Shown here: positions 1 through 64,000 of the stretch, piece by piece | Position numbering within the stretch: the stretch's first letter is position 1 | Layout: every line of letters begins with the position of its first letter | Assembly (NCBI RefSeq): GCF_900113065.1 | Contig: NZ_FOOA01000001.1 | Span: forward strand, 248,001 to 312,000 | Direction: 5' to 3' | Source: Aureimonas phyllosphaerae | GTDB lineage: Bacteria; Pseudomonadota; Alphaproteobacteria; Rhizobiales; Rhizobiaceae | Length of the DNA stretch: 64,000 bases | Notes under the pieces: model-generated | The model's database searches: none | Seen by the model: the letters and a program-made list of their open reading frames with translations, nothing else | Told to the model about the DNA's origin: nothing | Translations under genes and position numbers: made by a program

Positions 1-872
1 CCGGGCTGGGACGCCGCCTGCCGCGACGCGGTCCCCGACCGTGCGTCGGCCAGAGCCGCTTCGGCGACAGGGCGCCAGGCTCCGTCCTGCGGGCCCGTCC
101 GCAGAAGCTCGCTCCAAGCGTCGGCGGCTTCGGCAGACCGCCCCTCTTGCGACAGCGCGAGCGCGAGGTAGAACCTTGCAGGAATCCAGTTGGCATCGAG
201 GCTCAGCGCTCGGCGGAACTCGGTCGCGGCCTCCGGCGTCACGCGTCCGTCCGCAGCCTGCACCAGCGCTTCACCGAGCCCTGCTACGGTCTGCGCCGTC
301 GGCGGGCGAAGGCGAAGGACGTTGCGAAACGCCGTGGCCGCCTTCTGCCCCTCGCCGAGCCGCAGGTAGACCGGGGCGACGACGCTCCAGCCTTCCGCGT
401 CGTCCGGCCGAGCCGCCAGCCGGCGCTCGATCTCGGCGATGGCCGCGATGAGGTTCGGCGCCTGCGGTTCGGGTTCGCGAAGCGCGAGCGGCTGATCGGG
501 GATATCGGGTGATCCCCAGCGGTCGTAGAATAGAAAAGCCCCGATCGGCAGCATCAGGGCGACCGCCAGTCCCGCGACGACGCCCGAGCGTTCGCGCGGG
601 GGTCTCGTGGTCTTGGCGGCGGCCGCCTCGTGGGCGCGCAGAAGACGACGACCGATCTCGGCGCGCGAGGCCGCGGCCTCCTCCCACCCGATGACGCCGC
701 GCGTCTCGTCCTCGCGCAGCTCGCCGAGCTGCGCGCGATAGACCTCCTCGTCGAACGCCTCTCGAGCCACCGAGCCGCGGGCGGGGCGCATCAGGAGCGG
801 CCAGACGATCGCGGCAGTAGTCAGGGCGGCTAGGACGAAGGCGACAAGCCAGAACAGCATCGAGGCTTCCAT
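1..872 (-). CDS. ccmI: Cytochrome c maturation protein CcmI (3' part outside window)
   Basis: The frame is open from the ATG at 872 to the window edge, giving 290 residues of what is usually a protein of about 350-400. The N-terminus has a membrane segment (about residues 5-25), a cytoplasmic stretch rich in Glu and Arg, a second membrane segment near residues 100-118, then TPR-like helices (for example around NWIPARFYLALALSQEG). This order is that of CcmI, which with CcmF and CcmH ligates haem to apocytochrome c at the periplasmic face. A purine-rich GAGGCGAGG lies just before the start. An in-frame ATG at 860 is an alternative start. The remaining ccm genes probably follow beyond position 1. 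Confidence 0.85.
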   Translation of the reverse strand, partial: MEASMLFWLVAFVLAALTTAAIVWPLLMRPARGSVAREAFDEEVYRAQLGELREDETRGVIGWEEAAASRAEIGRRLLRAHEAAAAKTTRPPRERSGVVAGLAVALMLPIGAFLFYDRWGSPDIPDQPLALREPEPQAPNLIAAIAEIERRLAARPDDAEGWSVVAPVYLRLGEGQKAATAFRNVLRLRPPTAQTVAGLGEALVQAADGRVTPEAATEFRRALSLDANWIPARFYLALALSQEGRSAEAADAWSELLRTGPQDGAWRPVAEAALADARSGTASRQAASQP

Positions 873-1038
873 GACCCTCGCCTCACGCAAGGGTCCGATC
901 GTTCGCAGGGGCCGGAAGAGCCGCCGAAGCAGGCTTGCGCTGCGACGCACTCGCCGACGGAAGGGCGCCGGCCCCGGTTCGGAACCGCTCTAACAAGCCG
1001 CGCCGGAAAAGCCTATTCAAAACCGCATCATCGCGCAG

Positions 1039-1437
1039 TCAGGCGACGGGCGTCCAAAGGTCGGTGCCGGTACGGCAGGCGCTTCCGACCTGCCGGACCT
1101 TCGAGGCCCCGCGGGTGATGACGAGCGTATAGCCCCGGCAATCCTGCGAGCCGATACGATAGAGCTGCGTCGGCGTGATCTCGCCCTTGAAGCCATCGGA
1201 CTCCCAAGGGATCGGCTGGCCGACGGTGCCGAACTGAAGGGCCTGGTATTGGGCCTGCAGGGCCCGCTGCTCCGCCGTTGCACTGAGCTTCATGGTGCCG
1301 GTCGGCGCGATGCTGCCGCGCAATGCCGCGGCCCGGTCCGACAAGGGTTCAGGCGCCGCGCGCGGCGCGCTGGTCAGGCATCCGGAAAGGATCGGCAGCG
1401 CCGCGACGACGAAACAGGTGGTCCAGAATCTCGACAT
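1039..1437 (-). CDS. Small outer-membrane lipoprotein, RT0821/Lpp0805 surface-antigen-like
   Basis: The 132-residue product starts with a lipoprotein signal (MSRFWTTCFVVAALPILSGC), with lipobox LSGC and Cys at residue 20. The C-terminal half has the pattern W-x-(S)DGFKGEITPTQLY...CRGYT...V...ACRTGTDLWTPV seen in alphaproteobacterial 17-kDa-type surface antigen domains. The start at 1437 puts the signal peptide at the N-terminus; a longer reading from 1473 would bury it. The gene lies 50 bases downstream of feuQ on the same strand, so it may be cotranscribed. The cellular role is unknown; an envelope lipoprotein is secure from the signal sequence, the family name is from memory of its C-terminal pattern. 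Confidence 0.75.
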   Translation of the reverse strand: MSRFWTTCFVVAALPILSGCLTSAPRAAPEPLSDRAAALRGSIAPTGTMKLSATAEQRALQAQYQALQFGTVGQPIPWESDGFKGEITPTQLYRIGSQDCRGYTLVITRGASKVRQVGSACRTGTDLWTPVA

Positions 1438-1487
1438 GCGTCCGTTCGCCGCCCGAGCGGCCCATGCCGCCACAACAAAGTGTCATG

Positions 1488-2921
1488 TCAGGACATCGGC
1501 GCGTCGGATGCGCGAGGCAAGATCACCTCCGCGTGCAATCCTCCGATTTCGGAACGCGAGAGGCGAAAAGATCCGCGGTATTGCAAAACGGTATCAGCGA
1601 CGATCGACAGGCCGAGGCCGCTGCCGGTCGCGCGCTCGTCGAAGCGACGCCCGCGCTTGGTCGCCTCCGCCATCTCCGCATCGGATAATCCCGGCCCATC
1701 GTCCTCGACGGTGATGCCGAAGCACTCCGCCCCCGCCGGGCGCAGTCGCAGCACCACGCGCCCTCGCCCGTATTTCGCGGCGTTCTCCAGAAGGTTGCCG
1801 ATCGTCTCCTCAAGATCCTGCTGCTCCCCCGCGAAGACAGTAGAGGCAGCGTCCCCGTCGACATGATCCTCGAAATCGATCGCCGGGTTCAGCCGCCGCA
1901 TCACCTTCAACAGCCGCTCCAAGACGGGACCGACCGGTGCTCGTGCGATGGTGCCATCCGTCGCCGCGACGCGGGCCCGGTCGAGATAGTGCTGCACCTG
2001 TCGGCGCATGATCTCGCCCTGCTCGCCGACGATGCGTCCCTTCTCGCCGCCGATCGCCGAGGCCTCGTTCAGGAGGACCGCGACCGGCGTCTTCAGCGAA
2101 TGGGCGAGATTGCCGACCTGCGTGCGGGCGCGCTCCACGATGCGTCGATTGCTGTCGATCAAAGCATTCATCTCGACGGCGAGCGGTCGGATCTCGGCGG
2201 GAAAGCTCCCCTTCAGCCGCTCCGAGCGCCCCGTCCGCACGTCGCCGAGCGCCTGACGCACGCTGGAGAGCGGCCGAAGACCGTAGAGGATGGCCAAAGC
2301 GTTGATGACGATGGAGCCGAGCCCGAAGAAGCCGAGATACAGAGCCATCTTCCGGTCGAAGGCCGCGATGTCCGACTGAACGACGCTCGCATTGCCCATC
2401 ACGCGAAAGCGCGCCGCGTGGTTGTCCTGGTCGAGGACGACCTCCGCCTCCTCGACATAGAGCGTTTCGCCGTCGAGCCCCTCGGTCCGGTAGTCGCGCC
2501 GGTACTGCATGTCGAAGGGCGCGAGTTCGGTCGGCTGGGAGTTGATCTTGCGGGGGCCGAGCGAGAACGAGGCAAGCCGCCCTTCCGTGTTGTTGCTCGC
2601 CGGGATCACCTCCCAGTACCAGCCGGACAGGGGCTGGGAGTAGCGAAGGTCGCCGAGATTGGGCACCCCGGACAGCGTGCCGGTCTCGTCCACCGTCACC
2701 GAATTGATGAGGTTGTAGAGCTGCGCCCGGACCACAGCCTCGAAGCCGGACTGCGCCGTCCGTTCGTAGAGGCTGGAAATCAGGCCGGCGACGACGAGAA
2801 ACGCCGCGATCACCCAGACGCTCGACAGCGACACGACACGGAACGTCAGGCTTTCGGTAAAGCGCGGACGCTCGGGCGCTGCTGCCGTCCGGTCCGCCTC
2901 GGGCTGCAACTCGTCCGTCAT
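1488..2921 (-). CDS. feuQ: Sensor histidine kinase FeuQ
   Basis: This 477-residue inner-membrane kinase has two membrane segments (about 28-50 and 192-214) around a periplasmic domain of about 140 residues, a HAMP-like linker, a phosphoacceptor His274 in NLAHSLKTPV, and ATP-binding motifs NLLENAAKYG, VEDDGPGL and GSGLGLSI. Its start codon overlaps the feuP stop as TGATG, which fixes the start and argues for translational coupling. In Sinorhizobium meliloti FeuPQ controls ndvA and export of periplasmic cyclic glucans; that role here is inferred from similarity of the partner regulator. An upstream in-frame extension inside feuP is excluded by the coupling. Confidence 0.85.
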   Translation of the reverse strand: MTDELQPEADRTAAAPERPRFTESLTFRVVSLSSVWVIAAFLVVAGLISSLYERTAQSGFEAVVRAQLYNLINSVTVDETGTLSGVPNLGDLRYSQPLSGWYWEVIPASNNTEGRLASFSLGPRKINSQPTELAPFDMQYRRDYRTEGLDGETLYVEEAEVVLDQDNHAARFRVMGNASVVQSDIAAFDRKMALYLGFFGLGSIVINALAILYGLRPLSSVRQALGDVRTGRSERLKGSFPAEIRPLAVEMNALIDSNRRIVERARTQVGNLAHSLKTPVAVLLNEASAIGGEKGRIVGEQGEIMRRQVQHYLDRARVAATDGTIARAPVGPVLERLLKVMRRLNPAIDFEDHVDGDAASTVFAGEQQDLEETIGNLLENAAKYGRGRVVLRLRPAGAECFGITVEDDGPGLSDAEMAEATKRGRRFDERATGSGLGLSIVADTVLQYRGSFRLSRSEIGGLHAEVILPRASDAPMS

Positions 2922-3583
2922 CACCCGCCGTGCTGCATGCGATAGCCGAGACCGCGCACGGTCTCGATCATGTCGACGCCGATCTTGCGGCGGAGCCGGC
3001 CGATGAAGACCTCGATCGTATTGGAGTCGCGATCGAAATCCTGGTCGTACATGTGTTCGATGAGTTCGGTGCGCGACACGAGTTCGCCCTGGTGGTGCAT
3101 CAGGTAGGACAGGAGCCGGTACTCGTGCGACGTCAGCTTCAGCGGCGTCCCGTCGAGACTCGCCTTCGAGGACTTGGTGTCGAGCCTCAGGGGCCCGCAG
3201 TGAATCTCCGAGGACGCATGCCCGGCGGCGCGGCGGATGAGAGCCCGCACGCGCGCCAGCACCTCCTCCATGTGGAAGGGCTTGGCGACATAGTCGTCGG
3301 CCCCGGCGTCGATGCCGGCCACCTTGTCGCTCCACCGGTCGCGCGCCGTCAGAAGGAGGACCGGCATCGCCCGCCCCTCGCGCCGCCAACGCTCCAGAAC
3401 GCTGATGCCGTCCATCTTCGGAAGGCCGACGTCGAGGATCACGGCGTCATAGGCTTCGGTGTCGCCGAGGAAGTGCCCGTCCTCGCCGTCCGAAGCCTGG
3501 TCAACGACATAGCCCGCGCCGGTCAGCGCCTCATTCAGCTGCCGCCGCAGGTTCGCATCGTCTTCGACGATCAGGATACGCAT
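2921..3583 (-). CDS. feuP: OmpR-family response regulator FeuP
   Basis: The 220-residue protein has a receiver domain (acidic pair E7/D8-D9, phosphoacceptor Asp51 in VILDVGLPKMDG, conserved Lys in KPF) and a C-terminal winged helix ending in RLRRKIGVDMIETVRGLGYR. The stretches HFLGDTEAYDAVILD and TARDRWSDKVAGIDAGADD are, as I recall them, typical of rhizobial FeuP. It is the cognate regulator of FeuQ, encoded immediately downstream. In rhizobia it activates genes for osmoadaptation and cyclic glucan export. It sits 42 bases downstream of a small secreted protein that may be the FeuN inhibitor. Confidence 0.9.
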   Translation of the reverse strand: MRILIVEDDANLRRQLNEALTGAGYVVDQASDGEDGHFLGDTEAYDAVILDVGLPKMDGISVLERWRREGRAMPVLLLTARDRWSDKVAGIDAGADDYVAKPFHMEEVLARVRALIRRAAGHASSEIHCGPLRLDTKSSKASLDGTPLKLTSHEYRLLSYLMHHQGELVSRTELIEHMYDQDFDRDSNTIEVFIGRLRRKIGVDMIETVRGLGYRMQHGG

Positions 3584-3625
3584 GAAAGGTCCCGTCCCGG
3601 ATTTCGTGCTGTTCGACCGAATGGC

Positions 3626-3946
3626 TTACTGCTCGATCGTGATCGTCTGGCGGCGCGGGCGATTGCCGTCGCTCGCCGGAATCAGAACCGTGACGACGCA
3701 GACGGTCCGGTCGCCCTGCTGCGAGGCGCGCACAGAGAGAACCTGCCCGCCGGTCTGTGCCGCCGCCTGTGCCGCTGCGGCCGAGCACCCGACGCCTTGC
3801 GCGAACAGCTCTTCCGACCGCTCAAGCGCCGCCGGGATCGAACCGCCTTCGGTCGGACGCTCCGGCATCGCTTCGACCGCCGTGGAAAAAGCGACAAGAC
3901 CGAACAGCGAAAATGCGGAGAGACGGCGGAGGGAAGGTCGAAGCAT
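3626..3946 (-). CDS. Small secreted protein, possible FeuN (inhibitor of FeuQ)
   Basis: The 106-residue protein has a signal peptide ending near AVEA at residue 26 and a mature part of about 80 residues with two cysteines (GVGC and RTVC) that could form a disulfide. It lies directly upstream of feuP on the same strand. In S. meliloti a small periplasmic protein, FeuN, is encoded just before feuP and restrains FeuQ. Position, size and export match that arrangement, but I cannot confirm sequence homology by eye, so the name is an inference from context. It is the first gene of the presumed feuN-feuP-feuQ transcription unit; 90 bases upstream separate it from the end of the GTA cluster. Confidence 0.55.
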   Translation of the reverse strand: MLRPSLRRLSAFSLFGLVAFSTAVEAMPERPTEGGSIPAALERSEELFAQGVGCSAAAAQAAAQTGGQVLSVRASQQGDRTVCVVTVLIPASDGNRPRRQTITIEQ

Positions 3947-4037
3947 GGCACATCCAGGGTCTGACGTCCGCTAGACTAGGGACTGCGGTCTGAATGTCTA
4001 ATGAACGGGGCGCCCGTCCACCGAGCGCCCTGTCCGC

Positions 4038-4244
4038 TCAGCGGATGCGGCTGCGCGCGTCGAAGCGCCCGAAGATCGCGACCGCCGCGCCGATCGCGCT
4101 GGCCGCCGCCGTCAGCGCCGTCACCGCCTCCTCGCTGGAGAGCCCGACGATCTCGACCCCGAAGAGCCCCGCCAGCGAAGCCGCGAGCGCCAGTGCCGCC
4201 CCCCACACGGTGCGCGACTCGTACCAGTTCTTGCTATCATCCAT
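4038..4244 (-). CDS. Holin-like small membrane protein at distal end of GTA cluster
   Basis: The 68-residue product begins MDDSKNWYESRTVWGAALA, has one or two hydrophobic helices (about residues 14-30 and 42-58) and ends in a basic tail. The K-x-W-Y-x-S-(R/K)-T-x-W-G start followed by an Ala/Gly-rich helix resembles small phage proteins called Pam3 gp28-type putative holins. Its start overlaps the last 8 bases of GTA g15, so it is translated as part of the same operon. A role in release of GTA particles is possible but not shown. It is not a standard gene of the Rhodobacter capsulatus GTA cluster, where lysis genes lie elsewhere. Confidence 0.6.
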   Translation of the reverse strand: MDDSKNWYESRTVWGAALALAASLAGLFGVEIVGLSSEEAVTALTAAASAIGAAVAIFGRFDARSRIR

Positions 4245-7200
4245 GTTCCGCTCCTTCGTTTGAAAGACTTCCAGTCGCCGCGACCATCAACCTCGTGGAC
4301 GCTCCGGGCCCGTAGACTTGGCTGAGTTGCGCGACCTCAACCGACATTTCGCTCGGCACCCGGCCGAACCAGCTGGCGAGTTCAGCCGTGGTGAGACGCA
4401 GGACGGAGGTTTCGACCGTCACCGTCCGAACTGTTCCCGGCCCGGCGAACAGGCTGACACGGTAAGCCTCGCGATCCTCGTCCAGCGGCACGTCGAGCCC
4501 GTCCCAGGCGGGGTCCGTCGAGCGCGTTCGGCGAATCCATTCGAGATGGAGACCATCGATCCCGAGCCGCCCTTTCAGGTGAACCGGCGACAGGGGCCGC
4601 AGCGCACGTCTGCCGAGGGCTGCCGTGCGACGGTCGGATGCCGGGTCGTCCAGCCGATGTCCGGCTGGAACGACAAGCCAGTCCGCGGGTATCCCGGCTT
4701 CGCCGTCGGCGAGCGGCAGGCGCTGGACCGCGCGGTCGAGGAGCACGAATCTGGCTCCCGCCGGCGCACCGGCTGCGGCCTCCTCTCCGGTTCCGCCGAG
4801 GCCACGCGTCAGGCCGGCAAGACGGTAGCGGGACGGCGCAACCTCTTCCGCTTCGAGGAAGCGCACCACCTCCCATCCCCCGCTCGACGAAAGGACGGTC
4901 GCCGTGTTCTCGCCGGCTTGAACCAGCGCGGCGCTGGCGGAGGCAAGGCTGCCCGCCGCAAGGTCGACCGTCATCACATGGGTCCGATCGAGGATCTCCT
5001 CTCGCCCCGCACCGAGGGCCGCCGCCAGTCGCCCCGTCGTCGCGCAGGTTTCGGCGACGAGCACCGGGCGATGTCCTGCGGCCGTCGCCGAGGCCATCAC
5101 GACATAGGGCAACCAGGGCTTCGCCGAGACCGCGACCATCGCACCTCCCAGGCCAGAGCCGAGCTTCGGAAGGTCGAGGAGCGCGACGGCAGGACGCGAG
5201 GCGAAACTCGGTCCGGTCAGGTCCGGCAGCGGCTGCGGCGCGCCGGCACCTGGCGGCGCAGCCCGATGTCGGACGCGTCTTGCCTCCACCCGCCGCGACA
5301 GCCCGTCCTCGATCCGCGTCATCTGCCAGATGCCAGACCGCCCTTCGAGTTCGAGCCGGTCGCCGACGCCGATCTCGATCTCGGCCGGCGACAGCGCGAA
5401 GCGGGCCATTTCCCGATCGCCGGCCTCGCGTTCCAGAACCCCTCGCGCCAATTCCCGCGCCTCGGTTTCGGTCAGCACCACCGGCAGTTCCAGCGTCGCC
5501 TGTCCGGGCCGGTAGCGCCCGGGCAGCACGGCTTCCGCCGCCGCCGGCCGGTAGGCCCGTTCCGCGTCGCCAAATCCGAGCACGATCTCGCCCGGCGCTT
5601 CCCCGTCCTCGATCCGCCGGATCTCGACCGGCGCTTCGTCGGGCGCATCGACCGGCACCACGGATCCGAGCACCGATGCGCGCCGGCCGAGCGAGCGGAA
5701 GCGCAGGATGCCACCGCGCACGAAGGCCTCGACGCCCGTTAGCCGCAGAAGCTCTTCGAGTTCCCCGCGCGCCGAGCCGGGCCCGGAGACCGTGAACCCG
5801 CCGACCATGCCGTCCACGGCCGAAACGTCGAAGGCCTCGAAGCCATGGTCGCGCAGGAGCGAGGCGATCAGCCCATCCAGCGGCGCGCGGCCGAGCCGGC
5901 CGTTCAGCCAATGGCCGCGCTGCCAGTTTCCCCCGTCGCGCCAGAGCGATGCCCGTTCGGGGAACGCCGGAAAGGGCCGCGCGTCCCACGTCCAGAGATG
6001 CACGGCGTCCGCGGCCACCATCCGGTCGCCGTAGACCGGCGACACCGGATTGCGGTCGTCATCGAAGCCGGGAACCGTCTCGTCCCAGTGCTTCTGGTGC
6101 GCTTCCAGGAAGCGCCGCTGCATCAGGTCGTCGCGGGCGCCCGTCGAGAAATGAGGCAAGGCACTTTCCGCCGACTTCGGGTCGATGAAGACGTTCGGCT
6201 GCCCCGCCCCCTTGTCGACCGCCGGGCAGCCGAGTTCGGTGAACCAGATCGGCTTCGACATGGGCGCCCAGGCCGTCGGCGACGGTGCCTCCATCCCGCC
6301 GCGCCGCTCGTGGTGCGGCTGGCTCCACCAGGACACGAGGTCCTTCGGGCGGAACGCCCACGGCTTGCCGAGCCCGTCGGTGATCGATTGGCGCTCCCCT
6401 CGGCGGCGCGCAGCTAGGTCAGGGTAATACCAGTCCGCATACTCTCCGCCTGCGATCCCCGCCGTCAGTCCGTCGAGGTCATGGGGCGAAGCCATCCCGT
6501 CTCGGGGTGCCCGGTCGTCCTCGTCGCGCCAGTCGGATGTCGGCAGATAGTTGTCGATCCCCACCGCACCGATCGAAGGTTCGGCCCAGAGTGGATCGAG
6601 GTTGAAGAGCACGTCGCCGTTTCCCGGCTGGTAGCCGAAATACTCGCTCCAGTCCGCAGCATAGGTGACGAGTGCTTCGGGCAGGATCGACTTCACGTCG
6701 CGCGCGAGATCGACCAGCGCGTCCACGAAGGGAAAGCGACCTGTCTCGTCGCGCAACCGCGTCAGTCCCCGCATCTCCGAGCCGATCACGAAGGCGTCGA
6801 CGCCATCCGCTGAGCGCGCCAGAAACGCTTGGTGCAGGATCATCCGCCGATAGGACCATTCCGCCGGTCCGCCATAGCGCACGCCCGTCTCGTCGAAGAT
6901 GAAATCCGCGGGATGGGCCGTGCCGACGAAGCGGGCGATCTCGGCTCGTGCCGCCGGCGTCCCGTCGGCCGACCCCGCCTGCGTTTCCGCGCGCTCGAGC
7001 GTCATTCGCCCGCGCCAGGGATACGCCGCCTGCTCGTTCCCGCCATAGGGGTCCGGAAACCCGTTGCCGGGCGGAATATCCATCATGAGAAAGGGATAGA
7101 GCGTGACCTTCAACCCCTTTGCCCGCAACGCCGCGATCGCCCGCCGCACGCCGGCGTCCGACGGCGTGCCGCCATAGGCCGGGCCGCCGTCAACACGGCT

Positions 7201-8148
7201 GACGAGACGTGCCGCCCCGCGCGCCAGGTCGCCCACCCGCCACCGCTCGGTCTCGTCCCGTACCGCCGTCTCGACGCCCGGGCGGCAGGTCGCCCGCCCG
7301 GCCCGCAGATCGTCGGCGAACCAGGCGACGACCAGCGCCGCCCGCTCCAGTCGCGGACAGAGCGACGTCAGTTCGTCGAGGGAGGCGGAAAAGTCGCTCG
7401 CGCCGTGCAGCACGTTGCGGTTCGGCAGCCGGTCCTGTCCATCGCCGATCCGCTCGCGCACGACCAGCGGGTCGAGTCCGTGCTCCGTCGCGCCGGGGAT
7501 GATGGTGATCGCACGAATGTTCTGTTCGAACGTGCCGACGGGCCGCACGACCTCGCAGGAAATCTGGGGGATGCGGTTGCCCCAGCGCTCCAGCGGAAGC
7601 CGCTCGAACACGAGATAGGCCACGCCGCGATAGGCCGGTGCGCGGCCCGCCCCCTGTCGGGCCTCGATCAGCGGATCAGGTGCCTGGGTCTCCGTTCCCG
7701 GGTGCAGCCGCCACGTTACCGCAGCGAGGTCGAGTTCCTCGCCGTCGGCCCAGACGCGGCGCACGCAGGCGATCGGTCCTTCGCAGAGCGCCACGGCCAC
7801 GTTGCCGAAATAGCTGTAGGTCGTCGTGCTGGTTGCGCCTCGTGCCCCGCCACCCTTGCCGCCCTGCCGCTCCGTCCGGCTCGCTTCCTCGAAGCGCGTC
7901 GTCCAGATGACCTGACCCGCGACCCGCACCGTCCCGTAGACCCGCGCGACGCCGCTGCCCTCGTCGGCCTCCATCACGCGGCTCGTCCGCAGCCGTCCGC
8001 TTTCGCGCCGTCCGCCGCCGCCCATCAGACGGTTGTCGATCGCGTAGCCGCCGAGCGCGCCGATCGCCCGTCCCGCGACGGCTCCGAAAGGTCCCCCGAC
8101 CAGCCCGCCGAGCGCTCCGCCGGCCGCCTGCAGAAGAATGGTCGCCAT
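4237..8148 (-). CDS. GTA host-specificity / tail-tip protein, g15 (megatron)
   Basis: At 1303 residues this is close to the R. capsulatus GTA g15 product. It has a Gly/Ala-rich N-terminus, a TIM-barrel glycoside-hydrolase-like domain in the middle (about residues 420-740, with YAADWSEYFGY at 496-506), a phage-tail domain after it, and a C-terminal region ending in beta-rich sequence. In the RcGTA structure this protein forms the tail tip that contacts and may pierce the recipient envelope. It follows g14 by 3 bases. No frameshift or stop interrupts it, which suggests the cluster is maintained by selection. Confidence 0.92.
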   Translation of the reverse strand: MATILLQAAGGALGGLVGGPFGAVAGRAIGALGGYAIDNRLMGGGGRRESGRLRTSRVMEADEGSGVARVYGTVRVAGQVIWTTRFEEASRTERQGGKGGGARGATSTTTYSYFGNVAVALCEGPIACVRRVWADGEELDLAAVTWRLHPGTETQAPDPLIEARQGAGRAPAYRGVAYLVFERLPLERWGNRIPQISCEVVRPVGTFEQNIRAITIIPGATEHGLDPLVVRERIGDGQDRLPNRNVLHGASDFSASLDELTSLCPRLERAALVVAWFADDLRAGRATCRPGVETAVRDETERWRVGDLARGAARLVSRVDGGPAYGGTPSDAGVRRAIAALRAKGLKVTLYPFLMMDIPPGNGFPDPYGGNEQAAYPWRGRMTLERAETQAGSADGTPAARAEIARFVGTAHPADFIFDETGVRYGGPAEWSYRRMILHQAFLARSADGVDAFVIGSEMRGLTRLRDETGRFPFVDALVDLARDVKSILPEALVTYAADWSEYFGYQPGNGDVLFNLDPLWAEPSIGAVGIDNYLPTSDWRDEDDRAPRDGMASPHDLDGLTAGIAGGEYADWYYPDLAARRRGERQSITDGLGKPWAFRPKDLVSWWSQPHHERRGGMEAPSPTAWAPMSKPIWFTELGCPAVDKGAGQPNVFIDPKSAESALPHFSTGARDDLMQRRFLEAHQKHWDETVPGFDDDRNPVSPVYGDRMVAADAVHLWTWDARPFPAFPERASLWRDGGNWQRGHWLNGRLGRAPLDGLIASLLRDHGFEAFDVSAVDGMVGGFTVSGPGSARGELEELLRLTGVEAFVRGGILRFRSLGRRASVLGSVVPVDAPDEAPVEIRRIEDGEAPGEIVLGFGDAERAYRPAAAEAVLPGRYRPGQATLELPVVLTETEARELARGVLEREAGDREMARFALSPAEIEIGVGDRLELEGRSGIWQMTRIEDGLSRRVEARRVRHRAAPPGAGAPQPLPDLTGPSFASRPAVALLDLPKLGSGLGGAMVAVSAKPWLPYVVMASATAAGHRPVLVAETCATTGRLAAALGAGREEILDRTHVMTVDLAAGSLASASAALVQAGENTATVLSSSGGWEVVRFLEAEEVAPSRYRLAGLTRGLGGTGEEAAAGAPAGARFVLLDRAVQRLPLADGEAGIPADWLVVPAGHRLDDPASDRRTAALGRRALRPLSPVHLKGRLGIDGLHLEWIRRTRSTDPAWDGLDVPLDEDREAYRVSLFAGPGTVRTVTVETSVLRLTTAELASWFGRVPSEMSVEVAQLSQVYGPGASTRLMVAATGSLSNEGAEHG

Positions 8149-8151
8149 GGC

Positions 8152-8595
8152 TCAGTCCTCGTCGGGAAAGCGGAAGGTGGCCGCGATGCGTCCGGCCCAG
8201 CCGGGCGTCAGCGGCGACGAGAGGACACTTGCCCCCTCGTAAGCGTGAATGAGCCGCGGTCCGCTCGCGTCCGCTTCGTCCAGAATGCCGCAGTGTCGCG
8301 CCGGGCCGAGCGCTCGCCAGCGAAAGAGCACGAGATCGCCCGGCAAGCCCTCGCCCGGCGCGAGAGACCGGAAATGGCGTTGCGCGGCCGCAAGCAGCGG
8401 ATCGCCTTGCCCCATCTCGGCCCAGTCCTGGGAATACGGCCCCGGCGCCTCCGGCTCTCGTCGATAGAGCTCCCGCCAGACCCCGCGCACGAGACCGAGG
8501 CAATCGCACCCGACCCCGCGCCGATGCCCTTGATGCCGGTAGGGCGTCCCGATGAAGCTGCGGGCCGATTGCAGCGCCTGCTCTCGCCTGCTCAC
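8152..8595 (-). CDS. GTA NlpC/P60 peptidase, g14
   Basis: The 147-residue product is a phage-type NlpC/P60 cysteine peptidase: SFIGTPYRHQG, the nucleophile in GCDCLGLV (Cys32) and the His of ARHCGILDE. In tailed phages and the GTA this enzyme sits at the tail tip and cuts peptidoglycan during entry. The GTG start at 8595 overlaps the g13 stop by four bases (GTGA), the coupling used throughout this cluster; a longer reading to 8736 would run through g13 and is rejected. Confidence 0.9.
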   Translation of the reverse strand: MSRREQALQSARSFIGTPYRHQGHRRGVGCDCLGLVRGVWRELYRREPEAPGPYSQDWAEMGQGDPLLAAAQRHFRSLAPGEGLPGDLVLFRWRALGPARHCGILDEADASGPRLIHAYEGASVLSSPLTPGWAGRIAATFRFPDED

Positions 8596-9464
8596 GGCAC
8601 CACCGCCGATCCGTCGTGCAAGGCATCGCTCTTTGCGACCGCCAGCGCGGCATCGGCGCCCGGAATGTGCGGGAAGCCCCGAAAGTTCAGCCCGTTGTCG
8701 AACCGTTCGCGACAGGTCGCAAAGCTCCGGTCGCAACCCGCCGTCAGTCGCGCCTCGTCGCCGGGTTGCCAGAGCGGCGGCACGCCCTCCACGACGTCCA
8801 CAAGGACAAGACCGTCCTCACCGACCCGTAGCGAGCGCACGCTCCGCGCCGGAACCGATCCGATCCGAAGCTGCCCCGAGCGGTACGGCTCGGGGTCGAA
8901 TGCACCTAGACCATCGAGAACCACCGTCTCGGGCTCGACCGACGCGATCCGCCCGATGCGGGTCCAGGGTCCCATGTCCACCCGACAGCGCTCGTCGCCA
9001 AGCGCCGCATCGCAGCGCCGACGATAGTAGCGCCCCTGCTGCCGGTCCAGCCGCGCCGCGAGCCCGCGCAGTTCCACCGTCAACCCGACCTCGGTGCGCG
9101 TGATCTCTCCGAAATCGGCGACCTCCGTCAGGCGATGGTCTGCGGGCCGCTGCCAGTCGACCCGAAAAATCTCGACACTCGCGCCGTCGAACAGGCCCGC
9201 CGCGATCTCGTCCTCGCGGATCGCATCCGCCGACAACGCCGCCTCGATCCCTTGCGAGCCCGCGCCAAGTCCGAGCATCGTTTCCGCCTCGCCCGCAGTC
9301 CATCCGGTGCGAGCGCAGAACCGTGTCCCGTCGAACGTGAGGTCTTCGTCATGGTCGGTGAACCCCAGCACCCGACCGTCGCTGCGCGTCACGCGCCAGG
9401 CGTGGGCGAGCGTCGTTGCGGGACGGGCGAGCCGCGCGCGGAACTCCTCGGAAAGCTTGCTCAC
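8592..9464 (-). CDS. GTA baseplate hub protein, g13 (DUF2163)
   Basis: The 290-residue protein has the DUF2163 N-terminal region (HAWRVTRSDGRVLGFTDHDEDL) and a C-terminal domain with the cysteines of RYYRRRCDAALGDERC and TAGCDRSFATCRERFDN, the pattern of GTA g13 products. In RcGTA this is a hub component containing bound metal or disulfide-stabilised parts. Translation starts at a GTG that overlaps the g12 stop (GTGA). Confidence 0.9.
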   Translation of the reverse strand: MSKLSEEFRARLARPATTLAHAWRVTRSDGRVLGFTDHDEDLTFDGTRFCARTGWTAGEAETMLGLGAGSQGIEAALSADAIREDEIAAGLFDGASVEIFRVDWQRPADHRLTEVADFGEITRTEVGLTVELRGLAARLDRQQGRYYRRRCDAALGDERCRVDMGPWTRIGRIASVEPETVVLDGLGAFDPEPYRSGQLRIGSVPARSVRSLRVGEDGLVLVDVVEGVPPLWQPGDEARLTAGCDRSFATCRERFDNGLNFRGFPHIPGADAALAVAKSDALHDGSAVVP

Positions 9465-10093
9465 GGCCGCACCTCCACGAGGGGAATGGACGGAATGTCC
9501 CCCGCCTCGAAGGCGGCGATGTTGATCGACAGGTGATCCATGTCGAAGCGCACGGGCACGTCGAACTCGAAGCCGGCGGTCACGACCGCGCCCGGCATCG
9601 GAGCGACCGCAAAGCCCACCGTTCCCGCAGACGGATCGACGGAAAACCCTTGCCCAAGTTCGGCGCCATCGACACCGACCCGCACGCTGCCCGGCACCGG
9701 CTTGCCGATCGGCCGAACATACGCGTCGTCGTCCACGCCGTAGCGCTTCACCAGCTGGAACACCCGCGCCTCGCCATCGCCGGTGCCGATGCGCTGGTCG
9801 AAGACGGTCGCCGCCCCGCCGCCCGGCGCCGATGAAAAGTCGAACGGATCGCGGAAGCGGAACCCGGTCAGCCGCCCGCGCCGCGCCTCGAAGAAGTGCA
9901 GCACCGCGACGAGATCCTCGACGCTGCGCACGCCCGAGCCGGCGTCGTAGCGCCGCCAGGAATGGCGGGTGCGCTGGTTGCGGTTTTCGTATCCGTTCGA
10001 CAGGCGCACGATGTCGGTCCGCCGCTCCGGCCCGCCCGCGGTGCCGAAGGCGACGCGCAGCGGAAACCGCTCCTCGCTGAAAGACGCGATCAC
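9461..10093 (-). CDS. GTA distal tail protein, g12 (DUF2460)
   Basis: The 210-residue product has the DUF2460 signatures ERFPLRVAFGTAGGPERRTD, GYENRNQRTRHSWRRYD and FFEARRGRLTGFRFRDP that define GTA/phage TIGR02217-type distal tail proteins. It links the tail tube to the hub. The GTG start at 10093 lies two bases downstream of the g11 stop; upstream in-frame codons belong to g11 sequence and are not used. Confidence 0.9.
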   Translation of the reverse strand: MIASFSEERFPLRVAFGTAGGPERRTDIVRLSNGYENRNQRTRHSWRRYDAGSGVRSVEDLVAVLHFFEARRGRLTGFRFRDPFDFSSAPGGGAATVFDQRIGTGDGEARVFQLVKRYGVDDDAYVRPIGKPVPGSVRVGVDGAELGQGFSVDPSAGTVGFAVAPMPGAVVTAGFEFDVPVRFDMDHLSINIAAFEAGDIPSIPLVEVRP

Positions 10094-10095
10094 GC

Positions 10096-10692
10096 TCAAA
10101 GTCCTCTCTGCCCACGCATCGCCGCGCGCGCGATCATCGCCTGGATCTGCACCTCGGCCCGCTTGAAGCTCGGCGCGTCCGGCGTCGTGACGTTGAAGAC
10201 GATCGACGGCCCGCCACGTCCGCTTGCGCCTCCCGGTGCGGCGACGCCCAGCGCCCCGTCCGGCCCGCGCCGCAGCGGCAGGATCGCTTCCGCCCCCGCT
10301 TCGCCCATCAGCCCGATCCGCCCGCCGCTCGGAAAGAAGGTCGGGGCCCGCACGACGCCGCCCTTGGCGAAGGGCACGATGCCGCCCGGCGCCGCCCCAC
10401 CCGCTTGGGCAAGCCCGCCGCCGCCGACCCCGGAGAGCACCTGCCCAAGAAGCCCGCCTGCCAGTTGCGTCAGAGGCTTCAGGGCGGCATCGAGCGCGAT
10501 GGTCGAGATCCGGCCTCCCAGTTGCCGCAGCACGCCGTCCAACGAACGCCCCCCGCCGGCCGCGCCTTGGAAGGCCGAAGTCAGCGCCGCGCCGAAAGCG
10601 TTGGCGCGGGTCGAAAGATCGTTGAGCGCACGTTCGAAGCCGCCGGTATCGGCTTCGACCGAAATGCGCAGGGCATCCACCTCGTCCGCCAT
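10096..10692 (-). CDS. GTA tape measure protein, g11
   Basis: The 198-residue protein has an N-terminal amphipathic helical region (ISVEADTGGFERALNDLSTRANAF), a Gly-rich centre and the phage tape measure tail pattern FAKGGVVRAPTFFPSGGR...GEAGAEAILPLRR. It is short, as in RcGTA, which agrees with the short GTA tail. It sets tail length and may become part of the DNA exit channel. It follows g10.1 by three bases. Confidence 0.9.
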   Translation of the reverse strand: MADEVDALRISVEADTGGFERALNDLSTRANAFGAALTSAFQGAAGGGRSLDGVLRQLGGRISTIALDAALKPLTQLAGGLLGQVLSGVGGGGLAQAGGAAPGGIVPFAKGGVVRAPTFFPSGGRIGLMGEAGAEAILPLRRGPDGALGVAAPGGASGRGGPSIVFNVTTPDAPSFKRAEVQIQAMIARAAMRGQRGL

Positions 10693-10695
10693 GTC

Positions 10696-10917
10696 TCACC
10701 TCGTGTCGGGAAAGCGTTGCATCAGGTCGTCGAGCCGGGCGCGGCTCGGCGGCTCGGTCATGGCCGCGAAGGGGCGAAGCGCCAGCGCCAGCTCACGCGG
10801 GCTCGCCCGCCACACCGCGTCCGGCGCGAGGTGCAAGACGCACACCGCGGTCGCGAAAAGCTCGTCCCAGGGAAAAGCCGCCGCGCCGGCCGTCGCGGGC
10901 AGCGCGGCGGCGCTCAA
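10696..10917 (-). CDS. GTA tail assembly chaperone, g10.1
   Basis: The 73-residue product carries LHLAPDAVWRASPRELALAL, the core of the small GTA/phage tail assembly chaperone family (rcc01693-like). I chose the TTG at 10917 because it overlaps the g10 stop by four bases (TTGA) and is preceded at a good distance by GGAGGAGACG. The frame stays open further upstream to 11187, but that part lies inside g10 and has no family resemblance. It probably acts during tail polymerisation and is not in the finished particle. Confidence 0.8.
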   Translation of the reverse strand: MSAAALPATAGAAAFPWDELFATAVCVLHLAPDAVWRASPRELALALRPFAAMTEPPSRARLDDLMQRFPDTR

Positions 10918-11249
10918 GGGCGGGCGTTCGTCTCCTCCGGCCCGCCGAAGGCCGCAGCCAGTAGATCGGCCGCGATCCGCGCCGCGCCGGCCGCCCCGCC
11001 CTCGACGGCCATGGCCGCGACCTCCTCGTCGGTGGTGGCCGTTCCGCCCCCGCGCAGGCCCGCGCCGATGATCCGTGTCAGGTCGCGCGCCGACAGGCGT
11101 CCGCTGCCGAAGCGTTCGGCAAGGCTCGCGATGTCCTCGAGCGCAAAGGCGTCTTCCAGTTCGGCAAGCGCGCCGAGCGTGAGGCACAGCCGGTGCGCCC
11201 GCCCGTCCAGGACGGCCTCTACCTCGCCGCGGCGTCGGTTCACCGCCAT
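10914..11249 (-). CDS. GTA tail assembly protein, g10 (Phage_TAC_11-like)
   Basis: The 111-residue product MAVNRRRGEVEAVLDGRAHR, followed by LCLTLGALAELEDAF, matches the GTA family protein found between the major tail protein and the small chaperone gene. Such proteins are thought to be tail assembly chaperones, paired with the next gene as in other phages. The ATG at 11249 is one base after the g9 stop. It continues the compact operon. Confidence 0.85.
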   Translation of the reverse strand: MAVNRRRGEVEAVLDGRAHRLCLTLGALAELEDAFALEDIASLAERFGSGRLSARDLTRIIGAGLRGGGTATTDEEVAAMAVEGGAAGAARIAADLLAAAFGGPEETNARP

Positions 11250-11250
11250 C

Positions 11251-11664
11251 TCAGAGCACCGCGAACTGCAGCGCGCCGGCCGACTCCAGCGAGACCTCGA
11301 ACGAGACCTCGCCGTTGTGCTCGCCGCCGTATTCAAGCGCCGTCACCTGGAACGGGCCCGTCACCGTGCCGAAGTCCGGAATCACCGCCTGAAACGCAGT
11401 CACGCGCCCCTCAAAGAACAGCCGGCGCAGCGAGGCGTCCGACGCTGCGTCCTTGAAGATGCCCGAGCCTGAGAGCGAGGCCCGCTGCACGCCTGCTCCG
11501 CCCATAAGCTCGCGCCAGCGCCCGGCGCTCTCGGCGTCGGTCACGTCGACCGTCTCGGCGTTGAACGAGAGGCGCCGCGAGCGCAGCCCCGCTAGCGTCT
11601 CGAACGTGCCGTCCCCCTCCGCATCCGCCTTCAGGAGGAGGTCCTTGCCCTTTTGTGCGCCCAT
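11251..11664 (-). CDS. GTA major tail protein, g9 (TP901-1 family)
   Basis: The 137-residue product (MGAQKGKDLLLKADAEGDG, later LSFNAETVDVTDAESAGRWRELM) is a phage major tail tube protein of the TP901-1 type as in RcGTA g9. Many copies form the tail tube. A clear AGGA precedes the start. Unlike most neighbours it is separated from the upstream gene (g8) by 89 bases containing an RNA hairpin, perhaps to adjust its output. Confidence 0.9.
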   Translation of the reverse strand: MGAQKGKDLLLKADAEGDGTFETLAGLRSRRLSFNAETVDVTDAESAGRWRELMGGAGVQRASLSGSGIFKDAASDASLRRLFFEGRVTAFQAVIPDFGTVTGPFQVTALEYGGEHNGEVSFEVSLESAGALQFAVL

Positions 11665-11696
11665 GTCGCGCGATCCTTTTCGAATGCCGAAACGAA

Positions 11697-11724
11697 GAAG
11701 GGCGGCCCTTCCGGACCGCCCTTC
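11697..11724 (-). other. Intercistronic RNA hairpin between GTA g8 and g9
   Basis: The arms GAAGGGCGG and CCGCCCTTC are perfect complements around a 10-base loop. There is no T-run after it on the transcribed strand, so it is not a standard terminator. It lies in the 89-base gap just upstream of the major tail gene and could act as an mRNA processing or stability element. Confidence 0.6.
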
Positions 11725-11753
11725 GCGATGTTCGTCGTATGGATGTGGTGGTG

Positions 11754-12164
11754 TCAGGCCAGCGGCTCGGTCACCGCGCGGAAGCGCAGGATGCCGTGAT
11801 AGGCCGGGCTGTCTGGCTCCTGCCGTGCTTCGGCGAACTGAAGCTGTAGGTTCACCAGCCGGTGGCCGGCCAGCAGCAGCGCCTGGTCGTGCAGCTTGTT
11901 CGAGACCACGTCCATGATCTCGTAGGTTTCCTGCTTCGACCCGCCCTTCGCCCAGACGTGCAGCGTCAGGATGTGCTCCGCGCCGTCCTCGGTCCCGGTG
12001 GACCAGTCCACGACCGCCGTGCGGCCGAGGGTGAGATAGGGGAACGCCGCCCGCTCGGGCACGCGGTCGAAGACCTTCGGGCCGCCGAGCCGCGCAAGAA
12101 GCGCCGGGTCCCGCGTCAAGGTCGAAACGATGGTCGTCTGGAGTTCAGCGCTGGGATGCGCCAT
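11754..12164 (-). CDS. GTA tail terminator protein, g8 (DUF3168)
   Basis: The 136-residue protein has the DUF3168 pattern: TIVSTLTRDPALLARLG, then FPYLTLGRTAVVDWSTGTEDGAEHILTLHVWAKGG split by short loops, and EIMDVVSNKLHDQ. It caps the tail tube and joins it to the head connector. An AT-richer spacer of 46 bases separates it from the tiny upstream ORF. The reading frame is intact. Confidence 0.88.
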   Translation of the reverse strand: MAHPSAELQTTIVSTLTRDPALLARLGGPKVFDRVPERAAFPYLTLGRTAVVDWSTGTEDGAEHILTLHVWAKGGSKQETYEIMDVVSNKLHDQALLLAGHRLVNLQLQFAEARQEPDSPAYHGILRFRAVTEPLA

Positions 12165-12210
12165 GGCATTCAGTCCTCTTCGCTCCCGGTATCACGAAAC
12201 CAATACCGTG

Positions 12211-12396
12211 TTACACATCACGTGATAGCCTATCAGCGTCACCACCGCCCGTTAACTTTTCGTCAGGGATCGTCCCTCGAAGCTCGTCGTCCTCGAGCCG
12301 AGCCATGGCAATTCGCGTTGCCTGCCGGCGCACGGCCTCCCGCATTCGTCCCGCAAGCGGCGCTTTCGCCAGCCGGACCTCCACCCGCGCGATCAC
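12211..12396 (-). CDS. Small unassigned ORF between GTA g7 and g8
   Basis: A GTG at 12396 overlaps the g7 stop by four bases (GTGA), as in several certain junctions of this cluster, and opens a frame of 61 residues: basic and Arg/Leu-rich at first (VIARVEVRLAKAPLAGRMRE), acidic in the middle, ending SRDV. I do not recognise it and RcGTA has no gene here. The last 40 bases are AT-richer than the rest of the operon. It may be a lineage-specific connector or chaperone, or a decayed remnant. Confidence 0.45.
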   Translation of the reverse strand: MIARVEVRLAKAPLAGRMREAVRRQATRIAMARLEDDELRGTIPDEKLTGGGDADRLSRDV

Positions 12397-12725
12397 GCCT
12401 CCGCCTCGCAGCGACATACGAGATAGCGCCCCGTCTCGTCCGGGTCGTGAAGGGTGCGGATCACGAAGCGCCGCGGCCCGACCCGGAAGGCCATGCCCCG
12501 ATCGAGACCGCGCCGCGCCCTGAGCGTCACCCGGTGCGTCGCCGAGCCGATCCGCTGCCCCAGCCGCTCGTCGCTCTCGACGGTCAGCGGCTCCAGCCGC
12601 ACCGAGGTCTCGCCGACCTCGACCCAGCGGTCCCGCCCGCCGCCCATCGCATCCGGCACGATCTCGTTGCGCTCGATCGTCGCGCGATGGCGCAGGAGCC
12701 CCGCATCGATGAACTGCGGCGCCAT
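12393..12725 (-). CDS. GTA head-tail adaptor / head closure protein, g7
   Basis: The 110-residue protein has the phage head-completion pattern (IDAGLLRHRATIERNEIVPDAMGG split over the N-terminus, W-V-E-V, later RVGPRRFVIRTLHDPDE and YLVCRCEA) of the SPP1 gp16-like family. It closes the portal channel after packaging. Its ATG overlaps the g6 stop as TGATG. Confidence 0.87.
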   Translation of the reverse strand: MAPQFIDAGLLRHRATIERNEIVPDAMGGGRDRWVEVGETSVRLEPLTVESDERLGQRIGSATHRVTLRARRGLDRGMAFRVGPRRFVIRTLHDPDETGRYLVCRCEAEA

Positions 12726-13270
12726 CACAGGCCGACCCGGCGATAGGGCGCGAGAAGCCCGCGCACCAGCGGCGGCAGGTGGGCAGGCTGCATGGCCGGC
12801 GGCGCCGCGCCCCGCATCTCGTAGGAGACCGACACGAGGTGCAGCATGGCGAGCCTCAGCATGTCGGGTACGGCCGCGACGCCCATCTCCATCTCGATCT
12901 CGACGTCCCGCCCCGCCGCGCCGGTCAGGGCCGGCGGTAGCCGCAGCGCGCCGCCCGCACGCACGATCCGCACCGACGCGGGATCGACGTCCTGCGGCTC
13001 CCCCGCCTCGTCGAAGATCCGCGCCGCCGTCACCTCCCGCGCCGGCCCCTTCGACAGGGCAAGGTCCGGAAGCGGTGGGCCGTCGAGGCACAGCCGCATC
13101 GCGCGCGATGCGAGCACCAGCCCCGTCCGCGCCTCGATCGTCTCGCGCGCGGCACGCACGAAGGCGGCGATCGCGGTGTCCTCATCCTCCCGTTCGACGC
13201 GGATATGCGCCTTCGCCTCGGCCAGCGTCACCGGCTCCGCCTCGACCGGCCCGTTCTCGATCCAGATCAT
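12725..13270 (-). CDS. GTA head-tail connector protein, g6
   Basis: The 181-residue protein starts MIWIENGPVEAEPVTLAEAK and continues AHIRVEREDEDTAIAAFVRA, the DLKHLRI-like start of phage gp6-type connector proteins. It ends with PLVRGLLAPYRR. It sits below the portal in the neck. The ATG at 13270 is chosen because homologues begin with this motif; upstream residues are within the noncoding gap. Confidence 0.87.
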   Translation of the reverse strand: MIWIENGPVEAEPVTLAEAKAHIRVEREDEDTAIAAFVRAARETIEARTGLVLASRAMRLCLDGPPLPDLALSKGPAREVTAARIFDEAGEPQDVDPASVRIVRAGGALRLPPALTGAAGRDVEIEMEMGVAAVPDMLRLAMLHLVSVSYEMRGAAPPAMQPAHLPPLVRGLLAPYRRVGL

Positions 13271-13303
13271 CCCCAAAACCTCTTGGCATGCTGAGACAAG
13301 GAA

Positions 13304-13326
13304 GGCCGGACCCCGAAGGCCCGGCC
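13304..13326 (-). other. Intercistronic RNA hairpin between GTA g5 and g6
   Basis: Arms of nine bases (GGCCGGACC and GGCCCGGCC, one mismatch) surround a five-base loop in the 67-base gap immediately downstream of the capsid gene. No T-run follows on the transcribed strand. It would leave a protective 3' structure on a capsid mRNA if the transcript is cut or partly terminated here. Confidence 0.6.
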
Positions 13327-13337
13327 CACCGCCGCGA

Positions 13338-14591
13338 TCAGGCCGCGAAGTTGAGGAGCTTGGCCGCGTCGAAGTCCTGGATGCCGCCGCCCACACGCTT
13401 GGTCGTGTAGAAGAGGACGTACGGCTTGGCGCTGTAGGGATCGCGCAGCACGCGCACGCCCTGGCGATCGACCACGAGGTAGAACCGCCCGAAGTCGCCG
13501 AAGGCGATCGCCTTGGTCCCCGCGCCGATGTCCGGCATCGCCTCGGCCTCCACCACGGGGAAGCCCATCAGCGTCGCTCGGGCGCCCACGGCTGTCGGCG
13601 GCGCCCAGAGGTAGTTGCCGTCGCCGTCCTTCAGCTTGCGCACCGCGCTCTGCGTGCGGCGGTTCATCACGAAGCTCGCGTTCTGCCGGTAGCCCGCCTT
13701 CAGCGCGTAGATGAGGTCGATCAGCGCATCGCCCGCCGCGCCGGCCAAGAAGCCGCCGTTCGCCCCGGTCGAGACCGTGCCGACGCTGCCCCAGGCAAAC
13801 GCCGTCTCGGCCACGGTCGGATAGGTCATGAACCCCTTCGGCTTCGACACGCCGTCGCCGGTCACGAAGGCCGTGCCTTCCTGTGCCGCGAAGGCTTGCT
13901 CCACTTCCTCGCCGATCCAGGCGTCGATGTTGACGGCCGCGTCGTCGAGCAGCGCGTTGGTGGCGGCCGGCATGGCGTAGAGTTCCATGGTCGGGAAGCT
14001 TAGTTCGGCGAGTTGCGGCGCGTTGGTCTGCGGCCGGGCGTCGGCCTGGCCGACCCAGCCGGTCTGCGCCCCGTTCACCGCGAAGGGCTTGCGCAGCACC
14101 GCCGACGAGACCGTGCGCACGCTCGCGATGCCGCGGATCGGCGAGACCGCCGCCAGCCTGCGGCCGATCTCCGTCTCCGTCTCGGCCGGCACCAGGAAGC
14201 CGCCGTCGGCACCGACGAGGCCCGACATCGCCTTCTCCTCGAGGCGACGCAGACGCGTCTCGTCACCGCCCCGCACATAGGCCTCGAAGGCGGAGCGATG
14301 CTCGCTCGGCTCGCCGCCGGCGGTCTCGGTGCCGCCGCCGGCTGGCGGACGCATGCCCTTCAGCACCAGCCGTTCCAGCCGCTTCTCCTGCTCGTCCATC
14401 GCCTTCGCGATGCGCTCGACCTTGTCGCCCGAAAGGACGTCGGCGCTCATGCGCTTCTCGATCTGCGACATTCGTTCGTCGTTGGCTTCGCGGAAGGCGT
14501 CGAAAGCCGTCATCAGCTCGTTCAGCGCCTCGGGGCCCTCGCGCCCACCGTTGGCCTTGGTCTCGGGCGCGCCCTGGTTGAAGGTCTGCAT
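13338..14591 (-). CDS. GTA major capsid protein, g5 (HK97 fold)
   Basis: The 417-residue precursor has an N-terminal scaffold-like coiled coil (about 1-110), then the HK97 capsid body beginning near KAMSGLVGADGGFLVPAE, with FVTGDGVSKPKGF, SFVMNRRTQSAVRKLKDGDG and MGFPVVEAEAMPDI. The g4 protease is expected to remove the N-terminal part during head maturation. RNA hairpins lie in the gaps on both sides of this gene. Confidence 0.95.
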   Translation of the reverse strand: MQTFNQGAPETKANGGREGPEALNELMTAFDAFREANDERMSQIEKRMSADVLSGDKVERIAKAMDEQEKRLERLVLKGMRPPAGGGTETAGGEPSEHRSAFEAYVRGGDETRLRRLEEKAMSGLVGADGGFLVPAETETEIGRRLAAVSPIRGIASVRTVSSAVLRKPFAVNGAQTGWVGQADARPQTNAPQLAELSFPTMELYAMPAATNALLDDAAVNIDAWIGEEVEQAFAAQEGTAFVTGDGVSKPKGFMTYPTVAETAFAWGSVGTVSTGANGGFLAGAAGDALIDLIYALKAGYRQNASFVMNRRTQSAVRKLKDGDGNYLWAPPTAVGARATLMGFPVVEAEAMPDIGAGTKAIAFGDFGRFYLVVDRQGVRVLRDPYSAKPYVLFYTTKRVGGGIQDFDAAKLLNFAA

Positions 14592-14615
14592 GTCGTCTCC
14601 TCAGGCTGGAAAAGG

Positions 14616-14650
14616 CGAACCCCGCGCCGGCAGGCCGGACACGGGGTTCG
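14616..14650 (-). other. Intercistronic RNA hairpin between GTA g4 and g5
   Basis: Perfect nine-base arms CGAACCCCG and CGGGGTTCG flank a 17-base GC-rich loop with inner pairing potential. It lies in the 85-base gap upstream of the capsid start, without a T-run. With the hairpin on the other side of g5 it brackets the capsid cistron. Confidence 0.65.
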
Positions 14651-14676
14651 AGGAAGGTCGAAATGGGGAAGGAGCG

Positions 14677-15228
14677 TCAGGCGCCGACGGCAAGTCCCGG
14701 CCGCGCGATCCGCCGGGCCGCCTCGCGAAGGCAGCCCGCCCAGTCGAAGGCTAGGCCACGCACCTCGCGCACCCGCGCCGCGTCCTGCATCGGAAAGGTC
14801 ACGAGCGAGATCTCCCAGAGGTCGATATCGGTCAGGAGCCGGCGCGCCGCGTCCCGCAGCGGCTGGGCGCGCCGGGTGCGGAAGCCGATCGACAACCCGT
14901 CGATCGCCCCGCCTCGCAGAAGCGCCAGCGCCTCGCGCCCGCGTCGGCTGCCGAGTTCCAGCTGGCCTTCGGCATAGAGCCCGCGGGCGTCCTCGCGTAA
15001 AACCGTCCAGCGGCCGATCGGCTCGCCGGGATCGTGCTGCCAGAGCATTCGAACGCCGGCCGCCGTGCGCTCCTCCAGCGAACGCGCGAAGGCCCCGCGA
15101 CGGATGCGGTCGCCGGCCCGGTCGGTCCGCTCGAAGAGGCTCGCATAGCCGCGGATCAGCCCCGTCTCGTCCTCGTCAGCCACGGCCGCAAGCGGCACCG
15201 TGCGTTTGATCGAAGGCACCCGCGTCAT
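14677..15228 (-). CDS. GTA prohead protease, g4 (HK97 family)
   Basis: The 183-residue protein has IRGYASLFERTDRAGDRIRRGAF broken by short variations, the catalytic-type LWQHDPGEPIGR (His of the serine protease triad) and AIDGLSIGFRTRRA (Ser of the triad), as in U35 prohead proteases. It processes the capsid N-terminus. Its ATG overlaps the g3.5 stop by four bases (ATGA), fixing the start; a longer reading to 15297 is rejected. Confidence 0.9.
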   Translation of the reverse strand: MTRVPSIKRTVPLAAVADEDETGLIRGYASLFERTDRAGDRIRRGAFARSLEERTAAGVRMLWQHDPGEPIGRWTVLREDARGLYAEGQLELGSRRGREALALLRGGAIDGLSIGFRTRRAQPLRDAARRLLTDIDLWEISLVTFPMQDAARVREVRGLAFDWAGCLREAARRIARPGLAVGA

Positions 15229-15569
15229 GACCGCCCCTTCCGCACCGGCCGAACCCAGAGCCCCTCGGCAAACCGCTGGAGCGCGCCAAGCGCCCACCAG
15301 GCCGACAGGCTCACCGCCGCCGAGCCGATCAGCAGGAGCTCGGCCGCGCCGACCCGCCCGCCGAGCGCCAGATGGTCGCCCAGCGCGATTCCCGCCGGCC
15401 CACCGAACACGACGCCCGTCACGGCCCCGGTCAGGAACCGCGCCATCGCCTCGCGCCGGCCGTTCGGCAGGAGGTAGGCGATCGAGATCACCGACCCGCC
15501 GACCGCGCCCGCCAGCTTGGCGCCGAACAGCGCCAGCGGGGACGCCATGTCCCCCGTCATCGTATCCAT
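15225..15569 (-). CDS. GTA small membrane-like protein, g3.5 (DUF6107)
   Basis: The 114-residue protein has hydrophobic, Gly/Ala-rich segments (KLAGAVGGSVISIAYLLP, RFLTGAVTGVVFGGPAGIAL, AAELLLIGSAAVSLSAWWAL). It occupies the g3.5 position between portal and protease where small poorly conserved proteins are found in GTA clusters; DUF6107 is a tentative family name. GGGGGA lies seven bases before the ATG at 15569. Function is unknown. Confidence 0.75.
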   Translation of the reverse strand: MDTMTGDMASPLALFGAKLAGAVGGSVISIAYLLPNGRREAMARFLTGAVTGVVFGGPAGIALGDHLALGGRVGAAELLLIGSAAVSLSAWWALGALQRFAEGLWVRPVRKGRS

Positions 15570-15582
15570 GAAAATTCCCCCG

Positions 15583-16797
15583 TTACCCCGCCGCGCGCCG
15601 CTCGCGCGGCCCATAGCCCACCGCCTCGCGCTTCTCGTCGTCGTCGAGGAACCCCGCCGCGCCGACCCGCGACCACAGCGCCTCGCGCTCGACCGAAAGC
15701 CCCTCGATCCGGTCGGCGTCGAAGCCGAGCCGCAGGTCTCGCCCGCCCTCGAAGAAGGGCCCGAGCCAGTTGCCGAGCGCGCCGGACAGGCGCGACACCA
15801 GCGGCAGCACCGTCAGTCGCAGCAGCGCCCGGTTGGCCTCGGCGTAGTTCGCATAGGTCGCGTCGCCCGGAATGCCGAGCAGCATGGGCGGGACGCCGAA
15901 GGCGATCGCCACGTCCCTCGCCGCACCGTTGCGCGCTTCCATGAAATCCATGTCGCGAGGGCTCAGCGCCATCGCCTTCCAGTCGAGCCCGCCTTCCAGA
16001 AGCATCGGCCGCCCGGCGCGCGCTGCGCCGGCATAGCCGCTTTCCAGCTCCGTCTTCAGTCGTTCGAACTGATCGCCCGTCAGGTTGCCGCCGTCGCCGG
16101 GCTGGTAGACCAGCGCGCCGGACGGCCGGGCCGAGTTGTCGAGCAGCGCCTTGTTCCAGCGCGTCGCCGCGTTGTGGAGGTCGAGCGCCGTCTGCGCCGC
16201 CCCGACCGGCGCGAACCCGTCGGCCTCGCTCAACGGGTGGAACAGCCGGATCGCCAGCACCCGCGCCGGCTGCTCGCCGTCGCCCTCCAGCGGGATGCGC
16301 CGGACGCGCCCGCCCACTCGCTGCTCCACCGCTTCCGGCCAGCCGTCCGCCGACGACACCGTCCGGATCTGGTCCGGCCGCAGCGCGTGAAGCTGCCGGG
16401 GCCGCTCGTCGAGGACGCTCGCCTCGACATGCGCCGCGCCCGAGAGAAGAAGATGCCCGACCAGCGTCTCGATCAGCGCCGGCCCGTCCTGCAATCCGTT
16501 CGGCTGGCGTAGGAGGTTGAGCAGCGGATGTGCCTCGACCTCGTGCCGCCCTTCGTAGAGAACGAAGGGCACCGCGGCCGTGGTCTCGGCGATCAGCCGG
16601 ACGCAGCGATAGACCAGCGGATTGCGCATGAAGCCTGCGCGCGCCAGCGACCCGTAGGATCGCTCCGTCCAGTCCGCCTCGTCCGCCGCACCCGTAAACA
16701 CCAGCGCCCCGCCGCCGGCACCCGAGCGCACCTCGGGCGCCCCCGTCGAGGCAGGCGCCAGCCCCGCCAGAGCCTTCAGCCTCGTCGTCAAACCCAT
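15583..16797 (-). CDS. GTA portal protein, g3 (HK97 family)
   Basis: The 404-residue protein shows portal motifs: RSYGSLARAGFMRNPLVYRC split by one variation, AAVPFVLYEG, HPLLNLLRQPNG, GLDWKAMALSPRDMDF and FGVPPMLLGIPGDATYANYA. Twelve copies form the DNA channel of the head. The ATG at 16797 has GGAGAC eight bases upstream; a start ten codons earlier is possible but lacks a site. Confidence 0.93.
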   Translation of the reverse strand: MGLTTRLKALAGLAPASTGAPEVRSGAGGGALVFTGAADEADWTERSYGSLARAGFMRNPLVYRCVRLIAETTAAVPFVLYEGRHEVEAHPLLNLLRQPNGLQDGPALIETLVGHLLLSGAAHVEASVLDERPRQLHALRPDQIRTVSSADGWPEAVEQRVGGRVRRIPLEGDGEQPARVLAIRLFHPLSEADGFAPVGAAQTALDLHNAATRWNKALLDNSARPSGALVYQPGDGGNLTGDQFERLKTELESGYAGAARAGRPMLLEGGLDWKAMALSPRDMDFMEARNGAARDVAIAFGVPPMLLGIPGDATYANYAEANRALLRLTVLPLVSRLSGALGNWLGPFFEGGRDLRLGFDADRIEGLSVEREALWSRVGAAGFLDDDEKREAVGYGPRERRAAG

Positions 16798-16837
16798 CTC
16801 ATGTCTCCGTTGAACGGAATGCCTCAAGCAGTTGACG

Positions 16838-18130
16838 TCACAGCCGTCGGATGCGCGGCTCGCTGCGCGGTTGGCTGAGCGCCGTCACCGCCCAGACCAT
16901 CGCGTCCAGCCGATCCGGCGATCGACCGTTCGACAGGCCGTCCGGGCCGAAATCGCAGAGTTCGTCCTCGAGTTCGGCGAAGCTTCCCGCGTGGCGCACC
17001 CGCCCCTGCTCGTAGAGCGCGGCTACGGGCTCGGCCCGCACCCACTTGCCCCGCGTCGCCCGCACGCTCGACACCGGCACGTCGGGCGCCACCGCCCGCA
17101 GCACCGCCTCCACCATCTCGCCACCTTGGTTCACCTCTGCGACGATCCGGTCGGCCTCCAGCTCGCGATAGAGACCGACCGCCGCGCCCGCCCATTCCGG
17201 CGGCTTCAGCCCGCGTCGGCTCCGATCGGCGAGCACATAGATCGTCCCGTCGCCGGCCAGCCCCGCCGCCACGATCCCGCAGGCGTCCGACGCCCGGCCG
17301 GATGAGGCGGGCGGGTCCACCGCCACGACGATCCGGTTGAGGCTCGGCGCCGCCCGCACCCGCAGCCGGTCGATGCCCAGGCGGTCGAACAGGGCGTCCT
17401 CGCGCGCCTCGATCATCTCGCCGTCGAGTTCCTGGCGCGCCAGCCGCGAGCCGCCGTAGCGCGCATCCATGGCCGCGACGAAGCCGTCGGCGAGATTGCC
17501 GGCGTTCTCGGCGGTCCGCATCCGCGTCACCGCCGTTCCTGCCTCCGCCATCAGCCGCTTCAGGATCGGCACCGCGCGCGGCGTCGTCGTCAGCACCATG
17601 CGAGGGTGCGCGCCCAGCCTCAGCGCCAGCTGCAGGTTGTCGAAACAGTCCTCGCCATAGGTCCACTTGGCCAGCTCGTCGCCCCAGGCGGCATCGAACT
17701 GGTAGCCGCGTAGCGCATCGGGGTCCTCCGACGAGAACACCTGCGCCACCGCCCCGTTCGCGAACACTAGCCGCCGGCGCGAGGCCTCGAAGACGGGGCG
17801 CGTCTCGTAGTCGAGCGCGCGGAGCCCGCTTTCGCCCTCCACCATCACCTCCCGGGCATCCCCCAGCGTCTCGGCCACCAGCGCGATGCGCCCGTGGATG
17901 TGGGGGCCGATCGGCGCTTCGCCGAGCGCCATCGCCCGCACCCACTCGGCCCCCGCCCGCGTCTTGCCCGACCCGCGACCGCCGACCAGCAGCCATTGCC
18001 GCCAGTCGCCCGGCGGCGGCAGCTGCGCCGGCCGCGCGCAGGCGGCCCAGGGCGGCATCGCCCCGCGCAGGACGTGCGCCGGCTGCCCCGCCAGTTCGCG
18101 CTCGACATCCCGCCAGAACGCCGCCGCCAT
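16838..18130 (-). CDS. GTA large terminase, g2
   Basis: The 430-residue packaging motor has the Walker A GGRGSGKT (50-57), Walker B region FDAAWGDELAKW, coupling motif LTTTPRAVPILKR and the nuclease domain starting at RIVVAVDPPAS with later EVNQGGEMVEAVLR and LSNGRSPDRLDAMVWA. In GTAs it fills heads with random host DNA. Its ATG overlaps the g1 stop as TGATG, which sets the start and excludes the longer open frame to 18583. Confidence 0.94.
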   Translation of the reverse strand: MAAAFWRDVERELAGQPAHVLRGAMPPWAACARPAQLPPPGDWRQWLLVGGRGSGKTRAGAEWVRAMALGEAPIGPHIHGRIALVAETLGDAREVMVEGESGLRALDYETRPVFEASRRRLVFANGAVAQVFSSEDPDALRGYQFDAAWGDELAKWTYGEDCFDNLQLALRLGAHPRMVLTTTPRAVPILKRLMAEAGTAVTRMRTAENAGNLADGFVAAMDARYGGSRLARQELDGEMIEAREDALFDRLGIDRLRVRAAPSLNRIVVAVDPPASSGRASDACGIVAAGLAGDGTIYVLADRSRRGLKPPEWAGAAVGLYRELEADRIVAEVNQGGEMVEAVLRAVAPDVPVSSVRATRGKWVRAEPVAALYEQGRVRHAGSFAELEDELCDFGPDGLSNGRSPDRLDAMVWAVTALSQPRSEPRIRRL

Positions 18131-18510
18131 CAGGCCGCCGCCTCGCCGCCCGGTGCCAGCGCCTCGAACAGGCCAGCCGCGCCGCCGCGCCGCGCGTCGA
18201 TCGCCTTCAGCCGCTTCAGCATCTCGGTGCGCAGCGTGTCGGCTTCCGCCGTGTCCTCCCGCCGCCCCGTCTCGCGGGACAGGGCTTCGAGCTGACGCAG
18301 TTCTAGAAGCTTCTCCAGGGTACGCGTCAGCTGCGAGATCGCCTCGACGCGTGCCTTCGCCTCGCCCGCGCGCTCCGCCGCAGTCTTCTTCGGCAGCGGC
18401 TCGCCCGGCGTCTCCGGCACGCGCCGCGGCCGCTTCTCCAGCGCCGAGACCTCGGCGGTCAGCGCCGCGAACAGTCGCTCCGATAGCAGCGTCTCGTCCC
18501 GCTTCCCCAT
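18130..18510 (-). CDS. GTA first gene, g1 (small terminase-like)
   Basis: The 126-residue, highly charged alpha-helical protein has a coiled coil (about 44-85, RAGEAKARVEAISQLTRTLE) and an Ala/Gly tail. GTA g1 products of this size precede the large terminase and act as the small terminase subunit. It is the first gene of the structural operon; a 120-base leader with a hairpin lies upstream. Confidence 0.82.
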   Translation of the reverse strand: MGKRDETLLSERLFAALTAEVSALEKRPRRVPETPGEPLPKKTAAERAGEAKARVEAISQLTRTLEKLLELRQLEALSRETGRREDTAEADTLRTEMLKRLKAIDARRGGAAGLFEALAPGGEAAA

Positions 18511-18534
18511 GCCAACCCCCTTTCAGGAAACGCA

Positions 18535-18571
18535 GAAGGCGGCCGTCCCCTGCCGGGAAGCGACCGCCTTC
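18535..18571 (-). other. Hairpin in the GTA leader
   Basis: Arms GAAGGCGG and CCGCCTTC (eight perfect base pairs) with a possible inner TCCC/GGGA stem lie 25-61 bases upstream of the g1 start. There is no T-run. It may be the end structure of the upstream YcgN-type transcript or an attenuator in the GTA 5' leader. Confidence 0.5.
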
Positions 18572-18598
18572 GAAGCGCACCAATTCGACTATGCCTGA

Positions 18599-18627
18599 AC
18601 CCTACATCGGCACCGTCACGCAGTCAA
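18599..18627 (-). promoter_or_regulatory. Candidate promoter of the GTA operon
   Basis: On the minus strand TTGACT (18627-18622) and TAGGGT (18604-18599) are separated by 17 bases, a good fit to a housekeeping promoter, with predicted initiation near 18592, about 80 bases before g1. An AT-rich tandem repeat lies immediately upstream. No TTAA-N7-TTAA CtrA box is present in this gap. Confidence 0.5.
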
Positions 18628-18630
18628 TGA

Positions 18631-19131
18631 CTATTTTCCTATTTCAGACGATTTTCCTATTTCGGATTGATCGCCCTCGCCGGGGTCGTCGCCCGGCCAC
18701 GCGGCGAGGTGGTCCTCGTAGTCCTCCGGCTCCATCCCCTCCTCGCTCACCGTGCGCCCCCGCACCGAGACGCCCGCCTGGTGCACCGTGTCCGGGTCGC
18801 CCGACACGAGGTGGTGCCACCAGTAGAGCGGCCGGCCTTCCGCGATCAGCCGGTAGCCGCAGGACGGCGGCAGCCAGGCGATCGAGCGGACGAGATCGGG
18901 GTCGAGCGTCACGCAGTCCGGCACGCTGGCATGCCGGTTCTCGTAGTCGGCGCAGCGGCAGCTCGCGCCGTCCAGCATGTGGCAGGCGACGTTGGTCCAG
19001 ATGATTTCGCCGGTGTCCCAGTCCTCCAGCTTGTTGAGGCAGCACCGGCCGCAGCCGTCGCACAGCTGCTCCCACTCCTCCGCCGTCATTTCGTCGAGCG
19101 ATTTGCGCGCCCAGAAGGGGGTTTCGTTCAT
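18631..19131 (-). CDS. YcgN/YkgJ-type cysteine-cluster protein (UPF0260)
   Basis: The 166-residue protein has the Cys cluster [38 protein letters not shown] and VPDCVTLDP, then [18 protein letters not shown] and WHHLVSGDP, as in UPF0260 (YcgN). These proteins are predicted to bind zinc or an Fe-S cluster; function is unknown. The C-terminus [11 protein letters not shown] is a duplication produced by the 18-base tandem repeat at 18633-18668. The gene lies upstream of the GTA on the same strand and diverges from the PBP1A gene. Confidence 0.88.
18633..18668. repeat. AT-rich 18-base tandem repeat at the GTA promoter edge
   Basis: The 13-base unit ATTTTCCTATTTC occurs perfectly at 18633-18645 and 18651-18663 with an 18-base period, in otherwise very GC-rich sequence. 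It forms the last codons of the YcgN-like gene and ends six bases from the -35 of the candidate GTA promoter. Two copies 18 bases apart could form sites for an activator on nearly the same DNA face. Confidence 0.7.
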
Positions 19132-19300
19132 CTTGCTCTGCGATCCATGGAACCTGTGGGCCGCGCCTCGGAACCGCCCATATACGTCTGCATTGGATGG
19201 CCTTTCCGGGCCGACGATGCCGACGGCTGATTGTCTCGCCGACAGGTTCTTGTAAGATGGTTCGACGCGTCGAAGCGGCGCGCCGGGGGATGGGCTGACC

Positions 19301-21463
19301 GTGCCGAAACTGTTTTCGTCCAAGCCGAAGGGGCGGCGCGCTCCATCCCGACTGATGGAAGTCGATGCTTGGCTGGATACCACGCTCTGGCGTCTTTTCC
19401 ATGGCTTTTCCGGCGCTTGGGAAAGCGTCACCATCGCATCCCGCCGCTTTCGCGTGCGCGGCTTCAACCGCGTCGTCGTGGAGCTCTGCTGCGAGACGCT
19501 GACGATCGGCCTCGCCGGCTTCATCGTCCTCCTCGTCCTCGCCCAGCCGGCCATGAAGAAGACCGTCGCCGGCCTTCCCCAGCAGGCCGACTATTCCGTC
19601 CTCTTCCTCGACCGGCACGGCAACGAGATCGGCCGGCGCGGCATCCTCAAGGCCGACGCCGTTCCCATCGACGAGCTGCCCGACCACTTCGTCAAGGCGG
19701 TGCTCGCCACCGAGGATCGCCGCTTCTTCGAGCACTGGGGCATCGACTTCATCGGCCTCGGCCGCGCGCTCGGCCAGAACGCGCGGGCCGGCGGCGTCGT
19801 GCAGGGCGGCTCGACGCTCACCCAGCAGCTCGCCAAGAACGTCTTCCTGTCCAACGAGCGCTCGCTGGAGCGCAAGGTCAACGAGGCCTTCCTGGCGCTC
19901 TGGCTCGAGGCCAACCTCACCAAGCGCGAGATCCTCGGCATGTATCTCGACCGCGCCTACATGGGCGGCGGCGCCAACGGTGCGGCGGCGGCAGCCGAGT
20001 TCTATTTCGGCAAGAACATCCGCGACGTGAACCTCGCCGAGGCCGCGATGCTCGCCGGCCTGTTCAAGGCGCCGACGCAGTACGCACCCCACAACAACCT
20101 GCCCGCCGCCCGCGCCCGCGCCAACGTCGTGCTCAGCGCCATGGTCGATTCCGGCTTCATGACCGAGGGCCAGGTCGTCGCCGCGCGCCGCCATCCCGCG
20201 ACCGCGGTCGATCGCTCCGTCATCAAGTCGCCGGACTACTTCCTCGACTTCGCCTTCGACGAGATCCAGCGCATCGCCGCCGACCTACCGCAGCGCACCT
20301 TCGTCGCCCGCACGACGATCGACATGGGCCTCCAGCAACTGGCCGACGAATCCGTCGACTTCCACCTGCGCCAGTACGGCAAGACCTTCGGCGTCGAGGA
20401 AGGCGCGATGGCGGTGATCGCCGACGACGGCGGCGTCGTCGCCATGGTCGGCGGCCGGGACTACGGCCTGTCGCAGTTCAACCGCGCCACCCGCGCCCTT
20501 CGCCAGCCGGGCTCCTCGTTCAAGGCCTACGTCTACGCGCTCGCCATGGAGAACGGCCACAAGCCGACCGACATGGTCGTCGACGGCCCGGTCAGCGTCG
20601 GCAACTGGTCGCCCCAGAACTACGGCCTGAAATACGCCGGCCGCCTGCAGATCCAGGACGCGATGGCCCGCTCGCTAAACACGGTCGCCGTCAAGCTCAG
20701 CCAGGAGAAGGGCGCCGGCCCCGGCAAGGTCGCCGAGCTCGCGCGCAACATGGGCGTCGAGACCCCGCTGCGCGGCGACAAGACCATCGCGCTCGGCACC
20801 AACGAGGTGACGATCCTCGACCAGGCGACCGGCTATTCCGTCTTCCCGGCCGGCGGGCTGACGTCGAACCGTCATGCCGTCCAGCAGATCACTGACGCCG
20901 AGGGCCACGTCCTCTGGGATGCCGAGCGGGACATGCCGCCGCGCCGCCGCGTCCTGTCGGAGCAGGCGACGAAGAGCATGAACGAGATGTTCGTGCGCAT
21001 CCCCGAGGTCGGGACCGCCCGCCGCGCCCGCCTCTCGATGACGCGCGCGGGTGGTAAGACCGGCACGACGCAGAGCTATCGCGATGCCTGGTTCGTCGGC
21101 TTCACCGGAAATTTCACGGCCGCCGTCTGGTACGGCAACGACAGCTACAAGCCGACCAACAAACTGACGGGCGGCGGTCTCCCCGCCATGACATGGCAGC
21201 GCTTCATGGAGGCGGCCCACCAGGGCATCGAGCTGCGGCCGATTCCCTATATCGACGACCCGATCCCCGCCCCCGGCTCGATCGACGTGCCCAAGCCCGA
21301 GGGCGAGGATGCACCGCAGATCGCCCGCCCAGCGCTGATCAACAACAACACGCGCCGCATCCTGTCCGACCTGGAACTTCTGCTGACGACCCTGCCGCCG
21401 TCCGCGCCCGAGAAGTTCGCGTCCACCCAGCCCGACGGCGCGACGCCGAGCGTCAGCCGCTGA
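19301..21463 (+). CDS. mrcA: Penicillin-binding protein 1A (bifunctional)
   Basis: The 720-residue class A PBP has a membrane anchor (about 68-82), a GT51 glycosyltransferase with catalytic Glu138 in [12 protein letters not shown] and [12 protein letters not shown], and a transpeptidase with S405-S-F-K408, S458-L-N460 and K586-T-G588. It polymerises and cross-links peptidoglycan in the periplasm. It begins at a GTG with GGGGGATGG upstream. The long basic N-terminus before the anchor is cytoplasmic. The symbol reflects function; rhizobial genomes carry several paralogues (pbpC/mrcA types), so the exact symbol is uncertain. Confidence 0.9.
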
Positions 21464-21509
21464 CGGAACGCCTCTGGCGCGCCGGCCGGATCGGGGTCAT
21501 ACACCGCCC

Positions 21510-22097
21510 ATGCGATTTCTCGTCCTAACCCTCATCGCCATCGGCGTCGCGCTGGGCCTCGGCACATGGTCGGCCGCGCGCATGCTCGAAAGCTACGAGG
21601 GTGCGGCCATCCAGATCGTCGGCCCCTGGCACGCCAACCGCACCGCCGGCTCGCCGACGGCCGATCCCTATTCCAAGGCCCGCCTCGCCCGCTCCGGCGA
21701 CCTGACGCTGGGTCTCGGCGAAGGCGTGGCCTTCCAGGCGCGCGTCGACACGCAGGGGCGCGAGCTTCGCCGCGAATGCGACTACCGGCTGGAAGGCGCC
21801 TATCCGCCCGCTCGGATCGCGACGCTTTCGGCCTTCGATTTCGCCGGCCAGCCGATCCCGGTCGCGGAAGGCCGCCCCTCCCATCTCGTGTCGCTGAACT
21901 GGATGCGCTCCGACGACAACCGCGCGCTGGTCTCGGTCGGTCCGCGCGCGCAGCCGGGCAACTGGCTGGCGGTCGAGGGCAATGGCGGCTACGTCCTCGC
22001 CCTCACCTTCTACGACACCCCGATCTCGACCGACATCGGAGCCGCGCCCATCGCCATGCCCTTCATCGTGCGCACGGGCTGCCTCGTCGATGGGTAA
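21510..22097 (+). CDS. DUF1214 domain membrane-anchored protein
   Basis: The 195-residue protein has an N-terminal membrane segment (MRFLVLTLIAIGVALGLGTW) and an exported beta-rich domain with RLEGAYPPARIATLSAFDF, VSLNWMRSDDNRALVSVGP and LTFYDTPIS, the DUF1214 pattern. Its stop region overlaps the start of the next gene by eight bases, so the two are coupled. Role in the envelope is unknown. Confidence 0.82.
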   Translation: MRFLVLTLIAIGVALGLGTWSAARMLESYEGAAIQIVGPWHANRTAGSPTADPYSKARLARSGDLTLGLGEGVAFQARVDTQGRELRRECDYRLEGAYPPARIATLSAFDFAGQPIPVAEGRPSHLVSLNWMRSDDNRALVSVGPRAQPGNWLAVEGNGGYVLALTFYDTPISTDIGAAPIAMPFIVRTGCLVDG

Positions 22098-22680
22098 GCT
22101 TCTTCTCGCGGTCCTCGTCGGGCTAGTCGGCGCGGCGATCATCCACATCGCCATCATCTTCTCGATCCCGATGCAGGCCGAGAACGACGCGTGGGCGCGC
22201 CTTGCGCGCTTCGGCGACCTGTTTTCCGTCGTACGGGTCGCCGACCTTCCGGGCACCTCCGGCGCGCAGCCGGCCGCGACGGCCTTCGCCTTCATCGATC
22301 CGGCCTTCATCGACGTCGCCTGCCGCTTCTCGCTGGAGAACGGCCCGGCACGGTTGACGGCCGAGGAGCGCACCGGTTTCTGGACCGCCTCGGTCTACGC
22401 GCGCAACGGCGACAACCTCTTCAGCATCAGCGAGCGGGTGGCGCTGGAAGGCGCGCTGGATCTCCTGATCGGAACCCGCGAGCAGCTGGATCTCGCGCGG
22501 GTCGAGGGAAGCGAGTTGCCGGACCAGACGGTGTCGGTCGAACTGCCGACGGACGAAGGCTACGTGATGGTCCGCTCGCTGGTCGACAGCGAAAGCGAGC
22601 GCCCCTTCGTCGATCGCTTCGTGCGCTCGATCGCCTGCCGTCCGGCCACCGACGAGGAAGCGGGACGCCCCGCGGGCTGA
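22090..22680 (+). CDS. Membrane protein paired with DUF1214 (DUF1254-related)
   Basis: The 196-residue protein starts within the end of the DUF1214 gene and has an N-terminal membrane helix (LLLAVLVGLVGAAIIHIAII) followed by an exported domain with DVACRFSLENGPARL and FWTASVYARNGDNLFSISER. The pair DUF1214 plus a short DUF1254-like protein is common in Hyphomicrobiales. Both have one anchor and a periplasmic domain, so they probably form a complex; function unknown. Confidence 0.75.
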   Translation: MGKLLLAVLVGLVGAAIIHIAIIFSIPMQAENDAWARLARFGDLFSVVRVADLPGTSGAQPAATAFAFIDPAFIDVACRFSLENGPARLTAEERTGFWTASVYARNGDNLFSISERVALEGALDLLIGTREQLDLARVEGSELPDQTVSVELPTDEGYVMVRSLVDSESERPFVDRFVRSIACRPATDEEAGRPAG

Positions 22681-22783
22681 CGCGAGAAGGAGCCGGGAGA
22701 AATCGAGCTATCGTCAATTCGGGAAGACCGCCGCCGCGCCGCAGGCAGGCCGAACGAGGCTTCCCCGGACTGATGGGTTCGGC

Positions 22784-22987
22784 TCAGGCCGTAAGATCCT
22801 GCAGCAGCGGATCGTGGGTCAGGGATGCGTTCAGGCTGCGCCTGGCAGCCGGTCCCTCGCGAGCCTCGATCCGCTCGTATCGCACGCATGGCAGGATCAG
22901 CACGTCGCCCGTTCGTTGGAATGGTTCCGCTTGAGTCCTGCGGGTTTCGTCCCGCCTGGGGACGACGAGTCTCAGTACATTGGTCAT
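22784..22987 (-). CDS. Small hypothetical protein with strong ribosome-binding site
   Basis: A 67-residue frame begins MTNVLRLVVPRRDETRRTQ and includes GDVLILPCVRYERIE. A near-perfect AAGGAGG lies seven bases before the ATG at 22987, which is the main reason to accept it. The mix of basic residues with a short beta-like core resembles small rhizobial proteins of unknown function. A longer reading to 23110 has no such site. It lies opposite to its neighbours and is probably a single-gene unit. Confidence 0.6.
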   Translation of the reverse strand: MTNVLRLVVPRRDETRRTQAEPFQRTGDVLILPCVRYERIEAREGPAARRSLNASLTHDPLLQDLTA

Positions 22988-23271
22988 TTCTCGCCTCCTT
23001 CCCGAATCCGCGTTTCGGTCGCGGGAAAGTATCGGCGTGGCAACCCGTTCCCTGAAACGCCACCCGAGGGTCGTCCCGTCGTCTTTCCCGAGGCGCAATA
23101 TCGCGTCCACGCCTTGTCCGGCGCTGACCGCCGGTTGTGCGTTCGCACCTTGCGGGTGCGAACCAGGAAGGTCAGGCGCGGGCAGGGTTCGCAGGGTTAA
23201 CAGGTTGCTAAGGGATTGCGTCTAATCCTGTCGAACGGCCGGACACCACCCGCACATTCGCCTGGAGCCCC
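22988..23271. other. Divergent intergenic region with a hairpin
   Basis: This 284-base gap separates the small minus-strand gene from DUF2336. It contains a perfect nine-base inverted repeat GTTCGCACC/GGTGCGAAC (23141-23163, five-base loop), without a T-run. The TTAAC at about 23199 and AT-richer bases up to 23230 are the likely promoter zone for the DUF2336 gene. No RNA gene is recognisable. Confidence 0.4.
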
Positions 23272-24315
23272 ATGAAGGACGCCGCACCGCGGATCTTCCG
23301 ATCCCTCGAACGCCAACCGGCCCAGCAGCAGTTCGACACGGTCGTCACCGCCGCCATCACGGCCTACGGCGCGCTGCGCCATCCGACGCAGCGCCAGGCC
23401 GACGACATGGCCCGCCTCGTGGTGCCGCTCTGGGGGCGCATCGGGTCCGAGACGCGGCGCAACGCCGCGGCGGCCCTGTCGCACTCGGCTCGCGTGCCGC
23501 GCTCGCTGGTCGATCTCCTCGTCGCCGAACCGATCGAAGTCTCCGCACCCTTCCTGATCTCGAGCCCGGTGCTTGAGGAGCGCGACCTCGCGCATCTCAG
23601 CGCGACCGGGGACGAGCGCGTCATCCGCCTTCTCGACAACCGTACCCGGCGCGCCGAGGGTCCTGCGCCGGTCCCCGCCGTATCCGCCCCGGCGGCAGCC
23701 GAGACGGCAGCGGCGGAACCCGCTGCGGCGGCGGCGACCGCTGCGCAGCCGGACAGCCCGTCGCTCGCACCCGAATTTCTTGCCGAGACCCCGCTTCTCG
23801 AGCCGGTCGCGTCTAAGCGCCGTCAGGGTCCGTCCGTCGACGGCGTGCGCGAGGCGCTGCGACGTCTGGCATTGACCGGTCGGACCTCGCCGCAGGTGCA
23901 GCCCGTCGACACGGAAGCGCTGCTGCTTCTCGCGATGGAGCGGCAGGAAGCCGCGTTCTACGACATGCTATCGCAGGCGCTGCCGATCGACGGCCGTACC
24001 GTCCTCGAAATCGCCGCCGACCCGACCGGCGAGCGCCTCGCCGTCGCCCTCAAGGCGCTGAAGACCCCGTCGGCCGACGCGATGAGCATCATGATGATGC
24101 TGAAGCCCGCGGTCGGGCTCGAGGTCCTGGCCTTCGACCGGCTGGCGCTGTTCTACCGCACCCTGAAGGTCGAGGACTGCCGGTCGATGGTGAACGCGGC
24201 GCGCCTCCAGCCGGCCGCACGGGCCGCCAGCGAGGGCATTCGCTCCTTCGAGCCGGGACGCCGCGAGTTCGGGCGTCGCACCGAGCGTCCCGCCCCGCGC
24301 GAGGCGCAGGGCTGA
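23272..24315 (+). CDS. DUF2336 domain protein
   Basis: The 347-residue cytoplasmic protein has an N-terminal helical-repeat region (SETRRNAAAALSHSARVPRS, VSAPFLISSPVLEERDL) typical of DUF2336, an Ala/Pro/Glu-rich linker about residues 130-175, and a second helical domain with DTEALLLLAMERQEAAFYDML. DUF2336 proteins are frequent in alphaproteobacteria, often near cell-cycle or signalling genes; no biochemical role is established. It converges on the DUF1491 gene, four bases away, leaving no room for a terminator. Confidence 0.82.
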   Translation: MKDAAPRIFRSLERQPAQQQFDTVVTAAITAYGALRHPTQRQADDMARLVVPLWGRIGSETRRNAAAALSHSARVPRSLVDLLVAEPIEVSAPFLISSPVLEERDLAHLSATGDERVIRLLDNRTRRAEGPAPVPAVSAPAAAETAAAEPAAAAATAAQPDSPSLAPEFLAETPLLEPVASKRRQGPSVDGVREALRRLALTGRTSPQVQPVDTEALLLLAMERQEAAFYDMLSQALPIDGRTVLEIAADPTGERLAVALKALKTPSADAMSIMMMLKPAVGLEVLAFDRLALFYRTLKVEDCRSMVNAARLQPAARAASEGIRSFEPGRREFGRRTERPAPREAQG

Positions 24316-24319
24316 CGCC

Positions 24320-24655
24320 TCAGTCCGCGGCCACGATCGTCATGTAGCGATCGGGCCGATCGGTCTCGATCTCCACCACCCAGAAATCCGGGTCGAAGCG
24401 GGCTTCGCGCGCGAACCGCGCGTCGAGCGCCGCCTCGTCGGTCACGGCCTCCGCCACGAAGCGACGGTCGCCCTTTTCGTCGGCCATGGATTGCGGCGCG
24501 GGCCCGAGCAGGCGGATCGCGCCGTCGCGCTCGCGCAGCACCACGAACACCGCGCCCGCCGCATCCGCGCCCCGCCGCATGACGGCGGCGAATCCGCCAT
24601 CGGCAAAGACGCGGCGCACGAGGTACGCCGCGAACATCTCGCTGGTCAGTCGCAT
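24320..24655 (-). CDS. DUF1491 protein
   Basis: The 111-residue protein MRLTSEMFAAYLVRRVFADG, with GADAAGAVFVVLRERDG and FDPDFWVVEIETDR, matches DUF1491. It is the third gene of an operon after the DivJ-like kinase and a peptidoglycan-binding protein, separated from the latter by eight bases. Function is unknown; it is probably cytoplasmic because it lacks a signal or membrane segment. Confidence 0.85.
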   Translation of the reverse strand: MRLTSEMFAAYLVRRVFADGGFAAVMRRGADAAGAVFVVLRERDGAIRLLGPAPQSMADEKGDRRFVAEAVTDEAALDARFAREARFDPDFWVVEIETDRPDRYMTIVAAD

Positions 24656-24663
24656 GGTGCTCG

Positions 24664-25473
24664 TCAGTTCGCAGCCGACAGGGAGCGCAGACGGTCCAGC
24701 ACCTCCTGCGACGGCTCGCCGGTTACGTCGAGGCTTTCGAGCGCCTGGAACGTGCGGATGGCCGCCTTGGTCCGTTCGCCGAGGATGCCGTCCGGCTTCA
24801 GGTCGGCCACCCTCGCGTCTGCAAGGCCGGCCTGGATCTGGCGCACGAGATCGCTGCCGCCCCCCACCGAAGCGTCCGATGCGGTGCCGGCGGCTTCGAG
24901 GCTCGCGACCTGCGTCGGGTCGATCTCCTCGGCATGTCCGGCGGCGCGGATCTGGGTCAGGAGAAGCGGGGTCGCCATGCCGTCGACGCGCAAACCCCGT
25001 TCGGTCTGGAAGGCGCGGATCGCCATATCGGTCGCCTGCCCCGCGCGCCCGTCCACCTCGGCCTTGTAATAGCCCTGCTCGGCCAGAAGCGCCTGAACCT
25101 CCCGAACAAGCGGAAAGGCGACGATGCGCGGATCGTTGCCGATCGGTCGGGGCGCGGACTTTTCGGCCGTCCGGACGCCGGACGCCGGCGCGGCGGCGGG
25201 CGAGACGTCGCGCGTCACCAGCATCGGATGGCGGTGCGGTCCGGCCTGCCGGTTCAGCGCGTTGTCCGCGACGAGCCCGGCCGAGATCGAGAACACGGCG
25301 ATGCCGCCGAACAGCGCGGGTCGCGCCGCCACGATGCGCGCGCCGGTCATCAAACCGGCGAGCGAGGCTCGCAGGATGCCGAGCGCGATCGTCCCGGCCA
25401 GACCGCCGCGCGGCTTACGCCGAGCGGCGGGCTTGCGCGTCTTGGCGGAGGGTGTTGGTTTTCTTGCGGGCAT
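24664..25473 (-). CDS. Membrane protein with two peptidoglycan-binding domains
   Basis: The 269-residue protein has a basic N-terminus, one or two membrane helices (about 25-45 and 51-70), and two PG_binding_1 domains: VREVQALLAEQGYYKAEVDG (about 124-175) and LVRQIQAGLADARVADLKPDG (about 207-262). It would tether the inner membrane to the cell wall. Its first 59 bases overlap the end of the kinase gene in another frame, so its start is inside the kinase C-terminus. The conserved pairing with a DivJ-like kinase suggests a link between wall state and cell cycle, which is inference. Confidence 0.82.
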   Translation of the reverse strand: MPARKPTPSAKTRKPAARRKPRGGLAGTIALGILRASLAGLMTGARIVAARPALFGGIAVFSISAGLVADNALNRQAGPHRHPMLVTRDVSPAAAPASGVRTAEKSAPRPIGNDPRIVAFPLVREVQALLAEQGYYKAEVDGRAGQATDMAIRAFQTERGLRVDGMATPLLLTQIRAAGHAEEIDPTQVASLEAAGTASDASVGGGSDLVRQIQAGLADARVADLKPDGILGERTKAAIRTFQALESLDVTGEPSQEVLDRLRSLSAAN

Positions 25474-27115
25474 CGGTCAACGCTACGATATTTTCGGAAT
25501 GGGTTCGGTCGGCCTGGATCCGGTCGGCGCAGTCGGTCGGGATACGGACGGTCACGGTGGTGCCGAGATCGGGCTGGCTGCGGATGTGCAGGGTGCCGTG
25601 GTGGAGTTCCGCGAGCCCCTTCACGAGCGACAGGCCGAGCCCGGTTCCCTGATAGCGCCGCGTGGCCCCTTGCGACAACTGCACGAACGGCTGGGCGAGG
25701 CGCCCGATGTCGGCCTCCGCGATGCCGATACCGGTATCGCTCACCGTGAAGGTCAGGAAGTCCGGGTCCTGCGCCGCCGTCAGGCACACCGTCCCGCGAT
25801 CGGTGAACTTCACCGCGTTGCAGAGGAGGTTGACGAGGATCTGGCGGCAGGCATGCCCGTCCGCAGTGACGCTCTCGCCGGCGGCCGGCGCGCGCACCAC
25901 GAGCCGCAGCCCCTTGCGATCGGCCTCGCCTCGGACCATCTCGGCCGCCGCCTCGACGACGTCGGACAGACTGAAGTCCTGAAGCTGGAGCTCGTAGCGC
26001 CCGGCCTCGATCTGCGACACGTCGAGAAGCCCGTTCACGACGCCGACGAGATGCTCGCTCGAGCGACGGATCAGCCCGACATACTCCTTCTGCCGCGGGT
26101 CGGAAAAGCGACCGCAGAGTTCCTGGTCGAGCATGTCGGCGAACCCGACGATGGCGTTGAGCGGCGTGCGCAGCTCATGCGAGACCGTGGCGATGAAGGC
26201 GGCCTGGCGTGCGTCCACGGCGGACGCGGCCGGCGGGGCGCACAGGGCACCCGGTTCGCGGATGCGCACGGCCACGAGAACGCCCGTCCCCTCGCGCACC
26301 GGCTCAAGCCGGAGCGTCGCGGCGCGGAAGGTCTCGCCGGAAACGCGAAGGCGCAGGCTCAGCATGCGGGCGTCGCTGCCGGCGCGCAGGTCGTCGAGCC
26401 CCCTGAGGTAGGCGATGCGGTCGAGAAGATGCAGCTGCGACACGAAGCTGTCGGCCGCCGCATCCGCCGCGACCACGGCGAGGAGATCGGTATCGCCTTC
26501 CGTTGCGGTCGCGCCCCGCCTGCCGAACGCGCGGCGGCAGAACACGAAGGTCGCGTAGGAGGCGCAGAGCGGCAGGGCCACCGTATAGCCGGCGAAGCCC
26601 TGGCCTGCCGGGCCCATCCCATGCAACGACAGAAAACCGGTCAGCCCGAAGGCCGCGAGCATCGCCGGCATCATCAGCCGCGCGCGCAGGCGGGCGCCCG
26701 CGGTCCAGGCTTCTATCGGGCCGACCGCGATCAGCGCCAGCGGCCACAAGCTGTCGAGTGACAGGGCGAGGATCCCGACCAGCACGGAGGCCGCCAGATG
26801 CAGGCCGGCGAGCACGAGGTCGAGGTCCATGCGCGCGATCAGCGCGGCGGCCAGCGCCAGGCAGACGACGGCGACGCCGAGAAGAACCGGCAGGATCAGG
26901 GTCCCGACCGGCATGACCAGGGTCAGCGGCGACAGGACGGCGATCCCGAGCCCGGAGGCGATCATGCCCGCAGCCAGGCGCCGCACGACGCGCGGAAGCG
27001 GCGACGCGCCGCCGGTTGCGCCGACCATCTCCGCCATCCGGTCCAGCCCTGCGGCCAGACCGCTTCCGAAGTCGGCCGATCGTCCGGTGTCCCGGCTGTT
27101 TCGCGACTGCGTCAT
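25415..27115 (-). CDS. DivJ-like membrane sensor histidine kinase
   Basis: The 566-residue protein has about six membrane helices (about 48-195), a PAS-like region (200-295), a HisKA domain with His313 in FIATVSHELRTPLNAIVGF, and ATPase motifs NLLCNAVKFTDRG, VSDTGIGIAE and GTGLGLSLVKG. The helix-rich N-terminus plus PleC/DivJ-type HisKA, and the neighbours (peptidoglycan-binding protein, DUF1491), fit the rhizobial DivJ, which phosphorylates DivK and thereby affects CtrA. PdhS/PleC paralogues share the kinase core, so the name is probable, not certain. ATG at 27115 chosen over a GTG one codon earlier. Confidence 0.7.
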   Translation of the reverse strand: MTQSRNSRDTGRSADFGSGLAAGLDRMAEMVGATGGASPLPRVVRRLAAGMIASGLGIAVLSPLTLVMPVGTLILPVLLGVAVVCLALAAALIARMDLDLVLAGLHLAASVLVGILALSLDSLWPLALIAVGPIEAWTAGARLRARLMMPAMLAAFGLTGFLSLHGMGPAGQGFAGYTVALPLCASYATFVFCRRAFGRRGATATEGDTDLLAVVAADAAADSFVSQLHLLDRIAYLRGLDDLRAGSDARMLSLRLRVSGETFRAATLRLEPVREGTGVLVAVRIREPGALCAPPAASAVDARQAAFIATVSHELRTPLNAIVGFADMLDQELCGRFSDPRQKEYVGLIRRSSEHLVGVVNGLLDVSQIEAGRYELQLQDFSLSDVVEAAAEMVRGEADRKGLRLVVRAPAAGESVTADGHACRQILVNLLCNAVKFTDRGTVCLTAAQDPDFLTFTVSDTGIGIAEADIGRLAQPFVQLSQGATRRYQGTGLGLSLVKGLAELHHGTLHIRSQPDLGTTVTVRIPTDCADRIQADRTHSENIVALTDARKKTNTLRQDAQARRSA

Positions 27116-27519
27116 CACTCATCCACAAGCGGCGGTCCGATCAAAGAGCCCGTCATGGGCCCTGCGAACCGTCAAACATCTTGGACGGAGCTTGGCCCTT
27201 AACCTTTTAAGGAAGCCATAAGCCGAGCGCAGGCGACCCGTGGCAGCCCCGCCGCACCCGCAGGGAAACCGGGGCATCCAACGTCGATCGCGACTTATGT
27301 TGAACGAACGATTACCGATCGATCTCCCATACGGATCAGTATCTTACACCAGCCCTCTTCCGCGCCGACGGAACATCGAGATGCCCGGCGGGGCGCAATC
27401 GTCTCGAATTTGGGCTAAGGGGAGAACGGTTGCGTGATGGTTTCGCGCAGCATCGACCGCACCCGCCGCCGTCGACCGCCGAAGGTCGACCGTTTCGCAG
27501 GACCATCGCAGGGCCCGAC
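27116..27519. promoter_or_regulatory. Divergent promoter region between DivJ-like kinase and DUF5330
   Basis: This 404-base gap has lower GC than the flanks around 27190-27360. It contains the inverted repeat CCTTAA-CCTT-TTAAGG (27197-27212), which includes the CtrA half-site TTAACC but not the full TTAA-N7-TTAA box. No coding frame with a ribosome-binding site is seen; a frame from 27430 is only an upstream extension of the DUF5330 gene. Confidence 0.4.
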
Positions 27520-27924
27520 ATGCGCCTCCTCATCAAGCTCGCGTTCCTGATCGGCCTCGCCCTGTTCTTTCTCGCCCCAGCGCAGGACGATGCGGACGGC
27601 GTGCCGGCCGGCCTGTCGGCCGGAGCCCTCGTCTATGCGGTGCAGCAGGCCGCGACCGATCTCGGCGGCTTCTGCGAGCGGGCGCCGAGCGCCTGCGAGA
27701 GCGGACGCGACGCCCTCCAGTTCGCGGGTGCGCGGATCGTCGAGGGATTGACCTTCGTCTACGGGCTAGCGGCCGGGGCCGCGGCCGCTCCGGCGACCGC
27801 TCCCGGCCCGGCGCCCGTCGAGCCGGCCGCGGCCAACGTCGATCCCGCCGAGCACCCGGCCGCGCATTCGCCCCGACTGCCCGCCGCGCCCCCGCCGCGC
27901 CCCTACGTCGCCCCCGCCGGCTGA
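27520..27924 (+). CDS. DUF5330 small membrane protein
   Basis: The 134-residue protein begins with the membrane segment MRLLIKLAFLIGLALFFLAP, followed by a region with CERAPSACESGRDA, the two-cysteine pattern of DUF5330, and a Pro/Ala-rich tail. Such proteins are found only in Hyphomicrobiales as far as I know, which supports the taxonomic call. The two cysteines may form a periplasmic disulfide. Function unknown. The ATG at 27520 puts the membrane segment at the N-terminus. Confidence 0.8.
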   Translation: MRLLIKLAFLIGLALFFLAPAQDDADGVPAGLSAGALVYAVQQAATDLGGFCERAPSACESGRDALQFAGARIVEGLTFVYGLAAGAAAAPATAPGPAPVEPAAANVDPAEHPAAHSPRLPAAPPPRPYVAPAG

Positions 27925-27999
27925 AGCCGCCTGACAAGCCTTGGCGCCTTGCCTATATGAGGCGGCGGATCGCAGCGACGGTCCGCCAACGAGGACATC

Positions 28000-28422
28000 A
28001 TGCGCGACATCGACGAGATCGTCTCCGACTTCGAGCTTCTCGACGACTGGGAAGACCGCTACCGCTTCCTCATCGAGCTCGGCCGTGAGCTGCCGCCGAT
28101 GGACGAGGCCGACATGAACGAGCACACCAAGGTGCCGGGCTGCGTCAGCCAGGTCTGGCTGACCAGCCGGACCGACGAAGGCTCGCCGCCGCGCATCCGG
28201 TTCGCCGGGCAATCGGACGCCCACATCGTGAAGGGTCTCGTCGCCGTTGCCCTGTCGCTCTATTCGGGCCGCACCGCGCCGGAAATCCTGACGCTCGACG
28301 CGGAAGCCCTCTTCGCGCGGATCGGCCTGCAGGATCACCTGACCCCGCAGCGCTCCAACGGGCTTCGCTCTATGGTCCGCCGCATCCAGGCCGACGCGAA
28401 GGCGGCGATGGAAGCCGCCTGA
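28000..28422 (+). CDS. sufE: SufE-family cysteine desulfurase activator
   Basis: The 140-residue protein has IDEIVSDFELLDDWEDRYRF, the persulfide-accepting Cys48 in KVPGCVSQVWL and HIVKGLVAVALSLYSGRT. It accepts sulfur from SufS for Fe-S cluster assembly in the cytoplasm. GAGGACATC precedes the start. It converges on the DUF6456 gene with one base between stops. Confidence 0.92.
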   Translation: MRDIDEIVSDFELLDDWEDRYRFLIELGRELPPMDEADMNEHTKVPGCVSQVWLTSRTDEGSPPRIRFAGQSDAHIVKGLVAVALSLYSGRTAPEILTLDAEALFARIGLQDHLTPQRSNGLRSMVRRIQADAKAAMEAA

Positions 28423-28423
28423 G

Positions 28424-28882
28424 TCAGCTTCCTCGCGAGGAGCGGATCGCGCCCCGGCCACTCGCACCCTCGTGCACGTAGCCGTAATGGCGCGCGAGGG
28501 CGGCCAGTCCCGTCTTCAGCATGAGCTTGGCGGAACGAGCCGGCCACTGGCGCTCCGCCTCGACGCGCTCCGTGCCTTTCAGAAAGCAGCACACGTCGAG
28601 AAGGACGCCGGACAGTTCCGGCCCGACGGCGGCGATCGCCTTTTCCACACGCCGGCGGCAGTCGAGCGCGGCATCCGAAAGATCGGCCGGCCCCGCCGCG
28701 CCGCCGCCCGAGCGTGGCACCGCGTCCCAGCGCTGCGTGACGCTCGGCATCAGGCCGCCCCGCGTGAAGTCGGCTCTCAACCGCTCTCCCGCCGCCACCT
28801 CGTGCGCGGCGAGGAACGGCTGGCCGTCCGCGCCCTTGCGGCTCGCCAACCGGGTGAGCGGCGACTCGTCCTGGATGCCCAT
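28424..28882 (-). CDS. DUF6456 protein
   Basis: The 152-residue protein has SPLTRLASRKGADGQPFLAA, AGERLRADFTRGGLMPSVTQ, and a helical C-terminal part with LLDVCCFLKGTERVEAERQWP and LKTGLAALARHYGY. This is the DUF6456 pattern; the helical region resembles phage-type transcription regulators. It starts four bases after the upstream DnaA-domain gene, so the two form an operon and may act together in DNA binding or control. Function unproven. Confidence 0.8.
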   Translation of the reverse strand: MGIQDESPLTRLASRKGADGQPFLAAHEVAAGERLRADFTRGGLMPSVTQRWDAVPRSGGGAAGPADLSDAALDCRRRVEKAIAAVGPELSGVLLDVCCFLKGTERVEAERQWPARSAKLMLKTGLAALARHYGYVHEGASGRGAIRSSRGS

Positions 28883-28886
28883 CGGA

Positions 28887-29291
28887 TCAGAAGTCCCCCT
28901 CGCCCGCCCCGGGCACGGCAAGCCGCCGACAGGACTGGGCCAGCGCTTCCATGCGGCTGAGCATCGCGTCGAAGCCCCGGTCGTCGCGCTCGTCCTCGAT
29001 CCGCGCGACCGCGTAGGAGACGCTCGTCCGGTCTCGCCCGAAGCCGGCCGCGACCGCGTTCAGCGATAGCTGGAACGCCACGTGCGACAGGTACATCGCG
29101 ACATGGCGCGCCCGCGCGACCGGCGCCTGCGCGCGCCGCTCCGACAGGATGTCGGCGGCCGGCACGCCGAGGAAGGTCGAGACGATGTCGACGGCGACGC
29201 GGCACTGCAGCCGCCCGCGCCCGCCGGGATCGGCGCCGGTGACGGCGGACGGGAAGGCCGCAGCGGCGGACGGGTTGAAACACTGGGACAT
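28887..29291 (-). CDS. Stand-alone DnaA domain IV-like DNA-binding protein
   Basis: The 134-residue protein contains VARARHVAMYLSHVAFQLSL, NAVAAGFGRDRTSVSYAVAR: the DnaA C-terminal domain (basic loop plus the DRTSV helix that reads DnaA boxes) without the AAA+ ATPase. It may therefore bind DnaA-box DNA but cannot initiate replication by itself. It is paired with DUF6456. The ATG at 29291 follows an in-frame longer reading to 29375 that has no ribosome-binding site. Confidence 0.8.
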   Translation of the reverse strand: MSQCFNPSAAAAFPSAVTGADPGGRGRLQCRVAVDIVSTFLGVPAADILSERRAQAPVARARHVAMYLSHVAFQLSLNAVAAGFGRDRTSVSYAVARIEDERDDRGFDAMLSRMEALAQSCRRLAVPGAGEGDF

Positions 29292-29497
29292 GAGACGCTC
29301 CGTTGCTCGGGAAGCCGAGGCTAACAAGCGCGGAACGCATGTAGGAATATTTTCTTTCCATCGCGCGCCGAACATTCGGCACGATCGGGGTTACCAACGC
29401 TGGCTATCCCCGCAATCCACAGACGCAAACAGGAATTTTGTCCTTCAGCCAGGCAGAGTCGACAGGCTGGACGCTTTCGCAGCGAAGGCACCATCCC

Positions 29498-29725
29498 ATG
29501 TCCCGATCCGATCCGACCGTCACGGAATTCGAGAATCGCCTCCGCATTGCACTCGACCGGTTCGCGGAAGGCCTTGCGCAGCATCTCGCCCCGACGACGC
29601 CGGACAGCGGCAACGCAAGCGGCGGGAAAGTACGCCCCGCCCTGAGCGCGAACGGCAGCACCCTTGACCAGCCGATCGCGCCGCGCCGCTTGATCGCGCT
29701 CGTGCAGGCCGGCCGGTACCGCTGA
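29498..29725 (+). CDS. Small hypothetical protein
   Basis: A 75-residue frame MSRSDPTVTEFENRLRIALD with FAEGLAQHLAPTTPDSG, ending LVQAGRYR. GAAGG lies about ten bases before the ATG. The N-terminal half is helical and amphipathic, the rest polar. I do not recognise a family. It ends three bases before the convergent TetR gene stop. Codon use fits the neighbours, so it is plausible but unproven. Confidence 0.45.
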   Translation: MSRSDPTVTEFENRLRIALDRFAEGLAQHLAPTTPDSGNASGGKVRPALSANGSTLDQPIAPRRLIALVQAGRYR

Positions 29726-29728
29726 CGC

Positions 29729-30364
29729 TCAGGCCGCCTTGGCGCTTCGGTCCATCGCCCGGAACCCTGTGAAGAGGGAGCCGAGCGCCATGTCGGCCGC
29801 CTCGATCAGATCGAAGCACTCGTTTCGACGAAGCCATTCGGTCAGGATGCCCGTCATCGCGCCGACGCAGACGTTCGTGGCGGTCTGAGAATCGACGTCC
29901 GATCGCATCTCGCCGACCGCTCTCGCTCTTGTGAACGCCGTCTGGATCACGTCCCGCATGTGGTCCTCGCCCTCGCGGTGGGTGCACATGACGCTCTCCA
30001 TCTCCCCCACGTACTCGCAGCGCAGCATCAGGATCGAGTAGACGCGCTTGGCGCGCTCGTCCTTTGCGAAGCGGCGCATGCTCTCGCGCATGGTTCGCTC
30101 GAGCGCCTGCAGCGGGCGGTCTTCGGCCAGAAGGTTCTGGCTTTCCAGGAACACGCGCTGCGGCAGGTAGGCGCGCTCGTGCATCGCCATGAACAGGTCG
30201 CTCTTGCCGGAAAAGTGCCAGTAGATGGCGCCTCTCGTCAGCCCGGCATGCGACGCTATGTGGGTGAGGCTGGTCTGACTGACACCTCGCTCGAAGAACA
30301 CCTGCTCCGCCGCATCGAGAATGACGCTGCGCGTCTCGAGAGCTTCTGCCTTTGTGCGCCGCAC
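29729..30364 (-). CDS. acrR: TetR-family repressor, AcrR type
   Basis: The 211-residue protein begins VRRTKAEALETRSVILDAAE with the HTH LTHIASHAGLTRGAIYWHFSG, characteristic of AcrR. A perfect AAGGAGG stands seven bases before the GTG at 30364, so this start is preferred over an upstream one at 30412 that would run into the operator. It diverges from acrAB and very likely represses them and itself through the palindrome at 30380-30403. Confidence 0.9.
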   Translation of the reverse strand: MRRTKAEALETRSVILDAAEQVFFERGVSQTSLTHIASHAGLTRGAIYWHFSGKSDLFMAMHERAYLPQRVFLESQNLLAEDRPLQALERTMRESMRRFAKDERAKRVYSILMLRCEYVGEMESVMCTHREGEDHMRDVIQTAFTRARAVGEMRSDVDSQTATNVCVGAMTGILTEWLRRNECFDLIEAADMALGSLFTGFRAMDRSAKAA

Positions 30365-30379
30365 GCCCGCCTCCTTGAT

Positions 30380-30403
30380 TACATGCATATATGAATGTAT
30401 GTA
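30380..30403. promoter_or_regulatory. AcrR operator overlapping the acrAB promoter
   Basis: The 24-base palindrome has outer arms TACATGCAT and ATGTATGTA; it differs from the Escherichia coli acrAB operator (TACATACATT...AATGTATGTA, recalled) at only a few central positions. On the plus strand it overlaps a possible promoter, TTGATT (30375-30380) with TATGTA (30398-30403) 17 bases apart. Confidence 0.8.
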
Positions 30404-30451
30404 AGCGACCATTCAAGCCGGATTCTGCGGTCCGGCCTCCCGGAGTTCCCG

Positions 30452-31693
30452 ATGCCCCGTTCCTCCCTCCTCCTTTCGGCGGTTGCGATCCTGACCCTTG
30501 CCGCGCCCGCGCTGGCGCAGGCCCCCGGCGGCGGCGCGGCCCCGCCGCCACCGGCGGTCACGGTGATGACGATCAAGCCGGAGAACGTTCCGGTGACCTT
30601 CGAATACCCTGCGCGCGTCAGTGCCTCTCGGGAGGTCGAAGTGCGGGCGCAGGTCGGCGGCATCCTCTTGCGGCGCACCTTCAACGAGGGCTCGCGCGTC
30701 AAGGAAGGCGACCTCCTGTTTGAGATCGACCGCCGTCCGTTCGAGGCGCAGGTCGCGCTCGCGGAGGCCCAGCTGCAGCAGGCGCAGGCGACGCAGGCCA
30801 ACGCCCAGCGCACGCAGGAGCGGACGCAGTCGCTCGTGCGCTCGGGTGCCACCTCCACCGCGACGCTCGACGACGCGACTGCGCAGCGCCTTCTCGCCGA
30901 CGCGCAGGTCGCCGCCGCCGAGGCGCAACTCCAGACCGCGACGCTCAATCTCGACTACGCCTCGGTCGAGGCCCCGGCCAGCGGCATCACCAGCCTCGAG
31001 CAGGTGCCGGAAGGCTCGCTTCTCACCTCCGGCGCCCTCCTCACCCGCATCACCCAGCTCGATCCCGCCTACGTCAACTTCTCGGCGGCCGACTCAGAAG
31101 CCTTCTCGATCCGCAACATGATCGAGACCGGCAAGGCCGAGGGCTCGCTCGATACGCTGCGCGTCACCGTGCGCTTCGGCAACGGCACGAACTATGCCCA
31201 GCAGGGAACGATCGACTTCACCTCGTCCAGCATCGACGAATCGACTGGAACGATCCTGTCGCGCGCCGTGCTTCCCAACCCGGAAAGCCAGCTCCTGCCG
31301 GGGCAGTTCGTCCGCGTCGAGATCGAGGGCATCGTCGTCCCCAATGCGGTCACGATCCCGACCGAGGCCCTGATGCAGGGCCCGCAGGGCACTTTCGTCT
31401 ATACGCTCGACGACAAGAACGTCGCGGCCGTGCGGCCCGTCACGGTCGGGCGCGAGCTGGAAGGCCGGCTCCTCATCGCCGATGGACTGAAGGACGGCGA
31501 CAAGGTCGTCACCGTCGGCGTCATCAAGGTCCGTCCGGGCTCGCCGGTGAACCCGGCGGGTGCCCAGCCCGACGCTTCGGGCGCGCAGCCGGCCGCCGGC
31601 GCGAACGCCGCGCCCGCCGCCGCAGCCGCGCCGCAGCAAGCCGCCGCGAACGGCAGCGCGCAGGGCTCGGCACAGGCCGGAGCCGCCCAGTGA
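30452..31693 (+). CDS. acrA: RND efflux periplasmic adaptor, AcrA type
   Basis: The 413-residue protein has a signal peptide ending ALA-QAPGG, a lipoyl/barrel-sandwich domain ([32 protein letters not shown]), a long alpha-hairpin ([19 protein letters not shown]), a beta-barrel region with [19 protein letters not shown] and an Ala/Gln-rich tail of about 45 residues. No lipobox Cys follows the signal, so it is probably soluble in the periplasm unlike E. coli AcrA. It bridges the pump and a TolC-type channel, which is not in this window. The acrB start overlaps its stop (GTGA). Confidence 0.9.
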
Positions 31694-34600
31694 ACCGCTT
31701 CTTCGTCGATCGCCCGGTCTTTGCGGCCGTCATCTCGATCATCATCGTGCTGGCCGGCCTCGCCGGCATGCGCGCGCTGCCGATCGAGCAGTATCCCGAA
31801 CTCGTGCCGCCGCAGGTCCAGATCTCGGCGACCTATCCCGGCGCCTCCGCCGAGACCGTCGCCCAGACCGTCGCCGCCCCGATCGAGCAGGTCGTCAACG
31901 GCGTCGAGGACATGATCTACATGAACTCGTCGAACTCCTCGGCGGGCACTTCGACGATCAACGTCACGTTCCAGTCGGGCACCGACCCGGACCAGGCGAC
32001 GATCAACGTCAACAACCGCGTCCAGCAGGCGATCTCCTCGCTTCCCTCCGAGGTGCAGCGCCTCGGCGTGACGGTGACGAAGCAGTCCTCGTCGATCCTT
32101 GCGGTCGCGACCATGTCCTCGTCCGACCCGCGCTACGACGCGACCTACGTCTCGAACTACGCGCTGCTCTACGTCCTCGACGAGTTGAAGCGCGTTCCAG
32201 GCGTCGGCAACGCCCAGCTCTTCGGTCAGCGCAACTACTCGATGCGCATCTGGCTGCGGCCGGACCAGCTGGCGCAGTACCAGCTGACGCCGGGCGACGT
32301 CGCCAACGCCATCCGCGAGCAGAACGCCCAGTTCGCCGCCGGCCAGTTCGGCGCGCAGCCCTCCAACACGCCGCTCGCCTTCACCTATTCGGTGACGACG
32401 GCGGGCCGCCTGCCGGACGCGCAGGCTTTCGAGAACATCATCATCCGCTCCGACGCCAACGGCGCGTCGCTGCTCTTGAAGGACATCGCCCGCGTCGAGC
32501 TCGGCGCGCAGGACTACGCCTTCAACGCCACCTACAACGGCTCCGAGACGATCCCGATCGGCCTCTACCTTCAGCCGGGCGCCAACGCGCTGAACGTGCT
32601 GGCGGCCGTCAACACGCGGATGGAGGAGCTGTCGAAGTCCTTCCCCGACGGCATCACCTACGCCATCCCCTACGACACGACGAAGTTCATCAACGCCTCG
32701 ATCGAATCGGTGATCCACACCTTCATCGAAGCGATGGTGCTCGTGCTGGTCGTGGTCTACCTCTTCCTTCAGAGCTTCCGCGCGACGCTGATCCCGATGA
32801 TCGCGGTGCCGGTGTCGATCATCGGCACGTTCGGCGTGCTCCTGGCGCTCGGCTTCTCGATCAACCTCCTGACGCTGTTCGGGCTCGTGCTCGCGATCGG
32901 CATCGTGGTGGACGACGCGATCGTCGTGCTCGAGAACGTCGAGCGCATCATGCGCGACGAGCACTTGCCGCCGAAGGAGGCGACCGCAAAGGCCATGGGC
33001 GAGGTCACCTCGCCGGTCATCGCGATCGTGCTGGTGCTTTGCGCCGTGTTCATTCCCGTCGCCTTCCTCGGCGGCCTGACCGGCACGATGTACCGCCAGT
33101 TCGCCGTGACCATCGCGACCTCGGTCACGATCTCCGGCATCGTCGCCCTCACGCTGACGCCCGCGCTCTGCGGCCTGATCCTGCGCGAGGAGCACAAGGA
33201 GCCGCTGGCGCCGTTCCGCTGGTTCAACCGGATGTTCGACAAGCTGACGAACGCCTACGGCCACGGCGTCGCCTTCGTCATGCGCCGCGCCGTCCTGTCG
33301 CTCGTCCTCTTCTGCGCGCTGATCGGCGGTACGGTCTACTTCTTCCAGACCATCCCCTCCTCGCTGGTTCCGGACGAGGACCAGGGCACGAACCTCGCCG
33401 TGGCCATGCTGCCGCCGGCGGCTTCGCTGTCGCGCACCACCGACGTGATGAACCAGGTCTCGGCCAACATCCGTCAGCATCCGGCGGTCGCCGACGTCGT
33501 CGCCTTCGCAGGCTTCGACCTTCTATCCGGTTCGCAGAAGTCGAGCGCCGGTGCGGCCTTCGTGACGCTGAAGGACTGGGGCGAGCGCACCGACCCCTCG
33601 ATGGACGCGCGCAATCTGCCGGGCACCTTCATCGGCATGAACGCCGGTATCCAGGACGGCATGGTGCTCGCCTTCTCGCCGCCGCCGATCCAAGGCCTGT
33701 CGACCACGGGCGGCTTCGACCTCTTCGTGCAGGACCGCACCGGCAAGGGCAGTCAGGCGCTGATCGAGGCCACCCAGGCGCTGGTCGCCGCCGCCTCCAA
33801 GCGGCCGGAGCTTGCGGGCGTCCGCACGACCTTCGAAGCGAACGTGCCGCAGTACCAGATCGACGTGGATCGCGAGAAGGCAAAGGCGCTCGGCGTACCG
33901 ATCTCCTCGATCTTCGAGACGATGCAGTCGACCTTCGGCTCGCTCTACGTCAACGACTTCACTCTTCTCGGGCGCAACTACCGCGTTTCGCTCCAGTCGG
34001 AATCGGACTTCCGCGAGAAGCCGGAGGATCTGCGCTTCGTTTATGTCCAGGCGTCAAACGGTTCGATGGTGCCGCTGGACTCGCTTCTGATCACCAAGCG
34101 CATCGTCGGACCCGATCTCATCGAGCGCTTCAACGCGTTCAACGCGGCCAAGGTCTCGGGCGGCCCGGCTCCCGGCTACTCGTCCGGCCAGTCGCTGCAG
34201 GCGATGCAGGAAGCGGCGGCCGAGGTCCTTCCCGAGGGCTACGAGATCGCCTGGACGGGCTCGGCTTATCAGGAGATCCAGGCGGGCGGCACGGGCGCCA
34301 TCGCGATCGGCTTCGGCATGGTCATGGTGTTCCTGATCCTGTCGGCGCAGTACGAGCGCTGGTCGCTGCCGATCGCGGTGATCCTCGCCGTGCCCTTCGC
34401 CATGTTCGGCGCGCTGCTGGCGATCTGGCTGCGGGGGCTGGAGATCGACACCTACTTCCAGATCGGCCTCGTGACACTTGTGGGCTTGGCCGCGAAAAAC
34501 GCGATCCTGATCGTGGAATTTGCGGTCCTGAAACGCGAGGAAGGGCTGTCGGCGTTCGACGCGGCCCTCGAGGGCGCCAAGCTTCGCTTCCGCCCGATCG

Positions 34601-34833
34601 TGATGACGTCGCTCGCCTTCATCCTCGGCGTCGTGCCGCTGGCGATCGCGACCGGCGCGAGCTCCGCCAGCCGCCATTCGATCGGCACCGGCGTCATCGG
34701 TGGCATGCTGATGGCGACCTTCGTCGCGATCTTCTTCGTGCCGCTCTTCTACAAGCTGCTGGCGCGCGACAAGAAGCCGACGAAGAAGGACGCCGCGGCG
34801 CTGCCGCCGCCGGACGCCAAACCGGCTCACTGA
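31690..34833 (+). CDS. acrB: RND multidrug efflux permease, AcrB type
   Basis: The 1047-residue inner-membrane pump begins [20 protein letters not shown]. It carries the proton relay residues Asp408-Asp409 in [13 protein letters not shown] and Lys936 in [14 protein letters not shown], and a 12-helix, two-large-loop layout of the HAE1 family. It exports hydrophobic drugs using proton flow. The GTG start overlaps the acrA stop by four bases. A strong terminator follows 15 bases downstream. Confidence 0.93.
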
Positions 34834-34847
34834 ACCGGAATAAGAGA

Positions 34848-34871
34848 GGGGCGCCGCGAGGCGCCCCTTTT
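34848..34871 (+). terminator. Rho-independent terminator after acrAB
   Basis: Perfect eight-base stem GGGGCGCC/GGCGCCCC with GCGA loop followed by TTTT. It ends the acrAB transcript and faces the convergent mop gene. Confidence 0.85.
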
Positions 34872-34878
34872 GCGTTGG

Positions 34879-35085
34879 TCAATCGACGCCGATCATGACG
34901 TCCGAGGCCTTCACGACGGCGTAGGCCTCCTGCCCTTCCTCGAGCCCGAGTTCCTCGACAGCGGCGTTGGTGATCGCGGAGGTGACGATCGCGCCGCCGA
35001 CATCGATGCGGACATGGGCGGTGGTCGCGCCCTTATCGATCGAGACGATGCGGCCCTTCAGGCTGTTGCGGGCGGAAATGCGCAT
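34879..35085 (-). CDS. mop: Molybdopterin/TOBE-domain molybdate-binding protein
   Basis: The 68-residue protein MRISARNSLKGRIVSIDKGA through TTAHVRIDVGG, SAITNAAVEELGL and YAVVKASDVMIGV is a single Mop/TOBE domain. Such proteins assemble into hexamers that store molybdate or tungstate. It is the last gene of the molybdate operon, 24 bases after modC. Confidence 0.92.
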   Translation of the reverse strand: MRISARNSLKGRIVSIDKGATTAHVRIDVGGAIVTSAITNAAVEELGLEEGQEAYAVVKASDVMIGVD

Positions 35086-35109
35086 GGGTTCGGTCTCCTT
35101 CGAGTTCCG

Positions 35110-36210
35110 TCAGGGTTCCACCGCGCCGGGCGACGCGGAGAGTGAAGCGCCCTTCACCTGGACGTAGACGTCCATGCCGGGCGCAAGTTGAAGCGCGGCG
35201 AGCGAGCGGCGCGTGATGCGCGCGGGCAGGCGCTGCCCCTCCCCCGCCCCGAGCGCCAGCGTGATCACGGCTTCCGTCTCCCCCGCGTCGGTGATCGTCT
35301 CGATGCGCGCGCGCAGGACATTCAGGATCGTCGAGCGCGAGGGCTGGTCGAGCGCCAAGCTGACGTCGGACGCCGCGATGCGCAGCCGTACGAGCGCTCC
35401 CGGGTGGATCGGCGCGGCCGCGACGAGCACCGGCTGCCCGTCGAGATCAAGCCGCACGAGACCGTCGCTCGCCTCGCGCCCAGCGACCCGCGCGGAGAGG
35501 ACCGCCGCCGTTCCCCGCGTGCGGGCGAACGGCAGGGCCGGATCGGTCAGGAGATCGTTCAGCGGCCCCTCGGCTTCCACACGGCCCGCCCGCATCAGCA
35601 CCAGCCTGTCGGCGAGCCGCTCGACCTCCGTGATGTCGTGGGTGACGAGGAGGATCGGCAGGTTCAGCCGCGCGTGAAGCCGCTCGAAGTAGGGCAGGAT
35701 TTCCGCCTTCGCCATCGCGTCGAGCGCCGACAATGGCTCGTCCATCAGGAGAAGGCGCGGCTGCGACAGGAGCGCCCGCCCGAGCGAGACGCGCTGCCGC
35801 TCGCCGCCCGACAGGTGGCGCGGCGCGCGGTCGATCAGCCGGTCGAGCCCGAGAAGATCGCAGACCTCTTCGAAGCCGATGGCGGGCGGCTCGGAGCGAC
35901 CCCGCATCGCCCGATCGTAGCCGTAGAGAAGGTTGCCGCGTACCGAGCGATGGGCAAAAAGGCTCGCTTCCTGAAAGACGTAGCCGATCGGCCGCCTGTG
36001 CGGTGCGAGAAAATGCCGCTCGTCCTGCCAGACGGCCTCGCCGACCGAGAGGCGACCGTCGAGCTTCTGAAGCCCTGCGATGCAGCGAAGCACCGTCGTC
36101 TTGCCGCAGCCCGACGGCCCGAAGAGCGCCGTCACCCCGCGCATCGGCGCCCGGAACGCGGCATCGAGCGTGAAGCCGCCGAGCGCTCCACGAAACCGCG
36201 CCTCGATCAT
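35110..36210 (-). CDS. modC: Molybdate ABC transporter ATPase ModC
   Basis: The 366-residue protein has Walker A GPSGCGKT (31-38), signature LSGGERQR (133-140), Walker B LLLMDEP (154-160) and a C-terminal Mop/TOBE domain (about 295-360, [16 protein letters not shown] and [15 protein letters not shown]). It energises molybdate uptake at the inner membrane. Its ATG overlaps the modB stop (ATGA). Confidence 0.94.
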
Positions 36211-36887
36211 CGGCGCGCCTCGACCCGTCGCCGCTCCAGGAGCGAGACGGAGAAGATGACCAGGAAGGAGAAGACGAGCATGCCCAGCGCCAGCACATGC
36301 GCTTTCTGCCACTGCAGCGTCTCGACATAGTCGTAGATCGCCACCGACAGGACCTTGGTCGTGCCGGGAATGTTGCCGCCGATCATCAGGATCACGCCGA
36401 ACTCGCCGACCGTATGCGAGAAGCCGAGCACCGCCCCGGTCAGGAAGCCCGGCCGCGCCAGCGGCACGGCGACACTCCAGAACCGGTCCCAGGGCGAGGC
36501 GCGCAAGGTGGCCGCGACCTCCCACGGCCGCTCGCCCGCCGCCTCGAAGGCGTTGCGGATCGGCTGCACCACGAAGGGCATGGAGTAGACGACCGAGCCG
36601 AGCACCAGTCCGGGAAACGAGAAGGCGAAGGTGCGCAGGCCGAAGAGTGGTCCGAACCACCCGCCGAGTCCGCTCGGCCCCAGCGCGATCAGAAGATAGA
36701 AGCCGAGAACGGTCGGCGGCAGCACCAGCGGCAGCGCGACCACCGCCGCGACCGCCTCCTTCCACCAGACGCGCGAGCGCGACAGCCACCACGCGATCGG
36801 CGTGCCGATCACGAGGAGTAGCAGCGTCGTCAGGGTCGCCAGCTCCAGCGTCAGCCGGATCGGCGACCAGAGCTCGCTCCAGTCCAT
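36207..36887 (-). CDS. modB: Molybdate ABC transporter permease ModB
   Basis: The 226-residue membrane protein starts [20 protein letters not shown] and has about five helices, with the permease EAA loop [20 protein letters not shown] and [20 protein letters not shown]. It forms the channel of the molybdate importer and couples to ModC. It follows modA by six bases. Confidence 0.94.
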
Positions 36888-36893
36888 CGTCCC

Positions 36894-37649
36894 CTATTCG
36901 CCGGTCCGGTAGCCGTACTTGCGGATGATCTCGATCGCGTCCGGCGAACGCAGGAACTCCACGAAGCCCTTGGCCGCAGCGTTCGCCTCGCCCGTCTTCA
37001 GAAGGACGACGTCCTGCCGGATCGGCGTGTAGAGCGATTGCGGCACATCCCAGCGCGAGCCGCCCTTGGCGTTGACGACCTGCCCCAGCGCCACGAAGCC
37101 GAGTTCGGCATTGCCGGTCTCGACGAACTGGTAGGCCTGCGCGATCGAGGTGCCCTGCACGATCTTCGGCTGCAGCGTGTCGTAGACGCCGAGCGCCTTC
37201 ATTGCCTCGATCGCCGCGGCGCCGTAGGGGGCGGCTTCGGGGTTGGCGATGGCGATCTTGGTGAAGGCGCCGGACTTCAGCGTCTCATCGCCCGTCACCT
37301 TGCCGGCCTCGGTCGAATAGAGAACCAGTTGCCCGATCGCGTAGGTAGAGACACTGCCGGGCACGCCGTAGCCCTCGTCGACCGCCTTCTTCGGGCGCAC
37401 CGCGTCGGCGGCGAGGAACACCTCGAACGGCGCGCCTTGCGTGATCTGCGTGTAGAACTGCCCGGTGGAGCCGAAGGACAGCACCGCCTCGTCGCCGGTC
37501 TTCGCCTTGAAGGCGTCGGCGATCTCCTTGGCGGCGTCGGTGAAGTTGGCGGCGACCGCGACCTGCGTCGAGGCGGCATGGGCGCCGAGGGGCAGAAACG
37601 CGATCCCGACCGCGGTCAGCGACAGGATACGGGTGAGGCTGCGAATCAT
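36894..37649 (-). CDS. modA: Molybdate-binding periplasmic protein ModA
   Basis: The 251-residue protein has a signal peptide ending AHAASTQ and the binding-protein motifs VAVAANFTDAAKEIADAFKA, LSFGSTGQFYTQITQGAPFE and TSIAQAYQFVETGNAELGFV. It captures molybdate or tungstate. I use the ATG at 37649, since the upstream TTG at 37670 lies inside the presumed operator. First of modA-modB-modC-mop, downstream of modE. Confidence 0.92.
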   Translation of the reverse strand: MIRSLTRILSLTAVGIAFLPLGAHAASTQVAVAANFTDAAKEIADAFKAKTGDEAVLSFGSTGQFYTQITQGAPFEVFLAADAVRPKKAVDEGYGVPGSVSTYAIGQLVLYSTEAGKVTGDETLKSGAFTKIAIANPEAAPYGAAAIEAMKALGVYDTLQPKIVQGTSIAQAYQFVETGNAELGFVALGQVVNAKGGSRWDVPQSLYTPIRQDVVLLKTGEANAAAKGFVEFLRSPDAIEIIRKYGYRTGE

Positions 37650-37658
37650 CGAGGACAC

Positions 37659-37682
37659 CGATATGGCCAAGGAGACATATCG
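37659..37682. promoter_or_regulatory. Putative ModE-binding palindrome upstream of modA
   Basis: Perfect inverted repeat CGATATG-N10-CATATCG, ten bases before the modA start and 36 bases after the modE stop. Position and the CG-n-TAT / ATA-n-CG pattern fit a ModE box that shuts off uptake when molybdate is plentiful. Confidence 0.65.
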
Positions 37683-37717
37683 GGAGGCTAGCCATGAGCC
37701 CTTGCGATCGGCAAGCG

Positions 37718-38119
37718 TTATTTCCGCTCGGCCATATCGGTTTCATCCGTGACCGGCCCCAGCCGACGGGCCAGCGCCTCAAGGTCGTCTGCGATGGCGG
37801 CGTCGCTCACCGCCTGCATCCGGCGATAGCGCTCCAGCACTTCCGCGCCCAGTTCGGTCAGCGCCGCGCCGCCGTGACCGCTGCCGCCTCGGCTCATCGC
37901 GACGAGCGGCGCGTCGAAGGTGGCGTTCAGCTCCTCGACCAGCGTCCAGGCGCGCTTGTAGCTCATGCCCATGCGCCGGCCCGCGCCCGCAATCGAGCCG
38001 GTGGCGGCGATCCCTTCGAGAAGGTCGGCCCGACCGGGCCCGACGATCCGCCGCTCCCCGAACACCAGCCGCAGGCGCGGCACGCGGTCGAGGTCGGATG
38101 GGTGGCTGAATGCGCTCAT
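37718..38119 (-). CDS. modE: Single-domain ModE-type regulator
   Basis: The 133-residue protein has the ModE DNA-binding region: RLRLVFGERRIVGPGRADLL, then EGIAATGSIAGAGRRMGMSY and KRAWTLVEELNATF. It lacks the two molybdate-binding Mop domains of E. coli ModE; sensing may be done by another partner or not at all. It is directly upstream of modA on the same strand and probably controls the operon through the palindrome between them. Confidence 0.85.
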   Translation of the reverse strand: MSAFSHPSDLDRVPRLRLVFGERRIVGPGRADLLEGIAATGSIAGAGRRMGMSYKRAWTLVEELNATFDAPLVAMSRGGSGHGGAALTELGAEVLERYRRMQAVSDAAIADDLEALARRLGPVTDETDMAERK

Positions 38120-38233
38120 GCCCCCGTTGTCGGCAACGCCGCGGCGCTTGTCCAGCGCGCGGCCGGATCGGCGCTTGTTCGCCTTCCTCTCCTTCGCTAC
38201 GGAGCGTTTCGAGGAAACGGGAGGATGGCCGCC

Positions 38234-39157
38234 ATGATCGTCGTGTTCGGGTCTGTGAATGTCGATCTGGTCTGCAAGGTCGCGGCGATCGCGAAGCCCG
38301 GCGAGACCGTGCTGGCGCCGGGATACCAGCAGCTGTCCGGCGGCAAGGGCGCCAATCAGGCGGTCGCCGCCGCGCGCGCGGGCGGACGGGTCCGCTTCGT
38401 CGGGGCCGTGGGACGCGATGCATTCGGCGACGGCGAGGCCGGCACGCTCGAGCGGGAGGGGATCGACGTTTCCGCGCTGGCGCGCCTCGACGAGCCGACC
38501 GGCTGCGCCTTCATCTCCGTCGCCAGCGACGGCGAGAACGCGATCACGGTCGCCAGCGGCGCCAACCGTGCGGTCTCGGCCGGCCAGCTGGCGGGTACGT
38601 GGGACGCAGGTTCCACCGTTCTGGTGCTTCAGATGGAACTGCCGTTCGACGAGACCGTGGCGGCGGCGCGCGAGGGGCGCGGCGCGGGCGCGCATGTGCT
38701 TCTCAACCTCGCGCCGGTGCCGCAAGGGGTCGATGCGGGTCGCCTGAAAGACCTTCTCCGCTCCACCGATCTCCTGATCGTCAACGAGCACGAACTCGAC
38801 GAGGCCGCGACCATTCTCGGCCTCCAGCCGGGCGAGCCGGAAGAGACCGCGCGGGCCGTCGCCGATGCGACGGAACTTTCGGTGCTGGCGACGCTCGGCG
38901 GCGCCGGCGCGCTCCTCGTCTCGCGCGAAGGCGAGGCCACTCGCTTCCAGGCGCCCCGGATCGAGCCCGTGGACACGACAGGCGCCGGCGACACGCTCTG
39001 CGGCGTGCTGGCGACGGGGCTGGAGGCCGGATTGGCGATGCCCGAGGCGATCCGCCGGGCCGTTGCCGCGGCCTCGCTCGCCTGCCTGTCCTTCGGCGCC
39101 CGCAGCGCCATGCCGTCGGCCAGGCGCATCGACCAGTTCCTGGCCGAGGCCCGGTGA
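38234..39157 (+). CDS. rbsK: Ribokinase-like PfkB sugar kinase
   Basis: The 307-residue kinase starts MIVVFGSVNVDLVCKVAAIA, has the sugar-binding GGKGANQAVAAARAG, and the active site DTTGAGD (247-253, base Asp253). These are ribokinase features: it would phosphorylate ribose or a similar pentose. GGGAGG stands nine bases before the ATG at 38234, better than for an ATG at 38225. No ribose transporter lies near, so the substrate is not confirmed by context. It diverges from modE and overlaps the next kinase. Confidence 0.85.
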   Translation: MIVVFGSVNVDLVCKVAAIAKPGETVLAPGYQQLSGGKGANQAVAAARAGGRVRFVGAVGRDAFGDGEAGTLEREGIDVSALARLDEPTGCAFISVASDGENAITVASGANRAVSAGQLAGTWDAGSTVLVLQMELPFDETVAAAREGRGAGAHVLLNLAPVPQGVDAGRLKDLLRSTDLLIVNEHELDEAATILGLQPGEPEETARAVADATELSVLATLGGAGALLVSREGEATRFQAPRIEPVDTTGAGDTLCGVLATGLEAGLAMPEAIRRAVAAASLACLSFGARSAMPSARRIDQFLAEAR

Positions 39158-40116
39158 TGGCCGCGCCCCTCCGCATCGCCTTCCTCGGCGAATGCATGAT
39201 CGAGCTCTACGAGAAGCCTGGCGAGGCCCCCGGCACGATGCACCGGACGGTCGGCGGCGACACGCTGAACGCCGCCGTCTATTGCCGCCGTGCGCTCGGC
39301 AGCGATCCGGCGGTCGACGTCCACTACGTCACGCGCCTCGGCGACGACCCGTTCGGCCGCGAGATCCCCGCCTTCATCGAGGCGGAGGGGGTGAGGACGA
39401 CCCACGTCCATCTCGCGACCGGCGAGACCACGGGCCTCTATGCCATCAGCCGCGATGCGCACGGCGAGCGGTCCTTCGCCTATTGGCGCTCCACCGCCGC
39501 GGCGCGACGTCTCTTTACCGACGGGCGCGAAGACGCGTTGGCGGACGAGCTTGCCGCCTTCGATGCGCTCTACTTCACCGGCATCTCGCTCGCGATCCTG
39601 CCGCCGGAAGGGCGTCAGCACCTGCTGGGGCTCGGCGAGCGGATGAAGCAGGCCGGCCGCATCGTCGGCTTCGACGGCAACTACCGTCCGCGCCTTTGGG
39701 AAAGTGCCGACGCCGCGCGCGAGACGATCGCGGCCGCCCATGGCGTCGCGACTCTGACCATGCCCGGGCTGGACGACGAGCAGGCGCTCTACGGCGATCG
39801 GGACGCCCACGCGGCGGCGGAACGGCTTCTCGGTTTCGGCGCCTCGGCGGCGATCGTGAAGTCCGGCGGGGAACCCGCCGTCGTCGCCGAGCCCGGCAAC
39901 GTTCGCCAGATCGCCGGTCGCAAGGCCGAGCGCATCGTCGACACGACATCGGCCGGCGACAGCTTCAACGGCGCGGCGATGGCGGTGGTGCTCAAGGGCG
40001 GATCGCTCGACCGGGCGGCCGAGGCCGGCCATCGGATGGCATCCGCCGTGATCGGCGAATACGGTGCGATCGTCGGGCGCGAGGCGACGGTCTGGCCGGA
40101 CGGCCCCCTCTCCTGA
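39157..40116 (+). CDS. kdgK: 2-keto-3-deoxygluconate kinase-like PfkB kinase
   Basis: The 319-residue protein begins FLGECMIELYE after a short leader and has TVGGDTLNAAVYCRR, VGFDGNYRPRLWES and DTTSAGDSFNGAA (262-274), the KdgK pattern. It would convert KDG to KDPG for the Entner-Doudoroff route. Start overlaps the ribokinase stop (TGATG), so both kinases share a message. A 12-base-pair terminator follows. Confidence 0.87.
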   Translation: MAAPLRIAFLGECMIELYEKPGEAPGTMHRTVGGDTLNAAVYCRRALGSDPAVDVHYVTRLGDDPFGREIPAFIEAEGVRTTHVHLATGETTGLYAISRDAHGERSFAYWRSTAAARRLFTDGREDALADELAAFDALYFTGISLAILPPEGRQHLLGLGERMKQAGRIVGFDGNYRPRLWESADAARETIAAAHGVATLTMPGLDDEQALYGDRDAHAAAERLLGFGASAAIVKSGGEPAVVAEPGNVRQIAGRKAERIVDTTSAGDSFNGAAMAVVLKGGSLDRAAEAGHRMASAVIGEYGAIVGREATVWPDGPLS

Positions 40117-40121
40117 ACGAG

Positions 40122-40154
40122 AAAGGGCGCGGGACCCGAAGCCCCGCGCCCTTT
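40122..40154. terminator. Bidirectional terminator between kdgK and paoC
   Basis: A perfect 12-base stem AAAGGGCGCGGG/CCCGCGCCCTTT with a nine-base loop lies between convergent genes. A/T ends on both sides let it serve both strands. Confidence 0.8.
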
Positions 40155-40172
40155 CAGTCTAGCGCCGTCACG

Positions 40173-42416
40173 TCACTCCGCGGCCTGCGCCACGCTCTGG
40201 CGCGGCATGCCGCGCAGCACCTTGTCGAGCGTCATCGGGTAGTCGCGAACCCGCACGCCGCAGGCGTTGTAGATCGCGTTGGTCACCGCCGCTCCGACGC
40301 CACAGATCGCCAGTTCGCCGATGCCCTTGCCGGCCAACGGGCTCGCCGCGTGGTCGCGCTCCTCCATCAGCACCACTTCCAGCTGCGGCACGTCGGCGTT
40401 CACCGGCACGTGGTACTCGGCAAGGTCGTGGTTGACCATCAGGCCGGTGCGCTTGTCGACGACGAGTTCCTCGGTCAGCGCCGTGCCGATGCCGAAGATC
40501 TGTCCGCCGTAGCACTGCGAGCGCGCGGTCTTCTCGTTGAGGATCCGGCCCGCCGCCGCGACGGTGAGAAGCCGCCGCACGCGCGTCTCGCCGGTGTAGG
40601 CGTTGACCGCCACCTCGCAGAAGTGCGCGCCGTAGCTCGCCTGGTGGGTGTTCTCCGACGTCTTGCCCGGCTTGAACGTGCCCGTCACGACAATCGGCTC
40701 GCCGGCCAGGATGTCGGCAAAGCTCGTCTGGCGGTTGCCGGCGATCGCCGTGCCGTCCTTCAGCGTCACCTCGTCCGGCTTTACCTTCAGCTTCTTGGCG
40801 ATCGCCTCGACGATGCCCTCGCAGGCGACGAAGACCGACGAACCAGACGAGTTGGCACCCCACGAGCCACCGGAGCCCGGCGCATCCGGGTCGTTTGAGT
40901 GGCCGAGCCGAACCGAAACTTTCTCCAGCGGCAGTCCCAGCACTTCGGCCGCGATCTGCTGGAGGATCGTATAGGTGCCGGTGCCGATGTCGGTCATGTT
41001 GGTCTCGACCAACGCCTCGCCCTCCGGCGATAGCGTGACGCGGGCCGACGACTGCTGGATCATGTTCTTGCGCGAGGCCGAGGACATGCCGATGCCGACC
41101 AGCCACTCGCCTTCGCGGCGCGTGCACGGCTGCTTGTTGCGCTTGTCCCAGCCGAAGCGCCGTGCGCCCTCGTCCATGCATTCGACCAGCTTGCGCGAGG
41201 AGAACGGCAGGCCGTCCTGCGGATCGACCTCCGGTTCGTTACGCTTGCGGAACTCGATGGGATCGAGGCCGAGCTTCTCGGCCATCTCATCCATCGCGTT
41301 CTCGAGCGCGAGCATGCCGACCGCCTCGCCCGGCGCGCGCATCGACGACGACAGGAGAATATTCACGTCGGTCTTCTTGTGGGCGATCAGCCGGTTCTCG
41401 CCGCCGTAGAGGAAGACGGTCGAGATGCCGGCCGGCTCGAAGAACTCGTCGCCCGGCGTGTTGCTGGTGATGGTCTCGTGGCCGATCGCAGTGATCACGC
41501 CGTCCTTCGTGGTGCCGAGACGCACGCGCTGAATCGTGTCGGAGCGGCGCGACGTCGCCTGGAACACCTGCTGGCGGGTCAGCGCGATCTTGACCGGACG
41601 CCCGATCTCCTGCGCCGCCATCGCGGCGAACACCGACTCCGGCCCGATGCCGAGCTTGCCGCCGAAGCCGCCGCCGATATAGGGCGCGACGATCTCGACC
41701 TTGGACTTCGAGATGCCGAGCGCCTTGGCGAGCTGGCCGACATTGGTGGAGACGAGCTGGTAGCAGCCGTAGAGTTTCAGCTTGTCGCCGTCCCAATGAG
41801 CCACCGCCGCGTGCGGCTCCATTGCCGAATGGCTCTGGCTCGGCGTCGTGTAGGTCGCGTCGAGCGTGACGGCGGCCTGGCTGAACGCCTTCTGGAAGTC
41901 GCCCTTCTCCGTCACCGACGGCATGGCGCCCGGCGGCGGCACGTGGCTCTCGTCCTGCAGGGCGATCGGGTCGAAGCGCCCTTCGTCCTTCTCGTACTCG
42001 ACGTCAACGAGCTTCGCAGCGTCGCGCGCCACCTCGAAGCTTTCGGCCACCACGAGGCAAAGCGGCTGGCCGTAATGCGTCACTTCGCCGGCGGCGGGCT
42101 TGGGCGCGGGATCGTTTGGATCCGCCGCCGCCCGCGGGCTGCGCTTGTCGACGATCACCGTCAGCACGCCCGCCGTCGAGCGCGCCCGCATCGTGTCGAT
42201 CGACTTCACCTTGCCCGCCCCGATGGTGGACAGCACGATGTAGCCGAAGGCCACCTTCTCGCCGGGGAGATTCTCGTAGGCGTAGGGCGCGCGGCCCGAC
42301 ACCTTGAGCGGCCCCTCGAACCGGTCGACGCCCTTACCGAGAACGTTCTGAACGGCGTGGTCGAGACGCGTCTCGCCGATCGGCTCGTCCATCTTGTAGC
42401 TGTGGGTCGTGTCCAT
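40173..42416 (-). CDS. paoC: Aldehyde oxidoreductase molybdenum-binding subunit, PaoC type
   Basis: The 747-residue protein has xanthine oxidase family motifs: the start LDHAVQNVLGKGVDRFEGPL, IGGGFGGKLGIGPES for Moco binding, APGEAVGMLALENAMDE, and the catalytic Glu701 in GKGIGELAICGVG. It oxidises aldehydes to acids at a molybdopterin-cytosine-dinucleotide centre. Its start overlaps the paoB stop (TGATG). E. coli PaoC is periplasmic through PaoA's Tat signal, which is absent here. Confidence 0.9.
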   Translation of the reverse strand: MDTTHSYKMDEPIGETRLDHAVQNVLGKGVDRFEGPLKVSGRAPYAYENLPGEKVAFGYIVLSTIGAGKVKSIDTMRARSTAGVLTVIVDKRSPRAAADPNDPAPKPAAGEVTHYGQPLCLVVAESFEVARDAAKLVDVEYEKDEGRFDPIALQDESHVPPPGAMPSVTEKGDFQKAFSQAAVTLDATYTTPSQSHSAMEPHAAVAHWDGDKLKLYGCYQLVSTNVGQLAKALGISKSKVEIVAPYIGGGFGGKLGIGPESVFAAMAAQEIGRPVKIALTRQQVFQATSRRSDTIQRVRLGTTKDGVITAIGHETITSNTPGDEFFEPAGISTVFLYGGENRLIAHKKTDVNILLSSSMRAPGEAVGMLALENAMDEMAEKLGLDPIEFRKRNEPEVDPQDGLPFSSRKLVECMDEGARRFGWDKRNKQPCTRREGEWLVGIGMSSASRKNMIQQSSARVTLSPEGEALVETNMTDIGTGTYTILQQIAAEVLGLPLEKVSVRLGHSNDPDAPGSGGSWGANSSGSSVFVACEGIVEAIAKKLKVKPDEVTLKDGTAIAGNRQTSFADILAGEPIVVTGTFKPGKTSENTHQASYGAHFCEVAVNAYTGETRVRRLLTVAAAGRILNEKTARSQCYGGQIFGIGTALTEELVVDKRTGLMVNHDLAEYHVPVNADVPQLEVVLMEERDHAASPLAGKGIGELAICGVGAAVTNAIYNACGVRVRDYPMTLDKVLRGMPRQSVAQAAE

Positions 42417-43399
42417 CAGGCGTCTCCGCGCGTGGCGTCAGCGAGGACCGCGGGAAGCGTCCGGCGCACCAGGTCGATCTTGAAGTCGTTGTCGCCGTAG
42501 CCCTTGGCATCCTTGAGGAGGAGGTCGGCCGCCCGCGCGAAGACCACCTCGCCGGGCGCCTCGCCGATCAGCACCTCTTCCACGCCCTTCGAGCGCCACG
42601 GCACGGTGCCGATGCCGCCGAAGGCGAGCCGGACGTCGGCCATGCGCCCCGCCTCCATCCGCACGACGGCGGCGACCGAGAACAGCGCAAAGGCGTAGGA
42701 CGCCCGGTCGCGCACCTTGCGATAGAGATGGCGCCCCGCCAAAGGTTTCGGCAGCCGGATGCCGGTGATGAGCTCGCCGGGCTCGAGCGAGGTCTCGATC
42801 TCCGGCGTCTTGCCGGGCATGCGATGCAGTTCGGCGATCGGGATCGTGCGCTCGGACCCGTTCGACTTGATCGTCAGCACCTCGGCGTCGAGGAGGCGCA
42901 TCGCCACCGCCATGTCGGACGGGTGCGTCGCAATGCAATGATCGGAAGTGCCAAGAATGGCGAGGATGCGGTTGAAGCCGTCGCGGCCATCGCAGCCGGA
43001 GCCCGGCTCGCGCTTGTTGCAGCGCGCGCTGGTCTCGTAGAAATACCCGCAGCGGGTGCGCTGGAGGAGATTGCCGCCCGTCGTCGCCTTGTTGCGGAGC
43101 TGGCCGGACGCGCCCGACAGGAGCGAACGGGACAGGACCTCGTAGTCTCGGCGGATGCGCTCGTCGGCGGCGAGTTCGCTGTTCGAGACGAGGGCTCCGA
43201 TGCGCACGCCCTCGCCGTCCGCCTCGATGCTCTTCAGCGGCAGGCGCGTGATGTCGACGAGGCGGCTTGGGGTCTCGACCTGCAGCTTCATGAGGTCGAG
43301 AAGGTTGGTGCCGCCTGCGATGAACTTCGTCGCGGCATCGGCGGCGACGGCCGCGGCTTCCTGCGTGCTTGAGGCGCGCTGGTAATCGAAGGTCTTCAT
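42416..43399 (-). CDS. paoB: Aldehyde oxidoreductase FAD subunit, PaoB type
   Basis: The 327-residue protein has FAD-binding motifs KFIAGGTNLLDLMK and GQLRNKATTGGNLLQRTRC, followed by a cysteine-rich insert (RCGYFYETSARCNKREPGSG, then C) that holds the extra 4Fe-4S cluster of PaoB-type proteins. It passes electrons from the Fe-S clusters to an acceptor. Start overlaps the paoA stop by four bases (ATGA). Confidence 0.9.
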   Translation of the reverse strand: MKTFDYQRASSTQEAAAVAADAATKFIAGGTNLLDLMKLQVETPSRLVDITRLPLKSIEADGEGVRIGALVSNSELAADERIRRDYEVLSRSLLSGASGQLRNKATTGGNLLQRTRCGYFYETSARCNKREPGSGCDGRDGFNRILAILGTSDHCIATHPSDMAVAMRLLDAEVLTIKSNGSERTIPIAELHRMPGKTPEIETSLEPGELITGIRLPKPLAGRHLYRKVRDRASYAFALFSVAAVVRMEAGRMADVRLAFGGIGTVPWRSKGVEEVLIGEAPGEVVFARAADLLLKDAKGYGDNDFKIDLVRRTLPAVLADATRGDA

Positions 43400-43899
43400 G
43401 CCGCGCCCTTTCCGTGGGCGTCGCGGATTGCGTCGACGATGTTGGGATAGGCCGAGCAGCGGCAGAGGTTGCCGCTCATGCGCTCGGAAATCTCGGCGTC
43501 GGTCAATTCCACCTTGCCGTCGAGCGTCTCGGACGCATGGCTCGGCCAGTTGTCCTTCGCCTCGCCCAGCATGCCCACCGCCGAGACGATCTGACCCGGC
43601 GTGCAGTAGCCGCATTGGTAGCCGTCGTGGTGGAGGAAGCTCTCCTGCATCGGATGCAGGTGACCGGGCGCGCCAAGGCCCTCGATCGTGGTGATCTCGT
43701 CATCCTCGTGCATCACGGCGAGCGACAGGCAGGCGTTCACGCGGCGCCCGTTGATCAGTACCGTGCAAGCGCCGCATTGGCCGTGGTCGCAGCCTTTCTT
43801 GGAGCCCGTCAGCGCGAGGTGATCGCGAAGAGCGTCGAGCAGCGACGTGCGGACATCCACGTCAAGATCGTGCTCCGTTCCGTTGACCTTCAATCGCAT
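43396..43899 (-). CDS. paoA: Aldehyde oxidoreductase 2Fe-2S subunit, PaoA type, no Tat signal
   Basis: The 167-residue protein has both 2Fe-2S clusters: Cys37, 42, 45, 57 (GCDHGQCGACTV...NAC) and Cys96, 99, 146, 148 (QCGYCTPG...NLCRC). It starts MRLKVNGTEHDLDVDVRTSL, directly with the ferredoxin fold. The E. coli protein has a long twin-arginine leader here; none is seen and no in-frame Arg-Arg motif precedes the ATG. The whole enzyme is therefore predicted to be cytoplasmic. First gene of paoABC. Confidence 0.9.
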   Translation of the reverse strand: MRLKVNGTEHDLDVDVRTSLLDALRDHLALTGSKKGCDHGQCGACTVLINGRRVNACLSLAVMHEDDEITTIEGLGAPGHLHPMQESFLHHDGYQCGYCTPGQIVSAVGMLGEAKDNWPSHASETLDGKVELTDAEISERMSGNLCRCSAYPNIVDAIRDAHGKGAA

Positions 43900-43992
43900 G
43901 GGTGCCCCGCTCTCTGTAACGTTTCCAAGTTCGGAACGCAGGTGGAGCGTGTTGGATGCGAGGAAAGGAAGGGGACTGTGCTTTTTCGCGCG

Positions 43993-45129
43993 TCAGGCCG
44001 TCGCGGGCTGACCGATCGGGCGCGCGATTCGACCACCGGTCAGCGGTTCGGGTGCGCCGGTCGTCGAGGGGAAGCTGATCGGAAGGCCGCGCAGGACGCG
44101 GACAGCGAGAAAGGCGAAACACTCCGCCTCGATCGCATCGCCCCGGAGGCCCAGCGCGTCGGCATCCACCGTCTCGGCACCGGTGCGCCTGGCAATCTCG
44201 CGCATCAGGACCGGATTGCGCCGCCCGCCGCCGCCCACCACGAGCCGCGTCGGGCGCTTCGGCAGGAGGTCCAGCGCCTTGCCGATCGCCCCGGCCGTGA
44301 AGGCGGTCAGGAGCGCCGCGCCGTCCTCCAGCGACAGGCCGTCGGCCATGCGCGCGGCGAAGTCGTTGCGGTCGAGGGATTTCGGATAGGGCTCCGCAAG
44401 GTACGGATGGTCGAGAAGCTTTGCCAACCGCTCCTCGTCGACATGGCCTGCGGCGGCGATCAGGCCGTCGCGGTCCATGTCCTGCCGGGCGCGGGCCTGC
44501 ACCCAGTCGTTGAGCGGCGCGTTGGCGGGACCCGTGTCGAAGGCGTGCATCTCGCCGTCGGCCGAGATCCAGGTGATGTTGGCGACGCCCCCGAGGTTGA
44601 GGAAGGCCGTCTCCTCGCCCGCGCCGATCCGCGCGAGAAGGGCCTTGTGGTAGATCGGCGCCAGCGGAGCGCCCTGCCCGCCGAAGGCCACGTCGCGGCT
44701 GCGGAAATCGAACACGACGGGAATGCCGAGCCGACGCGCCATCTCGTCGCCGTCGCCGAGTTGCCTCGTGTCGCCGGGGCGCTCGGGCGTCGCCGCCCGA
44801 TGCAGCACCGTCTGCCCGTGAAAGCCGACGACACCGCAATCGACGGACGGAAGTCCCTCGTCCTCGAGGAAGGCAGCCACCGCATCCGACTGCGCCGCCG
44901 TCAGCGCCTCTTCCGCCGTATCGAAGATCGCGGGCTCCGGGCCCTCGAAGTTCCAGCGGGCGGCGGCCGCCAGCGTTTCCTTCAGAAGAGGACGGATGTC
45001 CTTGGGGTAAGGGGCCAGCAACGTCGGCCCGAACTCGTGGATGGTCTCGCCGTCCGTGCAGAGCATGGCGATGTCGACATTGCCGTCGAGCACCGTCCCG
45101 GTCATCAACCCGATCGCCCACATCGACAT
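43993..45129 (-). CDS. anmK: Anhydro-N-acetylmuramic acid kinase AnmK
   Basis: The 378-residue protein has the ATP-binding start [20 protein letters not shown] (GTSMDG in E. coli), [30 protein letters not shown] and [11 protein letters not shown]. It opens and phosphorylates anhydro-MurNAc during wall recycling. ATG at 45129 has GGAGAC eight bases upstream. It is 93 bases upstream of paoA on the same strand; the linkage seems accidental. Confidence 0.93.
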
Positions 45130-45236
45130 CGCATTCGTCTCCAAAGTCTGGCCGTCCGCGACTCGGACGCCGCCAAGCAAGGCTGTGGCATGCCTTGCCC
45201 GGCGCCAAGCTGACGGGCCATCCCCGATCGCGCCGG

Positions 45237-46088
45237 TCAGGTCACGATGGCGCGATCCGTCACCCGCCGCCACGCGGCTCCGTCGCTGAAGGCGAGCACC
45301 GCTCCACCAGCCGCATCCGACACCAGGATGATCTGTCCGGCGCCGGCTTCCGCTGAGGGAAGCGCCGCCTTCAGATAGGTTGCGACGCGCACCGCGCCAC
45401 CCACGTCGAGCGCGCAGACCGGCTCGGAATCGTGCGCCACCGACAGAAACCCGTCGGCTGCGCGCGCCGTCAGGATGGGTGTGAAGCTCGCGCCGTCGGT
45501 GGACAGGCGGATCGAGAACCGCTCATCGCCGAGAAGGCCGATCTCGGCGCGTCCCGAAAAGCCGGTCTGGAACAGGACGGAGGCCACACGGCCGGCCCCC
45601 TGCCGGTTGATGACCTTCCGGGCGTCGCCCGACCCGGGCGTGCGGGCGTCGAAGGTGAGAAGCTCGGCGTCGGCTGCGACGGTCAGGCGGTTCGCGTCCG
45701 TTGGCAAAGCGTTGATGCCGAGGCGGTCGATCTCGCTCGCTGCGAACGGGCCGGCGCCCCACGCCTCCCCGTCGAACAGCACGAGTGCGCGCCGGTCGGC
45801 AACATAGGCGATCTGCCCGGGCACCGGTTGCATCTCGACGAACGCGCCGTTCTCGACCATCGCCAGCGCGCCGGGTTGCATCACGCCCCAGCGCGCGCCC
45901 GTCGCGCCGGAAGGCAGGATGAAGAGATCGCCTTCCCCTGCGTCCTCCGGTTCGACGGCGAGACTGTCGCTGACGACCGCCGTCTGGACCAGCACGTCGA
46001 GAAGCCGGAAGGCGTCGTTGAGGGTCAGATGCCGCTGCGCCTGCTGAGGCATCAGCAGCGGAAGGGAAAGACGGGGAGAGGTGGACAT
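45237..46088 (-). CDS. DUF2793 protein, candidate GTA/phage tail fibre
   Basis: The 283-residue protein begins with the DUF2793 core: [57 protein letters not shown]. The rest is beta-rich with a C-terminal [18 protein letters not shown] and WRRVTD. DUF2793 proteins are phage-related; the R. capsulatus GTA tail fibre gene rcc00171 encodes one and is unlinked to the main GTA cluster. Here it lies about 27 kb from g1. Whether it is a GTA part or a leftover phage gene cannot be told from sequence. Confidence 0.85.
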
Positions 46089-46207
46089 GGGAGGGCTCCT
46101 TGTTGGGAGCCAGCATCCTTGAGGTCGATCAGGCGCGATGGGATAAGTCGGGCGCTGATAATGTTCCCGACCCTCCCCGTCTTGGCAGTCTCAACCTCGG
46201 TCTGTAA

Positions 46208-46813
46208 TCATTCCTTGCCGAGAAACAGCGTGACCAGGGTTGCCGCATCAGGCACGCCAGACGTTGGTAGCTTTCGTGCGGTCTGAAACGCCGCCAGAGC
46301 CTTTGCAGTCGCCGGGCCGAAGGCGCCATCCGCTGCTCCCGTCAAGAAACCATCCTGTTTGAGTTGCGCCTGAACCGCCTTCAGCGTCTCGGTGCGGATG
46401 GTGACTCGCTTGTCTCCTTCACCGATTTCGCTGAGCTGCGAACTCATGGTCTGGATGCCTGATTTCATCCGGTCCACGAGCCCGGCGGTCGAACTTTCGA
46501 CCAGACTCGTCGGATTGTCCCGGCAGACGCTCACGACGAGATGGGCTAGCGTCTGATTGTCCGAGATCGGCATGACCTCGAATGCCCCGGGCGTGGTGCG
46601 GTTCGCATGGCTGATATAGCCTGCGACCCAACTTCCGAGAACGGCGACGACGGCCGGTCGTTGCGCCTCATCATCATAGGCTTTCGCGAGCGCTTCGCAC
46701 GACTGCGCGCCGAGCCCGCGCACGGAGAATTCGTTGGTCGAGGTGGCGGCCTCTGCCGTATTGACGGCTAGGAGCGTCAGGCAGGAATAGAGAAACGAGC
46801 CGAAGGGGCGCAT
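46208..46813 (-). CDS. Secreted protein with C-terminal peptidoglycan-binding domain
   Basis: The 201-residue protein has a signal peptide (MRPFGSFLYSCLTLLAVNTAE to about residue 23), an unrecognised N-terminal domain with two Cys (GAQSCEALAKAYDDE and SVCRDNP) and a PG_binding_1 domain at about 138-195 (LKAVQAQLKQDGFLTGAADG). It would act in the periplasm. It lies 110 bases downstream of the large repeat protein gene on the same strand, so a functional link with that locus is possible. ATG at 46813 chosen; GTG/TTG codons just upstream are alternatives. Confidence 0.7.
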   Translation of the reverse strand: MRPFGSFLYSCLTLLAVNTAEAATSTNEFSVRGLGAQSCEALAKAYDDEAQRPAVVAVLGSWVAGYISHANRTTPGAFEVMPISDNQTLAHLVVSVCRDNPTSLVESSTAGLVDRMKSGIQTMSSQLSEIGEGDKRVTIRTETLKAVQAQLKQDGFLTGAADGAFGPATAKALAAFQTARKLPTSGVPDAATLVTLFLGKE

Positions 46814-46923
46814 GAGGTTCACCAATCGGGTTTTGGTTGAAAACGGCGTCGGGAGGAGACCGCGAAGCCTCCTCCCAGGGTTGTAGAGAGGAAACCGCCG
46901 TTCACGCGGCGGCTTCCGGCCGA

Positions 46924-49900
46924 TCAGCGCGCGGAGCCGTAGAAGGACCCGACATTGCCGCCGATCGAGTTGATCGCGCTGTTACCCGTTGCCGAAGCCG
47001 AGATCCGGTTGCCCGTAACCGCAGCCGACAGGCCCGAGCCGAACTGCGAGTTGATCCCGATCTGCGCGCCCGTGACCGCCGACGTAACGTTGCCGCCCGC
47101 CAGATTGGTCTGCACGTTGTTGATCGCCGCGCCGCCGTAGGAACGACCGCTGCCGGAGTTGAGCGCGATGCGGTTGACCGCCTCGTTCGCAACGCCCACC
47201 GCGCCGATCGAATTGCCGCCGACCCGCTGCGAGCCGAGCGAACCCGCGCCGCCGTTCAGGCTCGTGATCCCCACCGTGGCGTTGGTCACCGTGGCAAGAT
47301 GCGCGCCGCTGTTGCCCTGCACGCTCGTGATCGCCAGCGGAGAGCTGGTGGTCCCGGCGCTCGACGCCGAGCTGATGAGGCCCGTGCCCGTCGAGTTGAA
47401 GGACGCGACGTTCAGGGCGTTGTTGGCGCTGTTGCCGCCGGACAAAGCGGTCACGGCGTTGCCGCCGACCTCGCCGCTGTTGTTCGCGGCATTGCCGTAG
47501 AGCGCGGCCACTGCGGCTCCGGTGACCGAAGAGCTCGAACCGCCGGTCGCGTTCTGTGAGTTCAGGATCGAAGCGTTGGCCAGACCCAGCGTTCCCTGCG
47601 CGGCCAGCGAGACGCTGTTCGACGCCGAGTTCGAGATGGCGGTCGAGGTCAGATCGTTGCCCGTGATCGCGAAGTTCGAATTCGCGCCGGTCCCTTCCGA
47701 CAACGCCACCGTCGCATTGGTCAGCGACGACGTCACCGAACCGGTCGCGCTCTGCGAGTTCACGGCGGCAAAGCTGGCGGTGGTCAGCGGGAGACCCGGC
47801 ACCACCGAATCCAGCCCCGCCACTGCCGCACCATTGCCCGCAAGGCCGAACGCATCGATCTGCACGGCATTGGCGGCCGTGTTGCCGATCGCCAGCGACG
47901 TCAGCGCGTTGTTGCTGAGATCGACCGAGGACAGAGACGCCGAGCCGAGAGGCGCCGTGACGCTGACATTCGAGACGGTGCTCGTCACAGCTCCGGTTTT
48001 CGTCTGGTTGCTGAGAACGGCTGCCGTTCCGTTGACCCGTTGCGCCGGCGCATCGTTCGGACCCGAGACCGCGACGACGTTGGTCGCGGTGTTGCCCCGG
48101 GCCGCGCCGCCGATCTGGTTGCCGGACAGGCTGATGTCGCTGCCCGTGATGGCCGCCGGCGCGGTGATGTACGCGCTGACGAAGTTCACGTTGGATGTGA
48201 CCGTATTACCGGACGACTGCACCGCAACCGCCGTGAGGTCGGCGTTCGAACCGGCCAGAACCAGTCCGAGTGCATTCTGGACGCCCGCCTGTACCGGTTG
48301 AACGATCCCTTGCGTTCCCAAACTGAACGTATCGAGGAAGACGCGATTGCTGGCCGCATTGCCCGTCGCCGAGGCGGTGAGCAGGTTTCCGTCCACCGCG
48401 AGCGATCCGCCGGAGACGGCGCCGCCGGCCACGATATGAGCGCTACTGTTGGCGTAGTTCGCGGCCACCGCGCCCGCGTTGGCCTGTTCGGCGCGCAGCG
48501 CCATGGTTCCGTCGAAGCCGAAGGCCTGCCCTTCCACCGCGTTCCCGGCATCGTTCACGCCGCCGAAGACGAGCGAGTCCGTCCGGTTTCCGGTGGCGGC
48601 CACGTCATAGACGTTGCCCTGAACGGCCAAGTCGGAGTTGGTGACGGCACCGAAAGCGTCGATGAAGGCCGAGCTATCGTCCTGATTGCCGTTCGCCGTG
48701 ATCGCGCCGAAGTTGACCTGTTCGGACAGGACGCCGAGGCCGGCCGAGACGGCTTGGTTGGCGTTGAACCCCTGGCCGACATTGCTGCCGGAGCCGAAGC
48801 GGAACGTGTCGACCGCCAGGCTGTTGGTCGCCGCGTTTCCGGTCGCCAGCGAAGCGACGCGATTGTCGGAGTTGGCAATCGAGCTGCCGGTGACGGCACC
48901 GTTGAGGGACGTTTCGATGTCGGTGTCGTCGAAGGACGAGGTCGCGCTGCCGGCGTTCGCCTGCGACGACAGAATGCCGTAGCTCGAGGTCAGGAACGAG
49001 GATCCGACCGGACCAAGGGCTGCGACGCCGCGTCCGTTCGCCTCGATATCGAACGCGTTCGAAACCGCGATCGAATTGGCCGCCGTGTTGCCTCCTGCCG
49101 AGGCGATCAGCTGGTTTCCGGTGGCGGTCACGGCGCCGTTGGTGACGCTGCCGACATCGATCGTTACGTCGGGGTAGGTCGCGTCCGCGAAGGTGTTGGC
49201 GAGATTCCGCTGATTGTTGAGGACGGCGGCGTTCGCGTCGACCGTGCGACCTTCGATAACGATCGTGTTGGCGGCAGCCTCGTTTCCGCTCGCAAAGGCG
49301 CCGAGCGTATTGTCGCTCGAGGTGAGCGAACCGGTGACGGCGCCCCCGAAGGTTTGAACGTTGGTCTGGTTGAGGGTTGCGGTCACGGGGGCGGCGGAGA
49401 CGGCGTTCTGGTTGTTCACGACCGCCAGATCAGCGCCCGTGGCAACGGACACCACTCCGTTCGTCGAGACCGCCGACGGCACGAGCGTCGCGGACCGCAC
49501 GTCGAGCCCGTCGATGCGGATGCCGTTGAGTTCGGACCGGTTGACCCCGGCCTCCGCCGCGATGCGATTGCTCGAATTCGTCACTGCGCCGGCAACGTTG
49601 TTGCCAGCCCGGTCGAGCACCACGTCGGAGTCTGCAACGGTGGCCCGGACAGCTGCGGTCCCCGAGGCGGACTGGTCGTTGACGACGGCCGCGTTGCCGT
49701 TCAGCACCGTGGCTCCGGTCTGCGTCAGCGGAATGGTGCCGGTGACCGCCGCGACCGTCACGGTCGGATTGAAGCGGATGAAGTTCTGCGTCGAATTGAC
49801 CTGCGAGGCCGCCTCGATCGAGTTGTCGGTAACGGCGGTCGACGACGTGGTGCCGGCCAGCGAGGTGGGACGAACGGCGATCCGGCTGTTGCTGACCGTG

Positions 49901-50619
49901 GATGTCATCGGGCTGGCGACGACGGCAGCCTGGCCGTTGGCGACCACGGCGTTGGCCGAAGCCAGGAGCGAGCCGCCGGTGGCGTTGATCGTTCCCGCCA
50001 CGGCGGGTCCGACCGGGGCGATGCCCGCGATGGCATTTGCCGACACGTTGCCGTTGGCAAAGGCGCCGATCTCGTTGTTGGTCACGGCGTTCGACGCAAC
50101 CGGGGGAAGGCTTCCGCCCCCGAGCCCGGCACCGACCTGCGCCGATGCGACGCTGGCCGAGATCGCGCCGGCCTGCAGCGACTGGCTGGAGCCGACCGCG
50201 AGACCGTCCGCCACGGCATTGAAGGCGTTGTTGGCGAGCGACGACTGGATCGTCGAGACGCCAGAGTTGCCGGTGGCCGTCGCGACCGTGCTGTTGCTGT
50301 CGACGAGCAGGTTGCCGCCCGGCTGCGTGCTGCCGATCCCGGTGCCGACCGGCGTCTCGATGCCGATCGTGGTCCCGGTCAGAAGCGGATTGCTTCCCGT
50401 GACCGGCGTTCCGGGCGCGTAGGACGCGCTGAGCGCGGCGCCGACGAGCGTCTGGGCGTTGACGATCAGCTGCGTCCCCGAGCCGACCTGCCCGACCGTG
50501 GCGAGCGCCGACGGCAAGCTGATGGTGGCGGCGTGGGCCAGGCCGACGGTCGCTCCGATCGCCACCACGCTGGACGCGCCGAGCAGCTTCAGCCGACGAT
50601 GATTGTTGTTGGTCGTCAT
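46924..50619 (-). CDS. Giant secreted repeat protein, HfaD/curli-like
   Basis: The 1231-residue protein has a signal peptide (SSVVAIGATVGLAHA, cut near residue 31) and then about 14 copies of a motif N-x-[ILV]-x(4)-[AT]-x-GN-x-[AT]-x-N-x-[ILV] (for example GNLLTASATGNAASNRVFLD, DNRVASLATGNAATNSLAVD), alternating with about 12 copies of [AG]-[VI]-L-[NS]-x-Q-x(2)-x-G (AVLSNQTKTG, SILNSQNATG). Spacing is about 85 residues. The mature chain has one Lys, no Cys and no Trp. Such Asn/Gln/Gly/Ser-rich repeats suggest an amyloid or beta-solenoid surface fibre. It lies downstream of an HfaB-type exporter and an HfaA-like protein; Caulobacter HfaD is much shorter as I recall. Name by context only. Confidence 0.72.
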   Translation of the reverse strand: MTTNNNHRRLKLLGASSVVAIGATVGLAHAATISLPSALATVGQVGSGTQLIVNAQTLVGAALSASYAPGTPVTGSNPLLTGTTIGIETPVGTGIGSTQPGGNLLVDSNSTVATATGNSGVSTIQSSLANNAFNAVADGLAVGSSQSLQAGAISASVASAQVGAGLGGGSLPPVASNAVTNNEIGAFANGNVSANAIAGIAPVGPAVAGTINATGGSLLASANAVVANGQAAVVASPMTSTVSNSRIAVRPTSLAGTTSSTAVTDNSIEAASQVNSTQNFIRFNPTVTVAAVTGTIPLTQTGATVLNGNAAVVNDQSASGTAAVRATVADSDVVLDRAGNNVAGAVTNSSNRIAAEAGVNRSELNGIRIDGLDVRSATLVPSAVSTNGVVSVATGADLAVVNNQNAVSAAPVTATLNQTNVQTFGGAVTGSLTSSDNTLGAFASGNEAAANTIVIEGRTVDANAAVLNNQRNLANTFADATYPDVTIDVGSVTNGAVTATGNQLIASAGGNTAANSIAVSNAFDIEANGRGVAALGPVGSSFLTSSYGILSSQANAGSATSSFDDTDIETSLNGAVTGSSIANSDNRVASLATGNAATNSLAVDTFRFGSGSNVGQGFNANQAVSAGLGVLSEQVNFGAITANGNQDDSSAFIDAFGAVTNSDLAVQGNVYDVAATGNRTDSLVFGGVNDAGNAVEGQAFGFDGTMALRAEQANAGAVAANYANSSAHIVAGGAVSGGSLAVDGNLLTASATGNAASNRVFLDTFSLGTQGIVQPVQAGVQNALGLVLAGSNADLTAVAVQSSGNTVTSNVNFVSAYITAPAAITGSDISLSGNQIGGAARGNTATNVVAVSGPNDAPAQRVNGTAAVLSNQTKTGAVTSTVSNVSVTAPLGSASLSSVDLSNNALTSLAIGNTAANAVQIDAFGLAGNGAAVAGLDSVVPGLPLTTASFAAVNSQSATGSVTSSLTNATVALSEGTGANSNFAITGNDLTSTAISNSASNSVSLAAQGTLGLANASILNSQNATGGSSSSVTGAAVAALYGNAANNSGEVGGNAVTALSGGNSANNALNVASFNSTGTGLISSASSAGTTSSPLAITSVQGNSGAHLATVTNATVGITSLNGGAGSLGSQRVGGNSIGAVGVANEAVNRIALNSGSGRSYGGAAINNVQTNLAGGNVTSAVTGAQIGINSQFGSGLSAAVTGNRISASATGNSAINSIGGNVGSFYGSAR

Positions 50620-50722
50620 CTCAGTCTCCGTCTCCTCCGCTCGCTTTCCAGCGATGCGTTCGGCTCCTGTTGCAGTGGGGTTTCCTGTCGGCGCCCACCT
50701 CGCCGCATGCGAAGCTTCGTGT

Positions 50723-51868
50723 TCAGTACTGACCGAAGACGCCGGGCGTCGTCGGCCGCACCTGCGCCGGGGCGCCGGGTGTTTCGAGCAGGCTCTCACG
50801 GGCGAGAGCGGCCTGTGTGCTGGGACCTGAAAGGGCCGCTGCAGGCCCCGTCGCGGCAGCGGTCGGAGACGCCAGCGTCACGGCGGGCCGCGCCGCCTGC
50901 GGCGGCGGCAGCGTGCCGGTCGTCCGCGTCACGCCGGACGAAACGGCGGCTCGGCGGACCGGAGGGGGAAGCCTCGGCGTCGGCGGCGTCTTGGAGACAA
51001 TCCGCAGATCGTCTTTCGGGCCGGTCTCGAGGCAGGCATAGGGCGAAACGTTCGTGGTCCGGGCGAGGAGTTCGATCGTCGCCGCCTCGAGCGTGGTTCG
51101 CACGCCGAACTGAAGCGGCTCCTGGTTCTTAGCCCCGAGATTGATGTCAAAGAGGTCGCTGCCGAAGAAGCGGAAGATACCGAACCCGACCTCGTAACCC
51201 GTAATCTGCTTGGACATCGACACTGTGTGGCTCACCACAAGCGTTTCCGTGGAGACGATCCGCAGATCGACGGCGATGTTGAGCGTGTAGACCCGCGCCT
51301 TCGGCCCGACCAGGTTGACGTTGGCTTCCACCCCGCCGGAACTGATGTTGTAGTTCAGCTCGGTGATGCCGCCGATGATGAAGTAGTCGGAGGCCCGGAT
51401 CGAGCCGCCGAAATAGGGTTTGTAGGGTACGAGAGCTCCATTCGGCCCGAGGGGATACTGCTGTCCATCGCCGAGCTGGCGACGATCGAGATAGATCAAC
51501 TCGGCTTCGGCGACGCGCGTGTCGAACCGCTCGTGGAGCGTCACTGCGTCATTCATCTTGCCGATGGCCGAATACACCATCAACGCGCCGCCCTGCGTGA
51601 TCGCGGCGCCCTCGTTCTGGTTGTACTTGCCGGTGTAATCCTTGATGTCTCCAACGGCGACACCAAGCTTTCGTCGGCTCGACGAGCGGATTTCATCGCC
51701 CAGACACGCCAGCGCTTCATTGTATGGCGTGACGTTGGATCGTACGGCTGGGCCAACGACGACTGGCGCCTCCCCCGGCGCGATCTGCTCGTGCTGTACG
51801 CTCGCGCAGTTCGACAACGTCAGTGCGGCAGAGACGAGAGCCGCAAACCTGAACTTACCCGAAATCAT
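50723..51868 (-). CDS. hfaB: HfaB / CsgG-family outer-membrane export lipoprotein
   Basis: The 381-residue protein has a lipoprotein-type signal with Cys21 in TLSNCASVQ (an atypical lipobox), then a CsgG fold region: KLGVAVGDIKDYTGKYNQNE, GGALMVYSAIGKMNDAVTLH, YFIIGGITELNYNISSGGVE, NIAVDLRIVSTETLVVSHTV. A Pro/Ala-rich tail of about 90 residues follows. Curli exporter CsgG forms a nonameric outer-membrane pore; HfaB is its homologue that exports holdfast anchor proteins in Caulobacter. Context here is matching: repeat proteins on both sides. GAGGGAAACG precedes the ATG at 51868. Confidence 0.85.
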   Translation of the reverse strand: MISGKFRFAALVSAALTLSNCASVQHEQIAPGEAPVVVGPAVRSNVTPYNEALACLGDEIRSSSRRKLGVAVGDIKDYTGKYNQNEGAAITQGGALMVYSAIGKMNDAVTLHERFDTRVAEAELIYLDRRQLGDGQQYPLGPNGALVPYKPYFGGSIRASDYFIIGGITELNYNISSGGVEANVNLVGPKARVYTLNIAVDLRIVSTETLVVSHTVSMSKQITGYEVGFGIFRFFGSDLFDINLGAKNQEPLQFGVRTTLEAATIELLARTTNVSPYACLETGPKDDLRIVSKTPPTPRLPPPVRRAAVSSGVTRTTGTLPPPQAARPAVTLASPTAAATGPAAALSGPSTQAALARESLLETPGAPAQVRPTTPGVFGQY

Positions 51869-51919
51869 TCGTTTCCCTCGTGGTGCCGGCACAGCGCGCG
51901 AGACCAATTCCCTGCCGTT

Positions 51920-52540
51920 TCAGTTCAGTGCGCCGCCGGCGCCACCGAAGGAGCAGGCTTCGCTCCCCGCAACGCTCGCCTGCTGATTGCCACCATTGGC
52001 CTGCTGATTGTTGAGGGCCTGCCATGTGCGCCCGCCGTTCGCCGCGATCACCCCGCCGCCGGCCCCGACCGCCGAGTTGGCAACGCCCGAGGTCTGACTT
52101 CCCGAATTCTGCTGGCCATTATTGAGGGTGCTTCCCGGCACGCCGCCCGTGTTCGAAGCCGCGTTGCCGGTAGCGCCCGAGGAGATCCCAGCCTCGTTTC
52201 GGGTATCGGGAGACGAGGATCGGGCGGACTGACCGTTATCGGCGGCATTGCCCGTTGCACTCGACGAAACCTGGCAATTGAACTGGCGGTCGATATTCGT
52301 CGTGCTGTAGACGTTCGTGTTCGGATTGAAGCTGTCGAAGTATCCGCCCCGTTTTCTTTCAATCAGATCGAGGTTCACCGAGAGGTTCGCTCGGTCAGCG
52401 CTCGTCCGAAACTGCCAGGGACCGCTCTCACCGTAGCCTTTCGCCATCGAGGGGGTCGCTATGATGACAAAAAGGTGAGCTACCAGAATTATCTGCCGAC
52501 CCCTTGGAACATCCAACATTTTTGTAAGTTCTACGGACAT
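51920..52540 (-). CDS. Small secreted repeat protein, HfaA-like
   Basis: The 206-residue protein has a signal sequence ending TPSMA-KGYG (about residue 34), a mature region with FNPNTNVYSTTNIDRQFNCQ, two copies of [SG]ATGNAA[DS]N and two of LNN-x-Q-x-N-x-G, ending EACSFGGAGGALN. The motifs are the same as in the giant repeat protein, and two Cys may form a disulfide. Position before hfaB and export signal fit HfaA. GGAG lies seven bases before the ATG at 52540, and a perfect 12-base palindrome lies just upstream. Confidence 0.7.
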   Translation of the reverse strand: MSVELTKMLDVPRGRQIILVAHLFVIIATPSMAKGYGESGPWQFRTSADRANLSVNLDLIERKRGGYFDSFNPNTNVYSTTNIDRQFNCQVSSSATGNAADNGQSARSSSPDTRNEAGISSGATGNAASNTGGVPGSTLNNGQQNSGSQTSGVANSAVGAGGGVIAANGGRTWQALNNQQANGGNQQASVAGSEACSFGGAGGALN

Positions 52541-53259
52541 CGGGATGCTCCATAATCGGTACCGATCAGATAGATGAGCGCCAGACATCGATCCCGCGCC
52601 ATTGCAGGCGGGCGAAAGAAAGCTCTTGTTCTGACTGCTCGTGCCGTACATCCGAATTCGAAAACCATTCGGGGCGTACGGGCCTGCTTCTACGAACGAT
52701 GATGCTCGTCGGTCTTCCGCGCGTTCCGGGGAACGTTAGCGACGTCAGCCGAGCTCAGCGTCCACGCCATAGGCCACAACCTATCGACGAATTGCAACTT
52801 ATAAGTGCAATCAGGCCGCACTAATCCTCGGTGATCATCGCGGGTGTTGCCGTTGGGGAACACGAACGGCTCTGGTCTCGCGGCCCGCGAGATCCGAGAG
52901 CCGGCAAAGAGGTCGGCAATCGCCGCTTCACAAGTGATGCTGCCCAGACGAGATCGGCCCGAAATGGGGCCGATTGGATTGAGACAGGACCGTTTGTTTG
53001 GAGGTCTGCCGTGCCTCGACATCCAACGAATGATACCGTCACGAGGGCATGCAGTTTGACTGCGTTTGACTGCTCATTCCCGGGGTGTCTGCAGCCTATC
53101 GACCGATGTCTGAGGCCGCCCTCGACGACTGCGACCCTCTCCGGTGCCCCCTGGCTTCAGCGGTCATCCGTTTTATTCGGCTCGAAGTTACGGACCACGA
53201 CCCGGCCCGCAGTGTGACGCTTCAGATCGGCGAGGGCGTTTGTTCAGGGCGCGAACGGC
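52541..53259. promoter_or_regulatory. 719-base region upstream of the hfa-like genes
   Basis: No convincing gene is seen; short frames on both strands lack ribosome-binding sites and family resemblance. GC is lower than in flanking genes. Notable are a perfect palindrome ATCGGTACCGAT at 52555-52566, 15 bases before the hfaA-like start, and a near-perfect 19-base palindrome TTGCAACTTATAAGTGCAA at 52792-52810. Both are candidates for regulator binding sites. The segment 52830-53200 could hide a small RNA or decayed gene. Confidence 0.45.
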
Positions 53260-54246
53260 CTAAAGGACGTGAGTATCGACATCAGCCTGAGACTTGCCGC
53301 GCGGCGGGATCTGGATGTCGTCCGGCGCGCCGACCATGCCGGCGGCGCCCTGCGCGGTCATGTCCGGCTTCAGGCGCTGCTCGCGCAGGAAGATGAAGAC
53401 GCCGGACGCGGTGATCACCGCCGCACCGATCAGCATCGAGATGCGCGGTGTCTCGTCGAAGATCACGACGCCGAAGAGCAGCGCCCAGACGATCAGCGAG
53501 TACTGGTAGGGAACCACGGTCGAGGCAGGCGCCAGCGTCAGCGAGCGGTTCACGGCCGAATGCGCGGCCATCGCCACGATGCCGAGCAGGAACAGGAACC
53601 CGAGGTCGAAGGCGGACGGCGTGACCCAGTGCATCGGCGCGAGGATCGCTCCGAACACGAGCGCCATCACCGTCTGCCAGGTGATCAGCGTGGTCTCGCC
53701 GGCTCCTGCAAGGATCCGCGTCGAGATCATCAGGAGCGCGTAGCAGAAGCTGCCCGCGACCGCGATCAGCGCCGGCCAGCCGGCGCTCGCAAGGTCCGGC
53801 CCCAGCGCGATCAGCACGCCTCCGAAGCCGACCAACACCGCGCTCCAGCGCACCCAGCCGACCCGCTCCTTCAGGATCAGCGCGGAGAGAGCGGTCACGT
53901 AGATCGGCCCGGCGAGGTAGAAGGTCATGACGTTGGCGAGCGGCAGGTAGCTCAGCGCCCAGTAGAAGAAGCCCGTTTCCATCGCCGATCCGGCAGCGCG
54001 CAGGAGATGCAGGCCCGGCCGCGCCGGACGCACGACGCTGCGGACATCGACGCGGCGGATGAACGGGATCAGGATCACGAGCGCCGAGACGCTGCGCAGC
54101 ATCAGCACCTGCCCCACCGAATAGGTGCCGACCAGCCACTTGCCCATCGCATCGTTCACCGAGAACATGAAGCAGCCGAGCAGCATGAAGCCGACGCCCC
54201 AAAGGGCTGCCGTGCGGGAGTGTGAGGCGCTGGCAGGCGACGACAT
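53260..54246 (-). CDS. DMT-superfamily transporter (EamA)
   Basis: The 328-residue protein has ten predicted helices in two EamA halves, starting FMLLGCFMFSVNDAMGKWLV and with FYLAGPIYVTALSALILKER and PYQYSLIVWALLFGVVIFDE. It is an inner-membrane carrier of the drug/metabolite family; the substrate cannot be told. The C-terminal tail of about 35 residues is polar and cytoplasmic. Confidence 0.88.
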   Translation of the reverse strand: MSSPASASHSRTAALWGVGFMLLGCFMFSVNDAMGKWLVGTYSVGQVLMLRSVSALVILIPFIRRVDVRSVVRPARPGLHLLRAAGSAMETGFFYWALSYLPLANVMTFYLAGPIYVTALSALILKERVGWVRWSAVLVGFGGVLIALGPDLASAGWPALIAVAGSFCYALLMISTRILAGAGETTLITWQTVMALVFGAILAPMHWVTPSAFDLGFLFLLGIVAMAAHSAVNRSLTLAPASTVVPYQYSLIVWALLFGVVIFDETPRISMLIGAAVITASGVFIFLREQRLKPDMTAQGAAGMVGAPDDIQIPPRGKSQADVDTHVL

Positions 54247-54330
54247 GGAGACTCGCAGTTGATGAAGGCCGGCAGGTGGACAAGGCTGGGTTACAGCCCC
54301 TCGTGCGCAGCGTCCATCGCGAAGGCCCCG

Positions 54331-54906
54331 TCAGCCGGACACGTTTCGTAGCGGACGACTGAGATAGCGCGAGCCGGCCAAGCCGAAGCGCCACGGCTCG
54401 TCGATCGCCTTGGTGATGCCGATCCTCGGCCCGACACCAACGGGCCCCGGCGCCGCGGCCTGGCGGAAGAGAAAGGGCGGCTCGTCGATCGCCAGGCCAT
54501 CATGGCCGGCGTCGATGCCGAGCGCCTGGGTCAGCCGGCCGGGGCCGGCGCACAGAAGCCTCGGCTCATCGAGGCCGCGCCTTCGACCCATGGCATCCAG
54601 CCCGGCCAGCGGCTCGAGCGCCCTCAGCAGCACGGCGCTGCCGGGCTCCGTGCCATCGCAGACGATGTTGAGGCACCAGTGCAGCCCGTAGGAACGGTAG
54701 ACATAGGCCCGGCCGATCGGACCGAACATGGCGCGGTTGCGCAAGGTCTCGCCGCGGAACGAATGCGATGCGGCATCGCCGGCGCGGTAGGCTTCAGTCT
54801 CGACGATGCGCCCGCCCACCCCGTCGAGATAGAGTTCGCAGCCGATCAGCGCGGCCGCCAGCGAAACGGCATCCTGTGCGAAGAATTCGTCGGATCGTGG
54901 CGGCAT
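54331..54906 (-). CDS. mpg: 3-methyladenine DNA glycosylase, AAG/Mpg family
   Basis: The 191-residue protein has [20 protein letters not shown] with the catalytic Glu in [37 protein letters not shown] and [15 protein letters not shown]. It removes alkylated purines from DNA. Size matches the bacterial Aag family. A longer reading to 54996 covers the tRNA promoter and is rejected. Confidence 0.93.
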
Positions 54907-54948
54907 GGTCCCCTTGTGGCGAAAGCTCCGGGGCGCATCCGTTCCGTC

Positions 54949-54978
54949 TTGACAGCGCCGCCCGAGCGTCCGTATATC
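54949..54978 (+). promoter_or_regulatory. Strong promoter of tRNA-Met
   Basis: TTGACA (54949-54954) and TATATC (54973-54978) are 18 bases apart on the plus strand, about 65 bases before the tRNA. It also lies just upstream of the divergent mpg gene. Confidence 0.7.
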
Positions 54979-55044
54979 GCCCTCAACTCGCCGCACGACA
55001 ACGGCGGGCGCTTCGGATGTGGTCGAGACCGATCCTTCCGCCTT

Positions 55045-55121
55045 GGCAGTGTAGCTCAGTTGGTGAGAGCGCCGGATTCATAACCCGGAGGTCGGCAGTT
55101 CAAATCTGCCCACTGCTACCA
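55045..55121 (+). tRNA. tRNA-Met (anticodon CAT), elongator type
   Basis: A full 77-base cloverleaf with encoded CCA: acceptor GGCAGTG/CACTGCT, D-arm GCTC...GAGC, anticodon loop TTCATAA, T-arm GGCAG-TTCAAAT-CTGCC. The 1-72 pair is G-U, not the mismatch of initiator tRNA, and the anticodon stem lacks the three G-C pairs of an initiator. A CAT anticodon could also be Ile2, but the acceptor stem does not look like that type. Confidence 0.92.
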
Positions 55122-55202
55122 AACCTTCCGATACGCCTCTCTGCGCCGCGAGTGGCCCTGGTTGCAGCTACGCAATCTCAAGACCTGCCGCGTAACGTCC
55201 TC

Positions 55203-57155
55203 ATGACATTGGACGATATCGGGCGGTCTATGCTCAAGAACACGATGCGCTGGCTGACCCTTTCGTCGGTCGGTTCCGAGATGGCCGCAAAGCAGTTCGA
55301 GGAACTGCGCTCGCAGGTGCCGCTCCTCTATGCGCTTCTCAGCGTCAATGCGCTGGCGCTCGGCTACACGCACTACGGCAAGGCGCCGTTCTGGATGTCG
55401 GTCCTCGCGCCCGGCTCGCTCGCCCTCTTCGGCGCGCTGCGAGGGGTTGCATGGCTGCGCTACGACGTGAAGGCCTTCGAACACGCCGACATCATCCGCC
55501 TCCTTCGCCGAACCGCCGTGCTCGGCTGCCTCCTGTCGGTCGCCTACATCCTCTGGTCGCTGCGCCTGACGCAATTCGGCGGGGCGGATGAGCGGGCGCA
55601 TGTCGCCATGTTCGTCGGCATCACCGTGATCGGATGCATCTTCTGCCTCAGCCACCTGCCGCAGGGGGCCGTTCTCGTCGCGACCTTCACGACCATCCCC
55701 TACCTCCTGTTCTACCTCCTGGCTTCGAGGAGCACGGTCTACATCGCGATCGCGCTGAACATCCTCCTTGTGACGCTCGTCGTCATGCGGGTGCTGATGA
55801 ACGGGTTCTCGGCCTTCTCCAAGCTCGTTCAATCGCAGAGCGAGACGGCCCGGCTGAACCGCGAGGTGACGATCCTCGCGCACACCGACCTCCTCACGGG
55901 CCTTCCGAACCGGCGGCTGTTCTTCTCGGATCTGCGGCAGCACATGACCGGTCGCGATCCGTCGAGCCCTGCCCTCTCGCTCGGCGTGATCGACCTCGAC
56001 CGGTTCAAGGCCGCCAACGACACCTACGGCCATCTCGTCGGCGACCAGATCCTGGCACAGGTCGGCGTGAGGCTGGCAGAGGAATTCGAAGACAAGGGAA
56101 TCGTGGCGCGGCTCGGGGGCGACGAGTTCGCGTTCATCGTCGAGGCCGATGGCGAGACGGCGATCGGGATGATGTCCGGCGTCTGCGAGCGCCTCGCCGA
56201 ACCCTACGTGACCGATGGCGTCACCATCTCCATCGGCGCTTCCTGCGGCATCGCCACAGTGGTGGGCGTCAAGGTCGACGCTTCGGCGCTCTACGAACGG
56301 GCGGACTACGCCCTCTACACGTCCAAGAACTCGCGGCGTGGCCTGCCGACCCTTTATTCCGAGGCGCACGAGGCCGCCGTCCGATCGGACCGGGCGATCG
56401 AGGCCGCCCTGCAGGCCGCCGATCTTGATCGTGAGCTGACGATCCATCTTCAGCCGGTGGTGAACTCACAGAGCCACGCGCTTTCCGCCGTCGAGGTCCT
56501 GGCGCGCTGGACGTCGCCGACGCTCGGCACGATCAGCCCCGCCGTCTTCGTGCCGGTCGCGGAGCGCACGGGCATCGTCCACCGCCTCACCGTCAAACTG
56601 TTCGACAAGGCGCTCGCGGCGGCGGCGGACCTGCCGGATACGGTCGCGGTCTGTTTCAATCTCTCGGCCCACGACCTGACATCGCCAGGCACGATCCTGT
56701 CGATCATCTCCGCCCTGCGGAACTCGGGGGTCGCACCCTCGCGCATCGTCTTCGAACTGACGGAAACGGCGATGCTGCGGGACTTCGAGGCGGCCCGCGA
56801 GGCGCTCGGCGCACTCAGCGCGCTGGGTGCCCAGGTGGCGATCGACGATTTCGGCACCGGCCACGCCAGCCTCAGCTATCTCCGCGAACTGCCGATCCGC
56901 CGTGTGAAGATCGACCGCAGCTTCGTCAGCGGCGACAAGGCCCTCGCCCGGCGCGATCTTCTCGGCGCCGTGATCGCCATGTGCCGCTCGCTGGACCTGC
57001 AATGCGTGGCCGAGGGCGTGGAGACCGAAGAGCAGATGGCGTTCCTGCGCGAGGCCGGATGCGACGCGCTGCAGGGCTATCTGATCGCGCGGCCGATGCC
57101 CGCCGCCGACCTCTGCACCTGGATGGAAACGCCTCGCGCCTTTGCCGCCGCCTGA
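55203..57155 (+). CDS. Membrane GGDEF-EAL cyclic-di-GMP protein
   Basis: The 650-residue protein has an N-terminal membrane part of about six helices (40-200), a GGDEF domain (about 222-385, intact RLGGDEF) and an EAL domain (about 400-640, signature EVL, then [40 protein letters not shown]). The RxxD inhibitory site before GGDEF is absent. Both catalytic sites look usable, so it could make or break cyclic di-GMP and thus affect attachment. It begins 80 bases after the tRNA. Confidence 0.88.
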
Positions 57156-57226
57156 CCCCTCGCGGCTTGCGAAGCCTTGTCGCCGAGGCTAGGCAACGCG
57201 CCAACGAGGTTGCGGATGGAGCTTTC

Positions 57227-58180
57227 ATGACACCGCGCGTTGCCGTCATCGGCTGTGGCCATTGGGGTCAGAATCACGTCCGCACGTTGAAGGAGATCGG
57301 CGCGCTCGCCGCCCTTTCCGACGCCGATCCCACACGCGCCGCAGCGCTCGCCGAGCGTTTCGCCGTGCCGGCGGTCTCGCTCGAGGCGCTCCTTGCCGAT
57401 ACGGCGATCGACGCGCTGGTGCTCGCGCTGCCGCCCTCGCTGCACGGGCCGACCGCGCGTCGCGCCTTCGCTGCCGGGAAGGATGTCCTGATCGAGAAGC
57501 CGATCGGGCTCGACGCGATCGATGCGGCGGCCACCGCGAAAGCCGCGGCGGATGCCGGCCGTATCCTGATGGTAGGCCATGTCCTGCGCTTCCATCCCGT
57601 CTTCGAGCGTCTGGAGGCCGCGGTCGCCGAAGGCCGCATCGGCACGCTCCGGCACATCATCTCGACGCGCCTCGGCCTCGGTCGCTTCCTCGGCATGGAC
57701 GCGGTGTGGGACCTCGCCCCGCACGACCTGTCGCTGGTGCTGCGGATCGCGGGCGAACATCCCGCCTCGATCGAGACGCTGCGGCGCACCGTGCTCAGCG
57801 ACGAGACCGACGTCGCCGACATCGCCCTCAGCTTTCCATCGGGCGTCGGAGCGGAAATCCACGTTTCGCGTGTCTCGCCCTTCCGCGACCGTCGCTTCAC
57901 GGCGATCGGAACCGAAGGCATGCTGTGCTTCGACGATCTCGCTCCCGAGGGACAGAAGCTCGCCTTCTACGGTCACCGCGTCTGGCGCGACGGCCGGGCG
58001 TTCGCCTTCCAGTCCGCCGACCCGGAATACATCGAGACCGAGCCCGGCCTGCCGCTCGACCGGGAACTGCGTCACTTCCTCGAGTGCGTCACCACGCGCC
58101 AGCCGCCGCGTACCGGCGCGGACGAGGCGGTGGAGACGGTGCGCATCCTGGAAACGGCCTCGCCGCGCTCGGGCGCGTAA
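57227..58180 (+). CDS. Gfo/Idh/MocA-family oxidoreductase
   Basis: The 317-residue protein has the NAD-binding VAVIGCGHWGQNHVRTLKEI, the catalytic Lys in LIEKPIGLD (90-92) and the C-terminal region DLAPHDLSLVLRIAGEHPAS. It is a sugar or polyol dehydrogenase; similar ones act on nucleotide sugars for surface polysaccharides. Substrate unknown. It converges on mnmA with four bases between stops. Confidence 0.87.
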   Translation: MTPRVAVIGCGHWGQNHVRTLKEIGALAALSDADPTRAAALAERFAVPAVSLEALLADTAIDALVLALPPSLHGPTARRAFAAGKDVLIEKPIGLDAIDAAATAKAAADAGRILMVGHVLRFHPVFERLEAAVAEGRIGTLRHIISTRLGLGRFLGMDAVWDLAPHDLSLVLRIAGEHPASIETLRRTVLSDETDVADIALSFPSGVGAEIHVSRVSPFRDRRFTAIGTEGMLCFDDLAPEGQKLAFYGHRVWRDGRAFAFQSADPEYIETEPGLPLDRELRHFLECVTTRQPPRTGADEAVETVRILETASPRSGA

Positions 58181-58184
58181 GGCG

Positions 58185-59357
58185 TCAGGCGACGAGGCTC
58201 TGCGAGCCGTCGTCCGACAGCGCAGCCCGCTCGGTGCGCGCGATCACGCCGCCGCCGAGCACCTGCGCGCCCTCCCCTTCGCCGGCATAGAAGACGCAGG
58301 CCTGGCCGGGCGAGACGCCGTCTTCCCCGGCCAGCAATTCGACCACCGGCGCCCCGTCGGCGCCGCGCGAAAGCCGCGCGGGCGCTGGTGGGCGGGTCGA
58401 GCGGATGCGCACGAAGAGGTCCATGCTCTCCTCATCGCCCGCCGGCATCGGCGCCGTGCCGAGCCAGTTGACCGAGCGCAGCGTCAGCCGCCGGGTCTCG
58501 AGCGCAGAGCGGGGCCCGACGACCACGCGCGCCGCGCGCGCATCGATGCCGACGACATAGAGCGGCTCACCCGACGCGATGCCGAGGCCGCGCCGCTGGC
58601 CGATCGTGAAATGGACGATGCCCTGATGCCGCCCGAGCGGCCGCCCGTCGACATGCACGATCTCGCCCGGCTCGCCGGCATCCGGGCGCAGGCGCGAGAT
58701 CACGTCGCTGTAGCGACCATTGGCGACGAAGCAGATGTCCTGGCTGTCGGGCTTCGAGGCGACGCCGAGCCCGAAGCGCGCCGCGATCTCGCGCGTCTCG
58801 GGCTTCGTCAGGTGCCCGAGCGGAAAGCGCAGGAAATCCACCTGCTCCTGCGTCGTGCCGTAGAGGAAGTAGCTCTGGTCGCGGTCGAGATCGGCCGGCC
58901 GATAGAGGCTGCGATGATCGCCGTTCGGACGCGACAGGATGTAGTGCCCGGTGGCCAGCGCGTCGGCGCCGAGCTCGCGCGCGGTGGCCAGGAGATCGCG
59001 GAACTTCACCGTCTGGTTGCACGCGACGCAGGGAATCGGCGTCTCGCCCGCGAGATAGCTCGCGGCGAAGGGATCGATCACCGCCTCGCGGAACCGCTGC
59101 TCGTAGTCGAGGACGTAGTGCGGAATGCCGAGGATTTCGGACGTCCGGCGCGCGTCGGCGATGTCCTGGCCCGCGCAGCAGGCGCCGGCGCGCTTGGGCG
59201 TCGCGCCGCCGTCGTAGAGCTGCAGGGTGATTCCGACGACGTCGTAGCCCTCCTCCTTGAGAATCGCAGCGGTGACCGACGAATCGACGCCGCCCGACAT
59301 GGCGACCACGACGCGCGTCTCGGCGGGCGCCTTCGGCAGGTCGAGACTGTTCAGCAT
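58185..59357 (-). CDS. mnmA: tRNA-specific 2-thiouridylase MnmA
   Basis: The 390-residue enzyme has the PP-loop SGGVDSS (21-27), catalytic Cys113 ([10 protein letters not shown]) and Cys209 ([11 protein letters not shown]), and the insert [10 protein letters not shown]. It makes 2-thiouridine at the wobble position of tRNA Lys, Glu and Gln. Length is slightly above the family average because of an N-terminal extension, as in other alphaproteobacteria. Confidence 0.95.
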
Positions 59358-59499
59358 GGCAGGCAAACTCTCATGCGCCGGCCGGGCCGGCAGGTAAGCG
59401 CTTCTTTTACTCAGCCTGCCGGAACGTGCCAACCATCGGATCGCATTCGCGTTCTCGGCACCGCGAGACCACAATTCCATCTGGGTGGGCCTGAAGCTT

Positions 59500-59537
59500 G
59501 ATTCAACCTGTTATCGAATTGCTAATAAGGGCTTAGC
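59500..59537 (+). promoter_or_regulatory. Candidate cell-cycle control sites upstream of sciP
   Basis: A GANTC methylation site (GATTC, 59500-59504) and an inverted repeat GCTAA-N7-TTAGC (59521-59537), which has the seven-base spacing of a CtrA box but deviates in the half sites, lie 70-105 bases before sciP. The stretch is AT-richer than its flanks. Confidence 0.4.
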
Positions 59538-59605
59538 GGAATGTTTAGAGCCGCCGGTCTAGCTTGAACGTGGCGATTAGGTCTTTGCGTAGTGTAGAGA
59601 GTTCA

Positions 59606-59896
59606 ATGACCGATCAGGTTAGACCAAGAGTGAAATACGTCATTGGCCCCGATGGGAGTCCGCTGACGATCGCCGACCTCCCGCCCTCCAATACGAGGCG
59701 CTGGGTGATCCGCCGCAAGGCGGAAGTGGTCGCGGCGGTGCGCGGTGGGCTCCTCAGCCTCGACGAGGCTTGCTCGCGCTACACGCTGACCGTGGAAGAA
59801 TTCCTGTCGTGGCAGGCGTCGATCGACAGCCACGGCCTGGCCGGGCTGCGCACGACGCAGATCCAGGAATATCGCAAGAAGATCGATCTGCACTGA
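59606..59896 (+). CDS. sciP: CtrA inhibitor SciP
   Basis: The 96-residue protein [59 protein letters not shown] is SciP (DUF1153). Its HTH recognises DNA and CtrA and restrains CtrA-driven promoters early in the cell cycle in Caulobacter. ATG at 59606 gives the usual length. A terminator follows at once. Confidence 0.95.
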   Translation: MTDQVRPRVKYVIGPDGSPLTIADLPPSNTRRWVIRRKAEVVAAVRGGLLSLDEACSRYTLTVEEFLSWQASIDSHGLAGLRTTQIQEYRKKIDLH

Positions 59897-59920
59897 TCGA
59901 TCGGCACGCGAGGGAATCGA

Positions 59921-59951
59921 AGGGCCGGGCCGCAGGGCGCCGGCCCTTTTT
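59921..59951 (+). terminator. Rho-independent terminator after sciP
   Basis: Stem AGGGCCGG/CCGGCCCT with an 11-base loop and a T5 run. Confidence 0.85.
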
Positions 59952-59982
59952 CATGCCGCGGGGATAGCTCGTGCCCCGCACG

Positions 59983-60016
59983 AAAAAGGCCCGGTCGCCA
60001 GAAGCGGCCGGGCCTT
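59983..60016 (-). terminator. Rho-independent terminator after the FliJ-like gene
   Basis: On the minus strand AAGGCCCGG/CCGGGCCTT with a 13-base loop is followed by T5 (59987-59983). It ends the FliJ-like transcript. Confidence 0.8.
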
Positions 60017-60044
60017 CGTCGAGAATCGTGTGCGGCGGGGATCG

Positions 60045-60404
60045 TCAGGCGACGGCGGTGCGCCGGTCCTCCCCGGCATCGCGCTGCTCGAGCTTCTCGG
60101 CGTTGACGAGTTCCGCCTCGGCCTCCTCGAGCGCGATGCGCGCGGCGTTCATCTGGATGCGCAGGTCGCCGGCCGAATTCGTCAGGTTGTCGCGGCGGGT
60201 GCGCGCGGCCTTGGCGAAGGTCGGGTAAGCGAAATGGTTGAGGTCCGTGATGCCGGACTTCTTCTCCTCGCTCGCGATCTGGGCGTCGAGCTCGCCGGCC
60301 ATACGCTCGAACTCGTTCAGCATCATCTGCAGCTGGTCTGCCTGACGGCGCTTCTCGGCCACCTTGAAGCGCGCCAGCCGAACCAGGTTGTCACGTTTGG
60401 CCAT
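60045..60404 (-). CDS. fliJ: FliJ-like protein beside ctrA
   Basis: The 119-residue protein is almost fully coiled coil: MAKRDNLVRLARFKVAEKRR, QADQLQMMLNEFERMAGELD, TRRDNLTNSAGDLRIQMNAA. FliJ-type proteins guide substrates of the flagellar export ATPase. In rhizobia a FliJ-family gene lies next to ctrA, as here. No other flagellar gene is in the window. GAGGG precedes the ATG at 60404. Confidence 0.78.
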   Translation of the reverse strand: MAKRDNLVRLARFKVAEKRRQADQLQMMLNEFERMAGELDAQIASEEKKSGITDLNHFAYPTFAKAARTRRDNLTNSAGDLRIQMNAARIALEEAEAELVNAEKLEQRDAGEDRRTAVA

Positions 60405-60782
60405 GACGCCCTCATCTCCTGTGTTCCATAGGGATTCTCGACATGAACCCCCGTTTCGCGACGCTCGTGCGGCTTCAGGCAAGCCTCGGCGGCTACACCT
60501 TAACCGTCTGTTTACGCGCGCCGTTAATCATAGCCATGGATCATTTAAGGCAGGGTAAACCGATCAGGTTCAAGTCGAAGCGAGGATGCGACGTGCTTTC
60601 CAAATGGGATCCCACACATCTTCGCCGCGATACGGACACAGATCGAAAGACTCGGTTGAACAAAGGATTCGAGCGGAAGGCATTGTTAACCATTCACTGG
60701 CACGATGGCTCTCAGCTCTAAGACGAACTCCAACCTTGTCGGTCCCCCCGCCCCGGCCGGGCTGATGCAGAGGATTTAACTG
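60405..60782. promoter_or_regulatory. ctrA control region with CtrA box and GANTC sites
   Basis: This 378-base region precedes ctrA. It has a near-consensus CtrA box TTAA-CCGTCTG-TTTA (60500-60514), further TTAAC half sites near 60688 and 60775, and three GANTC sites (60433-60437, 60649-60653, 60666-60670). In Caulobacter, CtrA autoregulates its promoters and CcrM methylation of GANTC tunes P1; the same logic is suggested here. A plus-strand frame 60443-60721 across it has no ribosome-binding site and is not accepted. Confidence 0.7.
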
Positions 60783-61478
<696 letters not shown>

Positions 61479-61500
61479 ACCAGCGGCCTTCATTGACCAG

Positions 61501-61534
61501 AGCCCGCCCTTCCCTTCGGAACGGCGGGCTTTTT
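61501..61534 (+). terminator. Rho-independent terminator after ctrA
   Basis: Stem AGCCCGCC/GGCGGGCT with a 14-base loop and a T5 run, 23 bases after the ctrA stop; six bases before the convergent gene's stop. Confidence 0.88.
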
Positions 61535-61539
61535 CATGC

Positions 61540-61932
61540 TCAGGCCGCGGCCGGCTCGGCAACCGCGACGAAGGGCGCGACCCAGTCGAGAAGCGAGGCG
61601 CGATCGAAGGGTCGGAAGATGAAGCCGTCGGCCCCTGCCCGCTTGGCGCGGGTCATGGTGCCGAGGTTCGATTCCACCAGCGAAACGAGAATCTTGGCCT
61701 TGGCCGTCTTCGGATCGGCCCGGAGCGCGCGTACCGACGCGTCTACCGTCGTGTTGGGAAGCGAGGCCGAGACCAGCACGAGGACCGGCGCAGCCGCACT
61801 TGGCTCGGCCAGCAGGCGGGCACCGGCGGCCAAGCTCTCGGCGCCGATCGTCTTGAGATCGATGCCCGTCAGGATGCGTGCGGCGACCTTGGCGACGATG
61901 CTGGATTCGTCGATGACGAGGCAGACGGACAT
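61540..61932 (-). CDS. Receiver-like protein lacking the phosphorylation site
   Basis: The 130-residue protein has a receiver fold: acidic pair D8-E9, ILVSLVE (Ser84 for the usual Thr/Ser), and GADGFIFRPF near the end. The phosphoacceptor Asp is replaced by Ser55 (VLVLVSASLPN) and the KPF Lys by Arg107. It therefore probably cannot be phosphorylated in the normal way and may act as a binding partner. It is encoded 99 bases downstream of chpT on the same strand and beside ctrA, suggesting a role in that pathway. Confidence 0.78.
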   Translation of the reverse strand: MSVCLVIDESSIVAKVAARILTGIDLKTIGAESLAAGARLLAEPSAAAPVLVLVSASLPNTTVDASVRALRADPKTAKAKILVSLVESNLGTMTRAKRAGADGFIFRPFDRASLLDWVAPFVAVAEPAAA

Positions 61933-62031
61933 GCGATCGGCTCCGGCTTGCCGCCGGCGAAGACCGGCGTTCGGGACGGACCTTAGCAGCCGATCTTTTC
62001 GGACGGGTTCACGAGAACGGCGAACGGATCG

Positions 62032-62724
62032 TCAACGCGATCCGTCGATTGCAACCGTTTCATCCGCGTCGGCGGGCTCGGCGGCCTCGGCGATCGGCGC
62101 CACGCGGAACACGGCCTCTTCGTCGGTCTGCTCCAGCGTGACGGCAAGCTTTGCCTCGCGCGCCAGAAGCAGCGCGTAATAGGGCTGGATGCCGTGGGCA
62201 TCGATCGATTCGGGTGTCGCCTCGCCGGCCAGAAGCTCGCGGAACTTCGCCGGCACGCGCAGCGGCTTGCCGCGCGAGGTGATCGTGAAGCGCGCCACCG
62301 GCTCGAGCTGCTCAATCACCACCTCGACCTCGCGCCCGCGCGGCACGGATGCGTTGGCAACGACGAGAAGGTTGAGCACCAGCTTGGCGATGTTCTTCGG
62401 GACGTAGGCGCGCTCGCCCGACCACTGCAGGTTGGCCTTCTCAAACGCCATCCAGCCCTCGGCGACGGTCCTGGCGTCGCCCATGTCGATCTGCGCCGTC
62501 GAGGAGCCCGACGCGCCATAGGCGATCCGCGCGAACTGGAGCTTGGCCACCGCGCTCTTGGTGGATGAGCGCACCAGCGCCATCGATTCCGGATCGTCCG
62601 GCATGTCGTCGAGAAGTTCGAGCCCGCTCTGGATCGCCCCGACCGGGGAGATGATGTCGTGGCAGAGGCGGCTGGCCAGGAGGGCCGCCAGATCCGGCGC
62701 GGACAATGCGGGCAGGTTCGTCAT
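62032..62724 (-). CDS. chpT: Histidine phosphotransferase ChpT
   Basis: The 230-residue protein begins APDLAALLASRLCHDIISPV with the phosphorylated His22, has helical-hairpin dimerisation residues, then a degenerate kinase-like fold (PKNIAKLVLNLLVVANASVP). It passes phosphate from CckA to CtrA and CpdR. It is close to ctrA, as in related genera. The C-terminal acidic tail is short. Confidence 0.93.
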   Translation of the reverse strand: MTNLPALSAPDLAALLASRLCHDIISPVGAIQSGLELLDDMPDDPESMALVRSSTKSAVAKLQFARIAYGASGSSTAQIDMGDARTVAEGWMAFEKANLQWSGERAYVPKNIAKLVLNLLVVANASVPRGREVEVVIEQLEPVARFTITSRGKPLRVPAKFRELLAGEATPESIDAHGIQPYYALLLAREAKLAVTLEQTDEEAVFRVAPIAEAAEPADADETVAIDGSR

Positions 62725-62980
62725 CGGCGTTCCGCCTTGGTTAACATTCGATGAAAATCGGACACAATCGCCCTATCACGCGGTCGCCCGTGCGGCGAGG
62801 CAAAGCCGGGCTGCCGGCACCCTTTCCGCCGCCTGTGGCATCCCGACGACACCTGCCCGTGCGGCAGGCCCCGGCGTTAGGGAAGCGGAAACCATGCATC
62901 GCGCAAGCTGTGGACGAGACCTTCGTCCGGTCGCCCGTCGGGGCGCCCGGATCGTCACAGCCTCCGGAAGGATTCCCGCG

Positions 62981-63577
62981 ATGAACCGCACGACCCGGCT
63001 GGTCCGCCGCCTCGCCCTCGCCGCCATGGCCGCCGTGGCGCTGCCGGCGTCGATCGGCCTCTCCACCCTGCCCGCGAGCGCCCAAGCGCAGAGCGGCGGC
63101 TACACGATGGAAGAGATCGTCGGCGAGGGGCACCGCTTCTTCGGCGCCACGGCCGGCGGCCTCGCCACGGTGATCGAGCGCGCCTTCCAGGAGCGCGGCC
63201 TGCCCAACGGCTACATCCTCGGCGAGGAAGGCTCCGGCGCCTTCATCGGCGGCCTGCGCTTTGGCGAAGGAACACTCTTCACCAAGAACGCCGGCGAGCA
63301 CCGCATCTTCTGGCAGGGCCCGTCGATCGGCTTCGACGCCGGCGGCGACGGGGCGCGCACCATGATGCTCGTCTACAACCTGCCCTCGGTGGAAGGCGTC
63401 TACGGCCGCTTCGTCGGCATGAGCGGCAGCGCCTATCTGGTCGGCGGTGTCGGCATGACATTCCTGCAGCGCGACGCGATCACGCTGGTGCCGATCCGCA
63501 CAGGCGTCGGCGCCCGCCTCGGCGTCAATGTCGGCTATCTCAAGCTGACCCCGAGCGCGACCTGGAACCCGTTCTGA
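62981..63577 (+). CDS. eipA: DUF1134 periplasmic protein, EipA-like
   Basis: The 198-residue protein has a signal peptide (ALAAMAAVALPASIGLSTLP...SAQA, about residue 35) and the DUF1134 domain: GGYTMEEIVGEGHRFFGATA, ERGLPNGYILGEEGSGAFIG, IFWQGPSIGFDAGGDGARTM. Brucella EipA is a member, needed for envelope integrity under stress. GGAAGG stands ten bases before the ATG. The 256 bases before it hold the divergent chpT promoter (TTAACA near 62740) and no gene. Confidence 0.9.
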   Translation: MNRTTRLVRRLALAAMAAVALPASIGLSTLPASAQAQSGGYTMEEIVGEGHRFFGATAGGLATVIERAFQERGLPNGYILGEEGSGAFIGGLRFGEGTLFTKNAGEHRIFWQGPSIGFDAGGDGARTMMLVYNLPSVEGVYGRFVGMSGSAYLVGGVGMTFLQRDAITLVPIRTGVGARLGVNVGYLKLTPSATWNPF

Positions 63578-63703
63578 CCGGGAACGCCGCGCTAGGCAGG
63601 CCGGGTCGGATTGACGTATGACAGTTCGATGCGGCCGTCGTCCGGTCGCCTTTCTGGCCTATGTCGACCTACGGCATCCGCCAGGCACGAGGTCGAACGT
63701 TTC

Positions 63704-64000
63704 ATGATCGCAACCGCGCTCGTCTTCGCGCTCGGCGCCTTGGTCGCCAGCTTCCTGGCCCTCGTCTTCGCGCCGATCCTGTGGAGCAACGCCCAGCGCC
63801 TTGCGCGGCGCGAATTCGAGGCCAATATCCCGGCGTCCGTCCGCGAAATGCGCGCCGAGATCGACGCTGCGCGCGCCAGGGCGGCCTTCGATCTCGGCCA
63901 GGAGGCGATACGGCATCGCGCCGCGCAGGAGACGGTGGTCCGCGAGCGCGCCGAGGCCGGTCGTGCCATCCTCGAAAACGGCCAGCTTCTTTCGCGGCAG
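63704..64000 (+). CDS. Membrane-anchored coiled-coil protein (cut by window end)
   Basis: The visible 99 residues start MIATALVFALGALVASFLAL, a membrane segment, followed by a long charged helix (SVREMRAEIDAARARAAFDL, EAIRHRAAQETVVRERAEAG). Similar one-helix anchored coiled-coil proteins of unknown function are common in Hyphomicrobiales. The frame is still open at the window edge. It lies 126 bases after the EipA-like gene. Confidence 0.7.
   Translation, partial: MIATALVFALGALVASFLALVFAPILWSNAQRLARREFEANIPASVREMRAEIDAARARAAFDLGQEAIRHRAAQETVVRERAEAGRAILENGQLLSRQ

Follow-up and report, generated by a model that had tools for sequence, protein, structure and literature searches.

A CsgG-family pore gene between genes for a small exported protein and a giant repeat protein: a candidate export cassette in Aureimonas phyllosphaerae and other proteobacteria

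A gene cassette of Aureimonas phyllosphaerae is proposed to encode a CsgG-type pore that exports a giant repeat protein in unfolded form, the chain folding outside the cell into a surface filament or adhesin (estimated probability of roughly 0.68). The cassette lies on the minus strand of the window, i.e., the whole stretch of 64,000 nucleotides that was analysed, and comprises the following features:

51920..52540, minus strand: HfaA-like exported protein, 206 aa (open reading frame; signal peptide by eye)
50723..51868, minus strand: HfaB/CsgG-family outer-membrane lipoprotein, 381 aa (PF03783, NF037935, PDB sequence matches, lipobox)
46924..50619, minus strand: giant exported repeat protein, 1231 aa (open reading frame, repeat HMM, composition, structure model)
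46826..46930, minus strand: two tandem hairpins, terminator-like, at and after the stop codon of the giant (fold z-score)
46208..46813, minus strand: exported 'RGLG..SC' protein with a C-terminal PG_binding_1 domain (PF01471, relatives in other loci)

The coordinates and lengths of the first three open reading frames match those given by the sequence-only reading, and its picture of a CsgG-family lipoprotein flanked by exported low-complexity proteins of 206 and 1231 residues is upheld. The intergenic gaps of 51 bp and 103 bp, as well as a Shine-Dalgarno-like stretch preceding the ATG of the giant, were read by eye. The hairpins have a fold z-score of -3.34, none of 200 shuffles being as stable, and are not listed by a simple terminator scan; of the two promoter-like sites returned by a promoter scan, both weak, neither is on the strand of the cassette. 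The fourth gene, absent from the sequence-only reading, encodes an exported protein matching the peptidoglycan-binding domain PG_binding_1 with 54.2 bits. Relatives of its N-terminal part occur in 14 of the 80 named loci considered below, and the protein is a probable accessory part of the cassette. A Pfam scan of ten neighbouring genes (40.2-59.5 kb) detected no csgE, csgF or polysaccharide gene, as had been noticed before.

Profile searches place the HfaB-like protein in the CsgG family, as the sequence-only reading had it: the protein scores 56.8 bits against PF03783 (gathering cut-off 20.8), which also matches all 48 scanned HfaBs of the giant-associated group, and a search of PDB sequences returns CsgG matches (E 4.6e-9). 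Against the HfaB equivalog NF037935 it scores 214.7 bits, under the curated cut-off of 300, which within the class is passed by 19 of the 385 genomes sampled, the source genome not among them. The lipobox cysteine (Cys21) follows a hydrophobic stretch and is nearly invariant in 48 sequences. By its family, HfaB is a putative oligomeric outer-membrane lipoprotein pore. Its C-terminal tail is Pro/Ala-rich, in place of the OmpA-like domain seen in most relatives: an iterated HMM detects this C-terminus in 42 and Pfam in 23 of the 48 group HfaBs, and neither finds it in the HfaB of the source genome or of Aureimonas sp. ME7. The lipobox itself reads L-S-N-C, with an unusual residue preceding the cysteine.

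The giant contains no Cys and no Trp, and a signal peptide is recognizable by eye. It contains 14 copies of a repeat of ~60 residues, with starts 65-93 residues apart. An initial HMM of the repeat, built from the giants of the source genome and ME7, matches all 19 other giants at E 1.1e-5 or better (shuffled or reversed controls: E 23 at best). The HMM grown over 63 giants, on which it was trained (those of the source genome and ME7 plus 61 named loci, near-copies included), finds 11-29 copies in each. Beyond residue 150, 58 of the 63 have no Cys, a scarcity expected for unfolded export. The structure model spans the last third only (residues 832-1231, with 45 giant C-termini, hand-picked without near-copies, in the alignment); it is confidently all-beta, with a mean pLDDT of 89.3 and a pTM of 0.87, and a beta-solenoid is predicted for these last 400 residues. 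The best structural alignments of the model are parallel beta-helices. In VIA-align, a SufBCD chain ranks first, with Z 10.2 over 165 of the 400 residues, ahead of Pontibacter CsgA (Z 8.6, though at an rmsd of 8.3 A) and an antifreeze beta-helix (Z 7.2); below the top few, the Z values are of a size classed as common by the tool. Foldseek returned no match to the model at E 0.001 or better in the PDB and viral libraries, and the single match of the giant in a PDB sequence search is at chance level. The predicted beta-solenoid fits curli- or Fap-like folding, but non-amyloid adhesins have this fold too.

The HfaA-like protein combines a conserved 'WQF' loop and a helix with two invariant Cys residues and an Asn/Gln/Ser-rich C-terminal part; in an alignment of 56 sequences, hand-picked without near-copies, W12, F14, C59 and C166 are invariant. 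Structure prediction (mean pLDDT 43.8) places the helix at residues 17-34, with pLDDT <50 for residues 45-176. The gene is located directly upstream of that for HfaB in 77 of the 80 named loci, and the protein is present in three of 398 genomes drawn from the phylum, including the source genome. Weak resemblance to the giant repeat is visible in the C-termini of the family, 14 of 83 matching at E 10 or better and two at E <0.01 (P0001 at 0.052; shuffles 0/830).

Further copies of the cassette are found among Alpha-, Beta- and Gammaproteobacteria, and the idea that it is peculiar to the source genome is rejected on this ground. The 80 named loci were retrieved with two peptide patterns and are the best 80 of the 88 in which a relative is encoded; they are a sample rather than a census, with near-copies included and many from Variovorax. 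Of the 67 loci with 5 kb or more of downstream sequence, 60 contain a single giant frame (limits of at least 900 aa and more than 55% A, S, T, G, N and Q; all 60 reach 1000 aa), the 13 of 80 with less sequence being left out of the count; frames were picked by a short 'GN' motif, and their stop-to-stop lengths slightly exceed gene lengths. The longest frame (2807 aa, L180) runs off its contig. Among the seven misses, L116 has a repeat-rich region split over frames, L188 a 1735-aa frame just below the composition limit and L191 a partial HfaB match, while the HfaB of L192 falls in the Caulobacterales-type group; in L182, L183 and L184, as well as in L101, no giant is in reach. The order of HfaA-like, HfaB and large-protein genes, recognized by the sequence-only reading, is conserved across the group in this gene-order survey. 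The separate HfaB group is patchy (Comamonadaceae, Sphingomonadales, Acidocella, Halomonas and a few Hyphomicrobiales). In the HfaB tree, which covers 36 of the 80 named loci, the giant group forms one branch with modest support (87/53), and the program warned of two other groups joined at long branches. Within Aureimonas, the HfaB profile matches 14 of 21 genomes, and the earlier expectation of Hyphomicrobiales without Hfa proteins fails for this genus; the cassette is found in two of the 21, and G013 and G019 match through curli-type loci. Nine of 72,556 plasmid records match HfaB at E 1e-20, each over less than 80% of the query; the one record close to the group, with 58.9% over 70% of the HfaB sequence, comes from Variovorax paradoxus and bears the annotation 'hypothetical protein'. 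The gene set in distantly related proteobacteria is apparently undescribed so far: among the open-access literature matches listed, no title or abstract start points to it.

The cassette would constitute a dedicated CsgG-type (type VIII-like) secretion system for one giant substrate. The giant would leave the Sec pathway, thread unfolded through the putative HfaB pore, fold outside into a long beta-solenoid, as predicted for its last 400 residues, and presumably remain on the cell in the form of a filament or adhesin. The HfaA-like protein probably takes the same route; its WQF-loop-helix N-terminus might sit at the pore mouth, in a manner somewhat like that of CsgF in CsgG, and its repeat-like C-terminal part might link the pore to the solenoid. 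The N-terminal 27 residues of CsgF are reported to line the CsgG lumen in a loop-helix-loop arrangement (PMC7304575). As no sequence relationship between the HfaA-like protein and CsgF was detected (hhalign 0.07%), the plug role is suggested by architecture and gene order, and homology of the N-terminus with CsgF is rejected as unproven. In most relatives examined, the OmpA-like domain probably ties the pore to peptidoglycan, while in Aureimonas the separate PG_binding_1 protein may partly replace it. Attachment or contact between cells is the likely function, in which the giant would form the exposed and rapidly changing part. Known CsgG substrates are small; therefore, to our knowledge, CsgG-type passage of at least 1200 residues would have no precedent. 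A wider reading, put forward tentatively at somewhat less than even odds, is that of a horizontally spread, undescribed CsgG-type branch whose pore, in most cases fixed to the cell wall through an OmpA-like domain, exports one giant chain (1000 to more than 2000 residues). Once outside, each chain would fold into a solenoid filament of a single molecule, initiated by an HfaA-like protein that plugs the pore in the way of CsgF in curli.

The sequence-only reading had compared the locus to the Caulobacter anchor with an enlarged HfaD. In Caulobacter, HfaABD is reported to fix polar polysaccharide to the outer membrane (PMC6707917); the giant, as an expanded HfaD, would do the same in a true holdfast or unipolar-polysaccharide anchor. 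The gene order and the relationship of HfaB point to such an anchor, as does a locus with Wza-like and WcaJ-like proteins in the genome, although it is unlinked to the cassette and no polysaccharide gene is among the ten neighbours scanned (Poly_export, Wza-type: four matches in the genome, one of them on the contig of the cassette, ~260 kb away). Gln/Asn and 'GN' repeat-like stretches, seen by eye in Caulobacterales-type HfaD-like proteins, also speak for it and gave rise to the idea of a repeat-expanded HfaD; it was not borne out by HMMs, as the giant repeat HMM finds none of eight HfaD-like proteins even at E 100. The third protein is indeed far longer than the HfaD-like proteins examined, as noticed earlier for HfaD (1231 aa against 221-485 aa in five Caulobacterales-type loci and 230-584 aa in three others). 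With profiles of five sequences each, hhalign gives no significant match, with probabilities of 4.6% for the giant C-terminus against HfaD and 17.9% for the HfaA-like protein against HfaA (pairwise E 0.0014), and both homologies are rejected as unproven. HfaB, besides scoring under its equivalog cut-off, stands apart from the Caulobacterales-type group, though with the modest branch support given above. The enlarged Caulobacter anchor is consequently not borne out and appears unlikely.

It is also quite unlikely that many giants assemble, through end-to-end or lateral contacts, into true curli-like amyloid fibres nucleated by the HfaA-like protein. The CsgG-type pore, the weak structural similarity to Pontibacter CsgA and the repeat-like motif in the HfaA-like C-terminus would agree with such fibres. 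So would the Asn/Gln/Gly/Ser-rich repeats with their predicted beta-solenoid, a fold also reported for CsgA and FapC (PMC12822426), and the Caulobacter HfaA, described as forming amyloid-like multimers that resist SDS and heat and depend on HfaD (PMC6707917). However, a single solenoid of 1231 residues may not need polymerisation, and non-amyloid beta-helix proteins align equally well. Curlin repeats, of ~20 residues (PMC12822426), were not matched by Pfam at E 1 in the HfaA-like protein or the giant, nor was CsgF (PF10614) in the source genome at E 0.001; identity with curli is rejected on these two grounds. Other Aureimonas genomes (G013, G019 and G011:C16) and G024, from the same family, have curli-type loci in which csgG is preceded by a CsgF-like gene, recognized by sequence reading.

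The open reading frames are not chance features, since Aureimonas sp. ME7 (L031, same contig as L113) keeps the identical three-gene order with amino-acid identities of 79% (HfaA-like), 86% (HfaB) and 49% (giant) and dN/dS values of 0.10, 0.11 and 0.53, each from one pairwise comparison; the PG-binding gene is present there as well (dN/dS 0.11, likewise one comparison). That the cassette was acquired horizontally and is drifting in disuse in Aureimonas, with the OmpA-like domain lost and the giant diverging, would fit its presence in only two of 21 genomes, the lack of an OmpA-like domain in HfaB and the dN/dS of 0.53 for the giant, but is highly improbable, as both species keep the four frames open and the values of ~0.1 for the other three proteins lie under those of the flanking anmK (0.157) and EamA (0.271).

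Work on CsgG-type pores has dealt with the export of small amyloid subunits, and a branch that seemingly moves a giant chain, as proposed for the Aureimonas cassette, would test the reach of CsgG-type export. It would also make testable whether folding outside pulls the chain through, and would point to a defined candidate adhesin for Variovorax, Comamonas, Novosphingobium and others. Sequencing nanopores are reported to have been engineered from members of the CsgG/HfaB family (PMC12844561).

Compared with the Caulobacter HfaABD system, the cassette is alike in its A-B-D gene order, with HfaB between a small exported and a repeat-like exported protein, and differs in the separate grouping of HfaB, in the lack of linked polysaccharide genes, in the OmpA-like domain carried by most relatives and in the giant, ~2.5 to 5.6 times the length of the five HfaD-like frames of 221-485 aa. 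With curli it shares a CsgG-family pore, an adjacent small loop-helix protein and a substrate of predicted beta-solenoid repeats, whereas the substrate here is one giant chain with ~60-residue repeats, and CsgF and curlin were not found in the searches above. A further comparison is with beta-helix surface adhesins of the autotransporter and two-partner types. Pfam detects no autotransporter or TpsB domain in the four cassette proteins; the giant resembles those adhesins in being large, Cys-poor, exported and predicted to be beta-helical, while its outer-membrane partner is of the CsgG type.

The three-protein locus proposed by the sequence-only reading is confirmed in its positions and in the lengths of its open reading frames, and its genes follow each other in the order HfaA-like protein, HfaB/CsgG pore and giant repeat protein. 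A Pfam search adds a fourth gene downstream of the giant:

51920-52540, minus strand: HfaA-like protein (206 aa)
50723-51868, minus strand: HfaB/CsgG pore protein (381 aa)
46924-50619, minus strand: giant repeat protein (1231 aa)
46208-46813, minus strand: exported protein with a PG_binding_1 domain

Two hairpins separate the giant from the PG-binding gene, which may thus have a transcript of its own. The host genome comprises 4.71 Mb in 60 contigs; among the best 80 of 88 named loci, the closest named relative with the locus is Aureimonas sp. ME7. The window's contig also carries, about 260 kb from the cassette, a polysaccharide export locus (L200, G000:C43:25000-43000) that encodes a Wza-like protein of 186 aa together with a transferase of the WcaJ type and may serve a unipolar polysaccharide.

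In function class, the cassette most likely resembles curli or Hfa secretion. Its pore protein belongs to the CsgG family (Pfam CsgG, 56.8 bits; cut-off 20.8), and no other protein of the genome matches CsgG. With the NCBIfam HfaB model it scores 214.7 bits, under the 300-bit equivalog cut-off; across 385 genomes sampled from the class, the model has matches in 42, of which 19 score above that limit. A tree of 74 rows, including four curli-type CsgGs, contains a Caulobacterales-type HfaB group (support 99/99, locus L192 included), a "short" HfaB group (100/99) and a second Aureimonas group (100/100); the group of the window's HfaB is a single branch with support of only 87/53. Within it, the proteins of the window and ME7 cluster with those of Mesorhizobium zhangyense and Pseudotabrizicola alkalilacus (92/92). 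Of the 48 HfaBs tested with an iterated HMM, 42 have an OmpA-like domain after the CsgG part (23 by Pfam alone); the same HMM finds none in the HfaBs of the window, ME7 and loci L163, L185, L186 and L187. A third HfaB group (L102-L110 and L032) mostly lies beside an "AFDEVNWTWD"-type exported protein and short "PWS"-type proteins, often with response-regulator-like genes nearby. One genome (G055) has five HfaB matches.

The partners of the pore are conserved across the best 80 of 88 related loci, retrieved by scanning named genomes. Many belong to Comamonadaceae (Variovorax, Comamonas, Xenophilus, Limnohabitans, Polaromonas and Ramlibacter), others to Alcaligenaceae, Sphingomonadales, Acidocella, Falsiroseomonas, Halomonas and Arenicella, and few to Hyphomicrobiales. 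An HMM built from six HfaA-like N-termini detects an HfaA-like gene in 77 of the 80 (each E 3.4e-9 or better). Of the 67 loci in which hfaB is followed by at least 5 kb, 60 contain a single frame, 1002-2807 aa long, with more than 55% A, S, T, G, N and Q. Three genomes of one further family (L098-L100) encode giants of 1727-1732 aa, and in them an extra gene, for 293-405 aa, separates hfaB from the giant; L100 shares its contig with L188. Fourteen of the 80 loci encode relatives of the PG-binding protein's N-terminal part. An "RGLG" relative lies between HfaB and the giant in L169 and after the giant in L172 and L188; as it is also found in loci whose HfaB carries an OmpA-like domain, it does not merely replace that domain.

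The giant lacks both Cys and Trp and is built of a repeat shared by its relatives. A first HMM, made solely from the giants of the window and ME7 and independent of later growth, matches 19 of 19 further giants (E 1.1e-5 or better), whereas controls, for which each of 29 proteins was shuffled 10 times and reversed once, reach no better than E 23. Grown in three rounds to 1077 copies (consensus end ...TISASATGNSATNSLSLSA), it counts 14 copies in the window's giant and between 11 and 29 per protein in the remaining 62, these 63 giants being its training set. The last third (residues 832-1231) is confidently modelled as all-beta (mean pLDDT 89.3, pTM 0.87), and the solved structures that align best with it are parallel beta-helices. 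Alignments include a SufBCD chain (Z 10.2 over 165 residues), Pontibacter CsgA (Z 8.6, rmsd 8.3 A) and an antifreeze protein (Z 7.2). This part is by prediction a beta-solenoid; no closer family is named, since Foldseek with this model returned nothing at E 0.001 or better. A polymerising amyloid is a competing explanation, as is a polysaccharide anchor. In secretion of the curli or Hfa kind, HfaB would form the pore, the HfaA-like protein would act at its mouth, and the giant would be exported unfolded and fold outside the cell, with wall anchoring and adhesion as putative roles.

The cassette is under constraint: between the window and ME7, dN/dS is 0.108 for the pore, 0.100 for the HfaA-like and 0.110 for the PG-binding gene, compared with 0.157 for anmK and 0.271 for EamA in the flanks, figures from one species pair (NG86) that are partly saturated, as dS is 0.73 to 1.63. 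The giant (0.534) changes rapidly at the protein level, which might fit an exposed protein. A decaying import competes with the secretion reading; horizontal transfer is the simplest reading of how the cassette was acquired. It lies in an exchangeable slot (window 43396-54996; also L031, L033-L036, L038, L039, L045 and L225-L227). By Pfam, one flank has genes of the xanthine-dehydrogenase type, anmK and a DUF2793 gene, and the other EamA and DNA glycosylase genes. The content varies by species: of 21 Aureimonas genomes, two carry the giant cassette in the slot, seven have another HfaB cassette there, facing the opposite way, and three have nothing; two more show that other cassette from one side only, and in the remaining seven EamA is found without the other flank in the 14 kb covered. 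A second HfaB cassette (L033-L036, L038-L040, L044 and L045, in Aureimonas and one relative) encodes an HfaB that shares 29-32% identity with that of the window; most copies also encode a small "GYY" protein and an exported Ala/Gly/Thr-rich protein of 273-306 aa. A GGDEF-EAL gene near the giant cassette (55293-57155) also stands beside the slot in L033 and L045, which carry the other cassette, and is thus probably not part of the giant cassette.

The available text of PMC6707917, PMC7304575, PMC12822426, PMC12844561, PMC8446060 and PMC7616799 does not describe the cassette, and none of the matches listed from the open-access literature, a scope mostly outside subscription journals, points to it. 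By membership, the pore is of the CsgG family but falls short of the HfaB equivalog, and the remaining components are not assigned to HfaA or HfaD. Across 56 aligned HfaA-like relatives, W12, F14, C59 and C166 (numbering of the aligned piece) are invariant, and the N-terminus is related to its counterpart in the small protein that accompanies HfaB in the second Aureimonas group (hhalign 90%, E 1.4e-6). The model shows a loop and a helix (17-34), with confidence limited to the N-terminus (pLDDT block means 67-81 over residues 11-40, below 50 over 45-176). Sequence comparison with CsgF detects no relationship; it is the loop-helix plan and the position beside the pore gene that recall this curli protein, which according to PMC7304575 lines the lumen of CsgG with its first 27 residues.
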